DNA of 64,000 bases from Thermosphaera aggregans (GTDB lineage: Archaea; Thermoproteota; Thermoprotei_A; Sulfolobales; Desulfurococcaceae): positions 1,044,582 through 1,108,581 of the forward strand of contig NZ_CP063144.1 of the NCBI RefSeq assembly GCF_014962245.1, in the 5' to 3' direction. The notes under the pieces were generated by a model. That model made no database searches and was not told the origin of the DNA. It saw only the letters and a program-made list of their open reading frames with translations. Position 1 is the stretch's first letter. Each line of letters opens with the position of its first letter. This document shows, one piece after another, positions 1-64,000 of this stretch. A program made the position numbers and the translations under genes.

Positions 1-3000
1 ATTCCTCTGCTAACCACGAATCCGCCAGAATTGGGTGTTGATTTGAGTATTGATAACGCTTTCACGAGTCTTGAGAGGTCAGGGCTCCCGAGACTTGGGA
101 TAGCTGTCCAGCCTAGTAGGACAGCGTTCTCCAGTACCTTCTTAGTGTTGTTGCTGTAAACGCCGTCAGCTCCGGGCTCGATGTACTGGACCCAGTAGCT
201 CTCAGCCCAGCTTCCAAGGTAGTACCATGGCACGTTGCTGTTAGACATCCACTCGGCAACGCCAACCCCGAAGTATCCCTCATACCCGGTCATGGTGTCG
301 TTAACATATGCTAATATGCTCAGCCTTCCAGTAGGGTCTGTGAAGTTGTAAACCTTATAGTCACAGTACCCGCTGGAGCACACGTAGAACCTGTTGGGCG
401 GTATGTCCGGCGTTACCCCGTTGAACACTGGGTGTGAAAGGTTCAGCATGTGAGCCTGCACATAAGTGTACGTAGGATACCTATACAAGTTACTATATGG
501 TGCTGGATAGCTGTTATTGACGAGTGTGCTATTGTAGTATTGCAGTACGTCGAGCGCTGTATAGCCTGCGTAGCTTGTCCCCAGGAATATCAGCGTAGAG
601 CCTGAGGCATCTGCGAGCAGTAATAATGCTAACACGTCGGCGAGGGCTGGGTATGTGTAGCGGTCGGGTTTGAAATAGTTTATTACCACCACCTTCGGGT
701 TTATTAACCCGTTGACCCAGTCGTTGATTAGTACGGTGACATCCGTATAGTTAACCGCTGGAAGGCCGAGGCCCTGCACTATCTCAATTATGTGCGGCCT
801 AGTGTAAGAGTAAATGTTTCCTAGCACGACCACTGTTGGAGGTATTGGCTGAAGGTAGAAGTCTTGCTGGACGCTTGCAGCAGGAGCTAGCGTTACTGTG
901 GCATTGGCTTCGACGAACCCTGGTTTATAAGCCCTGACCAAGTAGGTGCCTGATGGAAGGCTCAACTGGTAGTAGCCTGTGGAGTCCGTGACGTTGTAGA
1001 CCAGCTCGCCTGATACGTATGTGTAAACTATCGCGTCCTGTATGGGCGTGTTGTTAACAGCGTTGTACACGTAGCCGTATAGGGTACCGTTTCCTAAGGG
1101 GTACAGTGGGAAGTTGACAACCACGACCTCGGCTTCATCCACGGTAACAGTTGTCTCCGCCGACCGGTATCCCGTAGCCTCCGCAGCCAGCGTGTACGTG
1201 CCCGGGGGCACGGAGAACTGATATGTACCGTTCTCATCCGTTTCAACGGTTAAACCCAGCTCCACCACTGTTACGTTAGCTCCTTGAATAGGTGTGGTGG
1301 TTATAGCGTCAAAGACCACCCCAGTGATGGTTCCGTTCAAAAGCACCACGGTTACAGGGACCTCGATGCTCTGGTATCCCCATGCTTCAAACCTTAGTGT
1401 ATAGTTGCCGGGATCTAACGGTATCTTAAAGTACCCGGTACCGTTAACCTTGAAGGACTGGTTTGTCTCTACCACAATGACCTTGGCCCAGGGTATTGGT
1501 TCTCCTGAAACTACATCCGTGACAAAACCTTCCACACCGCTCTTCTTAGCGTACTCCTGAGCCTTTCTCACGGCCTCGTAAGCATCCACACGTCCCCATC
1601 CATACCTCGTGTCAAGCCCGGGGTCGCCGAAATCTATTGCAGTAGAGTTGAGAATCATGTAAACTTTCTCGGGCGTGTCCATAACATCGAAGTACACCCA
1701 GCCAGCCGCCTGGAGGACAAGGGCTACGAGGCCTGAAACATGCGGTGCCGCCATCGAGGTACCGCTCCAAGCCTCGTATCCTCCTCCTGGAACCGAGCTG
1801 GTGATTGAGACACCAGGTGCTGACAGATCGGGCTTCACATATGTTGACGGATACATGTCGAAGAAAGGCCATGTTGGAGGCGGAGATGGCCATGAAACAA
1901 CTTTCCCACTACTCCAGGAGGCCACATTGTCGTTGATATCGGTTGCGCCTATGCCGAAAACGCCCCATATGTTGCCTGGGTTTCCTGATGTTCCAGGGCC
2001 GGAGTTGCCGATTGATGCTACGGGGATAATGTTTGCGAGCAACATGTTCTCTATAGCAGGTAAGAGGTCGTTGCCATAGTATTCATTGGCTCCAAAGCTC
2101 ATTGACACTACGTGAGCCGGCAGACCCGTTGGAACAGGCGTTCCTCCAACCAGGTAGAATGGTTCAACAGCCCACTGCATTCCAGCCAACACCTGGGCGA
2201 AAGTTCCGCCTCCTCCTGGCAAGACCAAGCCGTGCATTAAGGTGGCGCCGGGTGCGACACCTATGAGTATTTCCGAGGTGTCTCCGCCTAATGCTGTCCC
2301 ACTAGTGTGGGTTCCATGTCCATCCGTGTCATGCGGCATGCTTAAAACTGGGTTACCGCTTGCATCAAACTCCATCCATCCGCCAGGGTAGTAGGGGCTT
2401 GAAGGGTCAAGCGTTAGCATCTTGCCTGCGAGTGCTGGGTGAGTGATGTCCACACCAGTGTCAAGTACTGCAATCCTAATTCCTTCCCCAGTGTAGCCGA
2501 GAGACCACACTTCGTTAGCCCTTATCTTGAATATACCCCAGCTACTAACGAGCTGATCGGGTTCAATGCTTTCCCTCTCTACGGGACGTATCACTTCTAC
2601 CCTGAAGTTCTCGAATATTTTTACGACATCAGGGTGGGTTGCAAGAATCTTGACCAATGACACGGGGACTCTTGCAAGGATTACATTATCCAACCAGAAC
2701 CTGTTGAGAATCACGCCTCCTTTCATATTGATCATTCTAACTATAGGTTCCTGAGTGTAGGAAGCCCAGGATTTCAAGCTAGCCACAGCCAGGTTGTAAT
2801 CTCCCTTTACAAGGGTTCTCACATTGTCAGGCAAGGGTTTCAACCTTATAACGACCTCAACGAAGACATTGCTGTCCAGGGTTCCAATGTTTTTCAACAG
2901 GTTGGGGTGAATCTTCTGTAATACCTCATCATTTCCTTGGCTTGCAGCGAGAGGAGTTGAGAGAGATGTTATAAGTATGAATACTAGGAGGATTACATTT

Positions 3001-3017
3001 ATACTTTTGTGAGACAC
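1..3017 (-). CDS. Secreted subtilisin-like serine protease (S8), C-terminus beyond window
   Basis: About 1005 codons lie in the window and the 3' end is off the left edge. I start it at a GTG at 3017, preceded by AAGGTGGG six bases upstream. Residues 4-25 form a hydrophobic signal peptide. A propeptide-like stretch follows (about 90-165), then a subtilase domain with the full triad: D186 (VLDTGVD), H234 (DGHGTHTSG) and S421 (SGTSMAAPH). After about residue 500 there are three consecutive carboxypeptidase-regulatory-like beta-sandwich repeats (GTITGVVFDAITTTPIQGA-type), then a Rossmann-like region rich in Asn/Tyr. It is probably surface-attached and feeds extracellular peptides to the oligopeptide importer found near 50 kb. 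The subtilase assignment is firm; the role of the C-terminal region is unknown. Confidence 0.93.
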   Translation of the reverse strand, partial: MSHKSINVILLVFILITSLSTPLAASQGNDEVLQKIHPNLLKNIGTLDSNVFVEVVIRLKPLPDNVRTLVKGDYNLAVASLKSWASYTQEPIVRMINMKGGVILNRFWLDNVILARVPVSLVKILATHPDVVKIFENFRVEVIRPVERESIEPDQLVSSWGIFKIRANEVWSLGYTGEGIRIAVLDTGVDITHPALAGKMLTLDPSSPYYPGGWMEFDASGNPVLSMPHDTDGHGTHTSGTALGGDTSEILIGVAPGATLMHGLVLPGGGGTFAQVLAGMQWAVEPFYLVGGTPVPTGLPAHVVSMSFGANEYYGNDLLPAIENMLLANIIPVASIGNSGPGTSGNPGNIWGVFGIGATDINDNVASWSSGKVVSWPSPPPTWPFFDMYPSTYVKPDLSAPGVSITSSVPGGGYEAWSGTSMAAPHVSGLVALVLQAAGWVYFDVMDTPEKVYMILNSTAIDFGDPGLDTRYGWGRVDAYEAVRKAQEYAKKSGVEGFVTDVVSGEPIPWAKVIVVETNQSFKVNGTGYFKIPLDPGNYTLRFEAWGYQSIEVPVTVVLLNGTITGVVFDAITTTPIQGANVTVVELGLTVETDENGTYQFSVPPGTYTLAAEATGYRSAETTVTVDEAEVVVVNFPLYPLGNGTLYGYVYNAVNNTPIQDAIVYTYVSGELVYNVTDSTGYYQLSLPSGTYLVRAYKPGFVEANATVTLAPAASVQQDFYLQPIPPTVVVLGNIYSYTRPHIIEIVQGLGLPAVNYTDVTVLINDWVNGLINPKVVVINYFKPDRYTYPALADVLALLLLADASGSTLIFLGTSYAGYTALDVLQYYNSTLVNNSYPAPYSNLYRYPTYTYVQAHMLNLSHPVFNGVTPDIPPNRFYVCSSGYCDYKVYNFTDPTGRLSILAYVNDTMTGYEGYFGVGVAEWMSNSNVPWYYLGSWAESYWVQYIEPGADGVYSNNTKKVLENAVLLGWTAIPSLGSPDLSRLVKALSILKSTPNSGGFVVSRG

Positions 3018-3056
3018 ATTTCCCACCTTACGTGATCTCGCTTATGATTTTTACGA

Positions 3057-3068
3057 GTATATAAGCTT
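3057..3068 (-). promoter_or_regulatory. TATA box of the subtilase gene
   Basis: On the minus strand AGCTTATATACT lies about 40-50 bases before the GTG start, which would place transcription initiation near 3034 and leave a short leader containing the GGTGG ribosome binding site. Confidence 0.55.
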
Positions 3069-3135
3069 TTCCCAAATATTTCTGGAAAGTTTTCAACCCA
3101 AGATGGACAATACATAAAGTCTCATTCAGCACGCA

Positions 3136-4359
3136 CTAGCCCGTTCTGAAAATGTATAGAAGATAGAGGGTTGAAGCAATGCCGATGAATGAGGAGGATA
3201 TGAGGGAGAGTCCCGGATTCAAACCCACGTATAGGATGCCTGCCACCATGGATGAAAACGCCGCGCCCACGTTCTCCATGATTCGCTGAAAGCTAACAGC
3301 CCTCCCTCTTATCTCCTGAGGAAGTATCCGGGTTAGTATTGTTGAGACAGCTGCTGAAATTATGTTGTTGGATATGGAAATCACGACGTTACAGACTATC
3401 ACCACCGATAACGCGTCGACGTTGAAGAAGTATGGGAGTGAGAGTGCCGCGATCGATGATGAAGCGAGGATGGATGAAATCAGTGAAAGCTTCCTGAAAT
3501 TCGTTAATGTAAACCTGAATATAAGTATTGACCACGCTATGCTCGCCATGGTTGACGCGCTGTTAACCAGCCCCCACTCTGGCTTCTCTATTCCCAGGAC
3601 TTCTATAGCGTATATTGCTCCATAAGTGTTGAGAACGCCGAACGCCAGCTGCCACAGCAAGGCGGTGAACACGTAAACCTTAAAGGCTTTCACCAGCACC
3701 GGCCTGTAGCCTGAAAGCTCAAAAACCAGCTTACTAAAATCCTTATCCCTTTTCGAATAGGTTTCTTTAAAACCCCTCATCCTCAGGATCAAGACCATGA
3801 TACTTAACACTCCAGACAATACGAAACCTATTCTTACCCCAGTAACCCCTAACTGTTGGTAAAGAATCCCTCCCACAACAGGCATGAAGAGCCATGGAAT
3901 ACTTGGAACAATGTTCAAAAGGATGAATCCCTTGAATGTCTTGTCCCTGGGCATCGAATCCATGACTATTGCGCTCAGCGCGGGCTGGTAGAAATGCATC
4001 GCTGAGTCTAACACCCATATGATTGCGAACTCTCTCCAATCCCTGGCTAACGCGTACAAGAACTGAACAATAGTGATACCTGTGGTACCGATCATGATTG
4101 TTTTAACCCGTCCAATATAATCGGTGATCAACCCACCAGGGATGAGGGAGAGACCGAGCGAGAGCATTCCCAGGGTTCTTATCCACGCGAGATCAAGGTC
4201 GCTTGCTCCTAACTCTTTAGCGTAAACCGAGAAAAACGGCTGAACTAGTGATCCGCTCAGAGCGAATAAAAACCATGAAAGAGCCATTACTCCAACATTT
4301 CCAGAGAGTAAGGAGCGGGCCTCGCTAACGTATTCGCTGAGGAATCTACGATTAATCAT
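3136..4359 (-). CDS. Major facilitator superfamily transporter
   Basis: A 407-residue protein with about twelve hydrophobic segments, starting after a short polar N-terminus. The loop between helices 2 and 3 reads GGLITDYIGRVKT, matching the MFS signature G-x3-D-x2-G-R-(R/K). It sits 27 bases downstream of the HMG-CoA reductase gene on the same strand and is probably co-transcribed with it. Substrate cannot be told from sequence; drug/metabolite efflux members are the closest in feel. Linkage to the mevalonate pathway is by position only. Confidence 0.85.
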   Translation of the reverse strand: MINRRFLSEYVSEARSLLSGNVGVMALSWFLFALSGSLVQPFFSVYAKELGASDLDLAWIRTLGMLSLGLSLIPGGLITDYIGRVKTIMIGTTGITIVQFLYALARDWREFAIIWVLDSAMHFYQPALSAIVMDSMPRDKTFKGFILLNIVPSIPWLFMPVVGGILYQQLGVTGVRIGFVLSGVLSIMVLILRMRGFKETYSKRDKDFSKLVFELSGYRPVLVKAFKVYVFTALLWQLAFGVLNTYGAIYAIEVLGIEKPEWGLVNSASTMASIAWSILIFRFTLTNFRKLSLISSILASSSIAALSLPYFFNVDALSVVIVCNVVISISNNIISAAVSTILTRILPQEIRGRAVSFQRIMENVGAAFSSMVAGILYVGLNPGLSLISSSFIGIASTLYLLYIFRTG

Positions 4360-4386
4360 AGCGGGTTCCTGGGTTTTAAAATAGTG

Positions 4387-5667
4387 CTAAGTCGATTCTC
4401 CTCTCAAGTACTTCTCCAGCAACTCCTTGGCGTAATCGTATCTTATGCGTCCCTCGCTAATCATTTTCTCAGAAATCTTGTCGATTAGATCACCGGTTGC
4501 CCCCGCCATTATGGCTAGGTTCCTGGCGTGAAGCCTCATGTGCCCTTTCTGAATACCCTCGGTGACTAGAGCTCTTAAAGCAGCAAGGTTCTGGGCTAGT
4601 CCAACAGCAGCCATGACTTCGGACAGTTCCTTGGCTGTTTTAACATTTAGTATTTTCAAGGCAATCTTGGCAACCGGGTGAACCCTTGTCGCACCTCCTA
4701 CGATGCCGACTTGAAGTGGGAGCTCGATACTGCCGACAAGGAATCCTTGCTCGTCAACCTCCCAGTAAGACAAGGGCTTGTAGCAACCTGTTCGACTCGC
4801 GTAGGCGTGGGCCCCGGCCTCTATTGCCCTGTGATCCTGTGCTGTCGCCAACGCTACAGCTATTATCCCGTTCATAATCCCCTTATTATGGGTTACTGCC
4901 CTGTAGGGATCGATTTCGGCTAGGATGCTTGCCTCCATGATCTTTCTAGCAACATCCAATCCCCCTACTTCATCAGAAGGTGTTCTAGCCCAAGCTCTCA
5001 CAATCCTTCTGGTAGCGTAGTTAGAGACTATTCTCAGCCTTGCCTGCCCTCCTGTAATCTTCTCCAGCATTGGAGCTACGGCCTCTGCCATAGTGTTAAC
5101 GGTGTTAGCGCCCATGGCGTCTCTCACATCAACGATCAAGTGTACAATTATGACGGGCCCCATGCGTGAGTCGGCAATTCTTACTTCTAGGTCTCTTGGC
5201 CCACCGCCGTACTTTAAAAGGGTTGGATCCTGTTGCTTAGCGTGCTCCAGTATCTCCTGCTTGGCCTCGATTATCCTCATGGCCTTATACTGTGGCGCAG
5301 TAACGTTCACGATGTGTATTTGGCTGATCATTTCTTGAGGGCCTGCCTCAGCCCTTATCCCTTCACCATACCTTAGCATTCTAGCCGCGTTGCTTGCTGC
5401 CGCTACTACACTCGTCTCCTCTATTACCATCGGTACCAGGTAATCCACCCCGTTTATCTTGAAGTTAGTGGCAATAGCGAACGGGTATGTCATCCCGCCT
5501 ACAACGTTCTCAATCATACTGTCCGCGATCTCTACTGGAAGGTTCCCCAAGTTGCTAAGGGTTTTAACCTCGTCCCCGGTTAAACCTGACATCTCAGCTA
5601 TAATTCTCAACCTTTCACTCATGGGAAGCTTGTAAAACCCTTGTATTCTACTGCTCCTCTCAGGCAT
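4387..5667 (-). CDS. Class II (degradative-type) hydroxymethylglutaryl-CoA reductase
   Basis: Interconverts HMG-CoA and mevalonate. The 426 residues match the class II family of Pseudomonas mevalonii rather than the class I enzyme common in archaea. Catalytic positions can be read: E83 in MVIEETSVVAAAS, K262 in THNKGIMNG, D278 in AQDHRAIEAGAHAYA, and H370 in GHMRLHARN, followed by the mobile C-terminal flap (371-426). N-terminal ENVVGG is also typical. With the mevalonate kinase at 18.9 kb, the likely role here is biosynthetic, supplying isoprenoid lipids, despite the family name. Nicotinamide cofactor preference is not decidable. Gene upstream is hypA, divergent, with 57 bases between. Confidence 0.93.
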   Translation of the reverse strand: MPERSSRIQGFYKLPMSERLRIIAEMSGLTGDEVKTLSNLGNLPVEIADSMIENVVGGMTYPFAIATNFKINGVDYLVPMVIEETSVVAAASNAARMLRYGEGIRAEAGPQEMISQIHIVNVTAPQYKAMRIIEAKQEILEHAKQQDPTLLKYGGGPRDLEVRIADSRMGPVIIVHLIVDVRDAMGANTVNTMAEAVAPMLEKITGGQARLRIVSNYATRRIVRAWARTPSDEVGGLDVARKIMEASILAEIDPYRAVTHNKGIMNGIIAVALATAQDHRAIEAGAHAYASRTGCYKPLSYWEVDEQGFLVGSIELPLQVGIVGGATRVHPVAKIALKILNVKTAKELSEVMAAVGLAQNLAALRALVTEGIQKGHMRLHARNLAIMAGATGDLIDKISEKMISEGRIRYDYAKELLEKYLRGEST

Positions 5668-5724
5668 GTAAATCCCAGTCTTCTTATATTGACGACTATG
5701 TATTAAATATTAACGGTGGAAATA

Positions 5725-6120
5725 ATGGTTCATGAATGGGCCCTGGCTGAGTCGATAGTGCTGTTTCTTGAAAATAGTGGTTTTCGAAAAGTTAAGTCCC
5801 TTAGAATAGGGCTTGGAATACTTCAATCAATAGATAAGGAGATATTTTCCTTCAGCCTTCAGGAATTGCTAAGGGATAAGGGTTTAACTGTGGAAAACCT
5901 GGAAATAGTTGACGAGAACGCCGAGCTGGAGTGCAACACTTGCGGTTACAGGTGGAGTTTAAGCCCAGAGTCCATGGACGAGGCTGTCAGGGAATCAATC
6001 CACTTCGTGCCCGAGTCCATCCACGCCTTCACCAAATGCCCTAAATGCGGTAGCAGGGATTTCTCGATAACTCAGGGAAGAGGTGTGAGAATAATAGAGG
6101 TGCAACCAGATGAGCTCTGA
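5725..6120 (+). CDS. hypA: Hydrogenase nickel incorporation protein HypA
   Basis: A 131-residue nickel metallochaperone. The N-terminus MVHEWALAESI carries the nickel-binding His/Glu of the family; a zinc finger is formed by C-x2-C (CNTCGY) near residue 74 and C-x2-C (CPKCGS) near 110. I place the start at ATG 5725 rather than an in-frame GTG nine bases earlier because GGTGG lies six bases before the ATG and because family members begin at this point. It overlaps the next gene, a MinD-type ATPase, by 11 bases. No hydrogenase structural gene is in the window. Confidence 0.9.
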   Translation: MVHEWALAESIVLFLENSGFRKVKSLRIGLGILQSIDKEIFSFSLQELLRDKGLTVENLEIVDENAELECNTCGYRWSLSPESMDEAVRESIHFVPESIHAFTKCPKCGSRDFSITQGRGVRIIEVQPDEL

Positions 6121-6835
6121 TCCACGATTCCACGGCGTGGTTAAAAGGTTGAAGCAAATATCTAAAGTGTACATGGTTTTAAGCAGTAAGGGAGGCGTGG
6201 GAAAATCCTTCATATCAACCCTTCTATCATACTATTCCTCGCTAAAAGGAGTCCCAACCGGACTACTCGACCTTGACTTCACCAATCCATCCACCCACAT
6301 AATACTTGGCGTCAGACCTGAGGAAGTGTCTTACAGGGAAGAGAAAGGGTTGGAACCCTTCAAAATAGGTGAGCTCTCATACTTCTCCATAATTTCCTTC
6401 ACAAGGGACAAGCCCCTGGTTTTAAAAGGTGAGGAAGCTAGGAACGTGATGAGAGAGGTTTTAAGCATTGTAAACTGGACGGGCATTCAGAAGCTCTTCA
6501 TAGACACTCCACCAGGCCTAAGCGATGAGCAGTTAGAAGCTATCTACAATCTCAGAGGCTTGGTGAAGCCAATAGTTGTGTCAACCCCTCACAGACTATC
6601 GATTCAAAGCGTTTCAAGATTGGTGAAAATCCTCAGGGACGCTGGAATAGGCGAGATAATGCTTGTTGAAAACATGGGAAACGGTGTGCTGAAGGCTTTC
6701 GCTGAGAGCGAGGGTCTCAACTACGCAGGCTACGTCCCGTTCATTGAAACCATTGACGAGTGTATTGGGTCAGCTTCTAAGATTGAGAACTGCCATCTTA
6801 GAAAATACTTTGAGGCTATTCTAAGTAAAACGTGA
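6110..6835 (+). CDS. HypB-type maturation ATPase of the Mrp/MinD family (HypB-AT)
   Basis: A 241-residue SIMIBI ATPase with a deviant Walker A KGGVGKS (residues 27-33), DLDFTNPS at 54-61 and DTPPG near 136. In Thermococcales an Mrp/MinD-like ATPase replaces the classical GTPase HypB and binds HypA to load nickel into [NiFe]-hydrogenase. The direct overlap with hypA here supports the same role. A C-terminal ENC/DEC cysteine pair (near 218 and 227) could contribute to metal handling, but that is inference. It lacks the C-terminal CxxC of the Fe-S carrier Mrp at 19.9 kb, so the two paralogues are functionally distinct. Confidence 0.82.
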   Translation: MSSDPRFHGVVKRLKQISKVYMVLSSKGGVGKSFISTLLSYYSSLKGVPTGLLDLDFTNPSTHIILGVRPEEVSYREEKGLEPFKIGELSYFSIISFTRDKPLVLKGEEARNVMREVLSIVNWTGIQKLFIDTPPGLSDEQLEAIYNLRGLVKPIVVSTPHRLSIQSVSRLVKILRDAGIGEIMLVENMGNGVLKAFAESEGLNYAGYVPFIETIDECIGSASKIENCHLRKYFEAILSKT

Positions 6836-6874
6836 TTTTCACGGTTCAACTAATGAAACCCCTCGCCTGAGATG

Positions 6875-7516
6875 TTAAAACTCGTCAGAGCTCAGCGACC
6901 TGTCTCCCGCATCACCTATGCCGGGTACGATAAAGTAGTCCTGGTTGAGAACAGGGTCCACGCTTAAAGTTATAACTCTGACATCGGGAAATCTCTTCCA
7001 CAGGTTTTCCAAGCCGGTCCTGGACGCTATTATCGTGGCTACGAGGTAATCCTTGCATTTCAATTCGTTAAGCTTTTCTAAAACCTTTATCATGGTGTTT
7101 CCCGTCGCCAAGGTCGGATCCACGGCGATAGAGGTGTATTCTGAAAGGTCGGGAGGGACTCTTTCATAGTATAGTCTGACAAGAACCTTGTTCTCGACTT
7201 TAAATCTTCTCGCAGCAACTATTCCTAGGCCTGCCCAGGGCAAAGCCTCCCAAATCCCGTGCATTAAAGGTATGGATGCTCCTAAAACCCCGATGATGTA
7301 GACCTGTTTTCCCGGAACGATGCCCTCGGTTTTAGCTATTGATGTTTCTACGAATACGGGCTTCCACTTCAAAAGCCTGGAGGCTTCATAACCAATTATG
7401 TAGCCTATTTTCTTAACGTAATCCCTGTAAACAGCGGGCCTAGTATCTCTTCTACGTAAAACGGTGAGATAGTACCTTGCTAAAGGATTATCAATAATGA
7501 TGAGATTCTCGCTCAA
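6875..7516 (-). CDS. upp: Uracil phosphoribosyltransferase
   Basis: Converts uracil and PRPP to UMP in pyrimidine salvage. The 213 residues show the PRPP loop VDPTLATGNTM and the C-terminal uracil-binding segment YFIVPGIGDAGDR. I prefer a TTG start at 7516 (protein begins MSENLIIIDNPLARYYL) since GGGTGG sits five bases upstream; a longer reading from ATG 7549 would add eleven residues that family members lack and would bury that ribosome site. Single gene, convergent with hypB. Confidence 0.92.
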   Translation of the reverse strand: MSENLIIIDNPLARYYLTVLRRRDTRPAVYRDYVKKIGYIIGYEASRLLKWKPVFVETSIAKTEGIVPGKQVYIIGVLGASIPLMHGIWEALPWAGLGIVAARRFKVENKVLVRLYYERVPPDLSEYTSIAVDPTLATGNTMIKVLEKLNELKCKDYLVATIIASRTGLENLWKRFPDVRVITLSVDPVLNQDYFIVPGIGDAGDRSLSSDEF

Positions 7517-7646
7517 AAATCCACCCAAAATTAATTTTAACAGTGCCAAGTATAAAGGGATTACCCTATCGCTTGCTAATACCCGGTTACCAGGTTTAGA
7601 AGAAACTACAAGGTGACTGCAAGCCTATGGGCTGGAAACACCTTAA

Positions 7647-9782
7647 CTACTCCTTGACGGTGTACCCCCTCTTCCTCAACCATTCTTTAACGGATCGGGC
7701 AACCCTAGGCCCGAACCTAGGTAGGGAGGATAGCTTTTCCAGCGGGGCCTCGGCCAGGTCGTTAATGCTTTTAATACCGTGTTCGATCAGTATCCTCGCT
7801 CTGACCCTACCTATGTTCTCAACACGTGTCAATTCTAACGCATCCTCCTTAACCCCTTCCTCCAGTCTCATGGAAAGCCTTTGTAAATGCCTATACATCC
7901 TTCTATCCCCTAGTACACTCTCTATTTTAGCAAGTGATGATACTATCCATGTCGCTGTTTCCTTAATGTTGAACAAGTCGCCGGGCCCTATCGAGTACTT
8001 ACTTATTATCGCATCCTCGGGCGTTTCATTTATCCAGTCAACTAATATCATCGCGTACACGTAGCTTGCCAACCAGTCATCATAGTCCGCCTCCACCCTG
8101 CCTGGAGAGGGTATGATCCCGTGCCTGCTCATTTCTAAAGCACCTTCCTCAAACTCCTCGATAATCCTGCTAGGTATGTATGGTGCACTCCTCAAGAAGT
8201 CAGGCGTTATCGTTACCACGTGTAAAACGTATGCATCTGAGGGTAGCGGTGGCTTAATCCTCCTCCAAGTATCAACCGTTGCCGGGTCCAGGTAAGTGTA
8301 AGACGTGATCTTCCCAAGGCTTGTTGCTTCTAGAAAACCATTCTTTTCAACCACCATATTTGTTTTCAACAAGTAGTTAATTGTTTCCCCTGTTAAGGAC
8401 TCGAGAAAGGTTTTTGAGCCCGCGTAATATGCGGAGAACGTTAGCGAGAAGATGTCGTTTAATCCTTCAATACTCGCTGCCTCCCTGGAGGCCAAGAGGG
8501 ATAAAGCATGAATCCTTAGATTCCGGGAGCTGGCTAACTTCCCCCTCACTTCTTCAGGGCGTCCTCTCAAGAAGGCCACTGCCTCCCTATCGCTTGAAGC
8601 ATCGACTATTATGCTCTCACCCACTCTATCATATCTTGGCCTCCCCGCTCTGCCAGCCATCTGCTTGTACTCGCTAACGCTAATGCTTACCGTCCTCCCC
8701 TTTGAGGCGTCGTAGCGTTTAACGGATACAACAACCCTGCGAGCTGGGAGGTTGACCCCAGCGGCAAGAGTTGGAGTGGCGAAGACTATTCTCAAAACTC
8801 TGCTCCGAAACGCCTCCTCTACCACTCTCCTCCCCACGCTTGATAATCCTGCGTGGTGGTAACCAACCCCTCTTCTCAACAGGCTTGTCAAAAACTCCCT
8901 CTCCATACTGCTCGGGTCCTCAGAGAGTTGTGCAACAAAGTCTTCAACCTCCTCTTCCGGCGTAGGCGGGAGTTTAAGGCTTACTTTCTCAGCGTATTCT
9001 TCAACTTTCCTCCTGTTGTGAATGAAAACGATTGTTTGATAATCCATTGATAAATTATGGAGGACAACGTCAAGTATTCTATCACCAGTGTTAACCTCCA
9101 CGCTCTCCTCTACACCATTATCGAAGAATATTTTCCGCAGGCTCTTAGAGTAGTATCCTTCAACCAATTTCACAGGCCTCCACGGGGTATCAACAAGTCC
9201 CCCCTTGATCCACTCGGCTAAATGATGCGGGTTCCCGATTGTGGCGCTTAAACCGAGGATTTGAACACCTGCTTTCAAAGCCCTTGCAACGATCATCTCT
9301 ATGATGGGGCCCCTGTCAGGATCCCCTATAGTATGCATTTCATCGATAACTATTGCTTTAACCCTGCTAATCCAGCTGGGTTTCAGTCTTAAAAGACTGT
9401 CAAATCTTTCATAAGTAGCAACGATGATGTCGTAATCCCTTAGCTCTTCAGCTGGATTATCGTAATCACCGGTTGTGATGCCTGCTTTAAGCCCAATCCT
9501 GGAGAGACGGTTGAACTCTCCATGCTTCTCGCTTGCGAGTGCTTTCAACGGGGTAAGATAAACCCCTATCCCCTCGTTCACAACAGTCTTAACCAGGAGC
9601 ATTTCCGCAATTAACGTCTTACCACTAGCCGTGGGAGTTGAAACCACCAGGTTCCTACCTTCTAACACGCCCTTGTTAACAGCGTCTGCCTGAACGGGGT
9701 TCAGCGTTGTGATACCTTCCGCCTCCAGCACCCTTACATAGCTCTCCGGCAACCCTTTGCTTATTAATTCCTCGACGCGCAT
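7647..9782 (-). CDS. hel308: Hel308-type Ski2-like DNA helicase
   Basis: ATP-dependent 3'-5' helicase that acts at stalled replication forks. The 711-residue protein has motif I TPTASGKT (49-56), DEMH motif II (147-150), SATIGNP motif III, and motif VI QMAGRAGRPRYD, followed by the winged-helix, ratchet and C-terminal helix-hairpin-helix (LPRFGPRVARSV) domains of Hel308. The start is set at ATG 9782, just after GAGGG; an upstream ATG at 9821 would add thirteen residues with no ribosome site. It is divergent from moeA. Confidence 0.93.
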   Translation of the reverse strand: MRVEELISKGLPESYVRVLEAEGITTLNPVQADAVNKGVLEGRNLVVSTPTASGKTLIAEMLLVKTVVNEGIGVYLTPLKALASEKHGEFNRLSRIGLKAGITTGDYDNPAEELRDYDIIVATYERFDSLLRLKPSWISRVKAIVIDEMHTIGDPDRGPIIEMIVARALKAGVQILGLSATIGNPHHLAEWIKGGLVDTPWRPVKLVEGYYSKSLRKIFFDNGVEESVEVNTGDRILDVVLHNLSMDYQTIVFIHNRRKVEEYAEKVSLKLPPTPEEEVEDFVAQLSEDPSSMEREFLTSLLRRGVGYHHAGLSSVGRRVVEEAFRSRVLRIVFATPTLAAGVNLPARRVVVSVKRYDASKGRTVSISVSEYKQMAGRAGRPRYDRVGESIIVDASSDREAVAFLRGRPEEVRGKLASSRNLRIHALSLLASREAASIEGLNDIFSLTFSAYYAGSKTFLESLTGETINYLLKTNMVVEKNGFLEATSLGKITSYTYLDPATVDTWRRIKPPLPSDAYVLHVVTITPDFLRSAPYIPSRIIEEFEEGALEMSRHGIIPSPGRVEADYDDWLASYVYAMILVDWINETPEDAIISKYSIGPGDLFNIKETATWIVSSLAKIESVLGDRRMYRHLQRLSMRLEEGVKEDALELTRVENIGRVRARILIEHGIKSINDLAEAPLEKLSSLPRFGPRVARSVKEWLRKRGYTVKE

Positions 9783-9852
9783 TTCAACCCTCTTATAAAG
9801 ATTTAACCTTATCAAATCCATTAATTACATGGCTGTTTAAAAGGAGTTAGTT

Positions 9853-11838
9853 ATGAGTAGGAAAATATTTCACGCCCTTGTGGATCCCGATGAGGCTGTT
9901 AAACTAGTGCTCGAGAAAGTGAGGCCGCATCCCTCTGGGGTTGAGAAGGTTCCGTTGATCAGTGCCCTTTACCGGGTCTTAGCCAGTGATGTCTACTCGC
10001 CGATAGATCACCCTCCATTCGACAGGAGCGAGGTGGATGGCTATGCTGTTAGAAGCGTGGACGTGGAGTGGAGCGATGAGCTATCACCAGTATACCTTAA
10101 GGTCAAGGGTCGTGTGAAGCCGGGTGAGAAACCTGCTTTAGAAGCCGGCGTTAAAGACGCCGTAGAGGTTGCCACCGGGGCAATGATCCCGAGAGGCTAC
10201 GATAGCGTGGTCATGGAGGAATATGTTGAAAGAGATGGAGAGGTTTTAAAGGTCTTCAGAACAACTCCTCCCGGAGATAATATTTCGACAGCTGGTAGCG
10301 ATATATCCTCAGGGGACCTGGTTCTTTTCAAAGGGACATTGCTTAGACACAGTCACCTGGGCTTGCTCGCAGGGTTAGGGGTAAAAGAGGTTGAAGTCTA
10401 CAAGAAACCTAAGGCGATAGTGTTTTCAACGGGTGAAGAAGTTGTCGAACCAGGTACCGTGTTGGAGACCGGCAAAGTATACGACGTGAACGGTGCGTTA
10501 ATAACATCTTATCTTAGAGAGCAGGGTGTTGAAGCCGAGTACGGAGGGCTTCTTCCCGACGATTATGATGTGATAAAGGATAGGGTTCAGAATGCTTTGA
10601 GTAACTATGACATGGTGTTCACAAGCGGTGGAACCAGTGCAGGGGTCTCGGACCTGGTTTACAGAGTGTTCAACGAAATAGGGGAAATAATCGTCCACGG
10701 GTTGAGGACGAAGCCGGGTAAGCCTACGGTGATAGCAACAAGCAATGGGAAGATCTTGATCGGTCTGCCAGGTTTCCCGCTCTCATGCTACATGATCCTC
10801 GTGAGAGTTGTCAGCAGGATTGTAAGCTTCTACACAGGGGCGCTGCACGATGTTAAGGATGTCGACGCCTTAATGCCTGTTCAATTGAGGAAGCAGGTTG
10901 GTAAAACATGGCTAATACCTGTTATGCTGGTTGAATCTGAAAACGGCTATGCCGCCTACCCTGTCTCCATGAGCAGCGGCGCTATCTCACCACTAATCCT
11001 GAGCGACGGGTTCCTCGAGATAGGTGAAAACGTGGACGTTGTCATGGAGGGTGAACGGGTAAGGGTTTACCTCTTCCGCGACATACCTGGGAAAACCAGG
11101 TTAAACGTGATAGGAAGTAATGATCCATTGTTAACGGAAATACTGAGGCTCAAGGGTTTGATTAGTGCTTCCAGGATTCTAAACGTAGGCAGCACTGGCG
11201 GCTGGAAAGCTGTGGCGAGAGGCGAGGCCGATGTAGCCCCTACTCACTTGTTGGATGAAGAAACCGGATGCTACAATACTCCATTCATCAAGAAGTATGG
11301 GCTTGAAGATAAAGCTGTCTTGATCAGAGGGTATGACAGGCTTATAGGAATAGTGGTGGAGAAAGGAAACCCTAAGAATATTACCACCTTAGAGGATTTC
11401 TTGAGAAGCGATGTTAGAATAGTGAACAGGAGCAAAGGCTCCGGTATCCGTGTATTCCTCGACATGGCGTTAAAGCGGATCGCTAGTGAGAAGGGGCTGG
11501 ACCCTGGCAAGCTCGGCAGAATGGTTAACGGATACACCTATGAGGTAAAGACACATACAGCGGTAGCAACAGCTATCAGGCAGGGAAGGGCTGACGCTGG
11601 CTTAGCCGTGGGATACGTAGCGGAACTACTGAACCTCGACTTTGTTCCGTTAACATGGGAGGAGTATGACTTCCTTATCCCTAGGAAAAAACTGGTTAAG
11701 GAGGCTGTTACCACGCTCATAGATAGTCTCAAACATTTGAGCCAAATACTCGGCGAGGCTGGGCCATTGTTCAAGAAGTATTATAGAGTCAGCGAGGGCT
11801 CCGGCTTCGAGAAAACCTGTTGCATTAACGAGGCATAA
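9853..11838 (+). CDS. MoeA molybdopterin molybdotransferase fused to a periplasmic-binding-like domain
   Basis: A 661-residue fusion. Residues 1-410 are MoeA: PPFDRSEVDGYA (54-65), the MoCF core TSGGTSAG (257-264) and GLPGFPLS (304-311), with the MoeA C-terminal barrel at about 340-410. MoeA inserts molybdate or tungstate into adenylylated molybdopterin. Residues about 418-640 form a LysR/PBP-type ligand-binding domain (VGSTGGWKAVARGEADVAP). Similar fusions are known in archaea and bacteria. The extra domain may sense or present oxyanion, which is inference. It would serve the molybdoenzyme at 56.6 kb. Start ATG 9853 follows AAGGAGTT. Confidence 0.92.
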   Translation: MSRKIFHALVDPDEAVKLVLEKVRPHPSGVEKVPLISALYRVLASDVYSPIDHPPFDRSEVDGYAVRSVDVEWSDELSPVYLKVKGRVKPGEKPALEAGVKDAVEVATGAMIPRGYDSVVMEEYVERDGEVLKVFRTTPPGDNISTAGSDISSGDLVLFKGTLLRHSHLGLLAGLGVKEVEVYKKPKAIVFSTGEEVVEPGTVLETGKVYDVNGALITSYLREQGVEAEYGGLLPDDYDVIKDRVQNALSNYDMVFTSGGTSAGVSDLVYRVFNEIGEIIVHGLRTKPGKPTVIATSNGKILIGLPGFPLSCYMILVRVVSRIVSFYTGALHDVKDVDALMPVQLRKQVGKTWLIPVMLVESENGYAAYPVSMSSGAISPLILSDGFLEIGENVDVVMEGERVRVYLFRDIPGKTRLNVIGSNDPLLTEILRLKGLISASRILNVGSTGGWKAVARGEADVAPTHLLDEETGCYNTPFIKKYGLEDKAVLIRGYDRLIGIVVEKGNPKNITTLEDFLRSDVRIVNRSKGSGIRVFLDMALKRIASEKGLDPGKLGRMVNGYTYEVKTHTAVATAIRQGRADAGLAVGYVAELLNLDFVPLTWEEYDFLIPRKKLVKEAVTTLIDSLKHLSQILGEAGPLFKKYYRVSEGSGFEKTCCINEA

Positions 11839-11842
11839 TCCT

Positions 11843-12538
11843 CTATTTACGTTCAAGTATGTTTTTCATCAGCCTCGCGTTCTCAAGCATCCAGTGATCG
11901 TTGTTGAAAAACACGTAAACAGTTTCAGGCCCGAGCTCAATAATTCGCCTGCCTATTTCAGTAAGCTCGTCTCTCGAGTACTCGTAACCGTACCAGTCCG
12001 TGGACCCGTGTAGCCGCATGTAAACCACACTATTCGATGCCACAATCCACCGGGCTATCGGAGCATCTATGGAAACAAGGGTGATGCCAAGCTTCTCCCC
12101 CCATTTTGCAACGCTCTCGGTGAAACATGACGAGTGCCTGAATTCGATAGCAAACCTTCTTCCCAAAGCTGTTGACGAGTAAAACCTTTCTATGCTTGAT
12201 AGATTCCCATCCTTACAGGAGAAATTAGGGGGGAGTTGGAACAGGTAGAAATCTACTTTATCATCCAAGGGTTTGAAAAGCTCTTTGAATTTCACCCAAG
12301 TATTCAAGGCATCGAGCTTAAGCTTCCTCAAGTGGGTAATGCTTCTATGGGTTTTCACAGACCATCTCAAGTGCTTAGATTTCCTGCTCCATGCTTTTAC
12401 CTGGTTGGGAAAGGGAAACCTGTAGAAACTAGCGTTTAACTCGACAGCGTTCAGCCCGCTGAACTCGACATACCAGTCTAAAGTTGCTCCCTCATTCCAA
12501 TCATAAAGCCACCCGCTAGTTCCAACAAAAACCCTCAT
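11843..12538 (-). CDS. DUF72 (YecE-like) protein
   Basis: A 231-residue TIM-barrel-like protein of the DUF72 family, with the typical opening MRVFVGTSGWLYDWNEG, the AVELNASFYRFP strand, and YVFFNNDHWMLENA near the end. Biochemical function of the family is not established. Start ATG 12538 is chosen because GAGGGG lies four bases upstream; a TTG at 12586 would give sixteen extra residues unlike the family. It is convergent with moeA (four bases apart) and divergent from the NTPase gene. Confidence 0.9.
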   Translation of the reverse strand: MRVFVGTSGWLYDWNEGATLDWYVEFSGLNAVELNASFYRFPFPNQVKAWSRKSKHLRWSVKTHRSITHLRKLKLDALNTWVKFKELFKPLDDKVDFYLFQLPPNFSCKDGNLSSIERFYSSTALGRRFAIEFRHSSCFTESVAKWGEKLGITLVSIDAPIARWIVASNSVVYMRLHGSTDWYGYEYSRDELTEIGRRIIELGPETVYVFFNNDHWMLENARLMKNILERK

Positions 12539-12597
12539 AAAACCCCTCAAGAATAATTTTCGCTGTGAAACTAAATAGCTTTTCAAGGGTTGCTAGC

Positions 12598-13134
12598 ATG
12601 AAGGTAACCATATGCATCGGCTCAGGAAACCCTGTTAAAGTGAAAGGGGTTAGGTTAGCTTTTGAACAGTTTTTCACCGTAGCAGAGGTTCGTTCCAAAA
12701 AGGTTTCAACCACTGTCGGGGACCAGCCCATAGGTTTACACGAAATACTTGAGGGTGCTATGGAGCGGGCAAGGGGTAGCTTAGACCCCGAGTGCGATTA
12801 CGGTGTTGGAGTAGAAGCAGGATTCTACCTGCTCAATAATGAACCGTTTGACGTGGAAGTATCCTACATAATTGGGAAGAATGGTTTGCACTCGTATGGC
12901 CTCTCACCCTCGTTCCCTATCCCTAGAGCGGTGTATGAAGCAATTGTTGAGGGCAAATACAGTGAGCTGGAGGAGGCTGTTGAGCATTTGACCGGGGTTG
13001 AAAGAATTGGCGAGAAGCAAGGATTTATAGGTTTTCTGACTAGAGGAAAGCTTGAAAGATATGTTCTAAGCTATACAGCAACCATCATGGCTCTTGTTAA
13101 ACTATTGAACAAAGAACTTTATGATCTAACTTAG
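12598..13134 (+). CDS. Inosine/xanthosine triphosphatase (YjjX/DUF84 family)
   Basis: A 178-residue house-cleaning NTPase that hydrolyses non-canonical ITP/XTP. Diagnostic segments are GSGNPVKVKGVRLAF at the start, GLHEILEGAMERA in the middle, GVGVEAGF, and the C-terminal GEKQGFIGFLTRGKLER. ATG 12598 follows AAGGG by about eight bases; an upstream in-frame GTG at 12565 would lie in the divergent promoter region. The next gene follows after 16 bases and is probably co-transcribed. Confidence 0.88.
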   Translation: MKVTICIGSGNPVKVKGVRLAFEQFFTVAEVRSKKVSTTVGDQPIGLHEILEGAMERARGSLDPECDYGVGVEAGFYLLNNEPFDVEVSYIIGKNGLHSYGLSPSFPIPRAVYEAIVEGKYSELEEAVEHLTGVERIGEKQGFIGFLTRGKLERYVLSYTATIMALVKLLNKELYDLT

Positions 13135-13150
13135 ATTCAAGGGTGTTATC

Positions 13151-14008
13151 TTGAAGAAAACTATCTTGGTAAGCGGTCTACTCCCATTCGACTCCGGCAA
13201 AACCTGGTTCACACTGAGTCTTTTCAAAACACTAACAGCCACCGGTGCTAAAGCAGTACCCTACAAGCCCGTGGCAGCCCACAACATTTGGTACAGCGCT
13301 ATAACGGTTAAGCACTCTGTCAGGTTGAAAATGCTTGTAGGGAACGATGCCTACGCATATTTTAGAGAAACCGGTGAATCCCCAGCGCTTTTAAACCCGG
13401 TCGCGCTGGCTGTTGCCCCATTAGACCCTTCTAACTACGGTTTTAACATGGAGAAATACTTGGAAGATTCAGCGCTATTCCTACCACAACTAGTTATGGC
13501 AAGAATAGCGCATCATCCTTCTGGTCAGATAGAACATTTCATTATTCAAGAAAACGTTGAGAAGACTGTTACAGAAGCACGTAGAGTCCTGGAATTACTT
13601 AAGAAGAAGTTGCAAGCAACAGCGAGAAGTCTGAAAGAAATCAGCGAGATGTTAGTGAGCAGGAGAATCGACCAAATCGTGGCCTCAGCACTGAACTCTC
13701 TGCTAGAAAAGTATGATGTCATACTGTTGGAAAGTTTTAACGACGCATTACTTCCCAGCATGGGGCTTATAGAGAATGTTGATCAAATCATCATTGTTGC
13801 GCCTGGTAAAGCTTTTCTTTACGATACTAGTACAACGAAAAATATCTTGCAACATCTAGCTAAGAATCTCGATAACCCTGCGTACCTGGTTACCTCTAGA
13901 CTACTTCCTAAATTCAAGCCGGAAAAAACCATTGATACACCCGTATTGTTGAAGCCTAGGGAGCATAGTATGCTTCAACCCATAGTTGATTTTATTTTAA
14001 AGGAGTAA
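13151..14008 (+). CDS. P-loop ATPase of the dethiobiotin synthetase/CobQ-like superfamily
   Basis: A 285-residue protein starting with TTG. The N-terminus GLLPFDSGKTWFTLSL is a phosphate-binding loop of the DTBS/CobQ/CobB type, and VILLESFNDALLP near 190-203 resembles the second acidic motif of the same superfamily. The middle (about 105-180) is helical and charged. No biotin or cobalamin genes are adjacent, so substrate is unknown. It likely shares a transcript with the NTPase upstream. I do not assign a pathway. Confidence 0.6.
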   Translation: MKKTILVSGLLPFDSGKTWFTLSLFKTLTATGAKAVPYKPVAAHNIWYSAITVKHSVRLKMLVGNDAYAYFRETGESPALLNPVALAVAPLDPSNYGFNMEKYLEDSALFLPQLVMARIAHHPSGQIEHFIIQENVEKTVTEARRVLELLKKKLQATARSLKEISEMLVSRRIDQIVASALNSLLEKYDVILLESFNDALLPSMGLIENVDQIIIVAPGKAFLYDTSTTKNILQHLAKNLDNPAYLVTSRLLPKFKPEKTIDTPVLLKPREHSMLQPIVDFILKE

Positions 14009-14115
14009 CCGTCTGAAACCGAATGTTGATCATTTACTCAATAATGCTTTAAAAGACTAGCTCATCTTAGAAAACTTTATTACCATTGATTCAACATTAT
14101 AATCATGGTGGTAGA

Positions 14116-14361
14116 ATGGCTAAATACAGGGTAATAGTGGACAGGGTCAACTGCTTGGGCTGCGGTGCAGCGCCTGCAGCGTGTCCCGAAATATTTGAAC
14201 TAGGAGAGGATACTGGGAAGAACCGGGTTGTTGCAAAATATAGTGTTCAAACAACAAGGGATATATCGATAGGGGAAATACCTGAGGAATTATACGAGTG
14301 TGCTAAGAGCGGGGCAGATGTTTGCCCTGTTGGCGCTATAAGAATAGAGAGAATTGAGTGA
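14116..14361 (+). CDS. Small ferredoxin with an incomplete cluster motif
   Basis: An 81-residue ferredoxin resembling the single-cluster ferredoxins of Thermococcales and Desulfurococcales. The N-terminal motif reads C-L-G-C-G-A-A-P-A-A-C-P, so the position usually held by the third ligand cysteine is alanine; the C-terminal segment has CAKSGADVCPVGAI. Five cysteines remain overall: two at the first CxxC, then the CP cysteine, then two near the C-terminus that in relatives are one disulfide partner and one ligand. Start ATG 14116 follows GGTGG closely. The codons (TGC GGT GCA GCG) show no ambiguity. It should still be an electron carrier, but cluster type is uncertain. Confidence 0.85.
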   Translation: MAKYRVIVDRVNCLGCGAAPAACPEIFELGEDTGKNRVVAKYSVQTTRDISIGEIPEELYECAKSGADVCPVGAIRIERIE

Positions 14362-14506
14362 AAACAATAATCTAAAATCTAATATATTTTTCCTTTCTCC
14401 ACAATCTTTTCGGAGTAGAAAATAGGGCATCTTTTCATACTCAACCAGGCTGTTACGAGAAAGGGGCATTTGACTAACCAAGGTTTTCTAAAATTCGTCG
14501 AGAGAT

Positions 14507-16081
14507 CTATCGTATTTTGACGAAGAGCCTAGCGGAGACGAAGAGGATTAGAAGCGATATAATAGAGGGGATTAGAACCTTATCTGCCTCGCTCATGAAA
14601 AGTAAAGCGTAATAATATGATGCCCAAACCGGCACCACAACCGCTATTGACAGAATTAAGTAGGCGATTATTGTTTTCGATATTTTCATGTAGAATGTGC
14701 CTGTGAACAAATTCTCTCCCTCTAGTTTAAATAAAATCCATATCTCCAGCATGATCAGGCTTGCAACCAAGGGTATCGTAAACCATGACTCCAGTATGGT
14801 GGAAACCGTGAGGACGTTGGCCGCGGCAGCGTACCCTAGTAGAGCTATGTAAATCGCTAAATATTCTATTAGACCTACCACTAGAATTGAACGAGTTAAT
14901 ACGGTGGTTTTAACTGGAAGGGTAACAGTTAAGGAGTGACCATGAGCCTCCACACTCAGCGCCAGCACTGGGTAGGCGATCATTGCCATACTTCCAACCT
15001 GGAGTGCCTGCACAAGGGTTGCCGGGCTGGCTATGAGATTCCAAATCATAATAGCAGGCGGCATGAAAAAGCCTATGGCGTAGCTGGGGTGTCTGAGAAC
15101 AACCCTGATGTATCTTTTAATGAAGGCTTTCACTTGCGGCATGGGCTTTATCTCGATAGGCATGGGTAGTAATTCACCAGACGCTTTGGTAAAGTCAGGC
15201 CGAAGATTGATAAAACCCGTGAGCTCGCTGAGTATAAATCTCAAGCTTGCAATAGCCAATACTGAGTAAACTAGCACGCTTAAAACATCTATGAGAAGCA
15301 AGCCTGGCCACCTGCTGAAGCTCGTCAATAAGTTGAAGAAGGGGCTGGGGAAGACCAGCCTGTATAGTAAATAATCGCTAGAGGTTAGAATAGTGAAGAC
15401 CGTTTTGAACACATTGGTCAACAGTATGGGTATCACTATGAGAAATACTGTTAGGAAACTATAAGCAGAGGAAACCAGGTATCGGGACTTGGTCCCGCCT
15501 TTTGATAACGAGTAGTAAAATCCTTTCGAGATTAACATTGCCAAAGCGAGCCCGTATATGGTGGATAATGCTACCACGAGCACGCTTATTATAAGTATTG
15601 TAATATCTCCCGTGAAAATAATGGTCAAGATCGAGACTGAAAGCATAAAGGAAAATACTGGCAGGTCGTAGAGTTTAAAATACAGCATCATGATTGAGAA
15701 CAGCTTCTCCCGAGTGCTTAGCGGGTAAAGATTAATTATTTCTGGAAGCCTTATCATGTAGATTCCAATAGTATTTTGTACCTCGAGAAATGCCAGTAGA
15801 AACACTAGGACTATACTACTTGACATTACCACGCCCTCTATTATATGGCTTCCAGGGTTTTCGATGAAGGGGATGAGGTATATCCATGGAATTGCAGCAA
15901 AAACAACCGTGGAAAAGATTTTGTTAAGCTTGAAGGTTAACCCCACTTTCCTCAGGAACTCAGAACTGCTGGCATCACTCATGTCTTTCAGGAACCCTCC
16001 GAGTCTAAACATGGTTGTTGATTGGAAAATTAACTCCTTGAACATCACGTCCGCAATAGTTTTCACTATTTCCCTTCTCAT
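14507..16081 (-). CDS. ABC-2-like transporter permease
   Basis: A 524-residue integral membrane protein with about twelve hydrophobic segments and no recognised soluble domain. It lies ten bases after the stop of an ABC ATPase gene on the same strand, making an exporter-type ATPase/permease pair. The start ATG 16081 is preceded by GAGAGGGG; a longer frame to 16117 would overlap the ATPase gene. The transported substrate cannot be read from sequence. Confidence 0.8.
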   Translation of the reverse strand: MRREIVKTIADVMFKELIFQSTTMFRLGGFLKDMSDASSSEFLRKVGLTFKLNKIFSTVVFAAIPWIYLIPFIENPGSHIIEGVVMSSSIVLVFLLAFLEVQNTIGIYMIRLPEIINLYPLSTREKLFSIMMLYFKLYDLPVFSFMLSVSILTIIFTGDITILIISVLVVALSTIYGLALAMLISKGFYYSLSKGGTKSRYLVSSAYSFLTVFLIVIPILLTNVFKTVFTILTSSDYLLYRLVFPSPFFNLLTSFSRWPGLLLIDVLSVLVYSVLAIASLRFILSELTGFINLRPDFTKASGELLPMPIEIKPMPQVKAFIKRYIRVVLRHPSYAIGFFMPPAIMIWNLIASPATLVQALQVGSMAMIAYPVLALSVEAHGHSLTVTLPVKTTVLTRSILVVGLIEYLAIYIALLGYAAAANVLTVSTILESWFTIPLVASLIMLEIWILFKLEGENLFTGTFYMKISKTIIAYLILSIAVVVPVWASYYYALLFMSEADKVLIPSIISLLILFVSARLFVKIR

Positions 16082-16091
16082 CCAGCCCCTC

Positions 16092-16844
16092 TCACTCCAC
16101 TCTATCGTGTAAAACACTGTTCTTAATTAGCTCGTTTAATAGTTTAGAGAAAACTTCTTCACCTTTGAGCCTTGTCTTAACGTTCTCAGTTGTATCTTCG
16201 AATATTAATCTACCATCCACGATGACTCCTATCCTGTTACAAATCTTCTCCGCTATCTCTAGAATGTGCGTCGACATTAATACTCCTTGAGAATTACTCC
16301 TCCAATTCTCGATAATTCTCTTCAGAACGCTGGAAGACTCAAAGTCAAGCCCTGTGAAGGGTTCGTCAAGTATGAGGATTCTAGGCTTATGCATTAATGC
16401 AAGAATGAGAGATGCTTTCTGCCTGTTGCCCCGTGATAATGTGTATACAGGCTTATCCAGATGGGGCGAGAATTCGAAAGCTTTAACCAAGCGGTTAACC
16501 CATTCTTCAAACTCCTTCCCAAGCCCTCTAACTGCTGCCACGAACTCAATGTGCTCGCGAACAGTTAAGCTCTCGATCAGTATTGGGTCTTCGGCAACAT
16601 ATCCAAAATCGTTCTTCACATTCGAGTCGGTGAAAGGGTTTCTACCGAGTATTTCCACGAATCCTTCAGCAGGTTTCACGAGGCCCGCAATCGCTCTTAT
16701 GGTTGATGTTTTACCAGCCCCGTTAGGGCCGAGCAAGCAGTAAACCTCACCTGGGCAGAGCTGAAACGACACTCTATTAACAGCCGTGAACAAGCCGTAC
16801 TTAACTACCAGGTTTGAAACCCTTAGCAGTGGGTCATCACACAT
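16092..16844 (-). CDS. ABC transporter ATP-binding protein
   Basis: A 250-residue nucleotide-binding subunit: Walker A GPNGAGKTS (39-47), Q-loop region, a slightly altered signature LSRGNRQK instead of LSGGQ, Walker B LILDEPF and switch histidine STHILE. The divergent signature and C-terminal extension of about 25 residues are like exporter ATPases of the CcmA/NatA type. It is paired with the membrane protein immediately downstream. Confidence 0.9.
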   Translation of the reverse strand: MCDDPLLRVSNLVVKYGLFTAVNRVSFQLCPGEVYCLLGPNGAGKTSTIRAIAGLVKPAEGFVEILGRNPFTDSNVKNDFGYVAEDPILIESLTVREHIEFVAAVRGLGKEFEEWVNRLVKAFEFSPHLDKPVYTLSRGNRQKASLILALMHKPRILILDEPFTGLDFESSSVLKRIIENWRSNSQGVLMSTHILEIAEKICNRIGVIVDGRLIFEDTTENVKTRLKGEEVFSKLLNELIKNSVLHDRVE

Positions 16845-16905
16845 CTAGACCACTATCCTGGTTGAAAATCGTTAATACTCCGCGAACGAGTTTGAAAACG
16901 AATTA

Positions 16906-17346
16906 TCATGTGCCTCCACACTCCTTTTCAAGCTCGACAAGCTTCTCGACTTTGAATAAATACCTGCTCCTCTTAACCGATTCAGCGCTCACCTCCCTAA
17001 CCTCTCCTTCATATAATACTAAATGCCTCCGCCTACAAGCCGGCTTACAAATCTTAAAGACCTCTTCAACCATCCAATGCAGCTGAGTACAATGCATACT
17101 ACCATCCACGGTTAAGACTGCAACCTCCTCGTAACTTCCACGTGCCAATATCCCAGCAAGCTTGAACCCCAGCATGTTCACATGTTCTGCTTCAGGACAT
17201 ACTGACAGCAGGCAGTACTCACTCGTAAACTTGTTAACTATTTCTGGATGCTCCTCCTCCATGCATCTGCTGAAGATTAGCACCCTCCTTTTCTCTCTCA
17301 GACACCTGCTTTTAGCATTAGAATCCAGTAGTCTTTGAAAACCCAT
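16906..17346 (-). CDS. Cysteine-rich conserved protein, possible metal or Fe-S binding
   Basis: A 146-residue protein that I cannot name. It carries eight cysteines, including FSRC, C-x4-CP (YCLLSVCPEAEH), DGSMHCTQLH and CKPAC, which suggests metal or Fe-S binding. The segment VLTVDGSMHCTQLHWMVEE recalls archaeal 4Fe-4S-binding proteins, but the resemblance is from memory only. ATG 17346 is preferred, nine bases after AAGGG; a TTG three codons earlier is too close to that site. It stands alone between an ABC operon and the nitrilase gene. Confidence 0.65.
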   Translation of the reverse strand: MGFQRLLDSNAKSRCLREKRRVLIFSRCMEEEHPEIVNKFTSEYCLLSVCPEAEHVNMLGFKLAGILARGSYEEVAVLTVDGSMHCTQLHWMVEEVFKICKPACRRRHLVLYEGEVREVSAESVKRSRYLFKVEKLVELEKECGGT

Positions 17347-17465
17347 TGCTTCCAACCCTTTAGACTTCTACTATGTAGTTTAGAGTAATTTAATGTGTTC
17401 AGCTATTTCAAAAGGTTTTACAGGTTAATTAAGAGGTTAACTGATTTAATTCTAGTGGGGTTAAA

Positions 17466-18284
17466 ATGGAATTAACGATAGGAATCGTTCAAGCAGACTT
17501 CAACGGTACCCCTTCAGAAAACGCTGAGAAGGGATTCAAAATAGTAGTGGAGAAACACAAGGAAGCCGATATTATAGTGTTCCCAGAGTATAGCATGCTT
17601 AATCCTTTAAGGTTTAAAAATCCTGACGAAGTCTATGCTCACAGCGAGCCTATTCAGGAGAGCTCCTTCATAAACACGATGAAACGTCTTGCCGAACTCT
17701 TAAGCGTAGATATTATAGTCAACGTTATCGAGAAAACTGATAAGCCGCCGCGCGCGAAAAACACCAGTGTCTTAGTGAAGAGTGACGGCGAGGCAATACC
17801 ATTATACAGTAAAATACACTTGTTCGATGCTTTAGGGTATAGAGAATCCGACTTCTTCCTCCCTGGGGACATGCCGAGCAAATTCATCCTAGCCAGAGGG
17901 TTCAGGCTCGCCGTTGCCATATGCTACGATTTACGCTTCCCGGAATTATTCAGGTTTTACGCTTTAAACGGAGCTGACGGAGTAATAGTTCAAGCAGGAT
18001 GGCTGAGAGGGCCTCTAAAAGAAGAATCCTTGGAGATGCTTGCATCTACGAGGGCTCACGAGAACACAATGTACATAATACTAGCTGACCAGACAGGGGA
18101 TTACTTCGTAGGTCGTAGCGGATTATTCAGCCCACTAGGATACAGGGAGCTTGACATGGGATACAGGGAAGCATACATGGAACACGTACTCAATTATGAA
18201 AACATAAGGTTAGCAAGAGATAGACTACCAGTTGTTGAGCAATCACGCAAGAAATGGGAGGTAAGATTTAACCCGCTAACCTGA
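17466..18284 (+). CDS. Carbon-nitrogen hydrolase (nitrilase superfamily)
   Basis: A 272-residue amidase-type enzyme with the Glu-Lys-Cys triad visible: E41 (VFPEYSML), K116 (LYSKIHLFD) and C153 (AICYDLRFPELF). It hydrolyses an amide or nitrile carbon-nitrogen bond; family members include omega-amidases and N-carbamoyl-amino-acid hydrolases, and the substrate is open. GTGGGG sits just before ATG 17466. Given the carbamoyl chemistry genes elsewhere in the window, an N-carbamoyl substrate is worth testing but is not shown by sequence. Confidence 0.9.
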   Translation: MELTIGIVQADFNGTPSENAEKGFKIVVEKHKEADIIVFPEYSMLNPLRFKNPDEVYAHSEPIQESSFINTMKRLAELLSVDIIVNVIEKTDKPPRAKNTSVLVKSDGEAIPLYSKIHLFDALGYRESDFFLPGDMPSKFILARGFRLAVAICYDLRFPELFRFYALNGADGVIVQAGWLRGPLKEESLEMLASTRAHENTMYIILADQTGDYFVGRSGLFSPLGYRELDMGYREAYMEHVLNYENIRLARDRLPVVEQSRKKWEVRFNPLT

Positions 18285-18347
18285 TTTCAACGGTAAGTCT
18301 CTAAGTAGAGCCGGGGTGTTAAAAGAAAAATCGACAAGCTGTCGAAG

Positions 18348-18767
18348 CTAGTGCTGAACCAGCTTATCATATATCCGCTTAAACAACTCCTCGCTGGGGA
18401 AAACCAATTCCACATAGTCATCAAACTGCTTTACAACCAGTCCCTCAATAGGGTTTGCTGGGGGATCCGGTAGGCTTGGATCAGGCTTGCTTTTACCCCT
18501 GTAAACCCATTTAATCCTGCTGGGTTTACTTGTTTTCTGGATAGAGTACCAGTAGCGGCCATAATAATAGTATTTAACTGTGCCACCATCCGGTAGTCTT
18601 CTAACAACAATGTGAACGGGTTTTAAATAGTAGTTCTTATCCTTGATCAGGGAGTTGTAAGAGTAGAACGCTGTTAAATATTCTGAAATCAGGAGGCTGA
18701 TCTTTTTCAGCATCTCGGGCTTTTCCCGAACTTTGATTAATCCTCTACGAGTCCGGTCAATAAGCAT
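18348..18767 (-). CDS. Basic hypothetical protein
   Basis: A 139-residue protein without a family I recognise. The N-terminal half is helical; the middle has a tyrosine-rich beta segment (VKYYYYGRYWYS) followed by basic residues and RGKSKPDPSLPDPP, a pattern that recalls small DNA-associated proteins in which an aromatic strand precedes a YxGK-like turn. It is convergent with the nitrilase gene. Composition is in line with neighbours, so I take it as a real gene of unknown function. Confidence 0.6.
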   Translation of the reverse strand: MLIDRTRRGLIKVREKPEMLKKISLLISEYLTAFYSYNSLIKDKNYYLKPVHIVVRRLPDGGTVKYYYYGRYWYSIQKTSKPSRIKWVYRGKSKPDPSLPDPPANPIEGLVVKQFDDYVELVFPSEELFKRIYDKLVQH

Positions 18768-18851
18768 GAGGGTCAGCCCATGGGAGTCTAATCATTGAAA
18801 TCATAGACCACTATACTCCTCATCCCTATTAAATCAATTCACCGTTATCCC

Positions 18852-19790
18852 TTAATTATCTTCAACACTTCTAACCCCTTCATAATCCGGGTTTACTCTG
18901 AAAACTTCGAATCCCTCACTCCTCAGCTCCTCCTCGATCCGGGTTGACAAGGATTTATTTACAAAACCTATCACTATTCCTCCTCTCCCAGCCCCGCTCA
19001 GCTTGGCTCCATAGCATCCTTTCCCAACGAGCTTGTGAACTATGAGGTCGTTGATTTCATGTGAGACCCCGATAGTCCAGAGCAATCCATGATTCAACAG
19101 CATTAAACGTCCAATACTTTCATAATCCCTTTCCCTTAAGGACTTCAACGCCTTCTCAACAAGTACTGACGCAGCGGTATAAACGTTCTCAAGAACCTCA
19201 CGGTACTTTTCATAAAGCCTCAATACTTCTTCAACGATTATACCGGTCTGTCTTTTCAAGTTCGTGTTTACCACTAGGAAGCCAACCTCATCCCCAAGCC
19301 TGATATCTAGTTTTTCGAAAACCCCTGACCTGTACTTGAGGAAGCCTCCGAAAGTCGCTAACGTGTTATCTATTCCGCTAGGCTTTGAATGAACCTCTTT
19401 CTCGGCTTCATAGGCTAATTCGTTAACAAGCTTCTTATCGAAACTTGCATTACAGTGTGTCAGATACGCATGGGCGAGTGCTACGCTTAATGCGGCTGAA
19501 GAACCCATGCCGCTTCCTACGGGGATTTCAGAGTCAACTAATATTCTAACATCCTCGTCGCATTTGAAGATAGAATTCGCATACGTGATTAATCTTTTCA
19601 CAGCTCTGTAAAGCACTGAACCCTGTTCTATGTTGCCCGTCTGCTTCGAGATCACTTGGAAATAGCCATCTTCAACACAGACTTTAGCGTATTTTGAAAC
19701 GGCGAACCCTATTGCAGGGGCTCCTTTCACCACGAAATGCTCGCCAAACAATATGATTTTGCCGGGGGCGATACTACACGTCATTCTCAA
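18852..19790 (-). CDS. mvk: Mevalonate kinase
   Basis: A 312-residue GHMP kinase that phosphorylates mevalonate, the step after HMG-CoA reductase. Motif 1 is APGKIILFGEHFVV (8-21), the ATP loop PVGSGMGSSAA spans 90-100, the catalytic aspartate D141 lies in KPSGIDNT, and motif 3 KLSGAGRGG spans 263-271. Either the first or third codon (both ATG) could be the start. Single gene, divergent from mrp with about 80 bases between. Confidence 0.93.
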   Translation of the reverse strand: MRMTCSIAPGKIILFGEHFVVKGAPAIGFAVSKYAKVCVEDGYFQVISKQTGNIEQGSVLYRAVKRLITYANSIFKCDEDVRILVDSEIPVGSGMGSSAALSVALAHAYLTHCNASFDKKLVNELAYEAEKEVHSKPSGIDNTLATFGGFLKYRSGVFEKLDIRLGDEVGFLVVNTNLKRQTGIIVEEVLRLYEKYREVLENVYTAASVLVEKALKSLRERDYESIGRLMLLNHGLLWTIGVSHEINDLIVHKLVGKGCYGAKLSGAGRGGIVIGFVNKSLSTRIEEELRSEGFEVFRVNPDYEGVRSVEDN

Positions 19791-19870
19791 GCCCTAATCC
19801 ATTATAACATTGATATACATATATAAGGAATAATCAGGATAATCGTCAAAAAGCGGGAAGGCGGTTAAGA

Positions 19871-20707
19871 ATGAGCAATTACAAGAAAATTCCTTTCCAA
19901 CCATCATTCAGCCTTGCACAGGATGTGGAGAAGAAGCTAAGGAGTTTCAAACATAAGATACTTGTTCTGAGCGGTAAGGGTGGAGTAGGTAAAACGTTCA
20001 TATCATCAATGCTCGCCCTAGCTATTGCTGAGAAAGGTAAAACCACTGCGATACTCGACGCTGACATCCACGGATCATCAATCCCTTCCATCCTGGGATT
20101 GCATGGAACCAGGCACTACGCTGATGAAGAAGGGAATATCCTACCTGTTGAAGGTCCTCTTGGAGTGAAAGTCGTCGCTGTTAACCTTATGCTGGACTCC
20201 CCTGATCTGCCTATCGTGTGGAGAGGCCCGCTGGTTTCAAGGGCGATATTAGAGCTTTTAAGCAAAGTGAAATGGGGCTCAGGCGACTACCTCATAGTTG
20301 ACCTACCGCCGGGAACTGGAGACGCTATCATCACGATCGCGCAGTCGATATCTTCCATCACTGGAGCTATCATAGTGACCGCCCCAAACATGCTGTCTGA
20401 AACCATAGTGTCAAAGGCGATCAATTTCGCCGCTAAGAACAATATCAGATTGCTCGGAGTTGTCGAGAATCTTAGCTATTTCAAGTGTCCGCACTGCGGC
20501 AGACCCTCCCAGGTCCTAGGAAAGTCAACGGGTGAGCAACTAGCCGGTAAGTTTGGCACAAGACTGCTCGCAAAAATACCGATTGACCCGCTCATCAACG
20601 ATGCCATTGACCAAGGTGTCCCATACATCCTAGCCTACAAGGACGGGGAAGCCGCCAAGGCGATTAGGTCCCTAGCAGATGAGTTAATAAGTATTGTAGA
20701 ATCATAA
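19871..20707 (+). CDS. Mrp/NBP35-type Fe-S cluster carrier ATPase
   Basis: A 278-residue P-loop ATPase that binds and transfers [4Fe-4S] clusters. It has the deviant Walker A KGGVGKT (36-42), ILDADIHGSSIP, VDLPPGTGD (143-151) and the cluster-bridging C-x2-C at 206-209 (FKCPHCGR). Length and motifs agree with ApbC/Mrp proteins. It is followed by a hypothetical gene after 35 bases on the same strand, likely in one transcript. Confidence 0.92.
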   Translation: MSNYKKIPFQPSFSLAQDVEKKLRSFKHKILVLSGKGGVGKTFISSMLALAIAEKGKTTAILDADIHGSSIPSILGLHGTRHYADEEGNILPVEGPLGVKVVAVNLMLDSPDLPIVWRGPLVSRAILELLSKVKWGSGDYLIVDLPPGTGDAIITIAQSISSITGAIIVTAPNMLSETIVSKAINFAAKNNIRLLGVVENLSYFKCPHCGRPSQVLGKSTGEQLAGKFGTRLLAKIPIDPLINDAIDQGVPYILAYKDGEAAKAIRSLADELISIVES

Positions 20708-20742
20708 TTAAATCAAGATGTGAATGATTAGGGGATGATTGG

Positions 20743-21414
20743 TTGGAAGCCGCGGAGAGCTTTAATAAGAAGCCTAACTGGGCCTTGTTGAAAGAGGTTG
20801 CTGAAGAACTCTACCGAATGGGCAAAATAACCTTCACCAGAAAAGAATTGGCTTCTAAAGCCCATGAAAAAGACCCTTCTAGGTCTGAAATGAGCCTTGA
20901 CTTCGAAATAGATCTGGTGACGGTTAACAGTAGCAGCAAGGACAAGTATAAGGATCCAGATAAATTATTTCTGTTCAGGCTCGACCGTGGAAGATATACG
21001 TTGTACAACCCGGAGGAGCACGGCGAGTTAGACAAGTATACTGGGATTCAAAGAGTTTCTGCAACGAGAAAACAGGTTTTGAATGAAGTCCTCGAGGAGT
21101 TGGAAAGGCTTGGATATGAGGCAACTGAGAACAAGTATGCTAAGGCATTGCAACCAGACATTATTGCAACGATGGATGAGAGGAAAACAGGAGTATGGGT
21201 GATAGACCCCGGGGTCGATGTCTCCTCACAGTATAAGAGTCTCGCATACGCTATAGGCTCCTCAATGCTTAACAGAAATTTCAACGAGTACTTAATAGTC
21301 CTGCCCGAAGACCTTTACAAGAGGATAACACAAGACATTATCGAATCCCTTAAACCCTACAACGTGAGATTTGTGCCGATTAAAGAAGAGAGAAAATATA
21401 CTCTTCAGATCTAA
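20743..21414 (+). CDS. Hypothetical protein with N-terminal winged-helix-like and C-terminal nuclease-fold-like regions
   Basis: A 223-residue protein starting at TTG 20743, preceded by GGGATGATTGG. Residues 10-90 look like a helix-turn-helix domain (TFTRKELASKAHEKDPSRSE then a beta wing). Residues 100-200 contain a helix, then PDIIATMDERKTGVWVID, then LAYAIGSS; the order helix-PD-strand-strand resembles a PD-(D/E)xK fold, but the usual E-x-K is not present, so catalytic activity is doubtful. Its last four bases overlap the convergent cdvB-like gene. Function unknown. Confidence 0.6.
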   Translation: MEAAESFNKKPNWALLKEVAEELYRMGKITFTRKELASKAHEKDPSRSEMSLDFEIDLVTVNSSSKDKYKDPDKLFLFRLDRGRYTLYNPEEHGELDKYTGIQRVSATRKQVLNEVLEELERLGYEATENKYAKALQPDIIATMDERKTGVWVIDPGVDVSSQYKSLAYAIGSSMLNRNFNEYLIVLPEDLYKRITQDIIESLKPYNVRFVPIKEERKYTLQI

Positions 21415-21950
21415 ACTGTCAAGTCAACCTCCAGTTTCTTCTTCATAACCTCACGTGCTTCCTCCAAAATCCTTCTCACATCCTGAGAGCTTCCGTCAAC
21501 ATGAAAGCTTACCCCGCCTCCCCCTCCGTGACTGATTTCAGCCATTTCTCGAACAGACCCCTCTAAATCCATCATAATCATGTTCAGCTCAGGAAGGTTT
21601 GACTCTGGAAGCTTCTTCAACTCGGCGACAAGACCCGTTAGCTCTTTCGAGAGGTCGTTAAACTCGCGCATATTGATAGCGTACTGGAGGGATAGGTCGA
21701 TTTTCTCGACCACCAGCCTAATAGTTGTCAACCGGGAGGCAAGCTTATCTAAACGAGCAATCTCCTCCGCATATTTCTTCGACAGGTATTTCTCATTTCT
21801 CGACTGCAACTCTACCATTCTCTCGAATAAAGCATTCCTACGCTCAGTGATCCGGTCAATAAGCGTTTCAAGCCTGTTGCCGAGGACTCTAACCTTGTAC
21901 AGCGTTTCAATAGCGTTTTTCAAAGGATCCCTTGGCTTGGCTCTAAACAC
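21411..21950 (-). CDS. ESCRT-III/CdvB-family protein
   Basis: A 179-residue, highly charged helical protein of the Snf7/CdvB type, starting with a GTG. The basic first helix (KNAIETLYKVRVLGNRLETL) and long second helix are followed by an acidic C-terminal half with a glycine linker (SHGGGGGVSFHV) and a final helix. In Crenarchaeota CdvB paralogues form filaments for cell division and membrane budding. There is no winged-helix domain, so this is like CdvB1/B2-type paralogues, not CdvB itself. No cdvA or cdvC is in the window. Confidence 0.8.
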   Translation of the reverse strand: MFRAKPRDPLKNAIETLYKVRVLGNRLETLIDRITERRNALFERMVELQSRNEKYLSKKYAEEIARLDKLASRLTTIRLVVEKIDLSLQYAINMREFNDLSKELTGLVAELKKLPESNLPELNMIMMDLEGSVREMAEISHGGGGGVSFHVDGSSQDVRRILEEAREVMKKKLEVDLTV

Positions 21951-22007
21951 TTCACTACACCAGAGATCTTATAGCGGGCAAACTCTTTAAAAACCGTGGG
22001 ATAGTAT

Positions 22008-24488
22008 TTAAGGCATGCTTGTAATCTCGTATATTATTCCCACGCTGTATAGGACGCCGTCGAAGGATTCATACGGGTTGTCAGGGTTTCTCACACCCAC
22101 CTTCACCAGCTCACCTGTCCTAGGGTCGTAAAATGGTTCAGCAATGACCGCGTAAGGTCTGAAATACGTATCGTTCGCAAGAGGCCTTTCCTGGATTTTC
22201 GCGATCACAGGATTGCTTATTCCAAGGGTAACATCAATTCCTAATAACTCCTTGATCCTGGTTACTGTGGAAGTGCCGAGCGGGGATGTCGAGCCACCGT
22301 ACCACGTGAATATTGATGACTTATTCCTCGCCTCGCCCCAGTACATCATCCCGTCAACCATCATCTTGTATATGAGAGGTAGTCTGTCCGGTTCGTTGAA
22401 CACGGGACTGATGAACTGGTTTCCAATTAAGACAAGGTAGTCGGAAGTAGCTCTATAAGTAACGTTTATTCCCTGGGATCTAAGCGTGTCCACGGTGGCG
22501 TTACCAATCCTTATCATCCATATACTCTTAGGTATGTCAATACCTCCAGGCATGCTGGAGTTCGGGAATAGGACAGGCCAAATAATGACTGTTTCATTAT
22601 CCTCGTATATGGCGAATAATTCGAGAACTAGAACATATGTTCTACCAGGAACAGTGTTGAAAAGTTTGGCAAGACTGGCTGCCTCCGAAGTATTCACAGA
22701 TGTGAGTAATAGTCCTAATATCCCTATTTGGGTGAAGTTCAATGTGGAACCATCCGCTACGGATGCTTTGCCCCCGTCAACGCTGATCCCGTAGCCGTAG
22801 TCCCACCAAGAGATCACTACTGCGTCTGATGGGAGATCATTTCTCAATGTGTCAACTATTTTATACCATGAGTCACTGTAGAGTGCTAGGTTGGAGTTTC
22901 CTGCTTTGAAAGTGTAAACTATTGTCGAGTTGGTTTGGTAGTCCAGGTAAGCGATATGTGCAGAGTTGACTAGGAATAAAGCTATTAATGCAAGTATGAT
23001 CAGCCTGTTAGACCTTCCGGTCATCCTTACCCGTCCCTTCTTAAAATCTTGAATCTCTTGTTGAGATGGCGCCAGGCGTTGAACCAGGTAGCCGAGGAAT
23101 ATACCTGCAACGATCGTACCCATGTAGGAAGCCATGGCAATCATGTATGCAGCGTTTAGATATGAGTAGAAAGAGAGGAGGAACAGTATTGCAACAAACA
23201 GTGTTTCAGGGGTTTGCTTGTATAGTATCATGTATAAAGCCCCTATGATGGAGAGGAAGAGAGGCGTTACCAGGAATAGAATAGACCACGGGAAAGCTGG
23301 GTCCAGACCCCAGCTTCGCAACATTTGGATCAGTGTGCCAGCGCTGGAAAGTGGTGATTGATGCTCAGCAATACTCTGAACAAGGGGGTCGGCAGGGATA
23401 AATCTCAGTCCTAGTGCCCAGGCCCATCTCCCAGCAAATCCGAGAATACCTGTGGTTATTGCTATAGAACCGCCCACTACCAGCAGAACAAGCAACATGA
23501 AATACCTAGTTTTAGACAATACGGGTTTTCTAAGACCGAGCTTCTTGTGCTGTATCCCCAGGTAGTAGTAAAGCACCGGGATTAAGCAAGCGCCTAGAAT
23601 AGGCCAGCCTACGCCTGAAAACCTGAGAGGGTAGAACCCAAGCTGTCCGAATATTGATGGGGAGGCTGCGGTTAACAGCATTGAAAGAGCAATGATAAGT
23701 ATGTGTGTTTTAATGAATCTCTCATCAAACTCCTTCCCCATGAACAAGGGTGATATTATGAAATATGCTGTGAAGGAGCCAAGGAGGAAGATATATCCGC
23801 CCCAGAGCCAGCCAACAAACCCTAGGAAAACAGCTGTGAGCACGGAGTAGAATATTGTTTTCCTCCCGAAAGACTCCTTAAGCGATGAAACCGTTTTCCC
23901 GTAGAAGTAGAGAAACATGAATATGAAGAATATGGAAACACCTTCCTTCTCAACGAACCCGATAAGGGTTCTATCATTGGCCGCTGGGAGAAAGGCAAGG
24001 AGGAAAGACGTCAATAAGCCTGCGAACCTGTTGCCCCCTGAGAGCTGGGTTGCTGCGAGATATGCTGCTATGAGACCGAGCAAGGTGAATAGTAACGGCT
24101 GCAGTACTGCCCACTCCTTTAACGTGAGACCCGTGTATTGGATTAACCAGTATGTTCCCCCTATCCACATAGGGAGTAGCGGGTAGCTCGAGTATATGAT
24201 ATCCCTGCCCCATGGATACCAGAATATGTGGGTATCAGGGTTTTCCCTGGTGAGGGAGTACCATGAAAGAATGCCTTTTTCAAACACGTACTTTGCCTGC
24301 CAGTACTCAATGTATGAATCGTACTCGAAGAATTCGAAACCATTTAGGTAATAGGGAGTAAAGCGAACGTATAAACCGTAACCTATTATAGCTCCCAGTA
24401 GAATCAGCACAAGGATTTTCGGAAGGACCGGTTTAGACGTTAAGACTTCGTTGAGCCGGATTATGATTCTGTTGATTCTCATCGCCAA
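22008..24488 (-). CDS. aglB: Oligosaccharyltransferase catalytic subunit (AglB/STT3)
   Basis: Transfers lipid-linked glycan to Asn of N-x-S/T sequons on the outer membrane face. The 826 residues have an N-terminal transmembrane helix, an external acidic motif FEYDSYIEYW (about 54-63), roughly a dozen further membrane helices to about 520, and a soluble C-terminal domain that opens with the signature WWDYG at 561-565. The TTG start at 24488 has GGTGA six bases before it; ATG two codons later is the alternative. It would glycosylate surface proteins, including possibly the subtilase at the left edge, which has many N-x-S/T sites. Confidence 0.95.
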   Translation of the reverse strand: MAMRINRIIIRLNEVLTSKPVLPKILVLILLGAIIGYGLYVRFTPYYLNGFEFFEYDSYIEYWQAKYVFEKGILSWYSLTRENPDTHIFWYPWGRDIIYSSYPLLPMWIGGTYWLIQYTGLTLKEWAVLQPLLFTLLGLIAAYLAATQLSGGNRFAGLLTSFLLAFLPAANDRTLIGFVEKEGVSIFFIFMFLYFYGKTVSSLKESFGRKTIFYSVLTAVFLGFVGWLWGGYIFLLGSFTAYFIISPLFMGKEFDERFIKTHILIIALSMLLTAASPSIFGQLGFYPLRFSGVGWPILGACLIPVLYYYLGIQHKKLGLRKPVLSKTRYFMLLVLLVVGGSIAITTGILGFAGRWAWALGLRFIPADPLVQSIAEHQSPLSSAGTLIQMLRSWGLDPAFPWSILFLVTPLFLSIIGALYMILYKQTPETLFVAILFLLSFYSYLNAAYMIAMASYMGTIVAGIFLGYLVQRLAPSQQEIQDFKKGRVRMTGRSNRLIILALIALFLVNSAHIAYLDYQTNSTIVYTFKAGNSNLALYSDSWYKIVDTLRNDLPSDAVVISWWDYGYGISVDGGKASVADGSTLNFTQIGILGLLLTSVNTSEAASLAKLFNTVPGRTYVLVLELFAIYEDNETVIIWPVLFPNSSMPGGIDIPKSIWMIRIGNATVDTLRSQGINVTYRATSDYLVLIGNQFISPVFNEPDRLPLIYKMMVDGMMYWGEARNKSSIFTWYGGSTSPLGTSTVTRIKELLGIDVTLGISNPVIAKIQERPLANDTYFRPYAVIAEPFYDPRTGELVKVGVRNPDNPYESFDGVLYSVGIIYEITSMP

Positions 24489-24562
24489 TATGTTTCACCA
24501 ATGATATTACTGTTCGGTTTAGGAATTATACACTGTTTTAAATTAAAAAACTATTCCTTAAC

Positions 24563-25507
24563 TCAGGGGATGAGAAGAGCTAAGATTGCTTTCTGCGCGT
24601 GCTTCCTGTTCTCAGCTTGATCCCACACAACGCTCCATTTTCCATCGATAACTTCGTTAACAACTTCCTCTCCTCTGTGAGCAGGGAGGCAGTGCATAAA
24701 GATTGCATCGCTCTTCGCCTTCCTCATCAATTCCACCGTCACCCTGTAAGGCTCCAGATCCCTAATCCTCCTCTCTCTTTCCTTATCCTGCCCCATACTA
24801 ACCCATACATCCGTGTACACTACATCCGCGTTCTCTACAGCCTGGTATGGATCCCTCAAAATTTCGTAAGACCCTCCATTCGGAGCTGCATACTCGTTGA
24901 ACAATTTCACGACGCTGGGGTGGGGCTCGTATCCATTGGGGGAGGCTATGATGACTTTACCTCCCAATATCCCGACCGCCAGCATTAAGCTGTGGAGGAC
25001 GTTGTCCCCTCCATCACCAACAAACACTATTTTCAGTCTTGAGATATCTCTCCCCTTCTTCTCGATAATGGTTAAAACATCGCTGAGCGCTTGAGCGGGA
25101 TGGTGCAGGTCGCTTAAGCCGTTGATAACTGGAACACTAGCGTATTCAGCAAGTTTTTCAATCTTGTAATGCTCGTAAACACGCGCCATTATCCCGTCAA
25201 CATACCTGGACAATACCCTAGCAGTATCCTCTATGGTCTCGCCCCTGGCCAGCTGGAGCTCGCTAGAGCTGAGATATATTGCGTCCCCGCCTAACTCTTT
25301 CATAGCGGTTTCAAAACTGAGCCTTGTCCTAGTACTTGGTTTTTCAAATATCATTGCCAAGTGTCTGCCGTGTAAAATAGGTATTACTCTCTCACCAGAT
25401 AGGTACCTTTGCTTAAGCTGCATTGCTGTTTCAAGCATGAACCATAATTCCTCTCTGGTATACTCCGTTAAAGTGAGAAAGTCCCTACCTTTCAGACTCG
25501 ACACCAT
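24563..25507 (-). CDS. argF: Ornithine carbamoyltransferase
   Basis: A 314-residue transcarbamoylase with all ornithine-type motifs: STRTR carbamoyl-phosphate site (58-62), HPAQ (136-139), DVWVSMG (234-240) and HCLPA (272-276). It forms citrulline from ornithine and carbamoyl phosphate. Start ATG 25507 is chosen because residues encoded upstream (to 25567) are not family-like and GGTG precedes this ATG. It is divergent from a DUF711 gene. Of the three carbamoyltransferase-family genes in the window, only this one keeps the canonical ornithine-binding motifs. Confidence 0.92.
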   Translation of the reverse strand: MVSSLKGRDFLTLTEYTREELWFMLETAMQLKQRYLSGERVIPILHGRHLAMIFEKPSTRTRLSFETAMKELGGDAIYLSSSELQLARGETIEDTARVLSRYVDGIMARVYEHYKIEKLAEYASVPVINGLSDLHHPAQALSDVLTIIEKKGRDISRLKIVFVGDGGDNVLHSLMLAVGILGGKVIIASPNGYEPHPSVVKLFNEYAAPNGGSYEILRDPYQAVENADVVYTDVWVSMGQDKERERRIRDLEPYRVTVELMRKAKSDAIFMHCLPAHRGEEVVNEVIDGKWSVVWDQAENRKHAQKAILALLIP

Positions 25508-25580
25508 GTTGCAACACCAGTAAACTAAATTACTGGGTTGCCTAATATATGTGAACACTGCTGCCAAGTAGGTTGATAAT

Positions 25581-26645
25581 ATGGAGAACCTGGTTGTCAG
25601 GGCTGTAACTTACTTCTCAACATCCAGGCATATTGGCAATGCTTACAACGAGATAGTTGAGGCCGAGTCGTTGTTGAAGTCTGTGGAGAAATCTCTCAGC
25701 AAGCATGGCTACAGCGTTTTTACCAAGAGACTTTCATTTCCAGGTTTAGACCCCCGATCTGCAGAGAAAATAGTTGAATACCTGGCTGGCTCAGACCTTC
25801 TTGTTTCAATAGGTTATCAGAAAATACGGAGGCTCGGCCTCGAGGACGCAGTGTATTTTACAGGGAATGGTTTCTACGTTCCCATTCTCTACAATGGGGA
25901 AGACCCCTTAGTGTTTGCTAACAAAGCGAGCGAAATAATTACCAGGGCTGCTGAGCAGAACCCGGTGAATGCTACGAGAATTGCGTTAGGATTCCACTCA
26001 AAAGACTTCACTACCCCCTACTTCCCGGATTCTTCAACCACTGGTAAGGCTAGGTTGGCGTTGGCTTTTCTATATCCTAAAGCCCTCATTGGTGAAACAG
26101 GTGAGAATATTGATATTCAAACTGCTTTTGAAAGAGTGTTTGCGGAAATTCATCGCGTTGCAAAACTTGTTGAAGAGCAAACAGGCATTCCTGTGAAAAT
26201 AGACTACAGCTTATCACCCTGGATGGAGAACAGCGTTGCCGATTTGTTTGAGAAGCTTGGATACAGTCTCCTGCAACCAGGAGCTAATTACGCCATCAAC
26301 CTGTTGAACAGCCTGATTCGAAAATACATGGATAAGGAGAGGGCCGTGGGCTTCAACGAGGTTATGCTACCGTATGCGGAGGACTCACTTCTTGTCAAGT
26401 ATGGTTCTGAAAAACTCCTAAGAGCAAGGGATTTCCTCCTCTTCGCCTCCACGTGCGTTGCAGGAGTAGACATGATCGTGATCCCAAGCGAGAAGCGAAG
26501 CCTCATGAAACTCATACTTGATACTTACGCACTGCGGCTGGTTAAGAAGAAGCCGCTCGCGTTCAGAGCTATACCCGTGCCGGGAAACCCTGGCGACTCC
26601 TTGGAAATGGGGAAATTTGGCAAACCAGTAATACTTGGGTACTAG
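25581..26645 (+). CDS. DUF711-like protein
   Basis: A 354-residue protein resembling the DUF711 family, with the conserved segment FHSKDFTTPYFPDSST and a C-terminal VPGNPGDSLEMGKFG. The family is cytosolic and of unknown reaction; a relation to glycyl-radical or formyltransferase enzymes has been suggested only loosely. It lies between two carbamoyltransferase genes, which makes involvement in the same nitrogen metabolism possible. Start ATG 25581 is the only good one. Confidence 0.65.
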   Translation: MENLVVRAVTYFSTSRHIGNAYNEIVEAESLLKSVEKSLSKHGYSVFTKRLSFPGLDPRSAEKIVEYLAGSDLLVSIGYQKIRRLGLEDAVYFTGNGFYVPILYNGEDPLVFANKASEIITRAAEQNPVNATRIALGFHSKDFTTPYFPDSSTTGKARLALAFLYPKALIGETGENIDIQTAFERVFAEIHRVAKLVEEQTGIPVKIDYSLSPWMENSVADLFEKLGYSLLQPGANYAINLLNSLIRKYMDKERAVGFNEVMLPYAEDSLLVKYGSEKLLRARDFLLFASTCVAGVDMIVIPSEKRSLMKLILDTYALRLVKKKPLAFRAIPVPGNPGDSLEMGKFGKPVILGY

Positions 26646-26703
26646 AATTTTATGTAGAATCGTATTTGCAAGGCATAGTCTCAGGTATAACCATGTTTCA
26701 ACA

Positions 26704-26711
26704 TTTATATA
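26704..26711 (+). promoter_or_regulatory. TATA box of the ygeW-like gene
   Basis: TTTATATA lies about 50 bases before ATG 26759; transcription would begin near 26733, leaving a short leader that holds AGGTAGGTGA (26741-26750). Confidence 0.55.
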
Positions 26712-26758
26712 CGATGGTTAAGGATAGTATTTTACGTAACAGGTAGGTGAACTAAGTC

Positions 26759-27832
26759 ATGGGTAGAGGAAAACCCTGGTTCGTAGGACTCCTACACGGC
26801 CAAGACTGGCTATCAAACTATGATCACGACATAGACACAGTGGTAAAGGTGTTGAAAGCTGCGCGAGAACTGAGGGAGATATACCATAACGGTATTAGAA
26901 AGGTAACATGGCTCGACGGGAAAATGCTCTACCTCATCTTCTACAATAAGAGCCTTAGAACTAGAAACAGCTTCCAAACCGGAATATATCAGCTTGGAGG
27001 ACAGGCAACATACATTAGCCCAGACCAAGTATATGCTCCAACCCTTCCCGAGGACATGATCCCATATCAGACAGAAGCCATTAGCGATGTTGCCAGAGTG
27101 TTGAGCAGGTATGGAGATGGAATCGCGATTAGAATATACGGTGATGCTGCTAAATGGATTATAGGCAGAGGTCACAGGATCATCAGGGAGTTCGCCAAAT
27201 GGGCTGACATCCCCGTCTTGAACATGGAGGACGATGTCTGGCACCCGTTCCAGGCGCTAGCAGATGCTCAAGCCGCATTCGACGCTCTCGGCTGGCCGAA
27301 AGACCTGAGAGGAAAGAAGGTTGTGGTAAGCTACGCCTACAGCGGAGGGTTAAAGCCTCTCGCAGTCCCACAGGATGTTGCAACAATGTTCGCCATGATG
27401 GGCGCTGACGTGTATGTTGCACACCCACCAGGCTTCGAACTCATGGATGAAGCAATGAACAAGGCAAGAGAGTATGCCAAGCACTGGGGCGCTGAGTTCA
27501 AGATAGTTTACGACATGGACGAGGCATTCGAGGGCGCAACCATCGTGTATCCGAAAGCATGGAGCCCGAAGGGCTTCTTCCCACCATACAACAGCACCGT
27601 AGACAAGGAAGGAGCGAAAGCCTACCAGGAGAAGTTCAAGAACTGGATTGTCACAAGGGAGAGGCTTGAGAAGGCTGGAAAACCATACTACATGCACTGC
27701 GGACCCGCTGACAGAGGCCAGGAAGTAACGGACGAAGTCTTAGACTCGTACGAGAAGAGCCTCTACTTCGAGGAAGCAGAGAACAGGCTACATGTTCAAA
27801 AAGCCGTTATGGCCATGACTCTAGGAGAGTAA
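26759..27832 (+). CDS. YgeW-like knotted carbamoyltransferase of unknown substrate
   Basis: A 357-residue aspartate/ornithine transcarbamoylase-family protein. The carbamoyl-phosphate loop is SLRTR (65-69) instead of STRTR, HPFQ is at 162-165, and the acceptor-site motif is HCGPADRG (313-320) instead of HCLP. The stretches KPLAVPQ (199-205), AHPPGFEL, YPKAWSP (264-270) and QEVTDEV are shared with the bacterial YgeW group (recalled, not searched), which is part of anaerobic purine/ureide breakdown. This enzyme may phosphorolyse a carbamoylated compound to carbamoyl phosphate for the carbamate kinase at 31.6 kb; direction and substrate are inference. It has its own promoter. Confidence 0.85.
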   Translation: MGRGKPWFVGLLHGQDWLSNYDHDIDTVVKVLKAARELREIYHNGIRKVTWLDGKMLYLIFYNKSLRTRNSFQTGIYQLGGQATYISPDQVYAPTLPEDMIPYQTEAISDVARVLSRYGDGIAIRIYGDAAKWIIGRGHRIIREFAKWADIPVLNMEDDVWHPFQALADAQAAFDALGWPKDLRGKKVVVSYAYSGGLKPLAVPQDVATMFAMMGADVYVAHPPGFELMDEAMNKAREYAKHWGAEFKIVYDMDEAFEGATIVYPKAWSPKGFFPPYNSTVDKEGAKAYQEKFKNWIVTRERLEKAGKPYYMHCGPADRGQEVTDEVLDSYEKSLYFEEAENRLHVQKAVMAMTLGE

Positions 27833-28045
27833 TTTTAATCAATTCAGTACCCTTTTTCTCTCACTCCTACTTTCCTTTGGGAAGTTGATAGTATCCTAAG
27901 GTTGCACACTTTTCCTGCAATGTGGAAGTTCGGTTGCGTAGCATCTTGTTTAACACCGCAGTAACTTTGGACCATGTTCGTCTAGAACAGAGTTTTATTC
28001 AAGGATCAAGTATTGATTAAAAAATAGCATGATGTGAGACAAAAA

Positions 28046-29467
28046 CTACTTTTTGACCTCTCCTGTTTCGTATATGTGCCTTGAATAGAAGTCTTTAATT
28101 AACTTCAACGCCAATGGGGTGAAGTATACAACCGCGATCACGTTAACGAGCATCATGAGACCATACGACATGTCTGCAAAGTTCCACAGCGTCTCAAATA
28201 GTTCACCCATCACTGCTGCTGGTATGGAGGGCACGATCCATAATACTCTCACAAGATATCTCATTGGTTTTTCTGGTAGCTTAAGAATCCTGGAGAACAA
28301 GTAAACCCAGTTGATTTCCACGATCCATGCAAAGGTCAACATGGTAGTGTATGCGAATAGAGCCAGTGCCACACCAAGGATGGCTGAGGCGTATGCGCCA
28401 TATGCTCTATAGAAAGCCTCCATAACTAAAGCTGCACCGCTTAAATCAGGCCTCTCAATGTGGACCCCTGAAATTACAATCGTCAACCCAGTGACCGAGC
28501 AGATAACGATCGTGTCCATGAACACCTCGAAGATGCCGTAGAAGGCGGCTCTGCCTGGGTGGTCTATGGTCATGTAAGCGTATACGTTAGGTGTGCTCCC
28601 CGCACCAGCCTCGTTAGAGAATAAGGCCCTTGCCATGCCGTACCTAAGGGCAGTGAAAACGGTCCACCCCGCCAACCCTCCTGCAACTGCTTGCGGATTG
28701 AACGCGCCAGTGATGATCTGTGAAAACGCTGACGGAAGGTCTCCGCCGTACTTAATCCACACTCCAATACTAAAGATTATATACCATGCCGCCATGAAGG
28801 GGACCATATAGTTTGACACTTCTCCAATTCTCTTAATCCCGCCGAGGATTACCAACGCCGTGAAGATCATTAACAATATGCCTGTCACTAATCTAACTTG
28901 GAAGATCTGTTCATCAGTGGTTGCCCCGAATATTTTCCCAATGTATTCCGCTCCTAATGCAACGTTATTAGGCTGCAACATGTCCGCTGTCCCGAAACCA
29001 CCTATAATTATCAAAACCGCAAAAACCACTGAAAGGGCGGGTCCAATCTTCGGGATCAACCTTATGTAATAGGGTGTTCCGCCCTCAACCCTTCCTTCGG
29101 GTGTTACTCTTCTAGACCATACTGCGAGGGTTACTTCGACCCCTTTCAATCCCATTCCGAGTATTGCTGTCACCCACATCCAAAACAGTGCTCCTGGACC
29201 GCCCAGATGTATGGCTGTTGCTACACCTGCAATATTACCTGTTCCAACGATTGCCCCAACGGTTGCTGCCCATATAGCAAAAGGCTTCACTTCACCTTTT
29301 CCGCCTCTACCCCTATAGAACATGTTCTTCACTGCAAGACCGAACTTCCTAATTTGGTAGAACCCGCCGAGGATTCCGACCACCAACCCTGTCGATACGA
29401 GAATGATTATAGCCGGAAGACCCCATAGAAGTCCGCTTAGGTAGTCTACAATAGAAGGTATGTCCAA
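28046..29467 (-). CDS. Sodium:alanine (AGCS) symporter
   Basis: A 473-residue alanine/glycine:cation symporter with about eleven membrane helices. Family landmarks are AIWAATVGAIVGTGNIAGVATAIHLGGPG-type N-terminal region (residues 47-75) and ALFSNEAGAGSTPNVYAYM in the second half. It probably imports a small neutral amino acid with Na+. The TTG start at 29467 is preceded by GAGGTTGAT. It is divergent from the glycosylase operon and convergent with the ygeW-like gene. Confidence 0.93.
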   Translation of the reverse strand: MDIPSIVDYLSGLLWGLPAIIILVSTGLVVGILGGFYQIRKFGLAVKNMFYRGRGGKGEVKPFAIWAATVGAIVGTGNIAGVATAIHLGGPGALFWMWVTAILGMGLKGVEVTLAVWSRRVTPEGRVEGGTPYYIRLIPKIGPALSVVFAVLIIIGGFGTADMLQPNNVALGAEYIGKIFGATTDEQIFQVRLVTGILLMIFTALVILGGIKRIGEVSNYMVPFMAAWYIIFSIGVWIKYGGDLPSAFSQIITGAFNPQAVAGGLAGWTVFTALRYGMARALFSNEAGAGSTPNVYAYMTIDHPGRAAFYGIFEVFMDTIVICSVTGLTIVISGVHIERPDLSGAALVMEAFYRAYGAYASAILGVALALFAYTTMLTFAWIVEINWVYLFSRILKLPEKPMRYLVRVLWIVPSIPAAVMGELFETLWNFADMSYGLMMLVNVIAVVYFTPLALKLIKDFYSRHIYETGEVKK

Positions 29468-29695
29468 TTTATCAACCTCAATATAATATGTGGAGGCCCT
29501 TCTATAAAAATAGATCCTTGTACAAAATTACATAAAGATTTCCATGGGCTTGAGAACATATGGTGCCCCACGAGCCAATGAAACAGTTGGTTTGTTGGGA
29601 AATGCCAACCCCCATGCATCTTTTCACGTGTAGTCTTCTAAAATGTGGTTGAACACTTTCTACACATGGTTATAAGGGTATAGTATAAAGGTTTT
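29468..29695. other. Intergenic region between AGCS symporter and glycosylase operon
   Basis: An AT-rich divergent control region. On the minus strand ATTTTTATAG near 29503-29519 can serve the symporter. Within 29586-29609 GTTGG occurs twice, followed by CCAAC, allowing a small five-base-pair hairpin with no clear function. No tRNA or other RNA gene seen. Confidence 0.4.
29668..29677 (+). promoter_or_regulatory. TATA box for a leaderless small ORF / glycosylase transcript
   Basis: GGTTATAAGG is centred about 24 bases before the ATG at 29696, the spacing expected for a leaderless archaeal mRNA that begins at that ATG. Confidence 0.5.
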
Positions 29696-29875
29696 ATGAA
29701 CTTCTCTTTCAAAGAAAATAAGCAGCATCGAAACGGTCTTGACTCACACGGATTTACAAATGGGAGTTTCCGAGAACTGTTAGTGCCACTCACAACAATA
29801 TTCATAAAAGAATTTTACAAAAAAATTAATATAATATGTGCAGAACAAGTGCGAAGAATTAATGGTGGAAAATGA
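29696..29875 (+). CDS. Possible 59-residue small protein ahead of the DNA glycosylase
   Basis: An open frame of 59 codons begins at ATG 29696 directly after a well-placed TATA box, and its TGA overlaps the ATG of the glycosylase gene (ATGA). The product is basic and, in its second half, helical (IFIKEFYKKINIICAEQVRR). The last codons coincide with the GGTGG ribosome site of the next gene, so the C-terminus is partly constrained by that. It resembles nothing I know. Translational coupling supports a real gene; alternatively it is a chance frame in an AT-rich leader. Confidence 0.4.
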   Translation: MNFSFKENKQHRNGLDSHGFTNGSFRELLVPLTTIFIKEFYKKINIICAEQVRRINGGK

Positions 29876-30786
29876 AGATAGAAGGCATACATTATGGTTT
29901 AACACTGATGTATTCGTACCTCCTCCCCTTCTTTGAGATAAAGGAAACAAGTAATGGATTCATATTTGCTAAGAAATACGGGGTTTTAAAAGGATTGAAA
30001 TGTACTTTTCACGAGGATTCTCTTCTCACTATTTGCGATGCTTCATCAGTTTCTTCATTAGAGAAGAGACATATTACTAGCCTTCTCGGATTAGATAAGA
30101 CAGTATTATTTAAACAACTTTCTAGCTTTTCAGAAGATAATCTCATAGGTGAAATAACATTAATGTTTAGTCCGCTGGACGCTGAAAACATTTTTAAAAC
30201 AATCCTCCTATCCAGAAACACTGATTACTTTACTAACACCATAAGATGGGTAAAGGATTTACTAGAAGGCATTGACATATCTAGAACCTATTCTTCATAC
30301 ATTCCTAAAATGTTAAAGCAATTTAACGAGCACTTACCAGGAATTGATTTCTTGAGTTTAAACAGTAATTCTATCAGACAACTGCTAGAGATAAGGCATA
30401 TAGGTGCGAAAACAGTTTCAGCCTTACTGCTTCATGGATATGGCAATACTCTATACGCGCCCGTAGATAGGCATTTTTCTAAGCTTCTGTCCCTTCGGTT
30501 CGCAATTAGTGAGCCCTTGAAAAAATACTGTATGGAGAATGCCATGGAATGTCTCAACTGCAGGCATGGGTTGAAATGTAAATACGGCATATCCATGAAA
30601 ACATTCGGAGATTACAATGGGGTCATACAGTCAATATCATACATAGCCTCTAGACTTGAGAGAAAACCTAGTGAATTAGAAAGCATTCTTCTCAAAAATA
30701 GAAGAACCTATAAGCGTCTTACCAAAATCGTTAAAGACCTAGTTGAAAAATTCAATAAGGATTTTTCACAGAAAATATCTCGATAA
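29872..30786 (+). CDS. Divergent endonuclease III-like HhH-GPD DNA glycosylase with [4Fe-4S] cluster
   Basis: A 304-residue base-excision repair protein. The helix-hairpin-helix reads IRHIGAKTVSALLLHGYGN (174-192), with catalytic lysine K180 and aspartate D199 (APVDRHFSK) in the places of EndoIII K120 and D138. The cluster ligands C220, C227, C230, C236 have exactly the C-x6-C-x2-C-x5-C spacing of endonuclease III. The N-terminal 100 residues are extra and recall an OGG-type N-domain only vaguely. It should remove a damaged base and nick the strand; lesion specificity is unknown. Base composition is more AT-rich than neighbours. A radical SAM gene follows two bases after the stop. Confidence 0.85.
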   Translation: MKIEGIHYGLTLMYSYLLPFFEIKETSNGFIFAKKYGVLKGLKCTFHEDSLLTICDASSVSSLEKRHITSLLGLDKTVLFKQLSSFSEDNLIGEITLMFSPLDAENIFKTILLSRNTDYFTNTIRWVKDLLEGIDISRTYSSYIPKMLKQFNEHLPGIDFLSLNSNSIRQLLEIRHIGAKTVSALLLHGYGNTLYAPVDRHFSKLLSLRFAISEPLKKYCMENAMECLNCRHGLKCKYGISMKTFGDYNGVIQSISYIASRLERKPSELESILLKNRRTYKRLTKIVKDLVEKFNKDFSQKISR

Positions 30787-30788
30787 TA

Positions 30789-31568
30789 ATGGCAGGATAC
30801 AACCCTATCGTCCTGTCCGAAGCTGTTAAGAACCATGTTTGCAGGACAACCCAGAGAGGAGAGGAGAGAAAGTACTATAGGTTTAGAGGTGGTAAATGGT
30901 ACGGTGGCATAGCTACAGGCGATGTGGTAGGTTGCAATTTGAGGTGTGGCTTCTGCTGGAGCTGGAGGTTTAGCCATGTTTTCACTGGTGGTTGGTTTGA
31001 GTCTGCCGAATCAGCGTTTCAAAAAATACTGGAAATAGCGAGCAAGCATAACTATGAGTATGTGAGGTTGAGCGGTGGGGAGCCCACTATATCTAGAAGC
31101 CACCTACTAAAGATTATTGAATTGTTTTCTGAAACACATTACACCTTCATACTCGAAACTAATGGTTTACTGATAGGGTATGATCCAGACTACGCTAGGG
31201 ATCTGGCAGAGTTTTCAAATTTGGTGGTAAGGGTTAGTCTAAAAGGAGCATCTGAAGAAGAATTCCATGCTTTAACCGGGGCAGACCCGTCTTTTTTCAG
31301 GATGCAGTTGAAGAGTTTGGAGAACCTCTTAGCCTCCGGTTTCAAGCCGTGCAGGGAGGTTTACCCTGCGGTAATGTTGAGCTTCTCAACACCGGGGTCA
31401 TATAATCAGTTAAAGAGAGAGCTTTCCATGATGAGCCAGTCATTCCTTTCCTGCATTGATGAGGAATACGTTATTCTATATCCGCATGTAAAGGAGATTA
31501 TGAAGAGAAGAGGCCTTAAACCAAAAATCTCCTACACGCCTGAAGGAGTACCCGATTTCATGATTTAA
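30789..31568 (+). CDS. Radical SAM protein
   Basis: A 259-residue protein with the cluster motif C-x3-C-x2-C at C49, C53, C56 (CNLRCGFCW) and the SAM-binding SGGEP at 95-99. It has the partial TIM-barrel length of activase-like radical SAM enzymes (COG1964/PflA-like), and no SPASM extension. It begins two bases after the glycosylase stop codon, so both are in one transcript; whether the enzyme modifies nucleic acid, protein or a metabolite is not known. Confidence 0.85.
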   Translation: MAGYNPIVLSEAVKNHVCRTTQRGEERKYYRFRGGKWYGGIATGDVVGCNLRCGFCWSWRFSHVFTGGWFESAESAFQKILEIASKHNYEYVRLSGGEPTISRSHLLKIIELFSETHYTFILETNGLLIGYDPDYARDLAEFSNLVVRVSLKGASEEEFHALTGADPSFFRMQLKSLENLLASGFKPCREVYPAVMLSFSTPGSYNQLKRELSMMSQSFLSCIDEEYVILYPHVKEIMKRRGLKPKISYTPEGVPDFMI

Positions 31569-31617
31569 AAGCTTAATGATTCATTCTTATTTGATAAATG
31601 AGAAGGTGTACGGTATG

Positions 31618-32586
31618 AACGGCGTGAAGGAAGTTGTTGTCGTCGCACTAGGTGGAAACGCGTTCCAGAGCAAGGGAGATAAGGGAACAGTTGAAGAGTA
31701 CTGGAGAAACGCGTATACTTCAGCAGAATTCATTGCAAGACTCATCGGGGAAGGATATGGCGTGGTCGTGACCCATGGAAACGGCCCCCAGGTAGGCATA
31801 ATCGCTGAGTGGATGATGGCTGGGTTGAAGGAGAAAAATCTGCCGCCAATGAGCCTTGACATTGCAGGTGCTATGAGCCAGGGATGGCTGGGCTATCTTC
31901 TACAGCAAGCCTTGTACAATAAGTTAATGGAGAAGAACCTCATGGGTAAGGTTGTTAAAGGCGTAGTAACAATTGTGACTCAAACCCTTGTCGACAAGAA
32001 CGATCCAGCCTTCAAAGACCCTACTAAATACATTGGCCCATGGTATGAGAAAGAGGAGGCTGAGAAGCTGGCTAAAGAGTTTGGATGGGTTTTCAAGCCC
32101 GATCCACGCGGAGGGTATAGAAGAGTAGTAGCATCCCCTGACCCGGTTAGACAAATAGAGATTGATGCTATACGGAGACTAGTGGATGACGGGTTCGTAG
32201 TGATAGCTGACGGCGGAGGAGGCATACCCGTCTACTTTGATGACAATGGGAAACTCCGCGGCGTGGAAGCCGTTATCGACAAAGACCTTGGCGCAGAGAG
32301 AATGGCTGCCGCGGTGGGAGCAGACATATTGTTGATTCTCACGGATGTTGAGAAAGTCTATCTAAACCATGGGAAGCCTGATGCTAAGCCGATCGATCAA
32401 ATGACCGCTAGCGAAGCGTTAAAGTATTACAAGGAAGGACATTTCAAGCCGGGAAGCATGGGGCCGAAAGTACTGGCTGGAGTAAGATTCGTGCAGAACG
32501 GTGGTAAGTTAGCAATAATAGCGCACTTAAGCCAGGCCTACGAAGCCATTAAAGGAAATGCTGGAACCAGGATTGTACCAGGTTAG
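31618..32586 (+). CDS. arcC: Carbamate kinase
   Basis: A 322-residue amino-acid-kinase-fold enzyme interconverting carbamoyl phosphate + ADP with carbamate + ATP. Signature segments are VALGGNAF (10-17), HGNGPQVG, GGGGIPV, and KPGSMGPKVLAG near the end. ATG 31618 follows AAGGTG; an ATG at 31576 lacks a ribosome site. In hyperthermophiles this enzyme can run anabolically, as a carbamoyl phosphate synthetase, or catabolically for ATP. Here it lies among a YgeW-like transferase and an SsnA-like deaminase, and 6 kb from argF, so both directions must be considered. No arginine deiminase gene is present. Confidence 0.93.
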   Translation, partial: NGVKEVVVVALGGNAFQSKGDKGTVEEYWRNAYTSAEFIARLIGEGYGVVVTHGNGPQVGIIAEWMMAGLKEKNLPPMSLDIAGAMSQGWLGYLLQQALYNKLMEKNLMGKVVKGVVTIVTQTLVDKNDPAFKDPTKYIGPWYEKEEAEKLAKEFGWVFKPDPRGGYRRVVASPDPVRQIEIDAIRRLVDDGFVVIADGGGGIPVYFDDNGKLRGVEAVIDKDLGAERMAAAVGADILLILTDVEKVYLNHGKPDAKPIDQMTASEALKYYKEGHFKPGSMGPKVLAGVRFVQNGGKLAIIAHLSQAYEAIKGNAGTRIVPG

Positions 32587-32610
32587 TTTTTCCTCTCTTC
32601 TTTCTTTTTA
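32587..32610 (+). terminator. Pyrimidine-rich terminator after arcC
   Basis: TTTTTCC-CTCTTC-TTTCTTTTT tract directly after the stop codon, an archaeal oligo-T end. Confidence 0.5.
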
Positions 32611-32662
32611 TACCTTCTTCCCTTCTAAATACTATCTTAAGTAAGCACTTGGATGTGAGCAC

Positions 32663-33547
32663 ATGGCTGCCCCCAGTGAGAGAGGGAAGGTAAAAGGGGT
32701 TTTGTTCCTGGTTTTAACCACGGTGCTATGGGGCACATCATTCTCCTTCATTAAACTCTCTGTTGAGGAGATTTCCGGGTTTTCATACACGTTTTACAGG
32801 GGTCTTTTCTCCATACTAATACTTTCAATACTTCTCATCGCTAAACATGTTCGGCAAGGCATCGATGTAGAAAGCTTCGTTAAAGGAGTGTACACCGGGA
32901 TAGCTTACATGCTGGGACTGCTTCTCCAAGGACTGGGGACGAGGTTCGTGACGCCTTCAACAAGCGCGTTCATAACCGGCTTGAACACTGTTCACGTGCA
33001 CTTGTACGCGGGGCTTTTAGCAAGGAAGTATGGTTTAACCCATGCTACCTCACTGATTCTAGCGTTAACAGGACTATACATTCTGACAAGCCCGCAAAAC
33101 TCGGGCGGGTTAGGCGAGCTCTTAGTTTTCATCGGTTCCATATCATGGGCTGCTCAAATCATACTGGTAAGCAAATACAGTAATGCAAACATGCTAGAAT
33201 ATCTCTACGGTATGTTCACCCCCACCTTGTTCCTGGGCCCATATGTCTTCATCGTAGAGCATGGTGGTGAATTATCATTAAACACTATTCTTTACCTAGC
33301 CTACCTCGCTGTAGCATGCTCCCTTGGAGCAACCTACTTCCAAGTGAAGGGGCAGAAATACGTCTCCGCTAGCTCTGCAGCAATAATCTTTCTATTAGAG
33401 CCTGTTTTCGCTCTAATATTCTCACTACTCATGGGATTAGAAGCTCTCCTGACATACAAGCTTGTTGGAGGGGGTTTAATAGTTCTGGCTACTTACATTA
33501 CTACGATCGGGGAGTTAAGAGAGAACGCTAGAGGTCGACACGCTTAA
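32663..33547 (+). CDS. EamA/DMT-family permease
   Basis: A 294-residue membrane protein with ten predicted helices arranged as two EamA repeats; the first opens TVLWGTSFSFIKLS, the second with SISWAAQIILVSKYS. Such drug/metabolite transporters move amino acids, nucleobases or related solutes. The ssnA-like gene starts 41 bases downstream on the same strand, so the pair is probably an operon; transport of that enzyme's substrate or product is a reasonable guess, not shown. Confidence 0.88.
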   Translation: MAAPSERGKVKGVLFLVLTTVLWGTSFSFIKLSVEEISGFSYTFYRGLFSILILSILLIAKHVRQGIDVESFVKGVYTGIAYMLGLLLQGLGTRFVTPSTSAFITGLNTVHVHLYAGLLARKYGLTHATSLILALTGLYILTSPQNSGGLGELLVFIGSISWAAQIILVSKYSNANMLEYLYGMFTPTLFLGPYVFIVEHGGELSLNTILYLAYLAVACSLGATYFQVKGQKYVSASSAAIIFLLEPVFALIFSLLMGLEALLTYKLVGGGLIVLATYITTIGELRENARGRHA

Positions 33548-33588
33548 ATACTGTGGAATTGAAATTATTAAAAGCGAAGGTGGGTTTC

Positions 33589-34977
33589 TTGAGGGATAAG
33601 GTTGACATTCTAGTCTCCAATGGGTTAATAGTCACAATGAATGATGAGCGGAGAGTGGTTGAAAACGGGTATGTAGCGGTCTCTGGGGATCGGATCATAG
33701 ATGTTGGTGTCGGAGATGGAAGGGATAAGTATACTGCTGAGGAAATCATTGATGCACGAAAACACATAGTACTACCCGGGTTAATGTGCGCTCACACTCA
33801 TTTCTACGGTCTCTTGCTGACAGGCAGCCCATGGTTCTCGAAAATAGAGCCTCCGACAGACTTCCAGCAAAACCTTCAAAGGATTTGGTGGGCCCTCGAT
33901 GTGCTACTGTCCTATGAGGAAGCATACGCTTCAGCATTAATGGGGTCTATAGAGTTCGTGAAATCCGGAGTTACCTTCTTCTTTGATAACATAAGCGCGC
34001 CAAACGCTATAAACGGCGTGCTTGACTATATTGAGAAAGCCGTGAACGAGGTTGGGATAAGAGGCTACCTAAGCTTCGAGGCAACTCAAAGGCGTAGCCT
34101 ACAGGAGGGATTAGAAGGCCTTAAGGAGAATGAGCGCTTCATCCGGAAGAACAATATGGATGAGAGCAAGCTGGTTAAGGGCGCGATTTACTTACACGCA
34201 AGCTTCACGGTTTCAAACGATTTATTCCTCAAGGCAAGAGAGCTTGCAAACAAATACCATGCCCTGCTATCGATACATGCTGAGGAAGGCTTGGTCGATG
34301 TATACCATAATATTGAGCGGTATGGTATACGTCCTATTGAGAGAATGGAGAGGCTTGGATTCCTGGGAGATGATGTCATACTGGTGCATGTGGTCAACGC
34401 GACCGATGATGAAATTAAAATCATAAAGAAAACGGGGGCGCATGTTGCCCACAACGCTATGAGCAACATGTTGAACGCTGTAGGTGTTGCCAAGATACCG
34501 GAAATGATGGAGCAAGGCGTTAACGTGGGGATAGGTAATGATGGATACATCTTCGACCACTTTGAAAACATGCGCTCAACATACCTCATACATAAAGTAT
34601 GGAAGAGAGATCCAAGGATTATGACTCCTCTTCAAATACTTGAAATGTCCACAGTCAATGTGGCAAGAATGTTCAAGGTTTGGAAGGAGCTGGGAAGCAT
34701 AGAGCCTGGTAAAAAAGCCGACATAGTCTTGATAAAACCCGAACTACCCTCGACACCGGTTAACTCTAAAACAGTTTACGGACACCTTGTTAACACTGTG
34801 AATAGCAGGGATGTCAAAACCGTTATTGTGAATGGAAAGCTAGTTATGAAGGACAGGGTGGTCTTAAACATTGATGAGGAAAAATCCATAGATTATGTTC
34901 ACAAGGTTGTTGAAAAACTATGGGAAAAGCTCATTGAGAAGGGAGAATACCAGTTAGACGTTCTAGACAAGCCGTAG
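33589..34977 (+). CDS. SsnA-like amidohydrolase (putative aminohydrolase/deaminase)
   Basis: A 462-residue metal-dependent hydrolase of the chlorohydrolase/guanine deaminase group. Metal ligands are visible at H69 and H71 (AHTHF), H203 (LHASF), H230 (SIHAEEG) and D318 (GNDGY). The segments LPGLMCAHTHFYGLLLTG and NLQRIWWALDVLLSYEEAY align well, from memory, with bacterial SsnA, a member of the ygeW-yqeA-ssnA-ygfK set. A TTG at 33589, four bases after AAGGTGGG, is the likely start; a GTG at 33553 would add twelve residues and has no site. It should deaminate or dehalogenate a heterocycle; substrate unknown. Confidence 0.85.
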   Translation: MRDKVDILVSNGLIVTMNDERRVVENGYVAVSGDRIIDVGVGDGRDKYTAEEIIDARKHIVLPGLMCAHTHFYGLLLTGSPWFSKIEPPTDFQQNLQRIWWALDVLLSYEEAYASALMGSIEFVKSGVTFFFDNISAPNAINGVLDYIEKAVNEVGIRGYLSFEATQRRSLQEGLEGLKENERFIRKNNMDESKLVKGAIYLHASFTVSNDLFLKARELANKYHALLSIHAEEGLVDVYHNIERYGIRPIERMERLGFLGDDVILVHVVNATDDEIKIIKKTGAHVAHNAMSNMLNAVGVAKIPEMMEQGVNVGIGNDGYIFDHFENMRSTYLIHKVWKRDPRIMTPLQILEMSTVNVARMFKVWKELGSIEPGKKADIVLIKPELPSTPVNSKTVYGHLVNTVNSRDVKTVIVNGKLVMKDRVVLNIDEEKSIDYVHKVVEKLWEKLIEKGEYQLDVLDKP

Positions 34978-35096
34978 TAATCGTGAAAAGTTTTCACTAT
35001 CAGTATTCACCAAAATGTCCCCGTTTTCGAATCAATTATTTTGTTAAAAAGCATGTTAAATACTACAATATCATTTCAAATCTTAAAACGTAAAGT

Positions 35097-35104
35097 TATA
35101 AAAG
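35097..35104 (+). promoter_or_regulatory. TATA box of cren7
   Basis: TATAAAAG about 38 bases before the ATG; initiation near 35125 leaves a short leader with GAGGTGG (35128-35134). Confidence 0.6.
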
Positions 35105-35138
35105 CTTTAACAGTCTAAATAATTTGTGAGGTGGAAAT

Positions 35139-35324
35139 ATGCCTTGTGACAAGCCAGTTAAGGTGAAAACAGCAACCGGAAAAGAATTAGAGCTAATCCC
35201 GAAGAAGGTTTGGCAGTTAAATCCTCGCGGTAAGAAAGGCGTGAAAGTAGGTTTGTTCCAGGACCCTGAGACCGGCACGTTTTTCAGGGCAAAGGTTCCG
35301 GAAGACTACCCATTGTGTGGGTAG
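35139..35324 (+). CDS. cren7: Chromatin protein Cren7
   Basis: A 61-residue basic DNA-binding protein with the SH3-like Cren7 pattern: KPVKVKTATGKELELIPKKV, then KGVKVGLFQDPETG and FRAKVPEDYP. Cren7 is conserved in Crenarchaeota, binds duplex DNA without sequence preference and constrains supercoils. It ends with an unusual CG. It has its own TATA box and a strong GAGGTGG site, in keeping with high expression. Its presence is the clearest taxonomic marker in the window. Confidence 0.95.
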   Translation: MPCDKPVKVKTATGKELELIPKKVWQLNPRGKKGVKVGLFQDPETGTFFRAKVPEDYPLCG

Positions 35325-35460
35325 AATTTTTTAGATTTACACTTCTTACCCTTATCACCCTGTTTTTCAACGAACTCTCGCATCACTGAACGGTAATTGA
35401 TGTTGATAAAACTTTTTTACTTGAGTAGTTAACAATTAATCGGTACAGTGGGTGAAACGT

Positions 35461-36672
35461 GTGGTAGATCTATCTGTAGAAATAGCCGGTATAAAGATGA
35501 AAAACCCCATTATGAATGCTGCATGCCCGATCTCCCGCGATGCTGAAACAATGAAGCTGTTGATCGAAAACGGGGTTGGAGGAGTTGTTGCGAAAACAAT
35601 TAGCGTCAAACCCGCCATTGTTCCAAGGCCGAGCATGGCCGTTGTGGACAGGGGAATGGGTAGGTTTTACTACTTGAAAACCTTAAAACCAGGGGATGTT
35701 AGGATAACTCCGGTGGATGCGGGAAACCATAGATTTATACATGCCTTCCTCAACGCCGAGCTATGGAGCGATATCCCTGCTGAACACTACTTAGAGCGTG
35801 AATACCCAATAGTCAAAACCTACTGCAGGGAGCGGGGGGTGGCTTTCTTTGTCAGCATAGGCTACAAGCCCGAAGAGCTAGCGCTGCTTGGTCCTAAAGT
35901 AGAGAAAGCAGGCGCAGACGCGATCGAATTCTCCACGCATTACATAGGAAAAGACTATCGCCCCGTAATAGAGGCTGCTAAAGCCCTTAGAGAATCCGTA
36001 TCAATCCCCATCTTCGCCAAGCTCAGCCCGTTCACTCCTAACATACCGGAGCTGGTGAGAGAGCTCGAAAACGTCCGCGTCGATGGAATCGTAGCTACAA
36101 ACACTATTGGACCTGCATTGAGCATAGATGTTGAAACCGGTATGCCAATAGTCGGAGGCCCCTACGGGTACGGGTGGATGAGCGGCCCGGCTCTGAAGCC
36201 CATTTCTCTGGCCGTGGTGGCGGAGGCAGCGAAGAGTACTAAACTCCCAGTTATAGGGGTTGGAGGGATTACCAGAGGCGTGGACGTTATCGAGTACTTC
36301 ATGGCTGGGGCATCAGCTGTTCAAATATGTACAGCCGCACTAGTTGAAGGGTTCAGCGTGTTCCAGAGAATTTTAAGCGAGACTAAGACATGGCTTGAAA
36401 AACACGGGTACTCGAGCATACTGGACGTGAAAGGACTGGCGTTGAAGCATTTGAAACCTGAGCCGAGAAGGGTTTGGGCTAAGCCGCCTGTAGTTGATGA
36501 GAAAAAATGTATTGGCTGCGGGTTCTGCCAGCAAGTCTGTGACTACGATGCAGTGCATGTTGAAGAATCCAGCAACGGTAAGAGATTGGCTGTTGTGGAC
36601 AAGACAAAGTGTTATGGGTGCGGTCTCTGCACCTCTGTGTGTCCAACCAGGGCTATCCATTTTGAAGAGTAA
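35461..36672 (+). CDS. PreA-like dihydropyrimidine dehydrogenase-type flavoprotein with two [4Fe-4S] motifs
   Basis: A 403-residue protein: a DHODH-type TIM barrel (1-330) with FMN-binding K187 (FAKLSP) and GVGGI (266-270), followed by two C-x2-C-x2-C-x3-C ferredoxin motifs (C350/353/356/360 and C384/387/390/394). This is the architecture of the PreA subunit. The place of the usual substrate-loop N-x-S-C-P motif reads EFSTHYIG (156-163), so the catalytic cysteine or serine loop is altered. GTG 35461 is taken as start, six bases after GTGGGTG; GTG 35452 lies within that site. No PreT-like diaphorase is adjacent. Confidence 0.85.
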   Translation: MVDLSVEIAGIKMKNPIMNAACPISRDAETMKLLIENGVGGVVAKTISVKPAIVPRPSMAVVDRGMGRFYYLKTLKPGDVRITPVDAGNHRFIHAFLNAELWSDIPAEHYLEREYPIVKTYCRERGVAFFVSIGYKPEELALLGPKVEKAGADAIEFSTHYIGKDYRPVIEAAKALRESVSIPIFAKLSPFTPNIPELVRELENVRVDGIVATNTIGPALSIDVETGMPIVGGPYGYGWMSGPALKPISLAVVAEAAKSTKLPVIGVGGITRGVDVIEYFMAGASAVQICTAALVEGFSVFQRILSETKTWLEKHGYSSILDVKGLALKHLKPEPRRVWAKPPVVDEKKCIGCGFCQQVCDYDAVHVEESSNGKRLAVVDKTKCYGCGLCTSVCPTRAIHFEE

Positions 36673-36679
36673 TGCATCC

Positions 36680-36691
36680 TTTTTTATTTTT
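36680..36691 (+). terminator. Oligo-T terminator after the PreA-like gene
   Basis: TTTTTTATTTTT shortly after the stop codon, followed by AT-rich sequence before the pgk promoter. Confidence 0.5.
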
Positions 36692-36767
36692 ATATACTTA
36701 TTTAAATTTTGATGAAAAAATCCCCGTTGAATTTATTGAAATGTTTAATTAAAGACTTCCATGGAAA

Positions 36768-36775
36768 CTTATAAG
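36768..36775 (+). promoter_or_regulatory. TATA box of the pgk-gap operon
   Basis: CTTATAAG about 38 bases upstream of GTG 36810; GGTG at 36799-36802 is the ribosome site. Confidence 0.6.
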
Positions 36776-36809
36776 CCTCAACCCCTATATTGAATTTTGG
36801 TGTATATTT

Positions 36810-38045
36810 GTGTCGATAAATATACCGAAACTACCCACTGTTAGAGACCTAGACATTAGGGAGAAGAAAGTGTTGGTGAGAATAGATATAAACTCCCCTG
36901 TAGACCCGGATACCGGGGAGATATTAGATGATAGGAGAATAAGTGTTCACGGGAAATACATTAAAGAAATGATAAAAGATTACAACCCAGCATTGGTGCT
37001 TATCTCGCATCAAGGCCGTCCTGGCGAAGGGGATTTCATAAGCCTCGAGAAGCATGCTGAACTGCTTTCCAAGTACACTGAGACCCCTGTTAAATTTGTG
37101 GACGATATTATTGGCCCAAAGGCAAGGGAGGAGATTAGGAATCTTAAACCCGGTGAAATCCTTCTCTTGGAAAATCTAAGGCTGCTTTCCGAGGAGATAA
37201 TAGAGGCTGCACCTGAGAAACAAGCTTTAACAATGCTCGTGAAAAAGCTTTCAAGCAACGTAGACGTCTACGTCAACGATGCCTTCGCAACCGCTCACAG
37301 AAGCCAGCCAAGCATAGTGGGTTTCCCGTTATCGCTTCCAAGCTGTATTGGACCGGTATTTGAGAAGGAAATCCAGGCAATTACCAGGATATTGAACTCG
37401 TTCGAATCTCCTCGTATATACGTGCTAGGAGGTTCAAAAGTCCGCGAGCTTCTCCGCGTTATTGAAAACTTGATGAGAAACAAGCTAGCGGATAGAATCT
37501 TGGCAACCGGGTTACTGGCTCACCTATTCTTAGTGGCTAAAGGAATCGACATTGGCGTTGAAAACATGAAGGTGTTGGAGGAGAAGGGGCTGCTACCTCT
37601 TATTCCAAGGGCACGCTACATTTTGATGAGGGGTGCACCTATCGAGACACCGATAGACTTCAAGGCTAAGGTAAACGGAGAGGTGAGGAACGTGTACGTT
37701 GGCGAAATACGTGGAGTGATTAGAGACATTGGCGAAAACACTGTCAAAATATATGGGGATTTACTGAAGGATGCTAAGGTAATAGTGATGAGAGGGCCGG
37801 CCGGGGTCATAGAAGAGGAGGAATTTAGAAAGGGGACGCTCAACCTACTGGAATCGGTCTATAGGAGCAACGCTTTCACTCTAATAGCAGGGGGACACCT
37901 GGGTTCAATGGTTGATGAGAGCAGGTTGAACAACAGGATCCATGTCTCCACCGGCGGGAACGCGCTACTACTGTTCCTCTCCGGCGAGGAATTACCTGCT
38001 TTGAAAGCGATGGAATTATCTTCGAAAATGTTCCTGGGATGGTAG
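36810..38045 (+). CDS. pgk: Phosphoglycerate kinase
   Basis: A 411-residue glycolytic/gluconeogenic kinase interconverting 1,3-bisphosphoglycerate and 3-phosphoglycerate. Visible landmarks are VLVRIDINSPVD (N-domain), ISHQGRPGEGD, NDAFATAHRSQPSIVGFP, RGPAGVIEEEEF and the C-terminal AGGHLGSMVD. It begins with GTG and its end overlaps the GAPDH start by seven bases, the pgk-gap arrangement common in Crenarchaeota. Confidence 0.96.
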   Translation: MSINIPKLPTVRDLDIREKKVLVRIDINSPVDPDTGEILDDRRISVHGKYIKEMIKDYNPALVLISHQGRPGEGDFISLEKHAELLSKYTETPVKFVDDIIGPKAREEIRNLKPGEILLLENLRLLSEEIIEAAPEKQALTMLVKKLSSNVDVYVNDAFATAHRSQPSIVGFPLSLPSCIGPVFEKEIQAITRILNSFESPRIYVLGGSKVRELLRVIENLMRNKLADRILATGLLAHLFLVAKGIDIGVENMKVLEEKGLLPLIPRARYILMRGAPIETPIDFKAKVNGEVRNVYVGEIRGVIRDIGENTVKIYGDLLKDAKVIVMRGPAGVIEEEEFRKGTLNLLESVYRSNAFTLIAGGHLGSMVDESRLNNRIHVSTGGNALLLFLSGEELPALKAMELSSKMFLGW

Positions 38046-39079
38046 AATTGATCAAGGTGGGATTAAACGGTTACGGTACCATAGGGAAAAGAGTCGCAGA
38101 CGCTGTGCTGAAAAACTCAAGGTTCCAGCTTGTAGGAATAGTTAAGTACACCCCTGACTACTCTTCAAAGATGGCTTTCAAGAAAGGTATAAACATCTAT
38201 GTCCCACCTGAGAAATGGCGTGATTTTGAATCACAAGGTGTAACGCCGAAAGGAACCATCCAGGAGTTCCTAGAGGAGTCTTCCATAATAATCGATGCCT
38301 CGCCTAGTGGTAAGGGGTTTGCGAATCTTTCACTATATAAAGCTGCTGGAAAACCAGCTATTTTTCAAGGAGGAGAGAAGCCGGAGGTAGCGGAGTTAAG
38401 TTTCAGCACTTACTGCAACTATGACGAGGCAGTCGGTAGGAAGTACCTTAGAGTGGTTAGTTGCAACACTACTGGATTGCTCAGGATTCTCTGCGTATTA
38501 CACAAGGAATTCAACGTTAAACGTGCCAGAGTACTCGTGATCAGGAGAGGGGCGGATCCCAAGGAGGATGCTAGAGGACCCATTAACTCCATAAAACTTG
38601 AATCTGTAGAGGATGTTAGCCACCACGGGAAGGACGCAATGCTGGTCTTACCCAATGTTAAAATAATCAGCCAAGCGGTTGTAGTTCCAACAACTCTTAT
38701 GCATGTACAATATTTAGATGTAGAGGTGGCTACACCTGTAATTAAGGAACAAGTTACCGAGGTTTTAAGCAGGTATGCCCGAATACTCCTGGTTGATCCC
38801 AAGAAAACCGGCTTGGACTCCACCAGCAAGTTGATCGAGGCCGCTAGAGACTTCCTGAGGAGTAGGAACGATATCTACGAAAACGTTGTCTTCGAGAATT
38901 CCATACTAGTCTCCGGTAACAGTATCTCACTGATCCAGGCTATTCATCAAGAATCAATAGTGGTTCCAGAAAACATGGATGCTCTATACGCTGTTGCCGG
39001 CGTCAAATTACCTTTGGAAAAAGTAGTTGAGGAAACAGATAAACTGCTGGGTATCGGGGGATTAAAAGATGTTTTTTAA
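38039..39079 (+). CDS. gap: Archaeal type II glyceraldehyde-3-phosphate dehydrogenase
   Basis: A 346-residue dehydrogenase with NAD(P)-binding GYGTIGKR (11-18), the catalytic cysteine C142 in SCNTTG, and the archaeal HVQYLDVEV stretch. It forms 1,3-bisphosphoglycerate, mainly in gluconeogenesis in many Crenarchaeota, where ferredoxin-linked or non-phosphorylating enzymes serve glycolysis. It overlaps pgk and is translated with it. Confidence 0.96.
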   Translation: MVELIKVGLNGYGTIGKRVADAVLKNSRFQLVGIVKYTPDYSSKMAFKKGINIYVPPEKWRDFESQGVTPKGTIQEFLEESSIIIDASPSGKGFANLSLYKAAGKPAIFQGGEKPEVAELSFSTYCNYDEAVGRKYLRVVSCNTTGLLRILCVLHKEFNVKRARVLVIRRGADPKEDARGPINSIKLESVEDVSHHGKDAMLVLPNVKIISQAVVVPTTLMHVQYLDVEVATPVIKEQVTEVLSRYARILLVDPKKTGLDSTSKLIEAARDFLRSRNDIYENVVFENSILVSGNSISLIQAIHQESIVVPENMDALYAVAGVKLPLEKVVEETDKLLGIGGLKDVF

Positions 39080-39120
39080 TAAGAGGATGATACATAATTA
39101 TCTAGAGGTGTATTCTACAG

Positions 39121-39543
39121 TTGAATGGTGAAGAGCCCTCATATAGGATTAGTTTCATCTACAGGAAGATACTAGTCCCTGTTGATGGGAGCGAGGTAAG
39201 TCTTAAAGCACTGGAGCTGGCTATTGATTTAGCCAAGCATTATGGTTCAAAGATAACAGTGGTAACTGTTAAAAGCAAGGGAGAAACCCTCAGCCAAGAC
39301 CCGCTGGCGAAGGCTAAGGCGAGAATAGCTAGAGAACCTATTAACGTTTCATATAAGACGCTCGAATATGATCCTAGCCTGGAAAGCGTCAGCTATCGGT
39401 TGATAAAAGAAATCGTTGAGGAAGGTTACGACCTAGTGATAATGGGAGCCAGGGGCAAAACACTCTATGGCGAACTCCCCATTGGCAGCGTGGCACTATC
39501 TCTCGTAATAAACGCTCCTATTTCAGTCCTAGTGGTTAGGTAA
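39121..39543 (+). CDS. Universal stress protein (UspA family)
   Basis: A 140-residue UspA fold: RKILVPVDGSEVSLKALELA at 16-35 and the ATP-type motif G-x2-G-x9-G-(S/T) seen as GARGKTLYGELPIGSVAL. The TTG start follows GAGGTG. It is 41 bases behind gap on the same strand and convergent (one base gap) with the phosphorylase gene. A regulatory or stress role is generic to the family. Confidence 0.88.
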   Translation: MNGEEPSYRISFIYRKILVPVDGSEVSLKALELAIDLAKHYGSKITVVTVKSKGETLSQDPLAKAKARIAREPINVSYKTLEYDPSLESVSYRLIKEIVEEGYDLVIMGARGKTLYGELPIGSVALSLVINAPISVLVVR

Positions 39544-39544
39544 A

Positions 39545-41065
39545 CTACATTTTAATATAGTATTTTTTCAACGCTTCTCTAATGTCTACCTTGCCCGGGG
39601 CAGTCTTCAAGCTGTTGAAAGCTACTTCCCAATACTTTTCCGGATCCCTCTGGTAGAGTTCAATTATCCAGAGCAACTTGTTTCTGAACTCGTAGTAATC
39701 CTTCTCATCGATTTCCCTGGCCCTTTGATCAGTGTATATGTTTATGAAGTCTGAGGGTTCAATGCCGAAGAGCCAGCTGTTAACCCCGTCCTCAACAACC
39801 TCGAGAACGCCGCCATCTCTGCTGGAGAGAACCGGAACCCCGTTCACCATGGCTTTCATGTAGCTCGTACCGCAAGCCTCCCAGCCTGGGAAAGGCGTGA
39901 ACAACAGTAAGTCTGATCCCTGAATTATTGTTCTCGCCTTCTCAATGTTGTAATCGGGTATATACGCCACGTTAGTAAGCTTTAAGTCCAGCTCTCTGAA
40001 TTTCTTCAAGTAACCTATTCCGTCGGAGTCTCTTGGGTGGGGTTTACCAGCAATTATGAAGAACGCGTTAATATCAGGGTTTTCCTCTATAAATCTCGCG
40101 ATAAAGTATGGACGCTTATACCTTGCCAGCCTCCTAGTCCATGCGATCACTATTCTTCCATCCATGTTGACGTTGCCTTTGAAGCTTTTAATTAGCGAAA
40201 AAGCTTCCTCCTTAGCGCTCTGTCTAACTCTCTTCAAAAGATCGATGCTAATAGTTGAACTGTTCACTGCTTCACGCAGAGCTGGATGCATCCACCTCCC
40301 TAGATGTATACCATTAGTGATTGAAACTATCTTTTCCTTGTACTTTGGAAAAATGGCGGCAGCAACCGCTTCCTGCTTCTTCGAAACAACTATACCCTTG
40401 TCTAGTTTGGAGAGGGAGAACTCTGTTAGATTAATATAGTCTCCTAGGAACACGCCGAATTCTCTAGCAATGAACTCTCCCGGGAAGCTCGGATGCCCCC
40501 ATGGCCCGGGAGTGTGTATTATGATGCGCGAAATCCTTGATACCTCCAGCACGTTGAGAATGAGAGAGGCATAGCTCTCTTCTAAATCTATAACGCTCAC
40601 CTTATCGAGTCCAACATAGTTTTTCAAATAGTATGCCGATGCCTTTGCCAATAAGGCATACTTGTAGAAGGTTTCCTCAATACTGTTTTCATAGTAAACC
40701 CTATCTGTAAGCCTTCTAGCCCAGAACGGGCATACCGCTTCGAATAAGACTGCCTTCGCTGTCTTATACTTGAATACCCATGGTCTAACAATGACATCTT
40801 CTCCACGTAATTGCACACTGAATTCTTTCTCTTGCGAGAGCTTTGAGATGAATTCCTGGTCTTGTTCCTCGGGCTGAAGTACCGGCTCAACCCCTTTGAA
40901 GCTAATACTTGTGTATCCCTGGCGGTAGAAGAGGGAGAGAGCTAGGTAGTCAAGCCCCATGTCGCCCGCTCCCAGCAACTTGTCTCCTTCCAAAACACCT
41001 AGGCCGCCGGCGTATATTCTCCCGCCTTCAATGGCGATTTCAGGTGTTATGCTGACGATAACCAT
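39545..41065 (-). CDS. Short archaeal alpha-glucan phosphorylase (GT35-like)
   Basis: A 506-residue protein, much shorter than the ~800-residue bacterial enzymes but like the short GlgP forms of other Crenarchaeota. It has GGLGVLEGDKLLGAGDMG near the N-terminus, NGIHLGRWMHPAL in the middle, RRLARYKRP and AGKPHPRDSDG, and a pyridoxal phosphate lysine in CGTSYMKAMVNG. It releases glucose 1-phosphate from glycogen or maltodextrin, feeding the glycolytic enzymes just upstream. Start ATG 41065 is preceded by GAGGTCGGG; a longer frame to 41110 adds non-conserved residues. Confidence 0.88.
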   Translation of the reverse strand: MVIVSITPEIAIEGGRIYAGGLGVLEGDKLLGAGDMGLDYLALSLFYRQGYTSISFKGVEPVLQPEEQDQEFISKLSQEKEFSVQLRGEDVIVRPWVFKYKTAKAVLFEAVCPFWARRLTDRVYYENSIEETFYKYALLAKASAYYLKNYVGLDKVSVIDLEESYASLILNVLEVSRISRIIIHTPGPWGHPSFPGEFIAREFGVFLGDYINLTEFSLSKLDKGIVVSKKQEAVAAAIFPKYKEKIVSITNGIHLGRWMHPALREAVNSSTISIDLLKRVRQSAKEEAFSLIKSFKGNVNMDGRIVIAWTRRLARYKRPYFIARFIEENPDINAFFIIAGKPHPRDSDGIGYLKKFRELDLKLTNVAYIPDYNIEKARTIIQGSDLLLFTPFPGWEACGTSYMKAMVNGVPVLSSRDGGVLEVVEDGVNSWLFGIEPSDFINIYTDQRAREIDEKDYYEFRNKLLWIIELYQRDPEKYWEVAFNSLKTAPGKVDIREALKKYYIKM

Positions 41066-41137
41066 AAATCCCGACCTCGTGCTTGCCAAATTTAATATAA
41101 TTGCGAACAATATTTAATGTGTAACGGAGGATAAGCC

Positions 41138-42772
41138 TTGATTCATGAACTAGTCTCGAAGTACATGGAGAACTTGCACGCGTCGATGGCGAGGGACCTC
41201 CTCAACATTATCACGAGATACCATAGGATTCAGGGTTCTAGGGAGTTAAACCTGGCGGTTGAGGAGTTAAAAGAAGTTCTAAGTGGGATGGGTCTTTCAA
41301 CCAGGGTGCTGAAAATAGCTCCAGGCGGTACAAAAGGATTCATGGAAATCCCGGCGAGCTGGAATCTCAAAAACGCTTTCTTGGAAGTTAAAGTGGGAAA
41401 CACTGTTATTGAGAAATTCCATTCTAAAGACTACCCTACACTCGTAGCCGCTCACTCGCCTCCTGGGGAGGGGTGTGGAGAATTATCCATATGTACGAAT
41501 GAAAAGTGCGAGGGGGATGTTGTACTAGCTAAGGGATATGTCTATGATCTCTACAAGACCATTGATGCCAGGCTCATCCTGGTGTATGACCCGAAGAGGT
41601 TTAGAGATGCTGTCCCATACACCGGTCTTTTCATAAGTAGGGAGGAGGTTCTAGATAAGGTCGTGATGAACATACCCTATACCACAGCGCTTAGGCTTCA
41701 ATCAATGCTTATTGAAAACCCTGCTAGAAAAATAACCGTATGCTGGAGGGTGGAGAGCGAATATAGCGGGGAGGGAATACTAGCATTAGTGGCTTGCAAC
41801 ACGGAGGAGCCAGCAGTATTGTATACAAGCCATATATGCCACCCAAAACCAGGCGCGCACGACAACGCCAGTGGTAGTGTTGCGAACGCGTTAATAGCTT
41901 TCGCAATTGCTAACTCGAGAAACGAGGCCTACATCCCCTCCTGTCATGCATGGGTTCCCGAGTACACGGGCACTATATTCTTGAAAAACGCTTTGAAAAA
42001 CCCTCCCAAAGCTGTTATCAACTTAGACATGGTGGGGAGTAATCAAGGTGTTACAGGCTCAACCCTCAACATAGTAATGCCTCCCCTCATCATAGACTCG
42101 ACAATAGCCCCGTACGCATACCTCGCTGTTAAATACGTCATGGACACTGCATCATCGTTCGGCGGGTTCAAACTCCCCGGGGTTCGCTACAGCATCACGC
42201 CGTACACTGCTGGAAGCGATCACGATGTGACAATTGGGTGGGGATGGGATAGTGTGATGTATAATGAGTGGCCTAGCAAATACTATCATACCAACATGGA
42301 TGCTTTGTCAACCCTCTCTGTTACAAGCCTTATTCAAATTTCACTAGCATCGCTGGTGGCTGGAAGCTTGTACTATCAGAAGTTTAAGACAGACCAGGTG
42401 AGAGCAAGGTTCAAGGAATACCTTAAAGCATGGTATGGAATGGAGTCCTTGAAGACCGGGATAACCCCCACATTGATAAGTAGCTTGATAGATTCAGAAA
42501 GAATGCCAGTCCGGGACAAGGTAAACGAGCTTGAAACACCAATATCCCTGCGACTACTTTATAAGAAAATGGATAGGGACATGTTCCTACGTCTCAGAGA
42601 GATAAGAGGTGCCAACACCTATCTTTCACTATACGCCCCGCTCGGCTACAAGAACGGTGTTGAAAACTTAATGGAGTTGTTCAAGCAGGAAAACCTGATA
42701 GGTTGGACTAAGAACGAAGAAATCATTATTAACAACGCGTGGAGTATTATCAAGGATGAAATCTTAAAATAA
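41138..42772 (+). CDS. M28-like zinc aminopeptidase (DUF4910/DUF2172 type)
   Basis: A 544-residue peptidase. Zinc-site residues can be seen in SHICHPKPGAHDNASGS (H235 and D242), E275 in WVPEYTGT, D297 in LDMVG and a histidine in YHTNMD. An inserted beta domain (about 60-200) and a C-terminal winged-helix-like part (about 440-540) are as in DUF4910 proteins. It probably trims peptides in the cytosol. The start is TTG 41138, with GGAGGAT upstream; the phosphorylase gene is divergent. Confidence 0.82.
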   Translation: MIHELVSKYMENLHASMARDLLNIITRYHRIQGSRELNLAVEELKEVLSGMGLSTRVLKIAPGGTKGFMEIPASWNLKNAFLEVKVGNTVIEKFHSKDYPTLVAAHSPPGEGCGELSICTNEKCEGDVVLAKGYVYDLYKTIDARLILVYDPKRFRDAVPYTGLFISREEVLDKVVMNIPYTTALRLQSMLIENPARKITVCWRVESEYSGEGILALVACNTEEPAVLYTSHICHPKPGAHDNASGSVANALIAFAIANSRNEAYIPSCHAWVPEYTGTIFLKNALKNPPKAVINLDMVGSNQGVTGSTLNIVMPPLIIDSTIAPYAYLAVKYVMDTASSFGGFKLPGVRYSITPYTAGSDHDVTIGWGWDSVMYNEWPSKYYHTNMDALSTLSVTSLIQISLASLVAGSLYYQKFKTDQVRARFKEYLKAWYGMESLKTGITPTLISSLIDSERMPVRDKVNELETPISLRLLYKKMDRDMFLRLREIRGANTYLSLYAPLGYKNGVENLMELFKQENLIGWTKNEEIIINNAWSIIKDEILK

Positions 42773-42790
42773 TACAGTAACGTGATAGAA

Positions 42791-44461
42791 ATGCCAACGA
42801 TAAGGGTAAGCATCAGGGATTTGGAGAGATTATTGGGCAAACAACTATCGGGCGAGGATGTAAAGAAGTACTTGCCATTCCTCAAATGCGAGATTGAAAT
42901 GCTGGAGAATGACTTGCTCGAGTACGAGGCAAATCATGACAGGCCCGACATATTCAGCGCAGAAGGATTGGCGAGAGGATTACGACCCTTCATGGGGCTA
43001 GCTTCAAAGGAGTTGCAGTTCAAACCATCCAGTGTGAAAGGATTCGCTGAGGACATACCTGAAAGACCCTATGTTGCCCTAGCAGTTGTAAGGGATCTTA
43101 GCCTAGATGATGAAGCGGTTAGGCAAATAATGCAGCTTCAGGAAAAGCTAGCCTCAACCTACGGTAGGGATCGAAGAAAAGCGAGCATAGGAGTCTACGA
43201 CCTTGACAAGATAACTCCCCCTGTTTACTATAAATTAGCTGATCCTGACAGTACGTTTTTCATACCTTTAGAAGCCTCAAGGGAAATGAGCTTGAGAAAA
43301 GCTCTGGAAGAGACTAAGCAGGGGCAATTATATGGATATATCATAGCCGGCATGAGGAAGTACCCGGTCCTAGCTGATTCTACCGGTCAAATACTAAGCC
43401 TTGCACCCATCGTTAATGGGGAAACCTCGAAAGTAGATGTTAGAACTAGAAACATATTGATAGACTCCACGAGCATTGATAAGGAAACGGCAATCAATTT
43501 AGTGACGATCATGGCTTTGAACATAGCGGAGAGGTCATCATCAGGAATTGTGGAGATAGTGGAAGTATCAACCCCCACTGGTGAAAAAATAGTTTCCCCC
43601 AAGACTGAGGCTCAAATACTGGTTTTAAACGTGGACGAGGTTAATGGGTTATTAGGGACACGGCTAGAAGCTGACGATATTGCTCAACTACTGAGAAACC
43701 ACTACTACGAAATCATTCAGAATGATGGTAAAAAATTGAAAGTCAAAGTACCATTGTTCAGGCTGGATGTTAAATCATGGGTTGATGTTGCCGAAGACGT
43801 TTCTATTTCACTAGGATACCATGTATTAGGGGCCGAGGCTGACTCGTTGCCTCCGTCAACTCATCCAGGTAGGATTCACCCTATCGAAGCGTTTTCACGG
43901 AAAATAAGGGATATTTTAATCGGAATGGGTTACACGGAGGTATCCAACTACATTATGAGCAACGAGTTTACCCAATTAACAAGATTTGGCTTGAAAACCA
44001 GCATGTACCTGGTTTCTAACCCTAAATCTGAAAGATTCACCGGATTGAGAGTTTGGCTGACACCTGGATTGCTAGATGCTGTCGTAGAGAACTCAAGCAA
44101 GCAATCAGTAATCAAAATCTTCGAGGTAGGAGACGTTATAATGCCGGGAGAAGGCGAAGGAGAACCTGTGGTGGAGAGAAAGCTTGGAGTAGCAATATCC
44201 CATGAGAAATCTACACTCACAGATGGCTTATCGCTAATAGCTTCTATTTTCGACCTTATTAATGCAGAATATAAGTTTCTTAGAGATAAAAATGAAGGGT
44301 TCCTGGAGGAGAGATTTACATCTATATATGTAAACGGGGAAAGGGTTGGTTTCGTAGGAGAAATACATCCCAAGATACTCTATGAGCTAGGCGTTGCCAA
44401 TCCGGTAGTGGTGGCTGAGGTAAGTCTTTCCAAACTTATTAAGCTTATTCAACAATATTAA
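42791..44461 (+). CDS. pheT: Phenylalanyl-tRNA synthetase beta subunit
   Basis: A 556-residue archaeal-type PheT. It opens MPTIRVSIRDLERLLGK, contains the B3/4 region with EANHDRPDIFSAEGLARG, the B5 domain and a C-terminal catalytic-like core with NYIMSNEFTQL and FVGEIHPKILYELGV. ATG 42791 is preferred since family members begin MPTI; a GTG three codons earlier is possible. The alpha subunit lies 4 kb away on the opposite strand, not in an operon. Confidence 0.95.
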   Translation: MPTIRVSIRDLERLLGKQLSGEDVKKYLPFLKCEIEMLENDLLEYEANHDRPDIFSAEGLARGLRPFMGLASKELQFKPSSVKGFAEDIPERPYVALAVVRDLSLDDEAVRQIMQLQEKLASTYGRDRRKASIGVYDLDKITPPVYYKLADPDSTFFIPLEASREMSLRKALEETKQGQLYGYIIAGMRKYPVLADSTGQILSLAPIVNGETSKVDVRTRNILIDSTSIDKETAINLVTIMALNIAERSSSGIVEIVEVSTPTGEKIVSPKTEAQILVLNVDEVNGLLGTRLEADDIAQLLRNHYYEIIQNDGKKLKVKVPLFRLDVKSWVDVAEDVSISLGYHVLGAEADSLPPSTHPGRIHPIEAFSRKIRDILIGMGYTEVSNYIMSNEFTQLTRFGLKTSMYLVSNPKSERFTGLRVWLTPGLLDAVVENSSKQSVIKIFEVGDVIMPGEGEGEPVVERKLGVAISHEKSTLTDGLSLIASIFDLINAEYKFLRDKNEGFLEERFTSIYVNGERVGFVGEIHPKILYELGVANPVVVAEVSLSKLIKLIQQY

Positions 44462-44517
44462 TCTCGAGGATGAGGCTTGGAAGGGATGACCTTGTTAAAA
44501 GGGATGAATTCACGGGC

Positions 44518-45678
44518 CTAGCTGATTCTTCTTCTCCATAAACCAGTAGAAAACATCGCGAACAAACTCGTGGAGACGGAGACGACAAGTATTGAATTAA
44601 CAAGCATTTCCGGCAACAACCCTAAACTCATCCCATGAACCACTAGAACCATTTCTAAAACACCTCTCCCACTCATACACAGCCCGGCTACAACCGCGTC
44701 TTCCCTGAATCGTTGATCACGTCTTATGAAAAAGAAGTAGGGTAGGAATTTACCTAGAACTGCGCCAGCAAATATGAGAATTATAAATGCTAAATTCAAT
44801 CCTGGCCTAACTATTAGTGGGGAGACATATATGAGGAACAATGGTATAAACACGGAGTCTATAAAGCTATCGAGCATTACGCTGAAATCTATTATTCTCG
44901 GCTTAAATCTGAGAAGAGGATCCTTTATTGCTGCGCCAATCGAAATAAGGAGGCCCGCTAAATAAGCTGCGATGAGCCCGCTTCCCTTAAACACCAGGGA
45001 TAAAGCGACCATGCCGGTTAAAACAGTGATCGTTATGTCGACAAAAGATTCATGCGATTTAGACATTTTAATGAAGAATCTTGCAAACCTTTCTCTAAAC
45101 TTTCCAACCTGCATAATTATCGCCAACATGGTGATGGAGATGAATAATGAGAGGATGAAATCCAACCCTCCAGCTCCTTTTAACAGGTTAAAATATGCTG
45201 TTGCGATGAATAGCACGATAATATCGTCTATGAAGCTCGCGGAAACCAGTAGGTTCTTCAACTGTGTTCCAAGCTTCTCAAGAGCAAGTGCCGTAGTCTC
45301 TGTCGCAGTGTTAGAGAATAGAATAGCGATCAATAAGGCTGTTTCCAAGGGAAAATCCAGGTAGAGGAGTGTAGACGTAACAATCATGAAAGTGGTAAAT
45401 ACCGCGGAAAGAGACATTACTAATGCTTTTTTAAAGTTCTCCAAGACCTCCGTGAAATCGCTGGTTAAACCAGCATGAAATACTATTAGTATTGAAGAAA
45501 TCTCCGCAACTAGGCTTAGATCTTCATGATTAACCAAGCCATGGAAGAACATCGCGATTATCAGGGAGCCCAGTATATATCCGGGAAGCTCCCCTAAATC
45601 CTTCATCTTAAAATAAATCCCTAAAAGCTTTGAGAAAAGCCAGCCAACGTAGATGTAAAAGACAATCATAGCCGCCAT
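44518..45678 (-). CDS. Sodium/proton antiporter (CPA2/KefB-like)
   Basis: A 386-residue membrane protein with about twelve helices. Landmarks are LSLVAEISSILIVFHAGLTSDF at the third helix region, SNTATETTALALEKL, ASFIDDIIVLFIAT with the paired aspartates needed for cation exchange, and MSGRGVLEMVLVVHG near the end. It overlaps the stop of the small gene upstream (TAATG), so it is the last gene of the minus-strand operon that starts with the RNA methyltransferase. There is no RCK domain. Confidence 0.9.
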   Translation of the reverse strand: MAAMIVFYIYVGWLFSKLLGIYFKMKDLGELPGYILGSLIIAMFFHGLVNHEDLSLVAEISSILIVFHAGLTSDFTEVLENFKKALVMSLSAVFTTFMIVTSTLLYLDFPLETALLIAILFSNTATETTALALEKLGTQLKNLLVSASFIDDIIVLFIATAYFNLLKGAGGLDFILSLFISITMLAIIMQVGKFRERFARFFIKMSKSHESFVDITITVLTGMVALSLVFKGSGLIAAYLAGLLISIGAAIKDPLLRFKPRIIDFSVMLDSFIDSVFIPLFLIYVSPLIVRPGLNLAFIILIFAGAVLGKFLPYFFFIRRDQRFREDAVVAGLCMSGRGVLEMVLVVHGMSLGLLPEMLVNSILVVSVSTSLFAMFSTGLWRRRIS

Positions 45679-45845
45679 TAAAGAACCGACCCCTTAACCT
45701 TATTTTCCCAAACGGGAATTACTGAATAAGGGTTTCCAGTCATGCGCTTGGAAGACCTCCACATTATTTTACTAGCCTCTTTGAGCATTTCCCTCGTAGC
45801 CTTAATTCTGAAATTTTTAGCGAGGGGTTCTAAAGACTTTTCCAC
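45678..45845 (-). CDS. Small basic protein, unknown function
   Basis: A 55-residue basic protein read from a GTG at 45845, three bases after the radical SAM stop, with GGCGTGATC as ribosome site. Its own stop overlaps the antiporter start (TAATG), so it is sandwiched in one translated operon. The sequence is helical with KATREMLKEASKIMWRSS then NPYSVIPVWENKVKG. Translational coupling on both sides supports it being real; I recognise no family. An ATG at 45884 would overlap the previous gene by 37 bases and is less likely. Confidence 0.6.
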   Translation of the reverse strand: MEKSLEPLAKNFRIKATREMLKEASKIMWRSSKRMTGNPYSVIPVWENKVKGSVL

Positions 45846-45847
45846 GA

Positions 45848-46795
45848 CTAGATCACGCCGCGATAGTACACTTCTTTTTCCCAAGCGGTTTTCACAGCTT
45901 TCTTCATAGTTACAAGGTTTTCCGCTGAGATCACTCCATTATCGCCGTAAATACTTCTCAACTCCCTGAAACTTAAGGGTTTTCTCAAAATATGGTTATA
46001 CACGAGTCTAATCAAGCCGTGCTTTTGGATGCCTGGTTCGAAGTTAACGCTACCGTAACAGACAACCGGCTTAATCCCATTCTCCTCCAGTATTTCAGCA
46101 TATTCACTTATCAACCTGGGGTTGACTGAGTGTATCTTCTCGCTTACAAAACGGTTAATGGTTTTCAAATAAATTCTTTCCGCGCCAACCCTTCGCGCCT
46201 GCTTTGCGATCTCCCTCAAAGACTCGGTTGAAGGTGTTAAAGATCCTGCAAACTTAAAAACGGTGATTTCAAGCCCCAGCTTCCCCGGGTATCTCCTGTT
46301 AAACTCTGACAGTATTTCAAGAAAAGTTGTAATGGACACCGCAGGTTCCCATCCAAACTCGAGCCTTATCTCAGAGGCCCATTCAAATGGGATTACAAAT
46401 TCGTCAACGTCTTCAAATAGCCCTGAAGAATAATACTGGGGTAGGAGAAGACCTGAAGTATGGATAATTACTTTATCAGCTTGGCTTTCCGCTCTCACAG
46501 CCTTGACCGCTTCAGATATTCGGCGATTCAATAATGGGTCTCCAAAACCCCATACATATACCTTTCTAGCCAGCGTACCAATGTACTCGTATAGCTCTTT
46601 TAACTCTTCAACAATCTTACCAAGGTTTACCTCTTGCTCTTTCGCTGTCCTGGTTCTATCCACCGTTTTACCCAGGGGGCACCACGAACAGTCAAGAGGG
46701 CATTTTTTGGGCGGTAAAAGTATGTCCAGCCCCAGGGTTAACCCGAAACATCTACTGGGGTGAACACCGTAAGCATAGTCTATACTTAGCTTCAA
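45848..46795 (-). CDS. Radical SAM protein
   Basis: A 315-residue radical SAM enzyme with C32, C36, C39 (KCPLDCSWCP) and a GFGDPLLN segment for SAM binding. The C-terminal 70 residues resemble a winged helix. The TTG start is next to the stop of the RNA methyltransferase gene and has AGGTGAT just upstream, so the two are coupled. The family is the COG0731/COG1964-like Elp3-unrelated group; the reaction is not known. Coupling with an m5C methyltransferase suggests RNA modification, which is inference. Confidence 0.82.
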   Translation of the reverse strand: MKLSIDYAYGVHPSRCFGLTLGLDILLPPKKCPLDCSWCPLGKTVDRTRTAKEQEVNLGKIVEELKELYEYIGTLARKVYVWGFGDPLLNRRISEAVKAVRAESQADKVIIHTSGLLLPQYYSSGLFEDVDEFVIPFEWASEIRLEFGWEPAVSITTFLEILSEFNRRYPGKLGLEITVFKFAGSLTPSTESLREIAKQARRVGAERIYLKTINRFVSEKIHSVNPRLISEYAEILEENGIKPVVCYGSVNFEPGIQKHGLIRLVYNHILRKPLSFRELRSIYGDNGVISAENLVTMKKAVKTAWEKEVYYRGVI

Positions 46796-48022
46796 TCACC
46801 TAACACCTCTGAGAACGCTGATGAAAAACCCTTGTCCCTCTACTTTATGGGGATAGATTCGAAAGGTTTTATAAGAGACATCATACCCGGGATATGCTGG
46901 ATCTATGTAGTCGCCGACTAGATCTTGAAGCACAGCGCGTGCTTCCTTATAAATCCTCTGCACAATCATTTCTCCTTCAATAGGGAGTATGCTACAGGTT
47001 GTGTAAACGATGTTTTCACCTTGTTTAATAACATTTTTCATCAATTCATACTGGATAAGAGCATATCTTCGTACATGTTCCCTTGAGAGTCTCAATTTAA
47101 CGCTTGGATCACCATAGACTGCGCCGGAGCCTGAGCAAGGGGCGTCGAGTACTATGGTTGAAAATCTATTTTTGTATGCGAGAATCCTGGAGTCACCGTT
47201 GATCAATAGAATTCTTCCTTGGTTAACATACGTTTTCAAGATTTCCACGGCATACAACAATCTCTTACTAGAGTAGTCCACTGCAATAGCTCTCAATGTT
47301 GCATTCTTTGATAATATATGAAATAGTTTAACACCAGGTGCCGAACATGAGTCGAGGAGAGGGGAAGCCACATATTTCATCACGCTCTCAACTAGAACAT
47401 AAGAACTTAAATCCTCAGGTATCAACAACCCTTTCCTGAAACATTTAGAACCCCCTATCGGGTAGAACGGATCCGTAATCCTCAAGAAATCCTCGAACTT
47501 AGGGTGGCGCTGAAACCTCACACCCTCATTCTCCAAGCATTCCAGCGCCTCCTCCAATGTAGCGTTCACAGTGTTGACGCGGGCCCATCTCTTTTTCTCG
47601 TTCAGGTTTCGGAGGGTTTTCTCAACCTCGCTCACAGGGAGATGTTTTAGAAGCTCTTTCACAACCCATAACGGATAGCTATACTTCTTTGCAAGTCTCT
47701 CTTCAATAGGCATCTCTTGAGTAATTTCATCCATCAACTCCAAATAGGTTTCGAAGTTGTAGTTAAGCTTTTCAAGCAGGTTAACAATGGCTTTTACACC
47801 CTCACCTAACCCTTTTTTCTCAGCCAGGTATTTCAAACCATAGTAGTTTACAATAGTTTGGTAAGCATGAATATAGGCTGATCTTTTCTCGCGCTTGTCT
47901 AGTTTAATCCTTCGCATAGTGGTTCTAACCGCTTCATCGAAACCAACAGGCTTGTTCAATATAGTCCTCAACAACGAGGTTAGGAAGAGCCGGATCTTAT
48001 AAGGCTCCCGATCATTCCTCAT
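46796..48022 (-). CDS. NOL1/NOP2/Sun RNA cytosine-C5 methyltransferase
   Basis: A 408-residue m5C methyltransferase. The N-terminal 110 residues are a NusB-like helical domain; SAM motif I is DSCSAPGVK (224-232); the catalytic pair is C296 in DAPCSGSG and C343 in TTCSI. Targets are tRNA or rRNA cytosines. It heads a minus-strand operon with a radical SAM gene, a small gene and an antiporter, and lies 18 bases behind pheS. Confidence 0.9.
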   Translation of the reverse strand: MRNDREPYKIRLFLTSLLRTILNKPVGFDEAVRTTMRRIKLDKREKRSAYIHAYQTIVNYYGLKYLAEKKGLGEGVKAIVNLLEKLNYNFETYLELMDEITQEMPIEERLAKKYSYPLWVVKELLKHLPVSEVEKTLRNLNEKKRWARVNTVNATLEEALECLENEGVRFQRHPKFEDFLRITDPFYPIGGSKCFRKGLLIPEDLSSYVLVESVMKYVASPLLDSCSAPGVKLFHILSKNATLRAIAVDYSSKRLLYAVEILKTYVNQGRILLINGDSRILAYKNRFSTIVLDAPCSGSGAVYGDPSVKLRLSREHVRRYALIQYELMKNVIKQGENIVYTTCSILPIEGEMIVQRIYKEARAVLQDLVGDYIDPAYPGYDVSYKTFRIYPHKVEGQGFFISVLRGVR

Positions 48023-48040
48023 TTAAACGGGTTCACCATC

Positions 48041-49588
48041 TCATTGAGGATATTCCGCAACTCCAACGTTCCTCCCACTGGTCTTTGAAAACTTGTAAGG
48101 TAGGCCGAGGTACTTCATGTTCTTTAAAGCCTCTATGTCCGTTGTAAACAGTAATCTTATGTCATCAATTCCCAAAACCTGCATGGCAAGCCTGTCAACA
48201 CCAATACCCCATGCAACCGCTTTAACTCCAGGAGCTCCGAGAATTTCCATAACCTCGGGCCTGAACACTCCGCCCGGGAAAACCTCAACCCATCCAAGCT
48301 TAGGATGCCTTATATATCCTTCAACGCTCGGCTCGGTAAAGGGGAAGTAGCCTGGTTTAAACCACACCTCTTTTATCCCAAGGGCTGCAGCGAGTTCCTT
48401 GAAGAAGTAAAGCAAGTGTTTAAAGTTCACGTTTTTCCCAACAATAATCCCGTCAAGCTGGTAGAACTCCATACTGTGCTTGGCATCCAGATTCTCGGGG
48501 CGGAAAACCCTGTCGATCGTGAAAACCCTGTACTCGCCCTCTCCTCTCTCGAAAATGGCTCTAGCAGATACTGCTGTTGTTTGACTACGCAAGACAAGCC
48601 TCATCGCTCTCTCAGGACTCCACTTATACCCCCATCCTTTCTCGTGAACCCTCCTAGCCCTCTCCATAAGCTGGCTGGAAATAGAAGCTCTGGCATCGCT
48701 TTTAACGAAGAAAGTATCGTGTATCTCCCTGGCAGGGTGGTCCTGAGCCTGGTAAAGCACGTCGAAATTCCAAAACTCTGCTTCAACATGAGGGCCTTTA
48801 ACCTCCTCGAAACCTAAGGAAACCATTATATCCCTTAAATCATCTATAAACTCCATGAATGGGTGCTTCCTCACGCTCGGGAGCCTTGGAACAGGGATTG
48901 AAAGATCGAATTCTTTAACCACATACTTGTCTAGTTCAAGTGCCATTGATGGTTTCACGACGGTTACTATTTCCTTCTCCTTGATCAAACCCTTACTAGC
49001 CAATTCTTGCAGTAAGGGTGTTGGACTTATTCTTAAAACCCTCTTCTCAACAATCTCCACCATTTTTCTCTTTCTTAAATCCGCCAATTCCTCTTCGGAA
49101 ACCTTAACCTCTCTATCAATGCTACGCAATACTTCTTCGACATGTTTTGCGGAGGCCAGGAGTTGTTGGCAGATTAACGGGTCTCCCAAGATCAGTGAGC
49201 CTTCCAATATTTTACCACACTTTGCTTTCACAATGTACTGTATCCCTATAGAGATTTCATCACGGTCTAACCCGGTTTTCTCGGATAAGCAGTTCGTTAA
49301 TGCTTCAATCCTCTTATCAACGCATTCATTATAATAGGATAGAACGATTTTCTCAGGCAACCCTTTCTCCATGTAGAGTTTCCCGATTCTAGTAATCTTT
49401 AACTTCTTCTCCACCTCTCTGTGAATAACTATCAAGCCCTTATTGCTCAACTCCGTTATATCCCTCATTATATCCTCGGGCTTCACTCCAAGGTGTTGAG
49501 ACACTTTTTCTAAATCATATATCCCATTGAGGACTAAGCTCACGATCCTGTTTTGCCTAGCCGTTAAATATACTTCGCCCAGCATCAT
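48041..49588 (-). CDS. pheS: Phenylalanyl-tRNA synthetase alpha subunit
   Basis: A 515-residue class II synthetase subunit. It has N-terminal winged-helix repeats (1-200) that bind tRNA, then the catalytic domain with MEFIDDLRDIMVSLGFEEV, motif 2 FRPENLDAKHSMEFYQLDG and motif 3 AWGIGVDRLAM. It charges tRNA-Phe together with PheT at 42.8 kb. ATG-ATG at the start leaves one residue uncertain. Confidence 0.96.
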   Translation of the reverse strand: MMLGEVYLTARQNRIVSLVLNGIYDLEKVSQHLGVKPEDIMRDITELSNKGLIVIHREVEKKLKITRIGKLYMEKGLPEKIVLSYYNECVDKRIEALTNCLSEKTGLDRDEISIGIQYIVKAKCGKILEGSLILGDPLICQQLLASAKHVEEVLRSIDREVKVSEEELADLRKRKMVEIVEKRVLRISPTPLLQELASKGLIKEKEIVTVVKPSMALELDKYVVKEFDLSIPVPRLPSVRKHPFMEFIDDLRDIMVSLGFEEVKGPHVEAEFWNFDVLYQAQDHPAREIHDTFFVKSDARASISSQLMERARRVHEKGWGYKWSPERAMRLVLRSQTTAVSARAIFERGEGEYRVFTIDRVFRPENLDAKHSMEFYQLDGIIVGKNVNFKHLLYFFKELAAALGIKEVWFKPGYFPFTEPSVEGYIRHPKLGWVEVFPGGVFRPEVMEILGAPGVKAVAWGIGVDRLAMQVLGIDDIRLLFTTDIEALKNMKYLGLPYKFSKTSGRNVGVAEYPQ

Positions 49589-49630
49589 CCTCAGCCAGCT
49601 AATACCTCTATTAACTTAATGATTTAAAAC

Positions 49631-50425
49631 TTATATTGAAGCCCTGTAGCTCGAAATCAGCAACCGGGTGTACTCGTGTGAGGGTTGGGATAGTACCATC
49701 CTTGTTTCTCCCTCCTCTACTATTCTCCCCCTGTAAAGAATGATCACCCTGTCAGCCAAGTACTGAGCCACTGCAAGGTCGTGAGTAACCGTTAGCATTG
49801 CTAACTCAAGCTTCTTCTGAATATGGTTCAATAAATTTATAACCTGGGCCTGTATCGAGACATCGAGCGCTGATGTCGGCTCATCCAGGATGAGAATCTC
49901 GGGGTCATGCACTATCGCTCTAGCTATCAAAACCCTTTGCATCATCCCCCCACTAAGCTGCATCGGGTAGTATTCAAGAATTCTTTCATGCAGTTGAACA
50001 AGCCTGAGGGCTTCGACAATTCTCTCCCGTTTCTCCGACTCTGTTAGATTGCTTCTCTCCAGCGGCTCCATCATCACTGTCTCAACCTTAACCCTGGGAT
50101 TCAGCGACTTATACGGGTCCTGAGGTACATACCCTATTTGCCTGGTAATTTTCCTCCGCTCCTTAACAGGTAAATCGTATATGCTTTTACCTAAAACGTA
50201 TACTTTTCCCTCGAACGGGGGTAGAATGCCCAGAATGGTTTTCAAAAGGGTTGTTTTGCCCGAACCGCTCTCACCTATTATAACCACTTTCTCACCATCA
50301 ATTACGTTTAAGTTCACGTTGAAGACAACGGGTTGTTTTATTTTAAATAAAGACCTCCACCCCTTGGGGATAGTGTAATATCCTAGGGTAACGTTTTCCA
50401 GCCTAACAATCGCTGACGCCGACAT
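49631..50425 (-). CDS. Oligopeptide ABC transporter ATP-binding protein (OppF-like)
   Basis: A 264-residue ATPase with Walker A GESGSGKTT, signature LSGGMMQR, Walker B LILDEPTSALD and the switch histidine in TVTHDL. OppF-type position, last in the operon. ATG 50425 is preferred, with GGAGGT ten bases upstream; a TTG two codons before is nearer to that site. It ends the five-gene peptide importer. Confidence 0.92.
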   Translation of the reverse strand: MSASAIVRLENVTLGYYTIPKGWRSLFKIKQPVVFNVNLNVIDGEKVVIIGESGSGKTTLLKTILGILPPFEGKVYVLGKSIYDLPVKERRKITRQIGYVPQDPYKSLNPRVKVETVMMEPLERSNLTESEKRERIVEALRLVQLHERILEYYPMQLSGGMMQRVLIARAIVHDPEILILDEPTSALDVSIQAQVINLLNHIQKKLELAMLTVTHDLAVAQYLADRVIILYRGRIVEEGETRMVLSQPSHEYTRLLISSYRASI

Positions 50426-50427
50426 CT

Positions 50428-51375
50428 TCAAACATACCTCCAGCATTCAACAATTCTTTCATGAACCTCCTTGGGCGGAGGATGGGAATAATAGCATTTT
50501 TCAAATTTCTTTGGACATCTATCTAGAAACAGGCATCCCTTAACCTCTACATCTGGGGGAGGAGGTTCTCCTCCGTAAGTTTTCAAAGGCTTTAACACGC
50601 CGAGAATTGGAACTGCGTCGACAAGCATCTCGGTATAAGGGTGAAGCGGTTCTGTAAGTATCTTCCCGGACGTGCCAAGCTCTAGTATTCTCCCCGAATA
50701 CATGATGGCTATCTTGTCGCAGATCTTTCCAGCTGATAATAAGTCGTGGGTGATGAATATGAGGGTTAGCTTAATAGTGTCTCTGAGACGGGTGAGAAGC
50801 CTGATTAATCCAAGCCTTAAATGAGCATCCAGGGCTGATGTTGGCTCATCGGCAACAATTATCTTAGCGCCTGTGGAAAGCGCTAAGGCTATTGCCGTCC
50901 TCTGCTGCATACCCCCGCTTAGCTCGTGAGGATAGTAATCCAAGACCTTACCGGGATCTAGATCTACCATTTGGAGATACTTTGCCGCCTCTTCTAGCGC
51001 TTTCTTACGACCCCATCCATATACGCTGTTTAAAACGTAGTAGAACTGTTCCTCAACGGTTAAATACGGGTTTAAACTAGAGCCCGGGTTTTGGGGAACG
51101 TAGGATACTATGCGACCTCTCACGCCCGTGTAATCCCTTCTATTCCCCTCTATCACGGTTTTCCCGAAAATCCGTAGAACGCCGTCGGTCACCGAGTACG
51201 GTGGGAGGATGCCCACGATGGCGTTTCCTGTAGTGGATTTCCCACATCCGCTCTCACCTACGAGGCAAAATATCTCCGCAACCTCTACCTTGAATGAAAC
51301 TCCTTTTACCGCCCAAACTACCTCCTCATCCTCATACCCGATCTTCAAATCCTCAGCTTCCACCGCTAGAACCAT
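50428..51375 (-). CDS. Oligopeptide ABC transporter ATP-binding protein (OppD-like)
   Basis: A 315-residue ATPase with Walker A GESGCGKST, signature LSGGMQQR, Walker B IIVADEPTSALD, and the C-terminal cysteine-containing oligopeptide domain (GCLFLDRCP, then C-x7-H). The latter cysteine group in OppD proteins can bind an Fe-S cluster. ATG 51375 follows GGTGG by five bases; it overlaps oppC by ten bases. It powers peptide uptake with OppF. Confidence 0.93.
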   Translation of the reverse strand: MVLAVEAEDLKIGYEDEEVVWAVKGVSFKVEVAEIFCLVGESGCGKSTTGNAIVGILPPYSVTDGVLRIFGKTVIEGNRRDYTGVRGRIVSYVPQNPGSSLNPYLTVEEQFYYVLNSVYGWGRKKALEEAAKYLQMVDLDPGKVLDYYPHELSGGMQQRTAIALALSTGAKIIVADEPTSALDAHLRLGLIRLLTRLRDTIKLTLIFITHDLLSAGKICDKIAIMYSGRILELGTSGKILTEPLHPYTEMLVDAVPILGVLKPLKTYGGEPPPPDVEVKGCLFLDRCPKKFEKCYYSHPPPKEVHERIVECWRYV

Positions 51376-52316
51376 AGCCTCCACCTTCTCCTCAACTTAG
51401 GGTCTACTTCTTCCCTAAGGCTATCTCCAATAAGGCTGAACCCCAAAGCTGTTATCAATATGAATATACCCGGGAAAACACTAATCCAAGGGGATATTGA
51501 CAAGTATTGAATGCCCTCCTGCATTATAACCCCCCATTCGGGTGAGTCGGGGGGCAGTCCAAGCCCTAGGAAGTTTATCGCTGATGCTTCGAGCAGAACA
51601 CTCCCCAGATCCGTTACCGCCTGGACTAGGACAGGTGGTGAAGCATTCCTCACAACATGCCTGAAAATTATCTTCAAACCTGAAACTCCTGAGAGCTTTG
51701 CGAGAAGAACATAGTCCATTTCAACAATGCTTCTAGAATATATGTAGGTTACCCGTCCATACCAGGACCACCATGTTATGATTAAGGCTAATACTACGGT
51801 GAATAATCCGGAGCCGAGGATCAGCCTTAGCGCTAGGGCTATTACGATAGCGGGTATGCTCATAAATAGTTCAATTAAATAGTTAATCACAGTTTCAACC
51901 AATCCTTTATAGTAGGCAGCAATAACCCCCATGAACAATCCAATTAATAGGCTGGAAGAAACCACGAGGAAAATCTGGATTAACGCAGACCTGGCCCCGA
52001 AGACAACTCTTGAAAATATGTCTCGCCCTCTAGTATCGGTGCCGAACAAGTGTTCCTGTGAAGGGGGGAGCCTGATCTTTTGCAACGCATCCTCCGGGAC
52101 ATAGCCCAGTCCGTCGCGAGGATAAGGAGCTATTAGGGGAGCTAAAACACCGATCAAAATGATAAACGAGGAAATGAGTAATCCTATTTTAAACCTGTTA
52201 CTTTTACTCCAAGCTTTAAAGATTAATGCTACGAACCCTGTCCTGATTTGAAGCGCTCTCTTAGCATTTTTCACGGCAGCAGAGATGTCGAGTTTATCAT
52301 TGCTAGTGCTCGTCAT
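51366..52316 (-). CDS. Oligopeptide ABC transporter permease (OppC-like)
   Basis: A 316-residue permease with an N-terminal OppC extension (about 1-90, including GTDTRGRDIFSRVVFGAR), six membrane helices and the EAA-loop region LAKLSGVSGLKIIFRHV. It begins immediately after oppB, with one base-to-base junction, indicating translational coupling. Confidence 0.92.
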   Translation of the reverse strand: MTSTSNDKLDISAAVKNAKRALQIRTGFVALIFKAWSKSNRFKIGLLISSFIILIGVLAPLIAPYPRDGLGYVPEDALQKIRLPPSQEHLFGTDTRGRDIFSRVVFGARSALIQIFLVVSSSLLIGLFMGVIAAYYKGLVETVINYLIELFMSIPAIVIALALRLILGSGLFTVVLALIITWWSWYGRVTYIYSRSIVEMDYVLLAKLSGVSGLKIIFRHVVRNASPPVLVQAVTDLGSVLLEASAINFLGLGLPPDSPEWGVIMQEGIQYLSISPWISVFPGIFILITALGFSLIGDSLREEVDPKLRRRWRLWF

Positions 52317-53345
52317 CTACAGTCTCACCCTTGGATCAATTAATGCTTGAATAACATCCGCCAATGTATTGATTACAAGGTAGAACACTGTGACAACTAT
52401 TAGTAAACCAATTGCGAGTTTAAAGTCACTATAGTTTAACGCGTCGACCAGGAGCCTGCCCAGCCCTTCTCTACCAAACACTGCGTACTCTACAACCATC
52501 GCATCTATTAGGCTGTAGGCAAAGGCTAGACCGGAGACCTGAACCAAAGGGGGAATACTGGCTCTGAAAGCATATCTCCAAATAATCCGCCGTTTCCTCA
52601 CCCCCCACGCTACAGCCGCTCTCACAAAATCCTCTGTGAGAGACTCAGCCATCAGAGTTCTAGACAGCCTAATCGACAAGCCTAAGGGATATACTCCAAC
52701 TATAAGTGCTGGAGGAATGAGCTTGATTAAGACATCAATGAAGATTATTATATTCCCTTGCAAGAGACTATCAAGCAAGTAAAACCCTGTAATCGGCTGA
52801 AAACCTGTTTCCAAAGCCAGCCTCGTATCTATCCTCCCGTATACAGGGTGCCCGCTTGACACTAGTAGTAGGAAGACTATAGCGGCAAGCCAGAACGCGG
52901 GAGTATTAGCCATTACCGTGCCAAAAGTCTGTAGTAAATCATCGATTAATTCATCCCTGTGGAGAGCCGAGTAAACTCCTAGAAATATGCCTATAGGTAG
53001 AATTATCACGTAGGAGCAGAAAAGGAGCTCAAGCGTTGCGGCAAGATTTGAGTAGAGGATAGTGAAAACTGGTTGCTTGTAAGCAATACTAGTTCCCAGG
53101 TTTCCTGTGAAAACCTTAATTATGAAGTCGAAAACCTGTATGTGCAGTGGCTTATCAAGACCTAGCTCCCTTCTGGCTGCTTCGATGGCAAGGGTAGCGT
53201 TAACACCTCTCGGGTTCCCAGCCCACTTCGTCGCCGGGTCTCCAGGCGAGAAAATGATGACCAAGTATGAGAAAACAACCACGCCTACTAAAACAAGTAT
53301 GCTCCAAAAAAGCCTCTTCACAATATAGTTAAGGCTGACCGGCAT
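52317..53345 (-). CDS. Oligopeptide ABC transporter permease (OppB-like)
   Basis: A 342-residue permease opening MPVSLNYIVKRLFWSILVLVG with six helices, FIFSPGDPATKWAG-like periplasmic loop and the EAA loop AAVAWGVRKRRIIWRYAFR. It is six bases after the binding-protein gene. Confidence 0.92.
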   Translation of the reverse strand: MPVSLNYIVKRLFWSILVLVGVVVFSYLVIIFSPGDPATKWAGNPRGVNATLAIEAARRELGLDKPLHIQVFDFIIKVFTGNLGTSIAYKQPVFTILYSNLAATLELLFCSYVIILPIGIFLGVYSALHRDELIDDLLQTFGTVMANTPAFWLAAIVFLLLVSSGHPVYGRIDTRLALETGFQPITGFYLLDSLLQGNIIIFIDVLIKLIPPALIVGVYPLGLSIRLSRTLMAESLTEDFVRAAVAWGVRKRRIIWRYAFRASIPPLVQVSGLAFAYSLIDAMVVEYAVFGREGLGRLLVDALNYSDFKLAIGLLIVVTVFYLVINTLADVIQALIDPRVRL

Positions 53346-53351
53346 TTCCGG

Positions 53352-54965
53352 CTAGCCCACCTTCACGTATTGGAAGAATATTACATACATATACAGCGGG
53401 TTCATGGCTTCCCTGGGGATTTCTATTTTCGGATTATAGATGAATGGCTTCACCTCATCCCAAAGATTGATAGCTACCGTCTCATTGAATAGTATTTCCT
53501 GTGCTTGATAGTATTTATCCATAGCGGCTTGGTAATCCTCACCCTCCAGCTCCCAAGCCTCATCTATTAGCTCATCGAAAACAGGGTTCTCATAGCCCGC
53601 ATAATTCCACTCTTTCGACTCGCTGTGAAACATCGGGTATAGGTAGTCGTAGGGGCTTGGAATAGTTGGCCACCAGTCGGCAATTACCAAATGAGGAGTG
53701 TTATCAGGGTTCTCCCAAACACCTTTAGCAATGTCCTTCAAAGCGGTCCACGGCTGAGGGTTTAATACAACTTCAATGCCCAGCTGGAGAAGCCTTGATT
53801 TCAACGTCTCGGCCAGAATTCTGTTCTCCTCGTAATCAACCTGGTATAGAAACTCAATGGTGACAGGGGTTTCAACACCTGAGAGGCTCAAGTACTCTCT
53901 AGCTAGAGATAGGTTGTAACGGTAGGTTAGATTGTCCGCGTGGCCCGGGAAGTAGTGTGGGACCACACCGCTACCTTTAAGTGCGAAACCCTTCATGCAT
54001 AACTGAACCAGTTCGTCTAGGTCTATCGCGTGTGCCACCGCGAGCCTGAACTCTGTTATGTTCGTTGGATACCTCTTAGTGTTGAAGAATAGTATGTAGT
54101 TGTGATAGGTTGTGAGATTGTAGTTTTTGTACCCTTTACTTAGCAATTGGCCAACATAATCCCTGGGCACGCTTGAAACTATGTCTACCTCGCCCGAGGT
54201 TAACCCGTTGTACTGCGACTGGGGTTCGGTGAGAATTTTAATAATCACGTAATCAGGGGCGTGAGGATTGTTCACTAATTTCCAACCCCACCATTCCTCG
54301 AATTTTTTAAGCCTGACTTCCTTATCCGGCTTGTAATCCTCAATCATGTATGGCCCGGTGCCTGCGGAATGCCCCTGGTTGAACCACTGCTCTATTTTCC
54401 CATCAAGAATATCACTGGCTCCAGCTTTCTCAATAACGGAGGGGGAGAATATGTATGCTGCATATGAGGCTGAGGCTATGAAATCTAGCCTTGCCGGGTA
54501 ATCTAGGATGAATTTAACCGTGTAGGCATCCAGTATTTCGATGCTTGAAACCATATCCCAGATATATCCCATTCCACGCCCCGTTGACCTATACACGTCT
54601 CTTGCTCTTTCAATACTGATTTTAACAGCAGTAGCGTTGAAAATAGTGCCATCGTGAAACACTACTCCTTCTCTTAGCTTAAAAACCCATTCTGTCCCAT
54701 CTTCATTACTTGTCCAGTTGACTGCTAAGGCAGGTTTAAATTCATCACTCCTGGGGTCGTAATAAAGGAGGGGCTCATATACTGATCCCAATACGACTAA
54801 TCCAGTATCGTCTTCCACGCTGGGGTCTATCCCCGTAATCCTGTCGTTATAGGCGTAGACCACAACTTTTCTAGTAGTCTCAGGACGTTGAAGAGAAAAC
54901 CATGCTAGAGATCCGATCGCAATCAAAACCACAATAATTCCCACTATTAACAATCTCCTACTCAA
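53352..54965 (-). CDS. Oligopeptide-binding protein (family 5 solute-binding)
   Basis: A 537-residue extracellular binding protein, first gene of the opp operon. Residues 4-24 form an N-terminal membrane anchor (LLIVGIIVVLIAIGSLAWF), followed by the family 5 fold with GSVYEPLLYYDP, LREGVVFHDGTIFNA, and GTGPYMIEDYKPDK. No lipobox cysteine is seen, so anchoring is by the helix. TTG 54965 has GGTGG seven bases before it; TTG 54971 is too near. Ligand is presumably a peptide. Confidence 0.92.
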   Translation of the reverse strand: MSRRLLIVGIIVVLIAIGSLAWFSLQRPETTRKVVVYAYNDRITGIDPSVEDDTGLVVLGSVYEPLLYYDPRSDEFKPALAVNWTSNEDGTEWVFKLREGVVFHDGTIFNATAVKISIERARDVYRSTGRGMGYIWDMVSSIEILDAYTVKFILDYPARLDFIASASYAAYIFSPSVIEKAGASDILDGKIEQWFNQGHSAGTGPYMIEDYKPDKEVRLKKFEEWWGWKLVNNPHAPDYVIIKILTEPQSQYNGLTSGEVDIVSSVPRDYVGQLLSKGYKNYNLTTYHNYILFFNTKRYPTNITEFRLAVAHAIDLDELVQLCMKGFALKGSGVVPHYFPGHADNLTYRYNLSLAREYLSLSGVETPVTIEFLYQVDYEENRILAETLKSRLLQLGIEVVLNPQPWTALKDIAKGVWENPDNTPHLVIADWWPTIPSPYDYLYPMFHSESKEWNYAGYENPVFDELIDEAWELEGEDYQAAMDKYYQAQEILFNETVAINLWDEVKPFIYNPKIEIPREAMNPLYMYVIFFQYVKVG

Positions 54966-55001
54966 TTCCAACCCACCACATGGTTAACTAGAAACAACTA
55001 G

Positions 55002-55010
55002 CTTTTAAAT
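55002..55010 (-). promoter_or_regulatory. TATA box of the opp operon
   Basis: On the minus strand ATTTAAAAG about 35-45 bases before the binding-protein start. It shares a 120-base divergent control region with the carbamoyltransferase gene. Confidence 0.5.
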
Positions 55011-55038
55011 TGTTTTAAGCTTTGACCGTTTAACCATG

Positions 55039-55048
55039 TTTTTAAATA
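55039..55048 (+). promoter_or_regulatory. TATA box of the third carbamoyltransferase gene
   Basis: GTTTTTAAATA about 40 bases before ATG 55086; GGTGA at 55076-55080 is the ribosome site. Confidence 0.5.
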
Positions 55049-55085
55049 CGTCCCCGGTAGATAATTACAATTGCTGGTGAAGTAA

Positions 55086-56150
55086 ATGCCTGCGTTGCGA
55101 CACCTTGTCAGAGAACTAAGCGGTAAAGACCTCATCTCAACCCTTGACTGGACAGATGAGCAGATAGAAATAGCCTTGAACCTTGCGAAAGAGTTCAAGG
55201 AAATAGCACATTACTACGGAGTAGAGCACATCCCGAAAATACTCGCTAGTAAAGTATTCTACATGCTATTCTTCGCCGGCTCGACAAGAACCAGGGCAGC
55301 ATTCGAGTCGGGAATGGCCTTCCTGGGCGGTCATGCAGCGTTCATTGATGCTACAACGACGAGAATGGCTTTTGGGAAACAGGAGAAGGCTGGCGAAGCT
55401 ATTAAGGACGTTGCCGCGATGTACGATGTGTACGGGCATGGGCTTGGGATAAGGATCCTAGACAAGGCTATCGACTACCTGTACGGTGTAGGAAACGCCT
55501 ATATAAGGGAAATGGCTCAGGCGGCTAACATCCCTGTCATCAACATGGCTGACGACATGTTCCATCCTACTCAGGGTTTAGCCGACATCTACACGTTCAA
55601 GGAAAGGTTCGTGAACCCGCAGGGCAAGAAATACGTGATAATGTGGGCTTACAGCCCAGAGATCAGGGGGTGGTGCAGCGTACAGGAGGACATGATCCTC
55701 TTCCCGAGGTTTGGAGTAGACGTTGTTATTGCAAGGCCGCCGGGATTCGACCTGGATCCGAAGCTGGTTGAAAAAGCCAGGGAACTGGCTAAGGAGCACG
55801 GGGGAAGCCTGGAGATAACGGATAACTTGCAGGAGGCTGTGAGAGGGGCTCACGCCGTATTCCCGAGAAACTGGGCCTCACCAACCCTTGTCCAGGTCGG
55901 CTACAGCAAGTTTAAGGATGAGGAGCTGAAGATTTACGAGAAGTATCGGAGCTGGAAGGTTACAAGGGAGTTAATGGATTTGATGGACAAGAAAGGAGTA
56001 TTAATGCATGTATTACCAATCTTCAGGGGCTATGAAGCCGATGATGATGTGATTGACGATCCGAAGAAATCGGTGATTTACGAGCAGGCTGAGAACGGTT
56101 TATGGACGAAGATGGCGGTGTTAGCGTTAACAATGTATGGAGTTAAATGA
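55086..56150 (+). CDS. Carbamoyltransferase-family protein with altered acceptor site
   Basis: A 354-residue paralogue of argF and of the YgeW-like gene at 26.8 kb. The carbamoyl-phosphate site STRTR is intact (66-70), as is HPTQ (160-163), and it shares ARPPGFDL and FPRNWASP with the YgeW-like enzyme. The acceptor motif reads MHVLPIFRG (307-315): the cysteine of HCLP is valine. It should use carbamoyl phosphate with an acceptor other than ornithine. It is divergent from the opp operon, hinting that the imported ligand might be related to its substrate (inference). Confidence 0.83.
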   Translation: MPALRHLVRELSGKDLISTLDWTDEQIEIALNLAKEFKEIAHYYGVEHIPKILASKVFYMLFFAGSTRTRAAFESGMAFLGGHAAFIDATTTRMAFGKQEKAGEAIKDVAAMYDVYGHGLGIRILDKAIDYLYGVGNAYIREMAQAANIPVINMADDMFHPTQGLADIYTFKERFVNPQGKKYVIMWAYSPEIRGWCSVQEDMILFPRFGVDVVIARPPGFDLDPKLVEKARELAKEHGGSLEITDNLQEAVRGAHAVFPRNWASPTLVQVGYSKFKDEELKIYEKYRSWKVTRELMDLMDKKGVLMHVLPIFRGYEADDDVIDDPKKSVIYEQAENGLWTKMAVLALTMYGVK

Positions 56151-56175
56151 TTTTTCAATTCTTCTTTTTTATTTT
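56151..56175. terminator. T-rich region between convergent genes
   Basis: TTTTTCAATTC-TTCTTTTTTATTTT directly after the carbamoyltransferase stop, shared with the end of the opposite gene; likely the + strand terminator. Confidence 0.5.
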
Positions 56176-56546
56176 CCTAAATACTCCTTCATATCTACTT
56201 CCTTTCCATTTTTAACAAACCTTATACGTAGGTCAGGCCTTATATCTAATCCAATGCTATGAGCAATGCTTAGTAATGTTAAGCCATCTAATTCGCTCAC
56301 AACACCCTGTTTAATAGCCCGGTACAATTCCTTAACTAGTAGATCATATATTTCGGGATACTTTATCTTAATCTTCTCCATTATCTCCTCCGCTCTCTCA
56401 TCTGAAAGCTTACTCTGCACCACCTTCTCAGGGTCTTCTCTCACAGACTCTTTCGCCGAGACAGAGTTTTCATTCTTATTTGCAAGTTTAGCCAAGTACT
56501 TCTTATACAGCTTCATTCTCAACTCTACCGGTAAATCTTCGCTCAT
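56169..56546 (-). CDS. Helical hypothetical protein
   Basis: A 125-residue, highly charged protein. The N-terminal third is a coiled or helical lysine-rich region, residues 50-110 contain ERAEEIMEKIKIKYPEIYDLL and LTLLSIAHSIGLDIRPDL, and a short C-terminal strand follows. There is no family I can name. The strand arrangement and composition fit a real gene. It is divergent from the molybdoenzyme gene. Confidence 0.6.
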   Translation of the reverse strand: MSEDLPVELRMKLYKKYLAKLANKNENSVSAKESVREDPEKVVQSKLSDERAEEIMEKIKIKYPEIYDLLVKELYRAIKQGVVSELDGLTLLSIAHSIGLDIRPDLRIRFVKNGKEVDMKEYLGK

Positions 56547-56613
56547 GGCTCCTAACCCTTGTTTTTATAAAATATATTTATGAAACACCTTATAACTACT
56601 TGAAGGGTTTCAC

Positions 56614-57555
56614 ATGAAGTGCTACTTTATCGAGGAGAAAAGCATCAGGATCAAAGGAGTCAAGTACGTGGTTGATTGTGTCGTTGAGGAAAAACGGTAT
56701 GGGGATGTTAAAGAGATACGAGACATGGTTAATGCTGTTTTCTATGCAGTCTTCGATGTGAAAAACCCCTTCAAGCTGGTCTTCGAGTCAAACGAGCCTA
56801 TCGGGAGCAGCCATTTACTGTACAGGTTTAGGTACATGTTAGATAACGGACGATTCATTGGCGTTAGGGTTGTAACTAAGAACAATGCTGTTAGAAGAGT
56901 ATTGTTTACGGTTCCCGAGGAGCCCGGTAAATTAAACCTCAATATCGGCCTTGCCAACGAGCAACCTGTTCTCACGGAGTATAATGATCCTAGTAGTAAA
57001 GAGCAACCTCCTGGTCAGGTGTTCATTCCTAATTTCGTTATATACAATATCCTTGGAATACCTAAATTCAATGTTGAAGAATGGCGGCTAGAGGTATCAG
57101 GCTTAGTTGAAAACCCGGTGACCCTTGACCTCGAAGGGTTGTTCAGATTTGGTTTAGCCGAATATTTAATCGATTTTCACTGCGTTACAGGCTGGAGCGT
57201 TGGAAACATTAGAATGAAAGGTATCCCCTTTGAGCGAATCCTCAGCCTGGTTAAACCAATGGAAGGTGTTAAATGGATCTACACGGAAGGGATGGACGGG
57301 TATACCACAATATTCCCCTTTGAAGAGGTTTTGAAACCAAACGTTTTCCTAGCTTTAGAGATGAATGGTCGACCCCTCGAATTTCTCCACGGGTATCCGG
57401 TAAGACTCATAGTACCCCATCTCTATGGATGGAAGAGCGCTAAGTGGTTGAGAAAGATAGTTTTCACGGATAAATATGTTAACGGGTACTGGGAGTCCTT
57501 TGGATACCATCCCAGGGGGAGGGTTTTCGAGGAGGAAAGGTTTAAGGATTATTGA
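56614..57555 (+). CDS. Cytosolic sulfite-oxidase-fold molybdopterin oxidoreductase
   Basis: A 313-residue protein whose residues 135-313 are a sulfite oxidase-type Moco domain: C190 in DFHCVTGWSV is the metal-ligating cysteine, followed by GIPFERIL, and LPLRL-like PVRLIVPHLYGWKSAKW. About 120 N-terminal residues have no family I know. There is no Tat or Sec signal, so unlike exported YedY/MsrP it should work in the cytosol. Cofactor insertion would depend on MoeA at 9.9 kb. Substrate is unknown. Confidence 0.85.
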   Translation: MKCYFIEEKSIRIKGVKYVVDCVVEEKRYGDVKEIRDMVNAVFYAVFDVKNPFKLVFESNEPIGSSHLLYRFRYMLDNGRFIGVRVVTKNNAVRRVLFTVPEEPGKLNLNIGLANEQPVLTEYNDPSSKEQPPGQVFIPNFVIYNILGIPKFNVEEWRLEVSGLVENPVTLDLEGLFRFGLAEYLIDFHCVTGWSVGNIRMKGIPFERILSLVKPMEGVKWIYTEGMDGYTTIFPFEEVLKPNVFLALEMNGRPLEFLHGYPVRLIVPHLYGWKSAKWLRKIVFTDKYVNGYWESFGYHPRGRVFEEERFKDY

Positions 57556-57565
57556 AAACGTTTCA

Positions 57566-58531
57566 TCAAGGATTAAGATTGAGGTAATACTTGTTCCTGG
57601 CTAAAGAGTCTATGGTGTACAGCGCAATCGTCGATGCAGTTATATCCGCTACCGAGGCTGGATTAACCCTCATTCTCCTAATCTCCGTGTCCAAAGATGT
57701 TATGAGGCTTAACCATTCCGACTGAGGAGCTACGAGGAGTTTTATTACATATGTGCTCGCCAAATCTCTAACCCTGGAAGCTGCTTCAAAACCATGTTCC
57801 CTTGCAATCACGGTATCGTGTTCTCTGCTTAACAAGTGCACGTACGTCTCAACCACTGCGCGGTTCCAGTTTTTATGGGCGTTAAACCTTTCAGCCAGGA
57901 ATCTCAGCTCGTTAACACTCCTTGGCAATCCATTAACCAACTCATGAGATACTATATCATGCGAAGTGCTGAACTCTAAAACATCCTTCAACCTCTGCTT
58001 CTTAGACCTCAGCTTCTTCTTGTAATCATGATCCCATACGTTGACGAAATCTCCTGTTTCATCAGTAGGCTTGATATAGCTGGGTCTAGCCTCCCTTACA
58101 GCCCTGTAGAATTCTACAGAATCCTCGACAGATGTTGCTGATAAAACCTCGCGGATCATTCTTAAAAAACAGTTGAGGTTTTCCTCTTCTTTTCTCAAAC
58201 ACAAGCCTATGGCAACACTTAGTGGTGCTATAAGCAGGCTTGAACCTAAGCATGTATTAGTCGAACCCGATTTCCGCATGGAATCCGCTACAATACCGTA
58301 GACCAGGTCACCGAAGACTACATCACCCCAGCCCTTAATACCTCTCCTCACGCCTTTCTCCAAGTACTTTGTAGCTACAATACCTGTTACTATGAATGCC
58401 TCATACGGTAGCCCCGGGAGGTCATGTATCCTATCAACATTGCCGGGTTTAGGATAGCCGGAGGCTTCCAGCGTGAACGCCAGGGACAGTGCTTCAGCAT
58501 ACTCCACGGGATCTGGCAAACTAACCCCCAT
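57566..58531 (-). CDS. CitG/MdcB-like triphosphoribosyl-dephospho-CoA synthase family protein
   Basis: A 321-residue all-helical protein like CitG: LEASGYPKPGNVDR near the start (the G-NV-D nucleotide loop), GDVVFGDLVYGIVADSMRKSG-type helix pair, then SSLLIAPLSVAIG. CitG makes the prosthetic group of citrate lyase from ATP and dephospho-CoA. No citrate lyase or malonate decarboxylase gene is nearby, so the archaeal role is likely different. Start ATG 58531 is about 25 bases behind TTTTTATT, suggesting a leaderless transcript; a GTG at 58573 is the alternative. Convergent with the molybdoenzyme, ten bases apart. Confidence 0.75.
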   Translation of the reverse strand: MGVSLPDPVEYAEALSLAFTLEASGYPKPGNVDRIHDLPGLPYEAFIVTGIVATKYLEKGVRRGIKGWGDVVFGDLVYGIVADSMRKSGSTNTCLGSSLLIAPLSVAIGLCLRKEEENLNCFLRMIREVLSATSVEDSVEFYRAVREARPSYIKPTDETGDFVNVWDHDYKKKLRSKKQRLKDVLEFSTSHDIVSHELVNGLPRSVNELRFLAERFNAHKNWNRAVVETYVHLLSREHDTVIAREHGFEAASRVRDLASTYVIKLLVAPQSEWLSLITSLDTEIRRMRVNPASVADITASTIALYTIDSLARNKYYLNLNP

Positions 58532-58620
58532 CTTAAATAAGCCAATCCGGAAATAAAAAGAAGGCTTTGGCACGTGCAGTTTATTAACAACGCGTTAAAT
58601 CATTATAGCATGGTGATAGC

Positions 58621-59106
58621 ATGAATGAGGAAGTCCTAAAAGCTTTGAACAAGCAGCTCAATCAAGAGCTTCAGAACGCATATCTATACCTCTCCATGGC
58701 TGCATTCTTTGATGAGAAATCTCTTGCAGGGTTCTCACACTACTTTAAAGTACAGGCTAAAGAGGAATTAGAGCATGCCATGAGGTTTTATGAGTACATA
58801 ATTGATAGAGGAGGCGTGATAGAGCTTTACGACATCCCAGCCCCTTCAAAGAAGTGGGGTGGCATAGTGGAAGCCGTCCAGGAATTCTACGATGCTGAGG
58901 TAAGAAACACTGCGAGGATATGGGAGCTGGTCGACCTTGTCAGGAAGCGTGAAGACAAAGCTACTGAGGCCTTCCTCCAATGGTTCATAAACGAGCAGGT
59001 TGAAGAAGAGAAGAATGCGAGCGATCTATTGGCAAAGGTGAAACTAGTAGGAGACAACATAGCTGGAATCCTCGCGCTGGACAGGATGCTCGCGGAGAGA
59101 AAGTAG
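58621..59106 (+). CDS. Ferritin
   Basis: A 161-residue four-helix ferritin that stores iron as a ferric mineral. Ferroxidase residues are visible: E16, E49 and H52 (KEELEHA) and the NEQVEEE motif near 124-130. GGTGAT precedes ATG 58621. It is followed 11 bases later by an M29 peptidase gene on the same strand. It protects Fe-S-rich metabolism from iron-driven oxidation. Confidence 0.93.
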   Translation: MNEEVLKALNKQLNQELQNAYLYLSMAAFFDEKSLAGFSHYFKVQAKEELEHAMRFYEYIIDRGGVIELYDIPAPSKKWGGIVEAVQEFYDAEVRNTARIWELVDLVRKREDKATEAFLQWFINEQVEEEKNASDLLAKVKLVGDNIAGILALDRMLAERK

Positions 59107-59117
59107 CGGTGGGGGCT

Positions 59118-60242
59118 TTGATAGACCCTAGGATAAGCAGGCAGGCTGATATCATAGTTGATTACTCATTAAATCTCAAACCCGGAGAAGAAGTTGTTGT
59201 AAACGCCTCAGTGGAAGCCATCCCGTTAGTGAGGGAGCTTGTTAGAAAAATAGTTGATAAGGAAGCATACCCTCTTCTAGTAAGGCTGGACGAGGAATCG
59301 ATATCTGAAACATTCTATAAATACGCGCCTCAAAGCGTGCTAACACACGTGAGCGTTATTGAGAAGGAAATAGTTGAGAAAGCACATGCCTCGGTAAGCA
59401 TTATCTCGCCTTCACACACCAAGCCTCTTGTAAACATAGATCCCGAGAAATTAAAGGCAAGGGCTCAGGCCAGAAGGGAGCTGAACAAGATCTTCTTGGA
59501 GAGGAGCGCTAAAGGGGAGCTGAAATGGGTGGTGACAATCTATCCAACAAAGGCTCTTGCACAGGAGGCTGGGATGAGCATCTCAGAGTACGAGGACTTT
59601 GTCTTCCACGCGCTATACGCTGACAGCGAGAACCCTGTGGCCGAGTGGGTGAGGATCGGGCAGGAGCTCTCCAAAGTGGCAGAATTCCTGAACAAGGTTA
59701 GAGAGTTAAGGTTTGAAGGACCAGGGATTAATCTCTCGTTGAGCGTTGATGGAAGGAAATGGATTGCCGATGACGGGAAGAATAACATGCCTGGCGGGGA
59801 GGTTTTCACAGGGCCTGTAGAAGAATCTGTGGAAGGAGTGGTAGAATTCGAGTATCCAGCAATATGGAGAGGAGTGGAGGTTGAGGGGGTCAGGCTGGTC
59901 TTTAAAAACGGCAGAGTCGTGGAAGCTTCCGCGAGGCGTGGCGAAGAATTCTTAAAGAGGATGATAAGCACGGATGAAGGGGCTTCAAGGCTTGGGGAGA
60001 TAGCGTTCGGGCTTAACTACAATATTACCCGGCACACGAAAGAGATACTGTTCGACGAGAAGATTGGCGGAACGATTCACATGGCTCTCGGAGCCTCCTA
60101 TCCTGAAACAGGCGGTAAAAACGTATCGTCAATACACTGGGATTTGATCAAGGATATGAGTAAGGGCAGAGTATACGCTGACGGTGTCCTAATATATGAG
60201 AACGGAAGGTTCATTATTTTTAAAATTTTTCAACCCCTCTAG
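59118..60242 (+). CDS. Thermophilic M29 aminopeptidase
   Basis: A 374-residue metallo-aminopeptidase of family M29. Metal-binding stretches are NMPGGEVFTGP, EEFLKR, HMALGASYPETGG and IHWDLIKDMS. It removes N-terminal residues from peptides imported by the opp system. TTG 59118 is chosen, directly after GGTGGGGGC; GTG 59109 lies inside that ribosome site. Its last 23 bases overlap the convergent ecfT gene. Confidence 0.92.
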   Translation: MIDPRISRQADIIVDYSLNLKPGEEVVVNASVEAIPLVRELVRKIVDKEAYPLLVRLDEESISETFYKYAPQSVLTHVSVIEKEIVEKAHASVSIISPSHTKPLVNIDPEKLKARAQARRELNKIFLERSAKGELKWVVTIYPTKALAQEAGMSISEYEDFVFHALYADSENPVAEWVRIGQELSKVAEFLNKVRELRFEGPGINLSLSVDGRKWIADDGKNNMPGGEVFTGPVEESVEGVVEFEYPAIWRGVEVEGVRLVFKNGRVVEASARRGEEFLKRMISTDEGASRLGEIAFGLNYNITRHTKEILFDEKIGGTIHMALGASYPETGGKNVSSIHWDLIKDMSKGRVYADGVLIYENGRFIIFKIFQPL

Positions 60243-60732
60243 CCAGGAGCGACTCCTCCACATTCTTTAATCTGACAATTGACAATTTGATAGCATCCAC
60301 TATGATAACGTAGTATTTCAGAATGTTTAAACCAGCATCCCACCCTCTCGCCTTCTTGGAATTAACCATCTCATCAAACTCTTCTAGGATGCTGAGAGTC
60401 ATGAAAAACACTACGTCCAGCCTAATTTTTTCAAGCACTCTTAAAAACTGCTTCCTCGGTGTTGTTGAAACAATCATCACCATCCCTATAAACACCGTGT
60501 AGCCGTAGAGCAGGAGGTCAAAAGTTCTCGATGAGATAGTGTTGAAGGCCAAGTTCACCAGATATATCAGGAGGGCTGGTGGACCGTAGACTCCGATGGA
60601 CTCCAAAAATATCTTGTAAGCTTTTCCTGCTAACATAATGATTATTGATGAGAAGATAAGTGCTGAATACAACTCGAACGAGTTAATCATTATTGAGATA
60701 TAGGAGAGGAGTAGGAGGAAACTCTTTAACAC
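60220..60732 (-). CDS. ECF transporter transmembrane subunit (EcfT-like), short
   Basis: A 170-residue membrane protein with four to five helices, ending in two Ala-Arg-Gly motifs (KKARGWD and LLARGVEKF) that in EcfT couple to the ATPase. It is shorter than usual (~250). From the GTG at 60732 the frame remains open for another 30 codons upstream past a strong AGGAGG, but with no ATG, GTG or TTG, so a CTG start or a genuinely short protein are both possible. Position after ecfA supports the assignment. Confidence 0.75.
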   Translation of the reverse strand: MLKSFLLLLSYISIMINSFELYSALIFSSIIIMLAGKAYKIFLESIGVYGPPALLIYLVNLAFNTISSRTFDLLLYGYTVFIGMVMIVSTTPRKQFLRVLEKIRLDVVFFMTLSILEEFDEMVNSKKARGWDAGLNILKYYVIIVDAIKLSIVRLKNVEESLLARGVEKF

Positions 60733-60784
60733 GAATAAATCTTCGCAATGAGCGAGGCTTTTAACCTCCTGGTGTTTAATAGCC

Positions 60785-61507
60785 TTAACCAGTAAGCTCA
60801 GATTTAAGCACCCTCGGGATCACTTCATTTCCTACTAACTCTTCATCGCTTAGATTGCTCCACTTGTCTATTACGAGTGTACCGCGCGACCTGTTGATCA
60901 GCAGGTAATAGTCCGGGTTTACGAGATCTGCTAGACTTGGATAATGTGTTGTAATAACAACTATTTTGCCCCTCGCGCGTGCATAGTTGATTATGTCTGT
61001 GAAGATCTTCACCCCTGAAAAATCCAACTCGTTAAAGGGCTCATCTAAAAGCCAAATAGGTTGGTCTAGTGAGATAACGCTGGCAAGGCTTACGCGTTTT
61101 GCCTCACCACCGCTTAGGGTGAACGGGCTTCTATCGAATAGCTCCAAGGGGACAAGCTTATGGATAAGCTTCCGGTTAACTTCGACGCCGGTCTGCCTGC
61201 TGATGAACAATATTTCTCTTTCAACGTTGGGCTCCACGAAACCGTGGAAAGGATTTTGCCAGACGTAGCCGATTAACTTTGCCGCCTCTTTTCTCTTCAA
61301 CAAGTAGGGTTTGAAACCATTGACATATATTTCTCCTTGAAGAGGGGGGAGGAGCCCCGCTATTGTTTTTAAAAGAGTTGATTTGCCGGAGCCGTTGGCT
61401 CCTAAGAGAACGTACACGCCATTTGTTAGTTTAAAATCCAGATTTCTGAGAAGAGGGGAACTCTTGTCGTACCCTATTGCTAGATCTGACGCTACGATCT
61501 CATTCAT
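60785..61507 (-). CDS. ECF transporter ATPase (EcfA-like)
   Basis: A 240-residue ABC ATPase: Walker A GANGSGKST (35-43), signature LSGGEAKR, Walker B IWLLDEPFNELD and switch histidine ITTHYPS. It begins at an ATG whose last base overlaps the queT stop (ATGA), so it is translationally coupled to the substrate-binding gene. A single EcfA gene implies a homodimer or a second subunit elsewhere. Confidence 0.9.
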   Translation of the reverse strand: MNEIVASDLAIGYDKSSPLLRNLDFKLTNGVYVLLGANGSGKSTLLKTIAGLLPPLQGEIYVNGFKPYLLKRKEAAKLIGYVWQNPFHGFVEPNVEREILFISRQTGVEVNRKLIHKLVPLELFDRSPFTLSGGEAKRVSLASVISLDQPIWLLDEPFNELDFSGVKIFTDIINYARARGKIVVITTHYPSLADLVNPDYYLLINRSRGTLVIDKWSNLSDEELVGNEVIPRVLKSELTG

Positions 61508-61995
61508 CTCCTTATGTACCTCTCCAAGGATTTTACCACGGTCCAGCCGATGACCCCTATCACTACTACTTCGCTAATGAAAACATATAGCACGGTGATC
61601 AAGGGTAGCCCATATACCAGGTGTAATTCTCCATAGCCTACTAATAACGCTATTGTTGAAGATGCTACTATAGTACTCAGCAAGTGTTTTAATAATGCCC
61701 TGGTATTGATTTTTCTACCTATCGCAAGCACGAAGGCTGATGCGAGAGCGTTTGTTAATGGTCCGAAAATCAAATCCCACGGCTGGAATGGGCTGGTGAT
61801 GTTTCCGAGAAAACCGCCCAGCGTCAATCCTAGCACAGCCTCCGCGCCAAACCCTTGAAGCAGTGGGAGAAGTAGCATTGCATCACTAATTCTGAACTGG
61901 AGTTCTCCATAGGACAAGACACCTAAAATCACTGTCAAGCCCGTGTAAACAGCTGCTATAACCATGGCTTTAACGATCAGTATTTGATTCCTCAT
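61504..61995 (-). CDS. QueT-family ECF substrate-binding membrane subunit
   Basis: A 163-residue membrane protein with about five or six helices. The stretch LSYGELQFRISDAMLLLPLL, then LGGFLGNITSPFQPWDLIFGPL, is the QueT family signature. QueT proteins are predicted to bind queuosine precursors; in archaea the related nucleoside is archaeosine, made from preQ0, so uptake of a deazaguanine is the natural guess. ATG 61995 is four bases after GGTGTC; a longer frame to 62079 overlaps the gene upstream. Confidence 0.85.
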   Translation of the reverse strand: MRNQILIVKAMVIAAVYTGLTVILGVLSYGELQFRISDAMLLLPLLQGFGAEAVLGLTLGGFLGNITSPFQPWDLIFGPLTNALASAFVLAIGRKINTRALLKHLLSTIVASSTIALLVGYGELHLVYGLPLITVLYVFISEVVVIGVIGWTVVKSLERYIRR

Positions 61996-62014
61996 TAAGA
62001 CACCGAAATAATGC

Positions 62015-62290
62015 TCAATCTCTGACAAGCTTATAAATAAGGGCTCCGAAGCCCAAGCTCTTAAACCATTTCTCATCAAAGACTCTCAGAATATCTCCTC
62101 TAATTTCTCTTGGAACCTTAAACCTGTATAAACTTATTGACAACAATAATCTGTTTACAAGGTATTTACCGAATAAGAGCAGGTACGCGTAGAAAACCAG
62201 TATTAAAAAATAAATCAATATTCCCAGGGCATCCGCTATGAACCCCAGGATCATCCCAGTCTTCGCAAGACTTCTAAGCTTCCTTCCCAT
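62015..62290 (-). CDS. Small membrane protein in the ECF operon
   Basis: A 91-residue protein with two hydrophobic helices (about 12-45) and a basic C-terminal half. It starts at an ATG that lies within the end of the wHTH gene (17 bases overlap), with GGATGAT four bases upstream. No family recognised. Its position between a regulator and QueT points to a role with the transporter, by context only. Confidence 0.55.
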   Translation of the reverse strand: MGRKLRSLAKTGMILGFIADALGILIYFLILVFYAYLLLFGKYLVNRLLLSISLYRFKVPREIRGDILRVFDEKWFKSLGFGALIYKLVRD

Positions 62291-62720
62291 AATTATCATC
62301 CATGCATGCTTTTAGTGTAAATCGGGGTCGTTGAGGAGAGCCGATATTAATCACTATCCCCCTAGCCTCAAGCCCTCTTAGCCTATCGCTTATTATCCTT
62401 CTTGAGGAAGAACCTCTCAGATCTCTAACCTTCCTCGTGATCTCTGAGATAGTATAAGGCTCGCAAGCCGATAAGACGTATATAACTGCCTTGCTGATAG
62501 GGTCGATTTCCGTGAACCCTGCAATAATTGAGTAAACCCTTCTAGCCGCCTCAAGCGTCTCCATGATTGGTTTGGAAAAAAGAGTGGCTAATTCCAGCGA
62601 GATTTGGTACAAGGCCGGGTCAGCACCTGCCTTACTTAGCTCATTCTCAAGCCTCTCCAGCTTCATCAATACTCTTGTCAACAACTCAATAACGACTTCG
62701 ATCTTCTCGTCAAGAGTCAT
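62274..62720 (-). CDS. Winged-helix transcription regulator-like protein
   Basis: A 148-residue protein with an N-terminal coiled-coil or helical region (1-60) and a C-terminal winged helix: IDPISKAVIYVLS, then TISEITRKVRDLRGSSSRRIISDRLRGLEARGIV and a beta wing. The gene is the second in the six-gene minus-strand operon, and GAGGGAT precedes ATG 62720. A natural role is regulation of the transporter genes; ligand unknown. Confidence 0.75.
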   Translation of the reverse strand: MTLDEKIEVVIELLTRVLMKLERLENELSKAGADPALYQISLELATLFSKPIMETLEAARRVYSIIAGFTEIDPISKAVIYVLSACEPYTISEITRKVRDLRGSSSRRIISDRLRGLEARGIVINIGSPQRPRFTLKACMDDNYGKEA

Positions 62721-62743
62721 TAAATCCCTCGATAACTTGAAAA

Positions 62744-63133
62744 TCAGCCGCGACTGGGGCTATCTTCTTTACGCTCTTCTTCCTCCTCTTCTCTTCTAAG
62801 CTCTTTTAACTTGGTTAAGCTTTCAATCAGCTTCTCAAGTGAGGGGACTATTTCCATCCTTCTCTTGTAATAATCCTTCACCATCTCAATAATCAACTCT
62901 TCCGGAAGGCCTTGAGCCTTCAACTCCTGGTAGAATTTTCCTATGTCTTCCCCGAGCTTTTTACCGTCCAGCCCGCTGGTGAACACTCCGATGATTTCCT
63001 TTATCCAATCCTTCAGCTTCTCGAGAAATGGCGTGACCGCGTTCAGTACTTCTCGCAACCCTTCAACATCGGTTTCTTCAACCTTTACTTTTATTTCTGG
63101 GGAAGGTTTCTCCCCGCCTTCTCTTTCTTCCAT
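62744..63133 (-). CDS. Charged helical hypothetical protein
   Basis: A 129-residue, strongly charged protein, rich in Glu and Lys and helical except for the first 25 residues. The C-terminus is a run of glutamates and arginines (REEEEEERKED). No family recognised. ATG 63133 is preferred, with GGCGAT upstream; an ATG at 63145 adds four residues. It stands 23 bases before the wHTH gene and probably starts the operon. Confidence 0.55.
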   Translation of the reverse strand: MEEREGGEKPSPEIKVKVEETDVEGLREVLNAVTPFLEKLKDWIKEIIGVFTSGLDGKKLGEDIGKFYQELKAQGLPEELIIEMVKDYYKRRMEIVPSLEKLIESLTKLKELRREEEEEERKEDSPSRG

Positions 63134-63206
63134 ACATATCGCCATTGTGTAAATATGTTTGAACAGGTTTAACTATCTTTTAATGAATTCGTGAACGGTT
63201 CACTGC

Positions 63207-63812
63207 TCACTCAATGTTTGCATGCCTGTTCATCAACTCCTCCTCAGTTATGCCGAGCCTGTTCATTAACTCAACGATTATACCGTCAAGAAATATTAGC
63301 GTCGTGTCCTCGAAGAGTGTTCCTAAAGGTGCGAGAGGTTCGTGAATACCCAGAATCTGCCTGCTAATATAGTCTTCTTCAACAGCCATCTTGGTTCTGC
63401 CAGGTATCCTGACAACTATGTCAGCCAACCTGCCGAGAGGAGAGTCTGGGTATGTGGTAATGGCTACTACTTTCATCAACGCTCCTTTGGCAGCTTCAGC
63501 TGCCGCTACCACAAGTTTCGTCCTACCGGAACCTGATATAGCTATCAAGATATCGCCTGGAGAAGCTCTTGGTAGAATGGTTTCACCTATCACATACACG
63601 TTGAAACCCAAATGTAGCAGTCTCATAGCGAAGGCCCTGGCTATTAGTCCACTTCTCCCCGCGCCTATCACGAAAACCCTCTTATTCTCTTTCCTAGCAG
63701 AGGTGAGCAAGCTAATCATGTTTTCCTTACTATAGTCTTCTATTAAGTCAATGGATTTGACAATGAAATTAACAATCTCGTACATTGCATCTCTTGTAAT
63801 GCCGGAAACCAT
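63207..63812 (-). CDS. 6-phospho-3-hexuloisomerase (SIS domain)
   Basis: A 201-residue SIS-fold isomerase. Landmarks are FVIGAGRSGLIARAFAMRL, GETILPRASPGDILIAISGSG and a catalytic-site EDTTLIFLDGII region. Interconverts fructose 6-phosphate and arabino-3-hexulose 6-phosphate in the ribulose monophosphate pathway, which in archaea supplies ribose phosphate when the oxidative pentose route is absent. The partner synthase gene is not in this window. Confidence 0.9.
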   Translation of the reverse strand: MVSGITRDAMYEIVNFIVKSIDLIEDYSKENMISLLTSARKENKRVFVIGAGRSGLIARAFAMRLLHLGFNVYVIGETILPRASPGDILIAISGSGRTKLVVAAAEAAKGALMKVVAITTYPDSPLGRLADIVVRIPGRTKMAVEEDYISRQILGIHEPLAPLGTLFEDTTLIFLDGIIVELMNRLGITEEELMNRHANIE

Positions 63813-63839
63813 TCAATCCCTCTTAAAACTATTTCTAAG

Positions 63840-63850
63840 TAAACTTAAAA
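63840..63850 (-). promoter_or_regulatory. TATA box of the hexuloisomerase gene
   Basis: On the minus strand CTTTTAAGTTT about 30 bases before ATG 63812; GAGGGATTGA is the ribosome site. Confidence 0.5.
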
Positions 63851-63890
63851 GCGTTAAGAAAGCGGTAAGGGTTAATAGAGCGTCTACAGT

Positions 63891-63900
63891 AATATTTTAA
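63891..63900 (+). promoter_or_regulatory. TATA box for the gene at the right edge
   Basis: AATATTTTAA would place initiation near 63920-63925, ahead of GAGAGGGG (63935-63942) and the ATGs at 63949/63952. Confidence 0.45.
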
Positions 63901-63901
63901 T

Positions 63902-63973
63902 GCCCCGCCTTCCCACGCCTCCCAGAGACCCTTTGAGAGGGGATGGATATGATGGAGGACGGTCGGGCGGGGC
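63902..63973. repeat. GC-rich inverted repeat around the right-edge gene start
   Basis: GCCCCGCC at 63902-63909 is the exact complement of GGCGGGGC at 63966-63973; inside it CCTCC (63918-63922) pairs with GGAGG (63954-63958). The nested pairing could form a stable RNA or DNA hairpin spanning the start codon of the edge gene. Confidence 0.6.
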
Positions 63974-64000
63974 ACATTATCAAGGATCCGGGCAACCAGG
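63949..64000 (+). CDS. Start of an unidentified gene, truncated by the window edge
   Basis: An open frame MMEDGRAGHIIKDPGNQ begins at ATG 63949 (a second ATG follows) after GAGAGGGG and a TATA box at suitable spacing, and stays open to the edge. Seventeen residues are too few to name a family. The competing reading, a structured RNA over the same bases, is discussed in the findings. Confidence 0.4.
   Translation, partial: MMEDGRAGHIIKDPGNQ

Follow-up and report, generated by a model that had tools for sequence, protein, structure and literature searches.

Gene context places a carbamoyltransferase of Thermosphaera aggregans in a putative archaeal variant of reductive purine degradation

The reductive degradation of urate in anaerobic bacteria, whose chemistry was worked out by Li et al. 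2025 (PMC12507026), involves a series of enzymes with distinct roles. In the sections of that paper drawn on here, which also describe the biochemistry of the E. coli urate cluster, urate is reduced to yanthine, with dearomatisation by YgfK or UacX and opening by SsnA and HyuA leading to 2,3-diureidopropionate. One ureido group is then removed by YgeW through phosphorolysis and the other by YgeY through hydrolysis, and pyruvate is released by YgeX. A bacterial association of a dehydrogenase termed 'X1' with hyuA, ygeW, ygeY, ssnA, xdh and yqeA was noted by Barba et al. 2013 (PMC4016543). The transcarbamylase superfamily is defined by the motifs SxRT, HPxQ and HxLP, the second position of HxLP being variable, and the relevant passages of a review (PMC4581275) assign second-substrate specificity to loops and to this variable residue. 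Neither an archaeal gene set nor a pair of carbamoyltransferases is described in the sections of PMC4016543 and PMC12507026 drawn on here, and the string 'archae' has zero occurrences in the main text of the latter. No report of an archaeal version of the pathway was found in the literature searched, which lay mostly outside subscription journals.

The window analysed here is a stretch of 64,000 nucleotides from the T. aggregans genome, which comprises 1,305,106 bases in a single contig (C1) and is 99.86% complete. At 55086..56150 on the plus strand, an open reading frame with an ATG start encodes a carbamoyltransferase of 354 residues, CT1, with the Pfam domains PF02729 (116 bits, cut-off 29.9) and PF00185 (134 bits, cut-off 29.4). 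Its nearest named relatives, at 89%, come from Thermosphaera, Thermogladius and other Desulfurococcaceae MAGs, so that a hyperthermophilic lifestyle is probable for the host. Genome-wide, PF02729 has exactly three members, all within the window: CT1, a partner carbamoyltransferase CT2 (26759..27832, plus strand, 357 residues, with SLRTR, HPFQ, HCGP and K266) and a true ornithine carbamoyltransferase, OTC (24563..25567, minus strand; TIGR00658 409 bits, cut-off 280.85), whose nearest E. coli protein is ArgI and which may also feed carbamate kinase. PyrB was not found by this search, which suggests that the genome does not support de novo pyrimidine synthesis via aspartate carbamoyltransferase. 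A DUF711 protein (25581-26645) is encoded between OTC and CT2; the same arrangement is seen in locus L054 and is missing from L051 and L053.

Neither CT1 nor CT2 reaches any curated cut-off of NCBIfam; AOTCase and OTC are the best models, and YgeW follows closely. For CT1, the best model is AOTCase (NF003384, 196.5 bits, cut-off 288), followed by OTC (TIGR00658, 190.8 bits, cut-off 280.85) and the two YgeW models, neither of which is reached (NF005538, 131.3 bits, cut-off 453; TIGR03316, 122.3 bits, cut-off 500). The nearest E. coli protein is YgeW (b2870) both for CT1 (30%, E 4.6e-43) and for CT2 (29%, E 3.9e-41), and the two are 38% identical to each other. In an alignment of all rows, CT1 and CT2 share an extended 120s loop and an extra proline-rich loop at the knot position, both missing from OTC; these inserts are given as sequence signatures of knotted transcarbamylases in the relevant passages of PMC4581275. 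A tree of 78 of the 116 aligned rows, the others having been removed as near duplicates by locus, separates CT1, CT2, YgeW and AOTCase from OTC (support 99/81). CT1 forms one clade (44 rows, 100/98) and CT2 another (24 rows, 84/84), so the two are old, distinct lineages and no recent duplication. YgeW and AOTCase sit on long branches, and the place of YgeW inside the knotted group is not fixed by this tree. L142 and L144, which are CT2 by BLAST, and the Bathyarchaeota locus L121 lie outside the CT2 clade.

Structure models confirm the predicted transcarbamylase fold of both proteins (pLDDT 78.7 for CT1, from 15 sequences; 74.8 for CT2). Among the matches listed, the best for CT1 by both Foldseek and VIA is the OTC of P. 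furiosus (1a1s; Z 36.1, rmsd 2.3 over 310 residues). The unknotted OTC and a knotted AOTCase (Z 34.7) score about equally, and the models reveal neither the knot state of CT1 or CT2 nor a preference for AOTCase over OTC. YgeW is absent among the matches listed for CT1, which carries no weight as evidence.

All three superfamily motifs are present in CT1, whose key residues are STRTR (66-70), R123, HPTQ (H160-Q163), R261, MHVLP (307-311, with HVLP at 308-311) and G338. The carbamoyl-phosphate residues S66, R68, T69, R70, R123, H160 and Q163 are kept in 71 of 71 CT1 rows. At the second HxLP position the same rows have Val (58), Pro (7), Cys (5, seen in the copies from Hermodarchaeota) or a gap (1), and the counterpart motif of CT2 is HCGP (23/38) or HCLP (15/38). 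Since this position is variable in the superfamily, the valine represents subfamily variation and not the loss of a defining residue; a reading of HCLP to HVLP as loss of function is ruled out by the conservation of Val over the CT1 subfamily. The position of R261 is Arg in every CT1 row, Lys in every CT2 row (38/38), Lys in YgeW and AOTCase, Asp in OTC and Thr in PyrB. The contrast of Arg and Lys is consistent with different second substrates and, given that specificity is assigned to the loops and the HxLP residue in the passages cited from PMC4581275, CT1 and CT2 probably bind different ones.

The original prediction, made from the DNA alone, had described CT1 as a third carbamoyltransferase paralogue with an intact STRTR and MHVLP at the acceptor site, closer to the YgeW-like paralogue 28 kb away than to ArgF. 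The three PF02729 genes, the motifs of the 354-residue protein and its 38% identity to CT2 agree with this account. The phylogeny of all three paralogues that it proposed as a check has now been built; it sets CT1 and CT2 in separate clades, both apart from OTC, and CT1 on the YgeW/AOTCase side of the family. The prediction had also pointed to valine in place of the HCLP cysteine, and the substitution is real, although most CT1 rows share it and no defining residue is lost.

Comparison with characterized relatives reveals both shared and distinct features. CT1 has in common with YgeW (PDB 3q98) the superfamily, the WAYSP and GxGNAYxRE loops, intact CP motifs and neighbours of the SsnA, carbamate kinase, XDH-like and hydantoinase-like kinds. 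In contrast to YgeW, CT1 has neither the long 240s insert with its extra helices nor the C-terminal extension, as judged from the alignment, and it is paired with a second carbamoyltransferase in the absence of YgeY. With AOTCase (PDB 3kzk) CT1 shares the lengthened 120s loop as well as the insert where the proline-rich (knot) loop lies, but it differs in HVLP for HCLP, R261 for Lys and its gene context. The overall fold is shared with the OTCs (24563-25567 and 1a1s), from which CT1 is set apart by the missing DxxxSMG motif, R261 for Asp, the extra loops and a separate clade. An anabolic role, as an AOTCase-like arginine enzyme or as a substitute for the missing PyrB, would suit the best NCBIfam model, a genome without PyrB, and the HxLP motif and Gly338, which recall PyrB (position 338 is Gly in PyrB and in CT1 of the source lineage, Arg in OTC and AOTCase). 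However, CT1 lies below the cut-offs of the AOTCase and aspartate carbamoyltransferase models, and its presence tracks UacX, SsnA and a hydantoinase-like gene and no biosynthetic set, which makes this role very unlikely.

The window holds further candidates for the enzymes of a purine-degrading module. Downstream of CT2 follow, in order, genes for a conserved 304-residue protein (29872..30786, plus strand; no NCBIfam, Pfam or PDB match), a radical SAM protein (30789..31568, plus strand), carbamate kinase (CK; 31576..32586, plus strand), an EamA transporter, an SsnA-like amidohydrolase (33553..34977, plus strand) and a UacX/PreA-like flavoenzyme (35452..36672, plus strand). CK is the sole arcC match of the genome (TIGR00746 378 bits, cut-off 358.25) and is 46% identical to E. 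coli YqeA. For the SsnA-like protein the best NCBIfam model is SsnA (NF005540, 368 bits, under the cut-off of 444), and it is closer to E. coli SsnA (31%, E 6e-56) than to GuaD (E 3e-11). The flavoenzyme, a candidate UacX, combines a DHO_dh barrel with two 4Fe-4S clusters, and an FAD domain was not found in it; this layout agrees with the published description of UacX. The 304-residue protein sits between CT2 and CK in all four loci of the source's own family (f1) that display the CT2-CK block, and the radical SAM gene is likewise kept in the family's block. A second radical SAM protein is encoded at 45848-46795. Downstream of CT1, a protein of the CitG type (triphosphoribosyl-dephospho-CoA synthase family; 57566-58573) adjoins an Oxidored_molyb protein (56614-57555), here in an archaeon.

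Other candidate genes are scattered over several loci of the genome. An XDH-like molybdoenzyme of three subunits (C1:1134065-1137718), nearer XdhA (31%) than XdhD (28%), lies beside a CysK-like PLP gene (C1:1132728-1133735). About 10 kb beyond CT1 are genes for an adenine deaminase (C1:1110046-1111869; TIGR01178 491.5 bits, cut-off 472.5) and a deaminase-like amidohydrolase of 469 residues (C1:1111945-1113354), both of which stand directly beside CT1 in several relatives. The latter scores highest, though still under the cut-offs, with models for deoxyadenosine deaminase and related deaminases, which rules it out as HyuA. A hydantoinase-like cyclic amidohydrolase of 441 residues (C1:828261-829586) has L-hydantoinase 1gkr as its best PDB match (E 5.6e-59), 24% identity to HyuA (E 1.3e-44) and dihydroorotase/allantoinase as its best NCBIfam models, below cut-off. 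The CK, SsnA-like, hydantoinase-like and XDH-like proteins all match proteins of the E. coli urate cluster. A ThrC-like PLP enzyme (C1:809638-810906) is orthologous to the PLP enzyme of a six-gene operon found in relatives, which scores 343 bits on the threonine synthase model, above the cut-off of 303. The four of the genome's five PALP proteins that were compared with E. coli YgeX have no match to it at E 1e-3. For YgeY, the one TIGR03526 match of the genome reaches 135 bits, under the cut-off of 321.5. An M20 peptidase (C1:831469-832686) was set aside as a stand-in for YgeY because its orthologue does not track CT1, being found in the CT1-less genomes G057, G087, G089 and G090 and only remote in the operon-bearing G145, G150, G152 and G154.

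In relatives, several of these genes form a compact operon. In the sister family f7, CT1, CT2, CK, SsnA, UacX and the PLP enzyme make up an uninterrupted six-gene run in all eight loci compared, and the full run is present in 11 of the 79 named CT1 loci. Labels in this survey are best BLAST matches (E<=1e-12) to a reference panel drawn from the window and from E. coli and are therefore coarse. Across the 79 loci, from archaea and some bacteria, the partners are CT2 (38, directly adjacent to CT1 in 28), the PLP enzyme (30), CK (27), SsnA (22) and UacX (21), then the deaminase-like amidohydrolase (17), XDH (9), the CysK-like gene (9) and adenine deaminase (8); hydantoinase-like genes (2), YgeY or M20 (2) and a peptide-type solute-binding protein (4) are rarer. 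Elsewhere, CT1 has adenine deaminase and another amidohydrolase as alternative neighbours. None of eight core partners occurs in the available stretch of 29 loci, many of which are on short contigs. The loci include Caldarchaeum-like, Hermodarchaeota, Bathyarchaeota, Thermoplasmata, Caldisericota, Bipolaricaulota and Elusimicrobia MAGs, and individual MAGs may contain binning errors.

Some further features were noted in these loci. The CysK-like PLP gene is repeatedly found next to XDH or CT2 (L066:5729-6736; L107, L109, L111, L116, L117 and L121) and is a second candidate for a diaminopropionate or albizziin lyase step. Genes of similar size recur beside CT2 in the Caldarchaeum-like loci L107, L111, L116 and L117; those of L107 encode a UbiA-type prenyltransferase, a PNPOx-like protein and an MFS transporter. 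On contig C97 of genome G125, fragments of CT1 and SsnA, interrupted by several stop codons, are found together, possibly a decaying copy of the operon or the result of sequencing errors.

The closest neighbour of CT1 upstream is the gene for a peptide-type solute-binding protein (SBP; 53352..54971, minus strand) of a divergent opp operon, and the two are separated by a control region of 114 bp (54972..55085). Read by eye, the CT1 side contains a TATA-like TTTTTAAATA (55039-55048) and GGTG (55076-55079), and the opp side a TATA-like TTTAAAA on the minus strand near 55003-55009. Both promoters are flanked by a perfect 10-bp inverted repeat, ACATGGTTAA/TTAACCATGT (arms 54978-54987 and 55030-55039). 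The sequence CATGGTTAA occurs three times in the window against 0.43 expected, its third copy (56724-56732) lying inside the Oxidored_molyb gene. In L005, a copy from the same genus, the repeat is degenerate, and it was not seen in L006, L008 or the other relatives compared. A divergent SBP gene is found in nine of the 30 nearest loci (L004, L005, L006, L008, L009, L012, L013, L014 and L015, from three genera), a count based on 1.5-kb flanks, some of them cut by contig ends.

These observations bear on the proposal that CT1 is co-regulated with the opp importer and acts on a peptide or ureido ligand taken up by it, for which the divergent arrangement, the short gap and the repeat around the promoters would speak. 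The arrangement predicted between the two genes exists, with a length of 114 bp and not 120, but the functional link drawn from it is not supported: the divergent SBP is confined to a minority of the nearest loci and to four of the 79 named ones, the repeat is not conserved outside the genus, and CT1 has other, recurrent partners in other loci. That CT1 serves the importer is therefore extremely unlikely. We judge the opp importer to be a lineage-specific neighbour outside the module and no conserved partner, with local co-regulation in this genus being possible. As to the suggestion of carbamoylation or the reverse, coupled to ligand uptake, CT1 more likely works in the reverse sense, removing carbamoyl groups, and the tie to uptake is not supported.

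The association of CT1 with the other candidate genes extends to whole genomes. Searches covered 214 genomes of the order, with thresholds chosen after viewing the gap in each list (CT1 E<=1e-80, UacX E<=1e-100, SsnA E<=1e-170, hydantoinase-like E<=1e-100, XDH at least 66% identity). At these thresholds, orthologues of all five are confined to families f1 and f7. Of the 71 genomes of these families, 34 were used (at least 90% complete, at most 5% contaminated); 34 were excluded for completeness below 90%, and G068, G091 and G149 for contamination above 5%. The 27 CT1-bearing genomes contain UacX (27), SsnA (26), the hydantoinase-like gene (27) and XDH (26), whereas the seven without CT1 contain them in one, one, one and no case, respectively. 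The exceptions are G060 (99% complete), with CT1 and no XDH orthologue, G064, without SsnA, and G070 (96% complete), which has UacX, SsnA and the hydantoinase-like gene and no CT1. The remaining 84 complete genomes of the order all fall short of every threshold. Fisher values range from 1.5e-6 to 3.5e-5 and, because the genomes are related, are no true probabilities. Among the excluded genomes, most of these being fragmentary, UacX occurs without CT1 in G061, G085 and G141, and CT1 without UacX in G067, G069, G092 and G148.

On this basis, we consider it fairly probable that CT1 works in catabolism, as a carbamoyltransferase of an archaeal version of reductive purine (urate) degradation. Gene content and order, co-occurrence, the active-site residues and the tree are observed, and membership of CT1 and CT2 in the module is well supported by context; we infer their substrates and direction, the order of the ureido cleavages, the ATP yield and the PLP step. 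A purine base would be processed by adenine deaminase and the deaminase-like amidohydrolase and then by the XDH-like molybdoenzyme, after which the UacX-like flavoenzyme would carry out reductive dearomatisation. The SsnA-like enzyme would open the first ring and the hydantoinase-like enzyme the second, yielding 2,3-diureidopropionate. CT1 and CT2 would each phosphorolyse one ureido group of this compound (R-NH-CO-NH2 + Pi -> R-NH2 + carbamoyl phosphate), and CK would form ATP from each carbamoyl phosphate, so that two carbamoyl phosphates would give two ATP. A fold-type-II PLP enzyme may finally convert 2,3-diaminopropionate to pyruvate and ammonia, the candidates being the ThrC-like operon protein and the CysK-like one adjacent to XDH. 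The set includes candidate counterparts for all steps up to diureidopropionate, together with CK; YgeY is missing and a second carbamoyltransferase is present instead, so phosphorolysis of both ureido groups is the most parsimonious interpretation. Confidence is lowest for the PLP step, because the operon enzyme exceeds the threonine synthase cut-off and no compared protein matches YgeX.

The proposed set would share with the pathway of Li et al. (PMC12507026), in the sections drawn on here, an XDH-type enzyme, a UacX-like flavoenzyme, an SsnA-like and a hydantoinase-like enzyme, a carbamoyltransferase, CK and a PLP enzyme. It differs in its two carbamoyltransferases, in the lack of a YgeY or YgeX homologue among the proteins compared, and in a PLP step assigned to a ThrC-like or CysK-like protein.

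Two other catabolic readings would involve the same genes. In reductive pyrimidine catabolism, UacX would be a PreA-type dihydropyrimidine dehydrogenase, the SsnA-like enzyme would open the dihydropyrimidine, CT1 and CT2 would phosphorolyse N-carbamoyl-beta-alanine and its methyl analogue, and CK would make ATP. The flavoenzyme has dihydropyrimidine dehydrogenase as its best PDB match and PreA as its best NCBIfam model (206 bits, under the cut-off of 335), two enzymes could serve uracil and thymine, and a catabolic beta-alanine transcarbamylase is raised as a possibility in the passages cited from PMC4581275. This scheme is nevertheless unlikely, as XDH, adenine deaminase and the PLP enzyme accompany CT1 and would be unneeded for beta-alanine, SsnA, which marks the urate pathway, is the closest match of the amidohydrolase, and a distinct hydantoinase-like gene is found in the same genomes. 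Alternatively, CT1 and CT2 might act catabolically with CK on allantoate, ureidoglycine or another ureido amino acid. CK is co-located with CT1 in 27 of 79 loci, and the Rubrobacter ureidoglycine carbamoyltransferase (UGTCase), as presented in the sections of PMC4016543 drawn on here, is a precedent: it phosphorolyses a purine-derived ureide and is encoded next to CK, but it belongs to the ATCase branch and to the oxidative allantoate route. UacX and SsnA, by the account in PMC12507026 cited above, are parts of the reductive route rather than the oxidative one, and the PLP enzyme suits diaminopropionate better than glyoxylate chemistry, which renders such a substrate quite improbable.

Several points count against the reductive purine pathway as the setting of CT1. 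Phosphorolysis is thermodynamically uphill, and in the data cited from PMC12507026 the product peak with YgeW was smaller than with the hydrolytic UacY. The SsnA-like and hydantoinase-like proteins lie below every curated cut-off, the genes are scattered in the source genome, 29 of 79 loci show no core partner in the available stretch, and G060, G064 and G070 depart from the co-occurrence pattern. In addition, CT1 has Gly338 in place of the C-terminal Arg of OTC and AOTCase; Gly at this position is, however, found in PyrB as well.

Beyond T. aggregans, we tentatively propose, as a possibility that may well turn out otherwise, that deep-branching archaea, including hyperthermophiles, ferment purines reductively, with the anciently diverged CT1 and CT2 phosphorolysing both ureido groups for two ATP per purine. 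If so, purine fermentation would extend to hyperthermophilic Desulfurococcales, Caldarchaeum-like archaea and Hermodarchaeota, and the bacterial version with YgeW and YgeY would be a derived or alternative form. Two orphan carbamoyltransferase clades would gain a testable function, and the pathway would gain a version whose ureido steps conserve twice as much ATP. A commentary (PMC12990295), in the part cited, regards the order of ureido cleavage as open. As CT1 and CT2 are separate enzymes, this order would be directly testable, and their substrate preferences would reveal which ureido group goes first.
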